From positions 1 to 23,758 of the IMG/VR virus record IMGVR_UViG_3300017755_003336: DNA of 23,758 nt. One strand, given 5' to 3'. Shown here in pieces: positions 1-23,758 of this stretch; position 1 is the first letter of the stretch, and each line of letters begins with the position of its first letter. Below the pieces are notes generated by a model. It made no database searches. It was not told where the DNA came from and saw only the letters and a list, made by a program, of their open reading frames with translations. The stretch is from a virus. A program made the position numbers and the translations under genes.

Positions 1-1
1 A

Positions 2-70
2 TATCCAAAAATAACATCTAAAATAGATGAACTTGAAAAGCGTATCAAACATCTTGAGGGGAAAAGATAA
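2..70 (+). CDS. C-terminal end of a coiled-coil protein (partial)
   Basis: An open frame enters from the left edge and stops with TAA at 68-70, overlapping the next ATG (TAATG). Only 22 residues are visible and they form a charged heptad-like helix. Its last residues (SKIDELEKRIKHLEG) closely match the end of the secreted 84-residue protein at 17697-17951 (SRIKELEKRIKKLEK, about 11 of 16 positions identical counting one residue upstream). This suggests a paralogue with the same coiled-coil tail. The N-terminus is outside the window, so I cannot tell whether it also has a signal peptide. Function unknown. Confidence 0.6.
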   Translation, partial: YPKITSKIDELEKRIKHLEGKR

Positions 71-453
71 TGCCAAGAAAAAAACCTGATGAATTAGATG
101 CAACACCAGTTGCAGAAACTAAAGCAGAAACTAAACCAGATGCAGTTGTAGTTGCTACACAAGATAGTACTACACGTAAAGTAAAATTAGACCTAGAAGT
201 AGACACAAGTGTAAAAGACCTTGGTCCTAACCCGTATGCTAAAATTATACATATGGCAAAAGCAATAGATGCATGGAGAATTTTTCCAAGATTATTTTTA
301 ACAGTATATATTGTATTGTTGTATAAAGTAGTAATTTGGTTTATGGAATTGCCAGCACCGAACTTTGAACAATCAGGGTTGGTTAGTATTGTTGTTGGAG
401 CAGGCGCGGCGTGGTTCGGCTTATACACCGGATCTAGTAAATCTAGGAAATAG
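70..453 (+). CDS. Small two-helix membrane protein, holin-like candidate
   Basis: The 127-residue product has a hydrophilic N-terminal half rich in Ala, Glu, Lys and Thr. Two hydrophobic segments follow, near residues 74-92 and 103-118, and the C-terminus is short and basic (SSKSRK). The second segment is Gly/Ala-rich (VGAGAAWFGLYTG), which recalls the last helix of some phage holins. Holin is only a guess: no endolysin lies beside it. The start overlaps the stop of the upstream gene and the stop lies 17 bases before dnaJ. It could equally be an unrelated membrane protein of a marine phage. That it is a real gene is well supported by the tight packing; its function is not. Confidence 0.7.
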   Translation: MPRKKPDELDATPVAETKAETKPDAVVVATQDSTTRKVKLDLEVDTSVKDLGPNPYAKIIHMAKAIDAWRIFPRLFLTVYIVLLYKVVIWFMELPAPNFEQSGLVSIVVGAGAAWFGLYTGSSKSRK

Positions 454-472
454 ATACTATAAGTAATAGTAT
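454..472 (+). promoter_or_regulatory. Hairpin sequestering the dnaJ start codon
   Basis: ATACTAT (454-460) and ATAGTAT (466-472) are perfectly complementary around a 5-nt loop. The 3' arm contains the A and U of the dnaJ AUG (471-473). The nearest Shine-Dalgarno-like stretch is AGGA at 445-448, too far away unless the hairpin folds and brings it closer. It may be a translational switch, or chance in AT-rich DNA. Confidence 0.4.
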
Positions 473-1304
473 GGACTATTACGAAACACTTGGTGTATCA
501 AAAGACGCTTCCCAAGATGAGTTAAAGAAAGCATATAAAAAACAAAGTATGCAACACCATCCTGACAGGACTGGTGGAGATGAAGCAAAGTTCAAACAAA
601 TTAACGAAGCATATAGTACGCTAAAAGATCCTCAAAAACGTCAAGAATATGATAATCCACAACCTCAGTTTGCACAAGGATTTGGAGCAAACGGTTTCCA
701 AGGTATGGGAGGTTTTGAAGATTTGTTTTCACAGTTTGGTTTCAACATGCAAGGTAGGCAACAGCAACGTAATCCAGATATAACTATTGCCGCTAGAGTT
801 ACACTAGAAGAAGCATATACTGGAAAAACTATGATTGCTAGTTATAGGCTAAGGACAGGCAAAGAAGAAGTAGTAGAAATAAAAGTGCCACCAGGTGCAG
901 GTCATGGAAATACTATACGATACCAAGGTTTTGGTGAAGAAGGTATGGCAGGCCCAAGAGGTAATTTATTTGTAAAAGTGCAAGTTGTACCGCATAGTGT
1001 TTTTCAAGTAGATGGTACAAATCTACATTGCACTAAAAATGCAAATATATTTGACTTCATAATTGGTGGTAGTGTACTAATTGATACGCTAGATGGAGGT
1101 AAAGTTAAAGTAAATATACCAGCAGGAACTGCTCCTGGAACTAAGTTTAGTATACATGGGTACGGAATGCCAGATTTACGGTCAGGACGTAAGGGTAATT
1201 TATATGTAACTATAGGAGGAATAGTACCAAAAAACTTATCACATGATGAGGTAGTTACACTTCAAAAATTAAGAAAGAGATTGGACAAAAAAGGTGTTGA
1301 CTAA
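471..1304 (+). CDS. dnaJ: DnaJ-type co-chaperone (class B J-protein)
   Basis: A 277-residue Hsp40 co-chaperone expected to stimulate the ATPase of the host DnaK and deliver substrates to it. The N-terminus is a full J-domain (about residues 1-65) with the essential HPD tripeptide at 30-32 and the usual DYYETLGV opening, which fixes the start. A Gly/Phe-rich linker (about 68-105) and two beta-rich C-terminal substrate-binding domains follow. The Cys-rich zinc-finger module of classical DnaJ is absent, so this is the shorter CbpA/DnaJB-like class. The next gene is a ClpA unfoldase, so the two may form a phage proteostasis pair. The start codon sits in a hairpin and has no close Shine-Dalgarno. 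The family call is very secure; the in vivo partner is inferred. Confidence 0.95.
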   Translation: MDYYETLGVSKDASQDELKKAYKKQSMQHHPDRTGGDEAKFKQINEAYSTLKDPQKRQEYDNPQPQFAQGFGANGFQGMGGFEDLFSQFGFNMQGRQQQRNPDITIAARVTLEEAYTGKTMIASYRLRTGKEEVVEIKVPPGAGHGNTIRYQGFGEEGMAGPRGNLFVKVQVVPHSVFQVDGTNLHCTKNANIFDFIIGGSVLIDTLDGGKVKVNIPAGTAPGTKFSIHGYGMPDLRSGRKGNLYVTIGGIVPKNLSHDEVVTLQKLRKRLDKKGVD

Positions 1305-1325
1305 GATAGTTAATACTGCTATAAT
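1297..1325 (+). promoter_or_regulatory. Sigma70-like promoter of clpA
   Basis: TTGACT at 1297-1302 and a perfect TATAAT at 1320-1325 are separated by 17 bases. The -35 overlaps the end of dnaJ. Transcription would start near 1332 and lead into clpA. A 7-bp inverted repeat (GTTAATA at 1309-1315, TATTAAC at 1334-1340) brackets the -10 box and could be an operator. Confidence 0.75.
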
Positions 1326-1357
1326 ATAACAAATATTAACAAGGATTTAAGAATTAA

Positions 1358-3601
1358 ATGGTAGAACCAAGTGAAACGTTACAACTAGTTTTTGATAAAG
1401 CAATTAAAGATGCACGTCAATTAAAGCATGAATATGTTACTGTAGAACATCTTCTGTTTGCAATGATGTGTGAAGAAAATTTCTTTAAGACATTGCAAGG
1501 ATTTGGTGCTGATGTAGAATATTTGAAGTCTAACTTAGAGCATCATTTAAAGAAGAATTGTGATGAATTAAAAATTGATTTAGCAAAATTTAAGCCTAAG
1601 AAAACACAAACAGTTGAACGTATTTTAAATAGAGCCTTTACACAAGTATTGTTTAGTGGACGTAGCCATATTGAACTTACTGATGTTTTGATTAGTATTA
1701 TGGCTGAAGATAAATGTGTTAGTAAATATTATATTGAAAAAGCAGGTATTGCAAAGCCAGCATTTAGTGATTATATCAATAGTGAATACGAAGATGTAAA
1801 TGACGAAGCAATGAGTGGTGAAGCACAAAGGGCTTTACGGGCATTTACAACTAATCTTAACGATGAAGTTAAGAAAGAACGTGTAGATCCAGTTATTGGT
1901 AGAGGCGAAGAACTTGAAAGTATTGCACTTGCACTAGGACGTAGAAGTAAAAATAATGTATTATTAGTAGGTGATCCAGGTGTAGGTAAAACTGCTATTG
2001 CAGAAGGTATGGCATTTAATATTGTGTCAGGTAATGTACCAGAATTTTTAAAAGAATATGAAGTATATAATTTAGATATTGGAAGTATGCTCGCAGGTAG
2101 TAAATATCGCGGAGACTTTGAAGAACGTTTTAAACTAGTATTATCTGCACTTAAGAAAAAAGGCAAAACAATTATGTTTGTTGATGAAGCACATATGATG
2201 AATGGTGCTGGTGCTGGTGGTGCAAATAGTTCAAACGATTTAGCAAACATGCTAAAGCCTGCTCTTACAAAAGGTGATTTAAAAGTTGTTGCATCGACTA
2301 CATGGGAAGAATTTAGAAAGTTTTTTGAAAGCGATAGAGCATTAATGCGTAGATTCCAACGTGTAACTGTTGACGAGCCAAGTAAAGAAGTTACAAAGGA
2401 TATCTTACGTGGAATTAAAAAGTATTACGAAGGATATCATAATACAAGAATTACTGAAGAAGCAATCGAAGAAGCAATTAAACTTAGTGTTAAGTATCAA
2501 ACAGATAAGAAATTACCTGATAAAGCAATCGACTTAATTGATGTAGCATGTAGTAGATTCAATTTAAAAGAACATACAGGTGATAAAATTGTAGGTAGCG
2601 AAGAAATACAATTTGAACTTGCTAAAATTATTAAATTACCTGAAGAACAAGTTGCTGAAAAAGAAACTGAAAATCTTGCACACCTTGAAGGTAATCTTAA
2701 GAAAGCAGTATATGGTCAAGATAGTGCCATTGAAGGAATAGTTGATAAAATTTTAGTTGCACAAGCAGGACTAAAACCAGACAATAAGCCTATTGGTTCA
2801 TTTGTGTTTATGGGTCCAACTGGTGTAGGTAAAACAGAAACTGCAAAACAACTTGCAAAACAATTAGGTGTAGAACTTGTGCGTTTTGATATGAGTGAAT
2901 ATCAAGAAAAACATGCAGTTGCTAAATTAATTGGTTCGCCTCCAGGATATGTAGGCTATGAAGATAGTGCAGGACTATTAATTACTAAATTACAAGAACA
3001 TCCTAACTGCGTATTACTACTTGATGAGATAGAAAAAGCACACCCAGATGTATCACAAATTCTATTACAAGTAATGGACAACGGTAAACTAATGGGCAGT
3101 AACGGTAAAGAAGCAGATGCACGTAATTGTGTACTAATCCTTACAACTAACCTAGGTGCTACAGAAGCAGAAAAGAATACTATTGGATTTGGTGACGACT
3201 TTGAAAACTCTTATGAAGATACTGAACTTAAAAAGTTCTTTGCACCAGAGTTTAGAAATAGACTAGATGGAACAATTACCTTTGGTAAATTATCAAAAGA
3301 AATTATGATGAAAATTGTTGGCAAATTCCTTGTTGAATTAAGAGATATGGTACATGCAAAAGGCATTAAAATTAACATTGATGATAAAGCACTTGATGTA
3401 CTAGTTGACAAAGGCTTTGATTCTAAAATGGGTGCAAGACCTTTACAACGTGTTATTGATAAAGAGATTAAACGTCCACTATCAAGAGAAATGCTATTTG
3501 GTGGATTAAAAAATGGCGGTGAAGTAACCATTAATGTAAACGACAGCAATGAATTTACTCTAAAAGTCACTGCGAAAGAGGTCGTTCTTGAAGAGAGTTA
3601 A
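1358..3601 (+). CDS. clpA: ClpA-type AAA+ unfoldase
   Basis: A 747-residue Hsp100 ATPase close to the length of bacterial ClpA (about 750). In order it has an N-terminal double Clp repeat (about 1-145), a first AAA+ module with Walker A GDPGVGKT at 205-212 and Walker B FVDEAH, and a second AAA+ module with Walker A GPTGVGKT at 486-493 and Walker B LLLDEIEKAH. There is no long coiled-coil M domain between them, which rules out the ClpB disaggregase. An IGF tripeptide at 609-611 sits just before the conserved APEFRNRLD segment, where ClpA and ClpX carry the loop that docks ClpP. The protein should therefore unfold substrates and feed them to the host ClpP. No clpP is visible here. AAGGA at 1341-1345 precedes the ATG. 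It has its own host-like promoter and follows dnaJ. Confidence 0.95.
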   Translation: MVEPSETLQLVFDKAIKDARQLKHEYVTVEHLLFAMMCEENFFKTLQGFGADVEYLKSNLEHHLKKNCDELKIDLAKFKPKKTQTVERILNRAFTQVLFSGRSHIELTDVLISIMAEDKCVSKYYIEKAGIAKPAFSDYINSEYEDVNDEAMSGEAQRALRAFTTNLNDEVKKERVDPVIGRGEELESIALALGRRSKNNVLLVGDPGVGKTAIAEGMAFNIVSGNVPEFLKEYEVYNLDIGSMLAGSKYRGDFEERFKLVLSALKKKGKTIMFVDEAHMMNGAGAGGANSSNDLANMLKPALTKGDLKVVASTTWEEFRKFFESDRALMRRFQRVTVDEPSKEVTKDILRGIKKYYEGYHNTRITEEAIEEAIKLSVKYQTDKKLPDKAIDLIDVACSRFNLKEHTGDKIVGSEEIQFELAKIIKLPEEQVAEKETENLAHLEGNLKKAVYGQDSAIEGIVDKILVAQAGLKPDNKPIGSFVFMGPTGVGKTETAKQLAKQLGVELVRFDMSEYQEKHAVAKLIGSPPGYVGYEDSAGLLITKLQEHPNCVLLLDEIEKAHPDVSQILLQVMDNGKLMGSNGKEADARNCVLILTTNLGATEAEKNTIGFGDDFENSYEDTELKKFFAPEFRNRLDGTITFGKLSKEIMMKIVGKFLVELRDMVHAKGIKINIDDKALDVLVDKGFDSKMGARPLQRVIDKEIKRPLSREMLFGGLKNGGEVTINVNDSNEFTLKVTAKEVVLEES

Positions 3602-4256
3602 GACTAATAAATTATTTTACGATCAATATATGTACAGGTTGGTTATTCAACATAACCTAGGCATAATTTTTCGTGATAAAAATATTGCTCATGCACGTGA
3701 TGTATTAGATTCATTACAATTACAAATGGAAGAAGGTAAAGAACTTGAATGGAAACGTAGTTATAGGTATACCGTACCTGTTACAAATGAAAGTTTCTTT
3801 ACTGCACAATACTTACTAGCAGAGTTTACTGCTCAAGGACACGATAATTATAAATTACGTTGTGAAAATCCTTTCATGTCTATCTATAGTAATGATATCA
3901 ATTGGCTTGACACTATCATGCGTAAAAATCTTAGTGTAGTGAGTTTTTCGCAACCTAGTATAAACGACATTAATAACCTAAAGCCAAATATTATTGTAAC
4001 AGAGGATGATCCTATATCTTTTGAATACAAAGTTACAGTAGGTAATCAAGTATCTAGCGGGTTATCAAGTTGGATCACAGCAAATCCTGACAAATGCAAA
4101 GCAGGAGCAAAGTTTTTAGAAGAAGTCAAAAATAATGGATATGTTAATGGAATGTACTTTTATGTACGAGACGAAAAGGTATTACAACTTGTTCAAATCA
4201 TCATAGGTGGTAATATCAAACGTGTCGACAAGTTTATCAACTCTGCGTTAAGTTGA
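3588..4256 (+). CDS. Hypothetical phage protein, 222 residues
   Basis: The frame opens with TTG at 3588 inside the last codons of clpA (14-base overlap) and ends 10 bases before the next ATG. An ATG at 3630 (residue 15) is an alternative start. The product is a soluble mixed alpha/beta protein without membrane segments. Its opening (KTNKLFYDQYMYRL) resembles what I recall of an uncharacterised family in marine phages, but I cannot name a function. The C-terminal part (NPDKCKAGAKFLEEVKNNGY, then YVRDEK) looks like a folded domain, not low-complexity sequence. Its place between clpA and a structural candidate does not decide its role. Confidence 0.8.
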   Translation: MKRVKTNKLFYDQYMYRLVIQHNLGIIFRDKNIAHARDVLDSLQLQMEEGKELEWKRSYRYTVPVTNESFFTAQYLLAEFTAQGHDNYKLRCENPFMSIYSNDINWLDTIMRKNLSVVSFSQPSINDINNLKPNIIVTEDDPISFEYKVTVGNQVSSGLSSWITANPDKCKAGAKFLEEVKNNGYVNGMYFYVRDEKVLQLVQIIIGGNIKRVDKFINSALS

Positions 4257-4263
4257 TAAATAC
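4255..4263 (+). promoter_or_regulatory. T4-late-like promoter box GATAAATAC
   Basis: GATAAATA matches the T4 late promoter consensus TATAAATA at 7 of 8 positions and lies directly after the upstream stop codon. In T4 the box spans about -13 to -6. Transcription would then begin at about 4268, essentially on the start codon of the following gene at 4267. Same motif at 12175-12183. Confidence 0.5.
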
Positions 4264-4266
4264 AGT

Positions 4267-4608
4267 ATGCCAAGTAATAGCGAAACAATTTTAACAACAC
4301 AAACACACCCAGCAGACAGTACTGTACAAACTGTTACGGGTACAGATTATAAAGGTGACGGATACTACGGTCGTAGTGACGGTATTCACACTGTTCAGTA
4401 CAGTTATACAGACCTACAAGGTACTATAACTATACAAGGAACACTAGCAACAACACCTGCAGAAACAGACTGGTTTGATGTACATACGTATACAGAAACT
4501 AGTGCTACAGGTAGTAAAGTTGCTAATTTTACAGGTAATTATGTATGGATAAGAGCCAAATTAGTATACACTGCAGGTAGTGTATCTAGTATTGTGCTGA
4601 ATCATTGA
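4267..4608 (+). CDS. Beta-rich virion-structure candidate, 113 residues
   Basis: A Thr/Ser/Tyr/Gly-rich protein with no Cys, alternating beta-prone strands and a motif set (GDGYYGRSDGIHTVQ, IQGTLATTPAETDWFDV, VWIRAKLVYTAG) typical of small beta-sandwich domains in phage decoration, head-fibre or tail proteins. I recall close relatives among T4-like marine phages, usually unnamed. No Shine-Dalgarno precedes the ATG, and a late-promoter-like box lies 4 bases upstream, so it may be translated leaderless or by coupling to the stop 10 bases upstream. A structural role is inferred from composition and family resemblance; the exact virion location is unknown. Confidence 0.75.
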   Translation: MPSNSETILTTQTHPADSTVQTVTGTDYKGDGYYGRSDGIHTVQYSYTDLQGTITIQGTLATTPAETDWFDVHTYTETSATGSKVANFTGNYVWIRAKLVYTAGSVSSIVLNH

Positions 4609-4616
4609 GGTAAAAA

Positions 4617-5534
4617 ATGGAACATTTTATAAGAGTAGTAATGGAAAAACAAGACACTTTATCAGAAGGTCTAAATGATACTGTATTTCCAGGAAGTGAA
4701 GTAATGGAAACAGAGCAAGGTGCTACTGTATTCCATATACCTTTACCAAAAGCATTAAAAGAACAAGAATCAGACGATTTTGCAGACAAATTAGTAGAGT
4801 ATATGACTGCACAAGGTTACGATGATTTTGATATTGAATGTTCTATGAATGAAGAAGAAATTTCAGATGAAATGAGAGGACAAGTTAATCAGTGGATTAA
4901 AAAGTATTCTAAGTACGAAGGCGGTTACGGCACAATGCCAAAAGGTTATGTAAAGTGGGCATTGGACTCAGGTATTGCTACAGACTTTATTGAAGAAAAT
5001 GAGGCTGAGGCAATGGAAGAAAAATACGGTGAAGATTTTGACTATGATCCGTTTGCTTTAAAGTTTTATAACCAAATGCCAATTACAAAAGCGTGTATGG
5101 AAGACCTTGAAAAAATTACAGGCGATAGTGACAGTGACCATAATGCAAGAATTGTTGACGCAGTAATGAACGGTGAGGATGAATTTTACGAAGAAACATA
5201 CGATGACGATGATCATTTCTATGAAGAATATGGTCTTATGTGGTACAACGAAGATGATGATCCAATGGACGAAGCAGAGTATCAAGGACGTAAAGTTAAA
5301 CTTGGTAAGCCTATGCAAGGTGATGTTAAGAAGTTTAAGGTATATGTAAAAGATCCTAAGACAGGTAATGTAAAAAAAGTTAACTTTGGACACGGCGGCT
5401 CAAGTGTTAAAGGCAAATCAATGAGTATTAAAAAGTCTAATCCTGCAAGACGCAGAAGTTTCCGTGCAAGACACAACTGTGATAATCCAGGCCCACGTAC
5501 AAAGGCACGTTATTGGTCATGCAGAAAGTGGTAA
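4617..5534 (+). CDS. Acidic protein with basic DUF5872-like C-terminal domain
   Basis: A 305-residue protein with strongly divided charge. Residues about 1-220 are rich in Asp and Glu with long acidic runs. The last 80 residues are basic and contain a conserved block (KFKVYVKDPKTGNVKKVNFG, then NPARRRSFRARHNCDNPGP and a YWSCRKW end) that I recognise as the DUF5872-type domain common in phages. A GAGG Shine-Dalgarno precedes the ATG. Residues 15-17 are LSE followed by Gly, a possible prohead-protease site. The context of virion-like genes and the charge pattern fit an internal-head, scaffold or DNA-contact protein. The domain function is not established, so this stays inference. Confidence 0.8.
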   Translation: MEHFIRVVMEKQDTLSEGLNDTVFPGSEVMETEQGATVFHIPLPKALKEQESDDFADKLVEYMTAQGYDDFDIECSMNEEEISDEMRGQVNQWIKKYSKYEGGYGTMPKGYVKWALDSGIATDFIEENEAEAMEEKYGEDFDYDPFALKFYNQMPITKACMEDLEKITGDSDSDHNARIVDAVMNGEDEFYEETYDDDDHFYEEYGLMWYNEDDDPMDEAEYQGRKVKLGKPMQGDVKKFKVYVKDPKTGNVKKVNFGHGGSSVKGKSMSIKKSNPARRRSFRARHNCDNPGPRTKARYWSCRKW

Positions 5535-5544
5535 GGATCAATAA

Positions 5545-7587
5545 ATGCGTTGGACTCATTTTAACACACAACTAACTGAAGCACCGATTGCCCTGTCATA
5601 TTTTGCTGGCAGAGATCGAAATAGCGAAAAATATATAAGTGCTATTAGCAATGCTATGAAAGGCAAAGGAACTATTTTTGTTCTTGATGCTGATAATAAT
5701 GAGCATGAAGTTAGTTTTGATGGCGAAACTAATGGCAAAAAAGCATTAGGAGTTTTCCAAAGTCTTGTAAAACAAAAAGAAAATCGTGAAAAGGTAAATC
5801 GTGCTCCGTCAGTTACAGGTGTTGATGTTGAGAGTAATAAGCCGGTAACATTTACATTAAATAAAGTATTAAAAAAGTTTAGATCACAAGAAGGTAGTGC
5901 AGTAGAAGTAAATGTTAATGCAGGAAACGTTACAGAAGGCGCCTTAGGCTTTGCTCTAGCGGCTCTATTTGAAAATACTAGTCAAAGTATTACTTTGCAA
6001 GATGCATTAAACGTAGGTAAAAGATTTTTTGCACAAGAAGATAGTACATTAAGTTTAAACGTAAAAGATAGAACAGACGATAATTTAAAAATTAAAGTAA
6101 CACTACCAAAAAATGACATTGAAGCACTTAGAGAATTAATAGAATCAGGTGGTGATGGTAAATCATTACAAGCCAAGTTTGGTATTTCAGATATCGCTGT
6201 TAAAAAGTTTGATAAAATGTTAGATCAGGCAGTTGATTATGCCAACAACGGTACACAACCAGGCATAGCATTAAATAAAGTAAAAGGTTACTATGGTGAC
6301 GGCATTAAGCAAGTTATTAATGTTGTTAGTGATGGTGCTGAAAGTGAAAATCAAAACACTACAAAAGTTGATCTAAGTTTAATTGTAAAAGGTGCTGACG
6401 GTGAAGACTTTGAAACAGAAACACTTAGCCTATTAAGCCTAAAAGCAGGCGGTGGTGCATCTCAAGTAGGTCAAGCAAGTGGACATGCGTATGCTAACTT
6501 TAAAAAGTTTTGGTTACAAAACTTTAACTATAATTTGCCAGGCGAATACAAAGAATTATTTGCTGATACTATGGCAGAGTATACTAATGATAGTGGCAAG
6601 ATAGAAAAAGGCCGTGGTTTGTTACAAGCATTACTTGATGGTCCTGTTAGACAAACATACGAATGGGCTAATGAAAAAATTAATAAACACCTACAAGGTG
6701 ATAGTGAACCAGGCGAAGAAGAATTCCTAAAGCATTTACAAAAAGGTTTATTATTTAATACTGCAAAAAATCAAGTTGATGGCGATGCAAGTACTAAAAC
6801 CAAAGGCGATGAAGATGTAACTGTTGTTATATTAAATCCAGGAGGTGGCAAAAACTTTGTTGAACTTAACTTTGGTCGCGGATTTGATCAAATGCTACGA
6901 CATTTCAATTTAGAGAGCAGTGGTATTGTTAATGCTGGTGGCGGCAAAGGATTTTATATAAGAATTACAGCAAATGTAAAAAATAGTGCCCCAGAAGAAG
7001 TACAAGAATTAGCACGAGCATCAAGAGGCAGTTTCTTAGTACAATATAGAACTGCTATTAAAGGTCGTGCAATGCGTAATACTGTAGACATTGGTCCGCA
7101 AAGTAAAGTATTAGCAAATGTTGAAAACTTTTTTAAAGAAGGACCACCAAAGCCAGAAGATAAAGAAGTTGAAAAACCAGAACCAGCATTAAACGATTTA
7201 GTAAAACAAGATGCAGAAGCAAAACCTGAAGCAAATGATCCTAACGCAACAGTAAAGGAGAACATGATGCACCCAACACAAGATTTTGGACCTAACTACA
7301 ATGTAGTAGACGATTTGCATGTGTATATGCGTAACAATGATGAAATGTATAGAAGACAATATTTTCCAATGCTATGTAAAATGCAAGAGCAATTAGCAAA
7401 AGGCAAGAAAATTAGTGCAAAAGAAGTAATGATGCCTGTAATTAAGACATGTATGGCATCTTACAATAAAAAGTATAACCTTGCAAACGAATCTACAGAT
7501 ATTATTACAGATGAAGATATAAAAACATTAGTCAAAAAGATTTATACTGAGGAAATACCTTTAATAAAGAAAGGTGTATACAAGTGA
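5545..7587 (+). CDS. Large multidomain phage protein, possible PD-(D/E)XK-like nuclease, possible capsid cargo
   Basis: A 680-residue protein of unknown function. The N-terminus (HFNTQLTE then Ala13) matches the T4 prohead-protease pattern L-x-E at residues 10-12. The central region has an ordered set of charged residues that could form a restriction-endonuclease-type site: Glu131 in VTEGALGFALAALF, Asp276 in TKVDLSLIV, and Lys300 in LLSLKAG, with Ser298 where the usual Asp/Glu of (D/E)xK would be. A Pro/Glu-rich linker (about 535-570) leads to a separate C-terminal helical domain (about 585-680). AAGGA at 5533-5537 precedes the ATG. It overlaps the next gene by 4 bases. The nuclease idea rests on pattern alone and would need structure prediction. 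Confidence 0.8.
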   Translation: MRWTHFNTQLTEAPIALSYFAGRDRNSEKYISAISNAMKGKGTIFVLDADNNEHEVSFDGETNGKKALGVFQSLVKQKENREKVNRAPSVTGVDVESNKPVTFTLNKVLKKFRSQEGSAVEVNVNAGNVTEGALGFALAALFENTSQSITLQDALNVGKRFFAQEDSTLSLNVKDRTDDNLKIKVTLPKNDIEALRELIESGGDGKSLQAKFGISDIAVKKFDKMLDQAVDYANNGTQPGIALNKVKGYYGDGIKQVINVVSDGAESENQNTTKVDLSLIVKGADGEDFETETLSLLSLKAGGGASQVGQASGHAYANFKKFWLQNFNYNLPGEYKELFADTMAEYTNDSGKIEKGRGLLQALLDGPVRQTYEWANEKINKHLQGDSEPGEEEFLKHLQKGLLFNTAKNQVDGDASTKTKGDEDVTVVILNPGGGKNFVELNFGRGFDQMLRHFNLESSGIVNAGGGKGFYIRITANVKNSAPEEVQELARASRGSFLVQYRTAIKGRAMRNTVDIGPQSKVLANVENFFKEGPPKPEDKEVEKPEPALNDLVKQDAEAKPEANDPNATVKENMMHPTQDFGPNYNVVDDLHVYMRNNDEMYRRQYFPMLCKMQEQLAKGKKISAKEVMMPVIKTCMASYNKKYNLANESTDIITDEDIKTLVKKIYTEEIPLIKKGVYK

Positions 7588-8960
7588 AACTAAGACAACT
7601 ATACGAAGCACCTGCAAGAAAAGTAGTTGCAGTTATGCCCGGCGGATTTCATCCGTTTCATCCTGGTCACAAAAGTTTATATGACTGGGCTGTAAAACAA
7701 TTTGGGCAAACAAATGTATATGTTGCGGCAACAAATGATACAAGTACAAGACCTTTTCCATTTGATGTTAAGAAACAACTAGCAAGTTTTGCAGGCGTAC
7801 CGCCAACTAATTTTATTCAAGTTAAATCTCCATTTAACCTAAACAGTTATGGCGGATTGTTACAAGACGGAACTGCACTTGTATTTGTTCGTAGTGAAAA
7901 AGATCGTAACGAACAACCACAGCCAGATAGAACTAAAAAAGATGGAACACCTGGTTATTTAAAAAGTTATAAAGATGATAATATGGACGATCATACTGAG
8001 TCAGGTTATATGACTTACGGTCCTACAATAGATTTTCAATTTAGTGGTGGAGATATTAAAAGTGCAAGCGAACTAAGGAATGCATGGCCTTCAATGACTC
8101 CTGAAGATAAACGCAAAGCCGCTGAACAGATGTATCCAGGTAAAGGCGAAGAAGCCGCTAAGTTACTTGACACTGCACTAGGCACTGAATTAAAAGCAAC
8201 TACAACTTCGCCAGAAGTTAATGATGCGGCGAAAAGTGTTTCAGCAGGATGGGCAGGTGGTTCGAGTTTTGCAACTAAGGAATGGGTAGGGCCTGCACTA
8301 AAAGGCGGAAAATATTCGTTTCAAATTGCTAAATGGTTATGGAATAACAAATGGGCTATAACATTTTTTGTAGGAGCATGGAAAACTATTGATTGGATGT
8401 CTGATGCTATTGACTTTGTTAAGAAATATTTAGATAATCCGATTGTACGTGCTATGTCAAAATATGGTTTACCAGCAATAGGAATTGCTGTTGCACTATA
8501 CGGTGGTAAGAAACTATATGACGAACTAGTGCAAATAAAAAATGAGCGTGAACTAGATAAAATGATTAGAAGTTTTGAACCAGACCGAAAAGAATTAGCA
8601 GATATTGAAAAAGAACTAGAAGCCGCAATAGCAGATGAAGATGTAAATGAATTAAATCTTTTCAAACGCTCAGACAATGCTAGTGTAAAAGAACAAGATC
8701 CAAATAAACTGAAAGTATTAGACTGGATTGCAGATAGAGCAGATGGCAAAGAACACTTTTTAAGTTTTTATAGAAAAGGCGCCGCATGGAGTGGTAGACT
8801 TTTGTTTATCAAACCAGATGCCGCTAAAAAGTTTAGACAAAAAGTAGAAGACAATCCAGATCATTTAGATAGAATTAAAAAAGCACTTACAAATATTGAA
8901 ACAAGTTCTAAGTTATTCACAAACTTAGGCATCAAACATAATGTTAGACGGGCAGAATAA
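7584..8960 (+). CDS. Nucleotidyltransferase-fold protein with membrane-like segments
   Basis: A 458-residue protein. After a short leader ending in LYE (6-8) followed by Ala9, a possible prohead-protease site, comes a Rossmann-type nucleotidyltransferase domain. It has a GGFHPFHPGH motif with the HxGH signature at 26-29 and a matching ISSTxxR-like motif IKSASELR at 158-165, so it probably transfers a nucleotidyl group using a nucleoside triphosphate; the substrate is unknown. Two hydrophobic stretches follow (about 257-271 and 294-311), then a charged coiled coil and a C-terminal domain. The start is GTG at 7584, overlapping the previous stop (GTGA). The fusion of such an enzyme to hydrophobic and coiled-coil segments is unusual. 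A free NMN or sugar-nucleotide enzyme is less likely given the context. Confidence 0.8.
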   Translation: MKLRQLYEAPARKVVAVMPGGFHPFHPGHKSLYDWAVKQFGQTNVYVAATNDTSTRPFPFDVKKQLASFAGVPPTNFIQVKSPFNLNSYGGLLQDGTALVFVRSEKDRNEQPQPDRTKKDGTPGYLKSYKDDNMDDHTESGYMTYGPTIDFQFSGGDIKSASELRNAWPSMTPEDKRKAAEQMYPGKGEEAAKLLDTALGTELKATTTSPEVNDAAKSVSAGWAGGSSFATKEWVGPALKGGKYSFQIAKWLWNNKWAITFFVGAWKTIDWMSDAIDFVKKYLDNPIVRAMSKYGLPAIGIAVALYGGKKLYDELVQIKNERELDKMIRSFEPDRKELADIEKELEAAIADEDVNELNLFKRSDNASVKEQDPNKLKVLDWIADRADGKEHFLSFYRKGAAWSGRLLFIKPDAAKKFRQKVEDNPDHLDRIKKALTNIETSSKLFTNLGIKHNVRRAE

Positions 8961-8963
8961 CTT

Positions 8964-9176
8964 ATGGACATTGCAACGCTACAAAAACTTGCAGGAATAA
9001 ACGAGTTTAAAGGCTTTACTCCTTACACACTAGAGGATATGAGTAAAACTGCTACTGCACTTAAAAAGAAAGAAAAGAAATTAGGACTAAAACCGGGAGA
9101 TAAAGATTGGTTTAAGTTATGGTTTAGTTTACCATACATGTCAGGTGCACCAAAAGGATTTAGAGGTCGCAAATGA
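8964..9176 (+). CDS. Small basic hypothetical protein, 70 residues
   Basis: A Lys-rich 70-residue protein beginning MDIATLQKLAGINEF, with INE at 12-14 that could serve as a prohead-protease site. The rest is basic with an aromatic-rich segment (DWFKLWFSLPYM) and a basic end (GFRGRK). It starts 4 bases after the preceding stop with no clear Shine-Dalgarno, which suggests coupled translation, and its stop overlaps the next ATG (ATGA). Being small, basic and in a virion-like block it could be an internal head protein. No function can be assigned. Confidence 0.7.
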   Translation: MDIATLQKLAGINEFKGFTPYTLEDMSKTATALKKKEKKLGLKPGDKDWFKLWFSLPYMSGAPKGFRGRK

Positions 9177-10864
9177 AGTTTAGAAGTATAAAAGATATTG
9201 AAAACTTTATTCCTAAAAAAGGAAGTTTCAAACATACACTACGTAAAATTGAAGAAGATGGCCGTATAGTTAAAGGTGTAAACACTACAGCAGATGTAGA
9301 CGTTAATAGTATTTCAAAAGAAGCAGGGAAGTTTGGCAATAAGGTAGATAAAGACGGAAGACCACCTACTTTAAGTAAAAAGGTTAAAGGATCTAGTACA
9401 AATGTTCTTTACAATCTAGGAATGGTTAAAGAATCGGTTGACAAAACCGATGAAAGTATGTTACAATATGCTATGTTAGAGGCAAAAGTAGGCGAACTAT
9501 CTAAGGCAAGCGAAATATATGTAGACATGGACGGTGTCCTTGCAGACTTCTTTGGTGAGTGGGCAAAGGTAATGAAAGTAGATCATTACTCAAAAATTGA
9601 CAATGTCGATATAAATGTAGCATTACAAAAAATTAGAGATACAGATGACTTTTGGTTAAAGTTACCTTTACTTCCTCAAGCAAAACAACTGTTAGAACTA
9701 ATTAAAAAAATTAAAGGCAGTTACACAATTTGTAGTTCACCTCTTGCAGATGATCCTAGATCAGAGCCACACAAGCGTGAATGGATTAAAAAGAATTTAA
9801 GTTTCTTTCCACCTAAAAACGTTATTATTACAAGCAACAAACCAAAGTATGCAACACAATCAGACGGCACACCTAATATATTAATTGATGATTTTGGCAA
9901 AAACGTAAATGCTTGGGAAGCCGCAGGCGGTGAAGGTTTTAAATATAAAGATCATAAGTTTGAACGTACTGCAAAAGAGTTACAACAACATTTGCAAGAA
10001 CCTGCAACTGAAAGAGAACTTACAAAAGGTGAAGAAAAAGAAAAAGAACGTATTGTAAAAGGTATGAAGAAGAAAAAAGGCGACTTTAAAGATCGCTATG
10101 GTAAAGATGCTGACGCTGTAATGTATGCAACTGCAACTAAACTTGCTAAAGAAGGTAAACACATACCTAATCCTAAAAATGCTTTTATTACAAAGGCTGA
10201 TACTGCATACGATTTTATTAAAATAGGTACTAACATGGCTAACTTGAAAGATATGCCAACAGGAATTAGTAATTATGACGAACCTGATATAATGATTGCA
10301 CCTTATGCAGGTAGAAAAGAAATGAAGTACTTGCAAAAAGAATTAAAACGCCTTGGATACAAAACACAAGACGCTGATGGTTATCAAGATGCACACTACG
10401 ATGATAAACCAACAGGTGGAAAAGAACCTCCACAAATGAAAGGTGAAGGAAAACTAGGACGTCTAAAAATTAGTAAAATGCGTCCAGTACATAAAAAACG
10501 TAAATTTAAAAAACTATTTAATCAACTGAAACGTATGGGTGAAAATACTATGTCACCTATTACAGTTGACAAACACGGACATATTGTAAACGGACATCAT
10601 CGTTATGATGCACTACGTTTAATGGGCGAAGAGTATGCAACTGTAAGAATGATAGATGTACACGTCAGTGAAACATTAGATGAAAACTTTGCTGACGGTA
10701 AGAAAAAAGGCAAAAGCAAGCCAGGTAGAGTAAAGAAATCTGGTGCTAGTTGTAATGGATCAGTTACAAAGTTACGCACTTTGGCTAAAAAATACAGTGG
10801 CGAACGTGCTAAAATGTATCATTGGTGTGCCAATATGAAATCAGGACGTAAAAAGAAAAAGTAA
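9173..10864 (+). CDS. Fusion: 5'-nucleotidase-like HAD domain plus ParB/sulfiredoxin-like domain
   Basis: A 563-residue multidomain protein. Residues about 110-270 form a HAD phosphatase domain with motif I DMDGVLAD (nucleophile Asp118, acid Asp120), SS in motif II and IDDFGKNVNAW near motif IV, most like 5'(3')-deoxyribonucleotidases. A Lys-rich block (KGDFKDRYGKDADAVMYATA) is one I recall repeating in marine T4-like phage proteins. Near 465-500 a ParB/Srx-type motif (NGHHRYDALRLMG, HHR at 475-477) is followed by a basic C-terminus. The N-terminus is basic and lacks a clean L-x-E site. ATGA overlap with the gene before. The enzyme and ParB-like fold calls are fair; the joint role is unknown. 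Confidence 0.85.
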   Translation: MKFRSIKDIENFIPKKGSFKHTLRKIEEDGRIVKGVNTTADVDVNSISKEAGKFGNKVDKDGRPPTLSKKVKGSSTNVLYNLGMVKESVDKTDESMLQYAMLEAKVGELSKASEIYVDMDGVLADFFGEWAKVMKVDHYSKIDNVDINVALQKIRDTDDFWLKLPLLPQAKQLLELIKKIKGSYTICSSPLADDPRSEPHKREWIKKNLSFFPPKNVIITSNKPKYATQSDGTPNILIDDFGKNVNAWEAAGGEGFKYKDHKFERTAKELQQHLQEPATERELTKGEEKEKERIVKGMKKKKGDFKDRYGKDADAVMYATATKLAKEGKHIPNPKNAFITKADTAYDFIKIGTNMANLKDMPTGISNYDEPDIMIAPYAGRKEMKYLQKELKRLGYKTQDADGYQDAHYDDKPTGGKEPPQMKGEGKLGRLKISKMRPVHKKRKFKKLFNQLKRMGENTMSPITVDKHGHIVNGHHRYDALRLMGEEYATVRMIDVHVSETLDENFADGKKKGKSKPGRVKKSGASCNGSVTKLRTLAKKYSGERAKMYHWCANMKSGRKKKK

Positions 10865-10868
10865 ATAC
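10860..10868 (+). promoter_or_regulatory. Possible late promoter box AGTAAATAC
   Basis: AGTAAATA matches the T4 late consensus at 6 of 8 positions and overlaps the stop of the preceding gene. A start about 6 bases downstream would place the transcript 5' end just before the Shine-Dalgarno AGGAG (10874-10878) of the next gene. Weaker than the boxes at 4255 and 12175. Confidence 0.35.
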
Positions 10869-10883
10869 AGCATAGGAGTGCTT

Positions 10884-11447
10884 ATGGAATACTTTTTAAT
10901 ACCTGAACTATACATAGACAAACAATTATTCACAACAAAAGTTAAAGAACAATGCGAATCATGGGGACACTTTGGAACCGGTCGTTTCAAATTCTACTCT
11001 GGTCTACCTGATGATGAAACTTTAGATTACTTAGATAACACTTTTAAAAATGCAGGAGATGTTATTACAAAAGTACTCTTTAATAGAGTAAAGGCTAATA
11101 ATATTATAGGACCACACACAGACTATGGACGTGGATGTACAATCAATATTCCTATTTGTGGAGATTTTGCTAACAGTAGTTTAGATGCATATGAAATGTC
11201 ATTACCTGTAAGTGTTGTTAGTCCAAATGAAGATTTAGAAGAAGCAGAAGAAAGTCGCTTTTATCCAAACAGCGAGATAGAAGAACAAATTAATTACACT
11301 CATCCTATTTGTTTTGATACAAGAGTTCCACACGGTGTTACTAATCAAACAAAAGAAGATAGATTTATATTAGGAGTTACTTTTAACGATAAATTTAGAG
11401 TTGGGCATATAAAAGAAATGTATGAAAAAGGTGATTTGTTACTGTGA
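10884..11447 (+). CDS. 2-oxoglutarate/Fe(II) dioxygenase-like protein
   Basis: A 187-residue protein with the layout of a small double-stranded beta-helix oxygenase. HxD is at 78-80 (GPHTDYGR), a distal His at 150 (RVPHGVTNQ) and a candidate 2-oxoglutarate-binding Arg at 160 (EDRFILGV), resembling aspartyl/asparaginyl-hydroxylase-like phage proteins. Such enzymes hydroxylate protein, nucleic acid or small-molecule targets using O2 and 2-oxoglutarate; the target here is unknown. ATG 10884 is preferred over the in-frame GTG at 10878 because AGGAG at 10874-10878 sits 5 bases before the ATG, and the GTG would overlap it. It overlaps the next gene by 4 bases. Confidence 0.8.
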   Translation: MEYFLIPELYIDKQLFTTKVKEQCESWGHFGTGRFKFYSGLPDDETLDYLDNTFKNAGDVITKVLFNRVKANNIIGPHTDYGRGCTINIPICGDFANSSLDAYEMSLPVSVVSPNEDLEEAEESRFYPNSEIEEQINYTHPICFDTRVPHGVTNQTKEDRFILGVTFNDKFRVGHIKEMYEKGDLLL

Positions 11448-11734
11448 TTTTTTGGTTAGGGTTTAGTGTAATGGTATTAAACGAAGGCTTTGTTATAATG
11501 CGACATGTACACCCTTGGTTTGCTAACAAAAGAGATCATCTTATTGCAACGTATGGTGCAAAGTGGAAAAAGTTTCATGCAACACTTGACTATGTATGGA
11601 TAGGCGGTGTTTCGTTAGGTGTAGCAATAGACATCGACAACTGGAAATTCTATGCTACAGTACTTGCAACCTTTTGGAGTGTAGTTGCAGTATTTGTATA
11701 TGTACCTTTACTAATTAAAAGGATTATAAAATGA
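11444..11734 (+). CDS. Small membrane protein, 96 residues
   Basis: A GTG start overlaps the upstream stop (GTGA). Hydrophobic segments lie near 1-19, 50-65 and 69-92, with a basic loop (HPWFANKRDH, YGAKWKKFH) between the first and second and a basic C-terminus (LIKRIIK). It looks like a two- or three-helix inner-membrane protein. I recognise no family motif. Its place between an oxygenase and short phage proteins does not reveal its role. The stop overlaps the next ATG by 4 bases. Confidence 0.7.
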   Translation: MIFWLGFSVMVLNEGFVIMRHVHPWFANKRDHLIATYGAKWKKFHATLDYVWIGGVSLGVAIDIDNWKFYATVLATFWSVVAVFVYVPLLIKRIIK

Positions 11735-11913
11735 TAACCAAAGAAGGATATATTCAACAAAATGTATATGAAAACGGCTTATGGGTTACATTAATGTGTC
11801 CGCATAAATACATTACAGAAACTAAATTAATTGTTGAGGACTTTCATAGTAATCAACAACGTAAACAAGTAGGTATATTTGCGCCTATAACGGAGGATAC
11901 AGATGAAGGCTAA
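11731..11913 (+). CDS. Small hypothetical protein, 60 residues
   Basis: A 60-residue soluble protein in a tight chain of overlapping genes: its ATG overlaps the upstream stop and its own stop lies 8 bases inside the next gene. A good Shine-Dalgarno (AAAGGA at 11718-11723) supports translation. It has one Cys (MCPHKY) and a mildly acidic C-terminus. No family was recognised. Confidence 0.6.
   Translation: MITKEGYIQQNVYENGLWVTLMCPHKYITETKLIVEDFHSNQQRKQVGIFAPITEDTDEG
11803..11811 (+). promoter_or_regulatory. Possible internal late promoter box CATAAATAC
   Basis: CATAAATA matches the T4 late consensus at 7 of 8 positions. It lies within the 60-residue gene, about 90 bases before the gene at 11903, which it could serve. 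In AT-rich coding DNA this may be chance. Confidence 0.25.
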
Positions 11914-12175
11914 AGAGTTTATGAAGGAAACTACATCGGCAGGAGGAGTAGCCGCTGTTGCAATGCCATTAGGTGCAGTGCAATCACGCACAGGGTCTAA
12001 GAAAAAGAAAAACAAAACTACAAAAGAAAGTGGATTACAATACTATACTGGTGTTAAAAAACATGGTAAAGAGTATATGAAAAAAGCGGCACAAGCAGGT
12101 CGTGACGGTGCTAGTCAAGAAGAATTAGGTCGTTTGAAGGACAAATATAGTAAAGCCACAAAGAAAGAAAAGTAG
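11903..12175 (+). CDS. Small basic phage protein, possible internal head protein
   Basis: A 90-residue, very Lys-rich protein. The start has a strong Shine-Dalgarno (GGAGG at 11892-11896). The N-terminal KEFMKE followed by Thr10 resembles T4 internal-protein leaders (KTYQEFIAE), though the exact L/I-x-E rule is not met because the site reads MKE. A low-complexity KKKKNK stretch is followed by a conserved C-terminal block (GLQYYTGVKKHGKEYMKKA, then GRLKDKYSKA) that I recall from many T4-like marine phages. Small size, high basicity and context fit a DNA-associated or internal head protein, but no function is proven. Confidence 0.75.
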   Translation: MKAKEFMKETTSAGGVAAVAMPLGAVQSRTGSKKKKNKTTKESGLQYYTGVKKHGKEYMKKAAQAGRDGASQEELGRLKDKYSKATKKEK

Positions 12176-12183
12176 ATAAATAC
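12175..12183 (+). promoter_or_regulatory. T4-late-like promoter box GATAAATAC
   Basis: Identical to the box at 4255-4263 and placed right at the upstream stop codon. A transcript starting near 12188 would have a leader of about 19 bases carrying CGGAG (12194-12198) ahead of the ATG at 12207, a normal late-gene arrangement. Confidence 0.55.
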
Positions 12184-12206
12184 TATTGTAATTCGGAGCA
12201 AGAGAG

Positions 12207-12878
12207 ATGAATAAGAAAGACTTAACAGAAGGCCTAGCAGAACTAGCAGGTGTAGCAGAACGTGACCATGAAGTACAGATGGCTCGTGCAGATTTATATA
12301 AAATTGCCAAGTATGCAATCAAACTACACGAAATGTTAAAAAGTGTTTCAGAAGCAGAAGGCATTGAAGGTTGGAAACAATCAAAAATTACTAAAGCCGC
12401 AGACTATATGGGGTCAGTATATCATGCTATGGATTATGACAGTAAGTTTGAAGGTGTAGAAGTAACCGAATCACAAAAAGACACACATTGTTCAGACAAG
12501 TGTTGTGGTGCAGATGTTAAAAGAGAAGATTGTACATGTGCTCCAACTTGTAAACATTGTAACTGTAACGATAACAGTATTCCAGAAGGCAAATCACCAC
12601 ACAAAAAAGGTACTAAAAAGTATAAAAAGCATATGGCCGCAATGCATGCCGAAGGCGACTATAAAGAACATATTCGAAACAGACTAAAAGAAGCACTTGC
12701 TGAATTAGAAGAAACTGCAAATACATGTCCAGAATGTGGTAACCTAAAAGCCACAGATGAGCAATTTGACGAAGCCAAACAACGCTTAGATCCAAAATGT
12801 TGGAAGGGTAAAAAGATTGGAAACCCTAAAACTAAGATGAAGGGCGGAGTTAGAGTCAACAACTGCGTACCAGCATAA
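12207..12878 (+). CDS. Virion-type phage protein with Cys-rich insertion
   Basis: A 223-residue protein. It opens with LTE (6-8) followed by Gly9, a candidate prohead-protease site. Residues about 18-80 form a helical domain (DHEVQMARADLYKIAKYAI, then EGIEGWKQSKITKAADYM) that I recall as conserved in T4-like marine phages. A Cys-rich segment follows with eight Cys between 95 and 120, then CPECG at 174-178 and a C-terminal block (CWKGKKIGNP to NNCVPA) also familiar from these phages. The Cys clusters could bind zinc. A late-type promoter box lies upstream. Structural or internal head function is inferred from family and context. Confidence 0.8.
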   Translation: MNKKDLTEGLAELAGVAERDHEVQMARADLYKIAKYAIKLHEMLKSVSEAEGIEGWKQSKITKAADYMGSVYHAMDYDSKFEGVEVTESQKDTHCSDKCCGADVKREDCTCAPTCKHCNCNDNSIPEGKSPHKKGTKKYKKHMAAMHAEGDYKEHIRNRLKEALAELEETANTCPECGNLKATDEQFDEAKQRLDPKCWKGKKIGNPKTKMKGGVRVNNCVPA

Positions 12879-12898
12879 CCAATAATCAAACAAAATAC

Positions 12899-12927
12899 TT
12901 GACAAACACCTAAATACATTGTATAAT
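12899..12927 (+). promoter_or_regulatory. Perfect sigma70-type promoter of dsbA operon
   Basis: TTGACA (12899-12904) and TATAAT (12922-12927) are both exact consensus with a 17-base spacer. They lie in the largest intergenic gap of the window. A 14-base inverted repeat (ATAACA-AC-TGTTAT, 12926-12939) covers the expected start site and may be a repressor operator. A perfect AGGAGG (12949-12954) precedes the gene. Confidence 0.88.
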
Positions 12928-12960
12928 AACAACTGTTATACTTTACTTAGGAGGTAAATC

Positions 12961-13224
12961 ATGAGTTCACGTACCTATGGTGCTGAAGAAAAAGCAAAAC
13001 TAGAACGACTAGTTAATGAAGGTGTTACAGTATTGCAAGAAGTTGAAGATCTTAGTACAGGTCTAAAAGAAACAGTAAAGGCTGTTGCAGAAGAATTAGA
13101 TATTAAACCATCTATGATTAATAAAGCAATTAAAATTGCACAAAAAGGTGAATGGCATAAAGTTTCAGATGAGTTTGATGACTTAGAAACTTTAATTGTA
13201 ACAATTGGACGAGATAAATTGTAG
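12961..13224 (+). CDS. dsbA: DsbA-like double-stranded DNA-binding protein
   Basis: An 87-residue, helical, charged protein resembling the phage DsbA family (T4 dsDNA-binding protein that promotes late transcription; unrelated to the disulfide oxidoreductase of the same name). The family resemblance lies in the length and in the central pattern (DLSTGLKETVKAVAEELDIK, then SMINKAIKIA). It is placed behind the strongest promoter and Shine-Dalgarno of the window, so it is probably abundant and early. It could bridge early and late transcription. The family call rests on memory of cyanophage relatives and is moderate. Confidence 0.7.
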   Translation: MSSRTYGAEEKAKLERLVNEGVTVLQEVEDLSTGLKETVKAVAEELDIKPSMINKAIKIAQKGEWHKVSDEFDDLETLIVTIGRDKL

Positions 13225-13505
13225 TGAATAAAATAAAAGACTTTTGGATTAACAGTTACAAATCTGATAAGGTTGCATTTGCATTTGAACTTGTCAGTTT
13301 TATTTTTACAGTCGGCGCAAGTATGACGCTGGCTATCACAGCAAAAGATCCTAATATGTTATTAGTTTATCCTGCATTCTTTGTTGGTAGTACAACACAA
13401 TGCTATGCATCTTATCGTAGAGGTGCCGCTTGGGTAATGTTAATAACAGGCTGGTTTGTATGTGTTAATATATTTGGTTACGGTGTGGCGGCACAATGGT
13501 GGTAA
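13224..13505 (+). CDS. Small membrane protein, 93 residues
   Basis: A GTG start overlaps the stop of dsbA by one base. Hydrophobic segments lie near 18-40, 44-58 and 70-90, with a conserved-looking loop SSTTQCYASYRRGAAW-type sequence (here GSTTQCYASYRRGAAWV) between the last two. It resembles small membrane proteins that I recall from marine T4-like phages without known function. It overlaps the next membrane protein gene by 10 bases, so the two may act together. Confidence 0.72.
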   Translation: MNKIKDFWINSYKSDKVAFAFELVSFIFTVGASMTLAITAKDPNMLLVYPAFFVGSTTQCYASYRRGAAWVMLITGWFVCVNIFGYGVAAQWW

Positions 13506-13714
13506 AACCTTATCAACCTTTGGCTTGGTTTGCAACCGCATGTTTACTAGTGGCCGCAACAATGGCCGCATTTAATATATACCCTTGGTACATATATGCT
13601 TTTATTGCAAGTAATACATTATGGGTATTAATAGGAATACTTTGGAAAGAACGTAGTCTTATTGTTCTTAACGCAGGACTTACAGTTATATATGTTGTAG
13701 GATTAATGTTTTGA
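13496..13714 (+). CDS. Small membrane protein, 72 residues
   Basis: A 72-residue protein that is almost entirely membrane-embedded, with about three hydrophobic segments (9-27, 31-49, 54-71) and a WKER turn between the last two. The pattern (two helices, short charged loop, third helix) recalls small bacterial membrane proteins of alphaproteobacteria. It overlaps the gene before (10 bases) and after (TTGA). Function unknown; a partner of the preceding membrane protein is a reasonable guess. Confidence 0.68.
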   Translation: MVVKPYQPLAWFATACLLVAATMAAFNIYPWYIYAFIASNTLWVLIGILWKERSLIVLNAGLTVIYVVGLMF

Positions 13715-14289
13715 AGTTACTTGTTGCAGGCGACAGTTTTGCGGCAGAATGGCCAGGACACAATAGTTGGGTCAAACTGTTAGCAAAAAGTCACGATGTA
13801 ACTAATGTTGCTCAAGCAGGTTGTAGCGAATATAAAATACTTAAACAAATACAAAATGCAAACTTAGAAGACTATGATGCAGTAATAGTTAGTCATACTA
13901 GTTTGAGTAGAGTTCATACACTTGATCATCCATTGCACAAAGAAGGATTACATAAAGACTGTGATTTATTATACAACGATATAGATAGATTTAGTTTTTT
14001 CAATCCTAGTTTATCAGCGGCAAAAGGATATTTTAAATATCACTATGACGATCAGTACTATCAAACTATCTATAGTTTGTTGAGAAAAGAAATTAATAGT
14101 TTATTAAATAATAAAGTTTATATAAGTATGTCGCATATAGAAGTAGCAAAACTTTTTATATACGAAGATAATCACTTAGACTTTAGCGAATTTTGGAAAA
14201 CACACAAAGGCTCAGAGAATCATTATAACATTACAGGCAACCAAAAAATACATGATATTGTTGTTGACAAAATCAATAAATTATGTTAA
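13711..14289 (+). CDS. SGNH/GDSL-like hydrolase
   Basis: A 192-residue protein starting with TTG at 13711, supported by AGGA at 13699-13702. The opening KLLVAGDSFAAEWPG carries the GDS block of SGNH hydrolases. Near the C-terminus HYNITGNQKIHD resembles the catalytic-His block (usually DxxHPNxxGH), with Asn before the His. SGNH enzymes hydrolyse esters, including acyl groups on glycans. Similar proteins occur in marine myoviruses as far as I recall. The role is unknown; trimming of surface sugar esters is possible. The catalytic Asp is not clear, so activity is uncertain. Confidence 0.72.
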   Translation: MKLLVAGDSFAAEWPGHNSWVKLLAKSHDVTNVAQAGCSEYKILKQIQNANLEDYDAVIVSHTSLSRVHTLDHPLHKEGLHKDCDLLYNDIDRFSFFNPSLSAAKGYFKYHYDDQYYQTIYSLLRKEINSLLNNKVYISMSHIEVAKLFIYEDNHLDFSEFWKTHKGSENHYNITGNQKIHDIVVDKINKLC

Positions 14290-14292
14290 TAT
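14264..14292 (+). promoter_or_regulatory. Sigma70-like promoter of DNA polymerase
   Basis: A perfect TTGACA (14264-14269) and a TAATAT -10 (14287-14292, 4 of 6 matches) with a 17-base spacer, at the end of the SGNH gene and about 70 bases before the polymerase start. Weaker -10 than the other promoters here. Confidence 0.55.
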
Positions 14293-14334
14293 TATAGTAA
14301 TAATAAGAAACGCCCAAGAGGCATGCAGAAGGTC

Positions 14335-14357
14335 CGTTGGCCATAAGCAACGAGGAG
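14335..14357 (+). promoter_or_regulatory. Candidate gp43 translational operator hairpin and Shine-Dalgarno
   Basis: CGTTG (14335-14339) pairs perfectly with CAACG (14348-14352) around the 8-nt loop GCCATAAG. GAGGAG (14352-14357) follows immediately and shares one base with the stem, and the TTG start lies 6 bases further. T4 gp43 represses its own translation by binding a hairpin with a 5-bp stem and an 8-nt loop next to its ribosome-binding site; the architecture matches while the loop sequence differs. Confidence 0.65.
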
Positions 14358-14363
14358 ATATAA

Positions 14364-17033
14364 TTGAGTTACGTAGACGCACTATTTGATCGCGATTCTG
14401 ATATTATCAGAACAGTTGAACGTAAGGATGGAAAAAGACACTTCCATGAATACCAAGCGAAATATACATTTTATTACAAAGACCCAAGAGGCAAATACAA
14501 AAGTGTTTATGGTGATCCACTAACACGAGTTGTATGTAAAAATACAAAAGACTTTCGTAAAGAAGTTGCTATTAACAAAGGCAAGGATCTTTTTGAAAGC
14601 GACATTAATCCTATATTCCAATGTTTGAGTGAAAACTATCTTAATCAAGATGCTCCTAAACTAAACATTGCGTTCTTTGATATTGAAACTGACTTTGATC
14701 CTGAGCGTGGCTTTGCTGATCCAAGTGATCCTTTTATGCCTATTACAAGTATAAGTGTATACTTGCAATGGATGGAAACTATGGTATGTTTGGCAGTTCC
14801 GCCTAAGACACTTACTATGGACGAAGCACACAAGACACTTGAAGGTATTGAAAATGTAATGTTGTTTGAGAAAGAAGGCGACATGATCGATACTTTCTTA
14901 ACACTAATTGAAGACGCTGACATTTTATCAGGTTGGAACAGTGAAGGTTATGATATTCCGTATACTGTAAACAGAACTAGCCGTGTACTAAGCAAAGACG
15001 ACACAAGACGTTTTTGTTTGTGGGGCCAGTTGCCTAAGAAGCGTGAATATGAAAAGTATGGTAAATCAGCGGAAACCTATGACCTAGTAGGCAGAGTACA
15101 TTTAGATAGTTTGAATTTATATCGTAAATACACGTATGAAGAAAGACACACATATAGACTTGATGCCATTGGCGAAATCGAAGTTGGCGAAAACAAAGTC
15201 CCTTATGAAGGAACTTTGGATCAACTGTACAATAATGACTTTAGAAAATTCATTGAATACAACATTCAAGATACCGCACTACTGGACAAGTTGGACAAAA
15301 AACTAAGATTTATTGATCTTAGTAACGAACTAGCACACGCAAATACTGTTTTGCTACAGACCACTATGGGTGCTGTTGCAGTTACTGAACAAGCGATTGT
15401 AAACGAAGCACATCATAGAGGCTTACAAGTTCCTAATCGTAAAAAATATGATGATGGTGCAACACAAGCCGCAGGTGCATACGTTGCATTTCCTAAAAAA
15501 GGCTTACACAAGTGGATTGGTTCAATGGACTTGAACAGTCTATATCCTAGTGTTATTAGAGCCCTTAATATGGCTCCAGAAACAATCGTAGGGCAAATAC
15601 GCCCTGACATCAGCGAAGCCCGTGTACATGAAGATATGACGCTTAAAAAGAAGAGTTTTGCAGGGTCTTGGGAAGGACGCTTTAGTACAGAAGAGTATGA
15701 AGCAGTGATGGATCAAAAGCGTGATGTTTCGTTAACTGTTGATTTTGAAAATGGTCAAACTGAAGTATTCAGCGGTGCAGAAATTTATAAAATTATCTTT
15801 GACAGTAATAATCCATGGATGCTTTCATCTAATGGTACAATTTTTACAACTGAGTTTGAAGGTGTGATTCCAGGAATCTTAGCAAGATGGTATGAAGAAC
15901 GTAAAGAACTACAAGCACAACTTAAAAAAGCAAAAGATGCAGGAAATAAAATAGAAATTGAATACTGGGATAAGCGACAGTTGGTTAAGAAGATTAACTT
16001 GAACAGTTTGTATGGTGCTATCCTAAATCCAGGATGTAGATTCTTTGATAAACGTATAGGACAAAGTACAACACTAACAGGCCGTACTATTGTTAAACAC
16101 ATGTCAGCAGAAGTAAACAAAGTTATTACTGGCAAATATGATCATGTTGGCGAAGCAATGATTTATGGTGATACAGATTCTTGTTACTTTAGTGCTCATC
16201 CTGTTCTTAAAGATCAAATTGACAAAGGTCAATTACCTTGGGACAAAGACAATGTTATAAAACTGTATGATCAAGTATGCGAAGCGGCTAATGAAACGTT
16301 TCCAAAGTTTATGCTAGATGCATTTCATTGTCCGAAGAGTAGATCAGATGTTATTGCGGCGGCAAGAGAAATTGTTGCTGAAAGTGGATTGTATATTACA
16401 AAGAAACGTTATGCGGCACTAGTATATGATATTGAAGGCTTTAGAAGCGACACAGATGGAAAGCCAGGCAAAGTAAAAGCAATGGGCTTAGACTTGCGTA
16501 GATCAGATACACCTGTGTTTATGCAGGAGTTCTTAAGTGAACTATTACTTATGGTACTAACAGATATTCCGCAGAAACAAGTACTAGATCGTATTACAGA
16601 ATTCCGTAAAGAGTTTTCAGAACGTCCTGGTTGGGAGAAAGGTTCGCCTAAACGTGCAAACAAAATTGGACACTATCAACGACTAGAAGAAAAGCAAGGC
16701 AAAGCAAACATGCCCGGTCATGTAAGAGCAAGCATCAACTGGAACACACTTAAACGTATGAACAGCGACAAGTATTCACAAGAAATTGTAGATGGTATGA
16801 AAGTTATTGTTTGCAAACTAAAACAGAATCCGCTAGGATATACAAGTGTTGCGTATCCTACAGACGAATTGCGTATTCCAGAATGGTTTAAAGAACTGCC
16901 ATTTGATGATGCGGCAATGGCAGAAACTATTATTGACAACAAACTAGACAATTTGATTGGAGTGCTTAACTATCCACTAGAAGATACTAAGCAAAACACA
17001 ACATTTGGAAGTTTATTTGAGTTTGGAGTATAA
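14364..17033 (+). CDS. gp43: Family B replicative DNA polymerase (T4 gp43-like)
   Basis: An 889-residue polymerase, close to T4 gp43 (898). The 3'-5' exonuclease motif FDIET is at 105-109 (Asp106, Glu108). Polymerase motif A DLNSLYPS is at 389-396, motif B KKINLNSLYGA starts at 542 and motif C GDTDS is at 602-606, so all catalytic aspartates are present. The start is TTG at 14364, fixed by GAGGAG 6 bases upstream; the N-terminus aligns with marine T4-like homologues as I recall them. It copies the phage genome with the clamp encoded at 19782. No intein or split is seen. Expression is probably set by the promoter at 14264 and the hairpin before the start. Confidence 0.98.
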   Translation: MSYVDALFDRDSDIIRTVERKDGKRHFHEYQAKYTFYYKDPRGKYKSVYGDPLTRVVCKNTKDFRKEVAINKGKDLFESDINPIFQCLSENYLNQDAPKLNIAFFDIETDFDPERGFADPSDPFMPITSISVYLQWMETMVCLAVPPKTLTMDEAHKTLEGIENVMLFEKEGDMIDTFLTLIEDADILSGWNSEGYDIPYTVNRTSRVLSKDDTRRFCLWGQLPKKREYEKYGKSAETYDLVGRVHLDSLNLYRKYTYEERHTYRLDAIGEIEVGENKVPYEGTLDQLYNNDFRKFIEYNIQDTALLDKLDKKLRFIDLSNELAHANTVLLQTTMGAVAVTEQAIVNEAHHRGLQVPNRKKYDDGATQAAGAYVAFPKKGLHKWIGSMDLNSLYPSVIRALNMAPETIVGQIRPDISEARVHEDMTLKKKSFAGSWEGRFSTEEYEAVMDQKRDVSLTVDFENGQTEVFSGAEIYKIIFDSNNPWMLSSNGTIFTTEFEGVIPGILARWYEERKELQAQLKKAKDAGNKIEIEYWDKRQLVKKINLNSLYGAILNPGCRFFDKRIGQSTTLTGRTIVKHMSAEVNKVITGKYDHVGEAMIYGDTDSCYFSAHPVLKDQIDKGQLPWDKDNVIKLYDQVCEAANETFPKFMLDAFHCPKSRSDVIAAAREIVAESGLYITKKRYAALVYDIEGFRSDTDGKPGKVKAMGLDLRRSDTPVFMQEFLSELLLMVLTDIPQKQVLDRITEFRKEFSERPGWEKGSPKRANKIGHYQRLEEKQGKANMPGHVRASINWNTLKRMNSDKYSQEIVDGMKVIVCKLKQNPLGYTSVAYPTDELRIPEWFKELPFDDAAMAETIIDNKLDNLIGVLNYPLEDTKQNTTFGSLFEFGV

Positions 17034-17284
17034 TGACATTGAGTGAAGAACAAAAACTGATTTTAATTACTGACTTTATTGAGCAGAAATTACGTAAAGA
17101 AAAAGAACTAGAATTTTATCTTAAAGAACTTGCTGAACTACAAAGTAAAATTAGTTACTTACGTGGTGAAGTTAATTTAACAAATATTATTATTGATATG
17201 ATAAAGGGTGAACAAGTTTACGATATTAAAGAATCTATGGTTAACCGATACGATAATCAATTATTGAAAAAGGACAAAGAATAA
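17033..17284 (+). CDS. Small coiled-coil protein, 83 residues
   Basis: A charged, Glu/Lys/Leu-rich protein with predicted long helices (about 10-55), overlapping the polymerase stop by one base (TAATG) and the next gene by one base. It has no Cys or membrane segments. Function unknown; co-transcription with polymerase suggests expression during replication. Confidence 0.7.
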   Translation: MTLSEEQKLILITDFIEQKLRKEKELEFYLKELAELQSKISYLRGEVNLTNIIIDMIKGEQVYDIKESMVNRYDNQLLKKDKE

Positions 17285-17700
17285 TGTTTGAACGGAGTAA
17301 GATAGACAAAAGTTTACATTGGACAACTTTTTATAGTGAAAAACTTTTACTAGCAGTGATTGGTGCTCTTACAATGTTCGCCGCTGGTATGGACATTTAT
17401 GAAATGGTAATCGATATGAAAGTAGAACTGGGTGACTTGTTCTTGCTTTTCATTTATGCTGAGATTGTAGGAATGGTAGGGGCGTTTTATATTAGTAATA
17501 GAATACCTGTTACACTTCCGATAATAATTGCAATGACTGCGTTGTGCAGACTCATTGTATTACATAGTAAGGAAGCAGATCCTTGGATGCTTATTGCAGA
17601 AGCAGGTGCTATCGCAGTATTGGCATGTGCGGCTTATATTATGAGTTACAAAGAAAAACTTAGCCTTGAGAAAAAAGAAATGAAGGAATTACTAAAATGA
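17284..17700 (+). CDS. psiE: PsiE-like phosphate-starvation membrane protein
   Basis: A 138-residue protein with four hydrophobic segments (about 20-37, 50-70, 76-94, 102-120). The central pattern FIYAEIVGMVGAFYIS followed by TLPIIIAMTALCRLIVL matches the PsiE family, whose members are induced by phosphate limitation in bacteria; their molecular role is not settled. In a marine phage it would be an auxiliary metabolic gene. AAGGA at 17270-17274 supports the ATG. The stop overlaps the next start (ATGA). No Pho box was recognised nearby. Confidence 0.72.
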   Translation: MFERSKIDKSLHWTTFYSEKLLLAVIGALTMFAAGMDIYEMVIDMKVELGDLFLLFIYAEIVGMVGAFYISNRIPVTLPIIIAMTALCRLIVLHSKEADPWMLIAEAGAIAVLACAAYIMSYKEKLSLEKKEMKELLK

Positions 17701-17951
17701 AGTTACTTATAGCATTATTAGTTTTTATTACCGCAGTAGCAGTATACACTGACACTAGAGCACATACTATTGATCCACTAAAAGATGATCCAGATCCATG
17801 CCTACATTTGGCTATTCCATATGATCTCTGCCTACAAACAATTGGTAAAGAATGGTGGGAGCGACAAGTGAAAAATGCACCACCTTCGTTAGAATCTCGT
17901 ATCAAAGAACTAGAGAAAAGAATAAAGAAACTAGAAAAGGATAAGGTATGA
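17697..17951 (+). CDS. Secreted coiled-coil protein, 84 residues
   Basis: The N-terminus is a clear signal peptide or membrane anchor (KLLIALLVFITAVAVY) with a possible signal-peptidase site after TRA (20-22). The mature part has Cys35 and Cys45, which could form a disulfide in the periplasm, then a charged heptad coiled coil (about 64-82). The same coiled-coil tail ends the partial gene at the left window edge. In outline it resembles an inner-membrane spanin, but it is short and no outer partner or endolysin is nearby, so that remains speculation. Confidence 0.72.
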   Translation: MKLLIALLVFITAVAVYTDTRAHTIDPLKDDPDPCLHLAIPYDLCLQTIGKEWWERQVKNAPPSLESRIKELEKRIKKLEKDKV

Positions 17952-18352
17952 AAGTAGGATTTACTTGTAGTACTTTTGACTTGCTACACGCAGGACACAT
18001 AATAATGTTGCGTGAAGCAAAGGAACAATGTGATTATTTAATATGCGGATTGCAAGTGGATCCTAGTGTAGATAGGAAAGAAAAGAACGCACCTATACAA
18101 ACTGTAGTAGAACGCTACACACAACTAAAAGGTGTTGAGTATGTAGATGAAATTATTCCATACGGCACAGAGACTGATTTAGAAGACATCCTTAGTATGT
18201 ACCCAATTGATGTACGCATACTAGGAGAAGAATATCGCGATAAGGACTTTACAGGCAAAGACATCTGTCGTAAACGTGATATTGACTTACACTTTAACAA
18301 ACGAGATCATCGTTTTAGTTCGAGTGATTTACGGAGTAGAGTTTGTGAATAA
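17948..18352 (+). CDS. Glycerol-3-phosphate/ADP-heptose-type cytidylyltransferase
   Basis: A 134-residue single-domain nucleotidyltransferase, about the length of TagD. It has STFDLLHAGH with HxGH at 15-18 near the N-terminus and RFSSSDLRSRV (ISSTxxR-like) at the end, both expected for CTP binding and catalysis. The family activates glycerol-3-phosphate or sugar phosphates for glycan synthesis. It is followed by a phosphomannomutase-like protein and an epimerase, which fits a sugar-nucleotide pathway acting on host surface glycans or phage components. Substrate choice cannot be read from sequence. Confidence 0.85.
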   Translation: MKVGFTCSTFDLLHAGHIIMLREAKEQCDYLICGLQVDPSVDRKEKNAPIQTVVERYTQLKGVEYVDEIIPYGTETDLEDILSMYPIDVRILGEEYRDKDFTGKDICRKRDIDLHFNKRDHRFSSSDLRSRVCE

Positions 18353-19061
18353 ATTTATATTTGATGTAGACGGAACACTAACACCAAGTCGAGGAAAGAT
18401 AGACGAAAAGTTTGCACAGTTCTTCTTTGACTTTTGCACACTGCATCATGTTTATCTTGTTACAGGTAGTGACAAACCTAAAACAGTTGAACAAATAGGC
18501 AACGTAATTTATGGTATGGCTAAACGTGTATACAACTGTTCAGGTAGTGAAGTTTGGGAAGGCAACAGACAGGTTAAGGTTAATGATTGGACAGTTCCTT
18601 ATCATGTTAGAACATGGTTAAAAGATAAACTAGAAGAAAGCAAATTTCCATTAAGGACTGGTTTACACATCGAAGAACGATCAGGTATGATTAACTTTAG
18701 TGTTGTTGGTCGTAATGCTACACTAGGCGAACGTAAATTATACGTAGAGTATGATACAAAACGCAACGAAAGAAATTTTATTGCAGATTTATTTAATAAA
18801 GAATTTCCAGATCTAATTGCAAGACCAGGAGGAGAAACTGGTATTGATATTAGTCCTATTGGTGCAGATAAAAGTCAAATTATTTACGATTTTGACGTAA
18901 ACGATACGTTACATTTTTATGGAGACAGAATGGATCCATACGGTAACGATTATCCTTTGAAAAAAGTTTTATGGGAAAGAGGAAATAGTTCCACCCATGA
19001 AGTAAAGGATTGGAAACATACTTGGGAGTTACTTGATGCATATAATGCTGACAGGTCATAG
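18345..19061 (+). CDS. Eukaryotic-type phosphomannomutase-like HAD phosphatase
   Basis: A 238-residue HAD-superfamily protein. Motif I is FDVDGTLTPSRGKI right at the N-terminus. The pattern HIEERSGMINFSVVGR followed by ERKLYVEYD, RNFIADL, GGETGIDISPIGADKSQ and FYGDRMDPYGNDYP closely follows eukaryotic PMM1/PMM2, which interconvert mannose-6-phosphate and mannose-1-phosphate. GTG 18345 is the chosen start: GGAG at 18333-18336 lies 8 bases upstream and the HAD motif follows at once. The frame is open upstream to 18276, but that lies inside the previous gene. Bacteria usually use an unrelated PMM fold, so this type is notable. Confidence 0.85.
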   Translation: MNKFIFDVDGTLTPSRGKIDEKFAQFFFDFCTLHHVYLVTGSDKPKTVEQIGNVIYGMAKRVYNCSGSEVWEGNRQVKVNDWTVPYHVRTWLKDKLEESKFPLRTGLHIEERSGMINFSVVGRNATLGERKLYVEYDTKRNERNFIADLFNKEFPDLIARPGGETGIDISPIGADKSQIIYDFDVNDTLHFYGDRMDPYGNDYPLKKVLWERGNSSTHEVKDWKHTWELLDAYNADRS

Positions 19062-19785
19062 AGGTTACATAGGTAGTCATCTATTACATAGACTAAAAAA
19101 GAATCATAGTATTGTAGGATTTGATTTACAAGACGGTGACGATTTATATGACTGTGATCTTAAAGAAGAATTTGATTTAATTATACACTTGGCAGGTAAA
19201 AGTGGAGTACGTGAAAGTATAAACGATCCTGCAGGATATTGGCGTAATAATGTAGAAGTAAGTAAAAGGTTGTTCGCACGTTATCCTGAAACAAGAATAT
19301 TGTATGCAAGTAGTTCAAGTGCATATGAACCTGATTTAAATCCTTATGCGGCTAGTAAGTATGTTGTTGAAGAAGCCGCCGAAAGAAATGTAAACACATT
19401 AGGCATGCGTTTTCATACAGTGTATGATCATAATCCACGTAAAGGTATGTTCTTACAAAAATTAATTGACGATGAATTAGAATATGTAACAAATCATTAT
19501 AGAGATTTTATACACATAAGTGATCTTTGTGATGCTATTGAGTTATTAATAACTAGTAGGTATTCTGGTACAGTTGATATTGGCACGGGTAAGCCTTATA
19601 AGGTTCAAGACTTTGCAGATCATTTACCCATCCGCCTAAATACCCCATATGAAAGACAATGGACTTGTGCAAATATGGAAAGAATGAAGCGTTTAGGGTT
19701 TAAACCTAAATATGATATAGAAAAAGTCTTGACAAACAAGCCAAAAGATAATATAATAAAACTTGAAATAGGAGAAACTACATGA
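19036..19785 (+). CDS. NAD-dependent nucleotide-sugar epimerase/dehydratase
   Basis: About 249 residues, an extended short-chain dehydrogenase. The Rossmann motif GHRGYIG occurs at the N-terminus, HLAGKSGV at the end of the fourth strand, SSSSAY carries the catalytic Ser, and YAASK gives the Tyr-x-x-x-Lys pair. It is somewhat shorter than typical UDP-glucose 4-epimerases (about 330), with a reduced C-terminal substrate domain. ATG 19036 is favoured by GGAG at 19025-19028; TTG 19033 is an alternative. The gene overlaps the PMM-like gene by 26 bases. Together they suggest GDP- or UDP-sugar conversion. The promoter of the clamp gene lies inside its 3' end. Confidence 0.88.
   Translation: MHIMLTGHRGYIGSHLLHRLKKNHSIVGFDLQDGDDLYDCDLKEEFDLIIHLAGKSGVRESINDPAGYWRNNVEVSKRLFARYPETRILYASSSSAYEPDLNPYAASKYVVEEAAERNVNTLGMRFHTVYDHNPRKGMFLQKLIDDELEYVTNHYRDFIHISDLCDAIELLITSRYSGTVDIGTGKPYKVQDFADHLPIRLNTPYERQWTCANMERMKRLGFKPKYDIEKVLTNKPKDNIIKLEIGETT
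19729..19757 (+). promoter_or_regulatory. Perfect sigma70-type promoter of sliding clamp
   Basis: TTGACA (19729-19734) and TATAAT (19752-19757), both exact consensus, with a 17-base spacer, inside the end of the epimerase gene and 24 bases before the clamp ATG. AGGAGA precedes the ATG. Confidence 0.85.
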
Positions 19786-20510
19786 AAGACATTCTACAAG
19801 ACGTTGTTGCACACACCCATGCACTAGGCTTTTTAGCACTAGTTAAGGTTAGCAATGACGAAGGTACATCTATTGATGCAATGGCTGAAGATCGTTCAGT
19901 GATTTTATCAGGAAGTACACATTCGCCAGTAGCAGAGTTTGAAGGTACATTTGGTATGCCTAACTTAGACAAACTAAGTTTGCATTTGAAAAATCCAGAG
20001 TATCAAAAAGACGCAAAGATTGATGTTGTGAAAGCAGAACGCAACGGAGAAGTGATTCCGACACACATTCACTTTGAAAATACAGCAGGCGACTTCCAAA
20101 ATGATTATCGCTTTATGAACAAAGCAATCATTGAAGAAAAACTAAAAACAGTTAAGTTCAAAGGTGCGGCATGGAATGTAACATTCCAACCAAGTATGGC
20201 AAGTATTGCACGTATGAAACTTATGAGTGCGGCACACGCAGAAGAACCTACATTTAATGTAATGACTAAAGACGGTAACTTAGTTTTTAGTTTTGGTGAT
20301 GCAAGTACACACGCAGGTGAGTTTGTATTCCAGCATGGTGTTGAAAGTAAATTAGCACATACATGGAGTTGGCCAGTTGCACAAGTGCAAGCAATCTTAA
20401 ACTTAGATGGTGATGCTACAATGAGTATCTCAGATCAAGGTGCTATGATGATTAGTGTTGATAGTGGCATGGTCAAATATGATTATATCTTACCAGCACA
20501 AAGTAAGTAG
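19782..20510 (+). CDS. gp45: Sliding clamp, DNA polymerase processivity factor (T4 gp45-like)
   Basis: A 242-residue protein, slightly longer than T4 gp45 (228), which forms a trimeric ring that tethers gp43 to DNA and, in T4, also activates late transcription. Features of marine T4-like clamps as I recall them are present: NTAGDFQNDYRFMNK in the middle and a KYDYILPAQ end typical of clamp C-termini. It has its own perfect host-type promoter. The clamp loader genes (44/62) are not in the window. Overlaps the epimerase stop by 4 bases. Confidence 0.88.
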   Translation: MKDILQDVVAHTHALGFLALVKVSNDEGTSIDAMAEDRSVILSGSTHSPVAEFEGTFGMPNLDKLSLHLKNPEYQKDAKIDVVKAERNGEVIPTHIHFENTAGDFQNDYRFMNKAIIEEKLKTVKFKGAAWNVTFQPSMASIARMKLMSAAHAEEPTFNVMTKDGNLVFSFGDASTHAGEFVFQHGVESKLAHTWSWPVAQVQAILNLDGDATMSISDQGAMMISVDSGMVKYDYILPAQSK

Positions 20511-20517
20511 GAGTTTT

Positions 20518-20712
20518 ATGACAGATGATAGATCAGAAGATGCAACATACGAAAACGAAAATAGTACAGTAACGATACCTTTGAGAGAATACGATAAGTT
20601 ACGTGAGCGTCAATCATATATTACTGATAAAAGTTTAATTGGTATAATTGATAAGTTAGAAGAACTTGTTAGAGCATTGAGAAAACATATAGTAAGGACG
20701 GATTTTGATTAA
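20518..20712 (+). CDS. Small acidic helical protein, 64 residues
   Basis: ATG 20518 is chosen because TAGGAG at 20508-20513 lies just upstream; the frame is open further into the clamp gene but without a ribosome site. The N-terminal 20 residues are acidic and polar, the rest forms a charged amphipathic helix (REYDKLRERQ, then IIDKLEELVRALRKH). No family recognised. It overlaps the start of the transglycosylase-like gene by 8 bases. Confidence 0.65.
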   Translation: MTDDRSEDATYENENSTVTIPLREYDKLRERQSYITDKSLIGIIDKLEELVRALRKHIVRTDFD

Positions 20713-22267
20713 TAAAGATTTAACAGCGACACAGAACGACTACGCACATTTTTTGCCAGCATTGAGCGGCTTCTATGCAACATATGTAGGTAAGCAACGC
20801 TTTCCTGATCCTGTTAAAGGTCCTTATATCGAAGATACACGTATTCCTGCCAATTGGAATAGTGGTGTAGAAAGTCTTAACTATCTTAATGCAAAAGAAG
20901 GAGCGTTTACATATAAGTGGACACTCTATTCTGCAGGACATGCTGACTTAGATACAAATAAAATTGTACCTAAAGAAGATATGGTGCGTAATAGAGATAG
21001 AGATAACACTTGGTTACTAGGCGACTCAGGTGGTTTCCAGATTGGTAAAGGTGTTTGGGAAGGCGATTGGAAAGATCCTAATTGTCCTAAAGCACAAAAG
21101 AAAAGAGATGGCGTTCTTCGTTGGATGGACGCTTATATGGACTATGGAATGATACTTGATATTCCAGCCTGGGTAGCACGTTCTCCAGAAGGTGCAAAAG
21201 CAACAGGCATTAGTACATATGCAGAAGCAGTTAAGGCAACACGTATTAACAACGACTACTGGATGAAACATAGAACAGGTGCTTGTAAGTTCCTTAATGT
21301 TTTACAAGGTGAAAATCATACAGATGCTGATGACTGGTATGAGCAGATGAAAGACTACTGTGATCCAGTTAAGTATCCTGACAATCATTTTAATGGTTGG
21401 TCGATGGGTGGACAGAACATGTGCGATGTGCATTTGGTTCTTAAACGCATAGTTACATTGCATTATGATAACCTGTTACAACAAGGTGTACACGATGTAA
21501 TGCATTTCTTAGGCACATCTAAACTAGAATGGGCTACACTATTAACTGACATACAACGTGCTATACGCAAGTATTATAACCCTAACATGATGCTTACATT
21601 TGATTGTGCTTCACCTTTCTTAGCAACTGCTAACGGACAAGTATACATTCAAAATGAAACTCCTGATAGAGGCAAATGGACTTATCGAATGGTACCTAGT
21701 ATTGATGATAAGAAGTATGCTACTGATACACGTACATTTAAAGATGCAGTATTACAAGATGGAATATTTAAAAACTTTGAAGACAGTCCTGTAACAGACG
21801 GTATGCTTGTAAAAGACATTTGTGTTTATAAGCCAGGAGACCTAAATAAGATAGGTAAAGAAGGAAAAACATCGTGGGATAGTTTTTCATATGCGATCCA
21901 AATGGGTCATAACGTGTGGAGTCACATCAATGCAGTGCAAGAAGCAAACAGACAATATGATGCAGGCATTATTCCTAAAATGCTTGTACAAGAGCAATTT
22001 GACAGGATACTATTCAGAGATGTTGTGGAAGAAATATTCTCAAAGACTACAAGAGAAGAATCACTAGCAGTAATTGATCAGTATTCAAAGTTTTGGATGT
22101 CCATTCCGGGTACACGTGGCGCTATTGGTAAAAAGACTGTTAATGCAAGTACACACTTTAATGCATTGTTTGACGTAGAAGAAACAACTGTTGAAGAAGA
22201 TAGTGAATTAGATGAAACTAAGTTGGAGGAGTTAGAAGATGAGCAATTACACGGAGCAACACGATAA
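20705..22267 (+). CDS. tRNA-guanine transglycosylase/DpdA-like protein
   Basis: A 520-residue protein with the hallmark motifs of the TGT fold in order. GDSGGFQ carries Asp107, equivalent to the base-binding Asp of DSGGFQ in TGT. LNVLQGE corresponds to the VQGG loop and GWSMGGQ to the GG loop. TFDCASPFLATANGQVYI carries Asp300, equivalent to the nucleophile in FDCVxPTRxARNG. TGT swaps guanine for 7-deazaguanine in tRNA; the related DpdA does so in phage or bacterial DNA. The CxCxxC zinc site is not evident; only a VWSHINAVQEANRQY helix recalls the following His-containing helix. TTG 20705 is supported by AAGGA at 20694-20698. The acidic C-terminus is extra. DNA versus tRNA as target is unresolved. 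Confidence 0.8.
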   Translation: MINKDLTATQNDYAHFLPALSGFYATYVGKQRFPDPVKGPYIEDTRIPANWNSGVESLNYLNAKEGAFTYKWTLYSAGHADLDTNKIVPKEDMVRNRDRDNTWLLGDSGGFQIGKGVWEGDWKDPNCPKAQKKRDGVLRWMDAYMDYGMILDIPAWVARSPEGAKATGISTYAEAVKATRINNDYWMKHRTGACKFLNVLQGENHTDADDWYEQMKDYCDPVKYPDNHFNGWSMGGQNMCDVHLVLKRIVTLHYDNLLQQGVHDVMHFLGTSKLEWATLLTDIQRAIRKYYNPNMMLTFDCASPFLATANGQVYIQNETPDRGKWTYRMVPSIDDKKYATDTRTFKDAVLQDGIFKNFEDSPVTDGMLVKDICVYKPGDLNKIGKEGKTSWDSFSYAIQMGHNVWSHINAVQEANRQYDAGIIPKMLVQEQFDRILFRDVVEEIFSKTTREESLAVIDQYSKFWMSIPGTRGAIGKKTVNASTHFNALFDVEETTVEEDSELDETKLEELEDEQLHGATR

Positions 22268-22442
22268 ACTGGCTGTACACCTACAAGAGTTATATAAACG
22301 GCATAGAACACTTGACGATGAAATAAAAGTGTTGTATAATAAGTTTGTAGAAGATCATGAACTAAACCTTTTAAAAACTAAAAAACTTTGGCTTAAAGAT
22401 GAAATACATAGACTTGAATCAGAACTAAAGGCATTACAATGA
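22239..22442 (+). CDS. YdcH/DUF465-like helical protein
   Basis: A 67-residue, all-helical protein. The pattern LQELYKRHRTLDDEIKVL followed by LLKTKKLWLKDEIHRLE matches the DUF465/YdcH family (His-x3-Leu-Asp, then LKxxKLxLKDEI). Family function is unknown. GGAGGA at 22225-22230 precedes the ATG, which lies within the end of the transglycosylase-like gene (29-base overlap). A strong internal promoter runs through its middle. Confidence 0.75.
   Translation: MSNYTEQHDKLAVHLQELYKRHRTLDDEIKVLYNKFVEDHELNLLKTKKLWLKDEIHRLESELKALQ
22312..22340 (+). promoter_or_regulatory. Internal sigma70-like promoter
   Basis: TTGACG (22312-22317) and a perfect TATAAT (22335-22340) with a 17-base spacer inside the DUF465-like gene. 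It could drive the 52- and 172-residue genes downstream. The same geometry as the intergenic promoters makes it more than a weak match, but it lies in coding DNA. Confidence 0.5.
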
Positions 22443-22597
22443 GTGAATTATTAACAGAAAAAGAAGTTAGAGAAGAATTTAAACAACTAAGAAAAAAAGA
22501 TAAAGTATTTGCACAATGTTGGCCTGCTACAAACGATTCATTTTATGAATGGTGTTCACAATATTTAGATTATCAACATATAAAGAGTAAAAGATGA
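22439..22597 (+). CDS. Small hypothetical protein, 52 residues
   Basis: An ATG at 22439 overlaps the upstream stop (ATGA) and the frame runs 52 codons to TGA at 22595-22597, which overlaps the ATG of the next gene. This filling of an otherwise gene-free 150 bases with overlaps at both ends argues strongly for a real gene. The product is charged at the N-terminus (SELLTEKEVREEFKQLRKKD) and aromatic at the C-terminus (FYEWCSQYLDYQH). No family recognised. Confidence 0.7.
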   Translation: MSELLTEKEVREEFKQLRKKDKVFAQCWPATNDSFYEWCSQYLDYQHIKSKR

Positions 22598-23112
22598 AAC
22601 GTGATTACGAAAGTGGAGTAAGTGACACTCCTGTATTTTTTACAGGTGTAGAAGTTGAAAAGACTCCTGCATATGGAATGAAAACATTATTTGTTACAGG
22701 CACACATCCATGTGATGTAATACAAAAACATTATGAAGAAGAACAATGTGAACATATCTTCTTTGGTGCTAATCACTCATTTGAACCACTAAACCAAGAA
22801 GAATGGACTAGTTGGGAAAGAATGATTAAGGCATTCTTAACTGCTGGTAAACTATGTAGTTTAGATATTCCAATTAATTACGCAGAAGAATTCCTTGAAA
22901 GCGGTCTTACTGAATACGAAAATTTTATCCCACAACTTCGCGTTCCGGTGCCTTACGTGAAACTGTGGAACTACAACACTATGTTGAAAATAGATGATAA
23001 AGATTTTAAGGCAACTAATCCAGGTGTTTGGTGCCATAATTTACACGATCTATTAGATAGACAAAAGTTTACTGATTGGGCAAAATATGGCCTTGACAAA
23101 GTTATAGAATGA
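22594..23112 (+). CDS. Conserved marine-phage protein of unknown function, 172 residues
   Basis: A soluble alpha/beta protein with an apparently well conserved core: VFFTGVEVEKTPAYGMKTLF, HIFFGANHSF, and a striking C-terminal block (MLKIDDKDFKATNPGVW, then CHNLHDLLDRQKFTDW). I recall near-identical blocks in many T4-like cyanophage and pelagiphage proteins listed as hypothetical, often close to a PTPS/QueD-like gene, as here. The radical-SAM Cys motif of QueE is absent, so it is not that enzyme. ATGA overlap with the 52-residue gene; the promoter of the next gene lies in its 3' end. Confidence 0.82.
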   Translation: MKRDYESGVSDTPVFFTGVEVEKTPAYGMKTLFVTGTHPCDVIQKHYEEEQCEHIFFGANHSFEPLNQEEWTSWERMIKAFLTAGKLCSLDIPINYAEEFLESGLTEYENFIPQLRVPVPYVKLWNYNTMLKIDDKDFKATNPGVWCHNLHDLLDRQKFTDWAKYGLDKVIE

Positions 23113-23121
23113 GTATATAAT
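23093..23121 (+). promoter_or_regulatory. Perfect sigma70-type promoter of QueD-like gene
   Basis: TTGACA (23093-23098) and TATAAT (23116-23121), both exact consensus, with a 17-base spacer. Its -10 box overlaps an ATG at 23120, so a transcript from here (start about 23128) cannot use that ATG. This favours the in-frame ATG at 23189. Confidence 0.82.
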
Positions 23122-23188
23122 GAATAAAGTAACAGATGAAAGATATTACGATTATATGATTCGTAGATCTAGAGAGGAAGATACAAAA

Positions 23189-23608
23189 ATGGCGCAAGAG
23201 AATGTAATAAATAATGCGAAAAGAAGTATATGGGTAACCTTTAGAAAAGAAGGTGTTCATATGTATCCAGGAGCAGATAGTGATCCAAAATTGGCAACAG
23301 GTGATTGGGACGATGTGTCGTTTCTTGGTATTCCTCATCGTCATATTTTCCACTTCAGGGTGCGTATCGAAGTGTTCCACAACGACAGAGATATCGAGTT
23401 CATCCAATTCAAAAGGTGGATGGAAAGACTCTATAATGGAGCGAGTGAGACCGAAGGTGAAGTGCTTGTTCTAAACCACAGATCGTGTGAAATGATTGCA
23501 GATGAATTACACGAAAAGATTTCAGCAAAATACCCAGGCCGATTTGTTGAAATTGATGTAGCCGAAGACGGCGAAAACGGCTGTTCAATATTTTATCCCC
23601 GACCATAG
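23189..23608 (+). CDS. QueD/6-pyruvoyltetrahydropterin synthase-fold protein
   Basis: A 139-residue protein with T-fold landmarks: HRH (50-52) followed by FHFRVRIEVFH, matching the HGH zinc pair and strand of QueD/PTPS; EFIQFKRWMERLY, matching the DF-x-x-LK helix; SCEMIADELHEKI, matching the PTxENIA helix; and a C-terminal strand. His24 could be the third zinc ligand. The catalytic Cys of QueD (four residues before the first His of HxH) is replaced by Leu46, so ordinary QueD activity is doubtful. ATG 23189 is preferred because the promoter's -10 box covers the ATG at 23120 and GGAAG lies at 23176-23180; a 162-residue form from 23120 is the alternative. Confidence 0.75.
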   Translation: MAQENVINNAKRSIWVTFRKEGVHMYPGADSDPKLATGDWDDVSFLGIPHRHIFHFRVRIEVFHNDRDIEFIQFKRWMERLYNGASETEGEVLVLNHRSCEMIADELHEKISAKYPGRFVEIDVAEDGENGCSIFYPRP

Positions 23609-23634
23609 ATGCTGTTAAAAAAGGAAATTATAAA

Positions 23635-23758
23635 ATGGCAATTAACTTTAATCGTGATGCTTACAACAAGGTATTCAACGACTTGGATAAGTTCCGCGAC
23701 TTCTGTCGCTTTGAAGGTAAAGTCTTTAATGAAAAAGATCTTTACAAAACCGATGCTC
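23635..23758 (+). CDS. Start of a conserved phage protein (partial)
   Basis: AAGGA at 23621-23625 precedes an ATG and the frame stays open for 41 codons to the window edge. The visible part (NKVFNDLDKFRDFCRFEGKV, then FNEKDLYKTDA) resembles N-termini of uncharacterised T4-like marine phage proteins that I recall. No function can be given from the fragment. Confidence 0.7.
   Translation, partial: MAINFNRDAYNKVFNDLDKFRDFCRFEGKVFNEKDLYKTDA

Follow-up and report, generated by a model that had tools for sequence, protein, structure and literature searches.

Bacteriophage T4 DNA polymerase, gp43, uses a hairpin in the leader of its mRNA to repress its own translation; some T4 relatives lack gp43 autoregulation, and no evidence of a pseudoknot has been reported for the gene 43 operator (PMC3014915). 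The leader of T4 gene 32 does contain a knot, possibly the only viral pseudoknot involved in translational autoregulation (PMC3014915). Read from NC_000866, the T4 gene 43 operator is AGCCU AAUAACUC GGGCU. In that leader (minus strand; L296 in our collection), a GAGU ~13 nt before the operator hairpin complements ACUC in its loop, a knot for which there is no literature support. The loops of T4-type operators contain UAAC, with the variants CAAC and, in RB49, UAAA. The autoregulation of T4 gene 43 reportedly founded SELEX, as the target of Tuerk and Gold. To our knowledge, few natural gene 43 operators have been described outside the close relatives of T4. Among cellular genes, ribosomal-protein operators such as that of Escherichia coli rpsO, bound by S15, consist of a protein-stabilised pseudoknot over the ribosome-binding site.

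The window analysed here is the whole 23,758-nt stretch of viral DNA in IMG/VR record IMGVR_UViG_3300017755_003336. A preliminary description had placed a hairpin directly before its polymerase gene, and reading the sequence bore this out: CGTTG at 14335-14339, the loop GCCATAAG at 14340-14347 and CAACG at 14348-14352, with base 14352 shared with the GAGGAG at 14352-14357 and the gp43 open reading frame (ORF) beginning with TTG at 14364. The parts of the leader are listed in Table 1. Taken by itself, the window hairpin is a modest signal, as 1.3% of dinucleotide-shuffled versions of the 64-nt leader contain some exact hairpin of 5 bp with an 8-nt loop; 0.02% match the descriptor of the full pseudoknot. 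Nested folding of the isolated 91-nt stretch favoured another fold, the hairpin not being the minimum-energy structure (z = +0.8). Since nested folding cannot represent pseudoknots, this z score is uninformative, and the evidence for the knot is comparative.

Table 1. Parts of the gp43 leader in the window, with the probable promoter and the polymerase gene.
Feature	Position	Strand	Basis or remark
-35-like TTGACA of the probable gp43 promoter	14264..14269	+	within the 3' end of the upstream ORF; TTGACA-17-TAATAT scores 10/12
-10-like TAATAT	14287..14292	+	sequence and promoter scoring; transcript start expected near 14299
P1, short 5' hairpin GCC(CAAGA)GGC	14312..14322	+	sequence differs among relatives
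S1 5' strand GGU	14331..14333	+	partner is 14340-14342
L1	14334	+	single base between the S1 and S2 5' strands
S2 5' strand CGUUG	14335..14339	+	conserved core 14336-14339; covariation
S1 3' strand GCC	14340..14342	+	first three bases of the 8-nt loop
L3 AUAAG	14343..14347	+	consensus NNAAR
S2 3' strand CAACG	14348..14352	+	core 14348-14351; adjoins the Shine-Dalgarno
Shine-Dalgarno GAGGAG	14352..14357	+	sequence; base 14352 common to the S2 3' strand
gp43, family B DNA polymerase, 889 aa, TTG start	14364..17033	+	Pfam, PHROG and RB69 structure matches

The gene downstream of the hairpin codes for the exonuclease and polymerase domains of a family B polymerase (Pfam PF00136/PF03104), and its relation to T4/RB69 gp43 was found in matches to phrog_262 (E=2e-196) and to the RB69 gp43 structures (E=4e-63). 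The window polymerase is nevertheless distant from T4 gp43, with ~26% identity in comparable matches, and T4-type RNA binding is therefore not to be assumed. Upstream of the leader we found promoter-like hexamers, TTGACA-17-TAATAT in the window and TTGACA-17-TATACT in the leader L306. Promoter-like scores of at least 10/12 were obtained for 26% of 188 distinct upstream regions, as against 3.3% of shuffles, and this excess indicates that the hairpin region probably lies near the 5' end of the gp43 transcript.

Several neighbouring genes were also read. An 87-aa protein encoded at 12961-13224 matches phrog_639 (transcriptional regulator) and phrog_12534, and its homologue precedes gp43 in several relatives. 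The ORF at 13711-14289, whose 3' end holds the -35 hexamer, codes for 192 aa starting MKLLVAGDSFAAEW and looks SGNH-hydrolase-like by eye; it had no Pfam or PHROG match. Downstream of gp43, the 242-aa protein encoded at 19782-20510 matches phrog_12062 (unknown function) and may be a sliding clamp, as a similarly placed protein of phage Phosso is so annotated. The 520-aa protein encoded at 20705-22267 is by eye reminiscent of tRNA-guanine transglycosylase/DpdA-like enzymes, and it had no match in Pfam or PHROG either.

For comparison, we fetched 80 relatives of the window polymerase (88-100% identity), and three further sets of more distant polymerases also supplied leaders. As the leaders were collected by gp43 similarity, many are kin, for which counting on the tree and the use of independent groups correct in part; the relatives' contigs are incomplete. 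Just before the start codon, most of the 80 relatives have a variable hairpin, a linker, a near-constant AAGGUU-A(A)-GUUGGCCAUAAGCAAC and then the Shine-Dalgarno (SD). In the more distant sets, the stem of the window hairpin, S2, takes many other forms (GUCG/CGAC, GCAG/CUGC, GCGA/UCGC, GCAA/UUGC, UCCA/UGGA, AUCA/UGAU, GUCC/GGAC, CCG/CGG, GUGG/CCAC and others). Twenty types of its inner four pairs occur among 240 distinct gp43 leaders with pairing kept, and the type switches about 27 times on the gp43 tree, again with pairing retained. A 34-row alignment has two-sided changes at all five S2 pairs tested, and its covariation score is 0.80, compared with 0.32 for shuffled alignments (0/500) and at most 0.23 for slid registers. 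Some tests used a descriptor that demands pairing, and our claims rest on those that do not. Thus, when leaders were anchored by sequence alone, all four S2 pairs were present in 45 of 46 distinct leader units versus 12 of 162 in the background. The motif was also present in 42 of the 45 leaders of group 2, relatives that had been left out of its definition. Between the end of S2 and the start codon there are 4 to 18 nt. The upstream hairpin, P1, varies as well (GCUC/GAGC, GUUC/GAAC, GCAC/GUGC and others); it was detected in 111 of 188 upstream regions, a count biased by a search that required pairing.

The loop of the hairpin is conserved along with its stem. Its bases 1-3 are nearly always GCC, and a GGY lies 0-4 nt 5' of the first S2 strand. 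We collected every leader hairpin that had a stem of 4 bp or more and an NNN-NNAAN loop, without assuming a second stem. GGY was in place for 116 of the 117 GCC loops and AGY for all four true GCU loops (L042, L265, L389 and L409, from three separately fetched groups), while the remaining chance hairpins had a complementary triplet in 3 of 34 cases. It follows that the element is an H-type pseudoknot, with S1 formed by 14331-14333 and 14340-14342. Judged by these pairing patterns, the window hairpin is half of an H-type RNA pseudoknot. The commonest state of S1 retains a U.G pair (90 of 113 units), and its dominance points to RNA rather than DNA. L3 follows the form NNAAR, commonly AUAAG, ACAAG or AUAAA, with both A invariant in A3; these two adenines appear to be essentially the only conserved unpaired positions.

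The core of the preliminary description was confirmed by covariation, the anchor search and the contig scans: a compensated stem and an 8-nt loop, both conserved, lie directly before gp43, touch the ribosome-binding site and are specific for this locus. It also survived the refuting test that it had named, which asked whether relatives are without the hairpin or have uncompensated stem changes. A conserved RNA in the gp43 leader is thus retained, but the T4 geometry attributed to it is not. S2 has a four-pair core and a length of 3-7 bp, loop bases 1-3 are paired with GGY, and tandem copies occur. The stem of exactly 5 bp is a feature of the window, the fifth pair (14335-14352) being unpaired in 16 of the 34 alignment rows and A.G or A.A in many of the close relatives. 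The competing fold suggested between CCAA (14314-14317) and TTGG (14337-14340) was abandoned, as it is absent in relatives without CCAA in the upstream hairpin, for instance L013 and L057.

The element occurs in several arrangements. The window type has P1 followed by one knot. Tandem leaders have two knots of one plan, with two units detected by the descriptor in 40 of the 45 group 2 leaders; in L214, GGU-CA-GUCG-GCC-AUAAA-CGAC is followed by GGU-AUU-UGCCA-GCC-GCAAG-UGGCA and then by the SD. The upstream copy of tandem leaders makes no contact with the SD. In L089 and L138, the knot has no start codon immediately after it and had been considered a stand-alone small RNA, a reading that was dropped because gp43 lies 46 nt downstream, past a second pseudoknot. 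Group 3, composed of kin of the Phosso polymerase (~50% identity), combines the P1 GAGUCGCUCACGUUACGAGC with one knot. The S2 3' strand of this knot shares bases with the SD in 7 of 11 units and directly adjoins it in the remaining 4. The strand is part of the SD in L425 (CCG..CGGAG), L426 (CCA..UGGAG) and L436 (UCCA..UGGAG).

In displaced leaders, a gene stands between the knot and gp43. It codes for a phrog_7084 protein in L006 and a 2OG-Fe(II) oxygenase in L050, it matches a PHROG labelled ferrochelatase in L212 and codes for a tryptophan halogenase in L123. Relative to the start of gp43, the inserted ORFs end at -4, 0, +12 and 0 nt in the four cases read, which is consistent with coupling. 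With L087, these four have differing auxiliary genes at one spot between operator and gp43, a cargo hot spot. Lineages with such a far copy had at one stage been taken for leaders without the element, until it was found before the inserted gene instead. In L167 (2050-2830), the whole leader, P1 and pseudoknot, is near-exactly duplicated, before an SGNH-like ORF and before gp43, which looks like a gene insertion that kept the operator for both genes. The second copy reads in frame as the end of the inserted SGNH-like ORF. Finally, the element is absent in 56 of 242 leaders, about a quarter; in the examples read, there is hardly any leader, or none, between the preceding gene and gp43. Nor does the element occur in the cultured phages whose gp43s are nearest, namely Phosso, Atu_ph07, 121Q and Vibrio 2.275.O. 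Both sets of absences indicate that it is dispensable.

We then asked how far the element is tied to gp43. A covariance model of the unit (R1) gave significant matches at the gp43 locus only in 30 long contigs, and it matched the window with E=1.4e-5. Its weak matches elsewhere in these contigs (E 0.26-5) were dismissed as noise; three were read, none with a GGY/GCC knot. A DNA pattern blind to gp43, GTTGGCCNNAAGCAAC, had 92 matches with knot context, 82 of them with gp43 at most 2 kb downstream. Of these, 62 immediately precede gp43, and in 20 a gene intervenes. The ten that remain appear to be chance hits in the coding sequence of other phages, which is richer in G+C. A 19-base version of the pattern yielded just two matches in 84,980 prokaryote genomes, both within ORFs. 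In every case, the element lies on the strand that codes for gp43 or for the cistron preceding it. The Rfam 15 covariance models, run at loose thresholds on the window and its relatives, gave nothing relevant up to E=5-10, only chance matches.

Altogether, the sequences establish a conserved structure with compensatory changes in both stems, specific for the gp43 locus and positioned at the ribosome-binding site. They strongly suggest translational control by the element, and the phage probably controls the amount of its polymerase via a knot on or beside the ribosome landing site. We lean towards the view that the gp43 mRNA carries a pseudoknot translational operator as its 5' leader and that the ligand of this operator is gp43 itself, as in T4. 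The RNA start site, the occlusion of initiation, the identity of the ligand and cooperativity are what we infer in this mechanism. The RNA would start ~65 nt before gp43, and its leader would fold into the P1 hairpin, then the H-type pseudoknot, whose 3' strand abuts the SD in the window and contains it in distant relatives. With 3 plus 4-5 bp, the knot alone would be only marginally stable, and hence a ligand that clamps it would exclude the 30S subunit. Polymerase not engaged on DNA would bind its own leader and lower gp43 synthesis, and tandem copies would make repression steeper and cooperative. gp43 appears to be the best candidate for the ligand because the element occurs at gp43 only, follows this gene through changes of the upstream gene and is kept upon gene insertion, by coupling or duplication, and because of the T4 precedent (PMC3014915).

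The knot might instead be an operator of gp43 with another protein ligand, such as the phage single-stranded DNA-binding protein (SSB), the clamp or clamp loader, or a host ribosomal or RNA-binding protein. We consider this doubtful, if plausible: nothing in the RNA names the ligand, and the T4 gene 32 operator is likewise a leader pseudoknot, bound by gp32 (PMC3014915), but a regulator with multiple targets should have more sites, and the element is found only at gp43 in the long contigs. RegA was set aside as the ligand after no homologue was found in 11 phage records, possibly incomplete; RegA was recovered by that search from the positive controls, T4 and HTVC008M. An element that acts without ligand, by stabilising the mRNA 5' end or by fixing a low initiation rate, would fit a position shortly after promoter-like sequences, close to where the RNA probably begins, and the small number of conserved unpaired bases. 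It is unlikely, however, given that S1 and the two adenines of L3 hardly vary when many other short stems would be equally stable, and that the element is confined to one gene.

Small pseudoknot riboswitches that overlap the SD exist, preQ1 and SAM-II among them, and the copies found here can be in tandem. A small-molecule riboswitch made of H-type pseudoknots, sometimes tandem, for instance a nucleotide-sensing one, is nevertheless improbable, as two conserved unpaired adenines offer little for a binding pocket, Rfam has no match, none stands at metabolic genes and the two prokaryotic matches are inside ORFs. A simple hairpin operator of the T4 type, whose 8-nt loop would be new and unpaired, is what the 5 bp and 8 nt of the window would suggest if viewed alone. 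We regard it as very improbable in light of the GGY opposite loop bases 1-3 in 116 of 117 cases, the compensatory GCU/AGY and the unconserved fifth pair. That the element acts at the DNA level, as a replication origin or a protein-binding palindrome, is scarcely credible: it does lie in front of a replication gene, but invariably in the coding orientation of gp43 or of the preceding cistron and tied to the SD, and the complementary DNA strand offers nothing equivalent to the U.G pair that dominates S1.

The element is carried by T4-like phages, uncultured and mostly marine, that form a large family. Under the operator reading, it could well represent a new RNA family of single or tandem H-type pseudoknots, serving as protein-bound operators of the replicative polymerase, with two-site cooperative autoregulation in the tandems; it would be the first pseudoknot operator at a phage polymerase gene, spread over a large uncultured T4-like clade. 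A covarying RNA family missing from Rfam is found in abundant environmental phages. Well over 100 distinct leaders combine single, tandem, lost and displaced operators with the adjacent polymerase sequences, and with such a comparative set the evolution of a protein-RNA autoregulatory pair is directly testable.

The closest known system is the gene 43 operator of T4, RB69 and RB49, which controls the same gene from a leader site overlapping or next to the ribosome-binding site and has an 8-nt apical loop. Our element differs from it by the H-type knot with S1 GGY/GCC, the stem of 3-7 bp, the frequent tandem arrangement and the remote polymerase. The YAAR of L3 resembles the YAAC/UAAA loop bases of T4, RB69 and RB49, a weak likeness of three or four bases, as AA-rich loops are common. 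The gene 32 pseudoknot of T4, T2 and RB69, which mediates gp32 autoregulation, is also a leader knot of a phage replication protein gene that exerts translational control, but it is located 67 nt before the start codon and seeds the cooperative binding of gp32 over an A+U-rich stretch (PMC3014915). In contrast, the element described here abuts or contains the SD, has a different sequence and stands only at gp43, not at gene 32 (SSB). The STAXI motif (Weinberg 2010) also consists of tandem pseudoknots near genes of DNA-handling proteins, but its repeats often have UUCG tetraloops and lie near SSB, topoisomerase, antirestriction and integrase genes (PMC2864571), and our element has no Rfam match. 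The likeness to operators of the rpsO/S15 type is one of kind, with another gene, sequence and host, and we claim no homology. On balance, the element would work like the T4 gene 43 operator with a different structure, and it resembles the gene 32 knot in kind.
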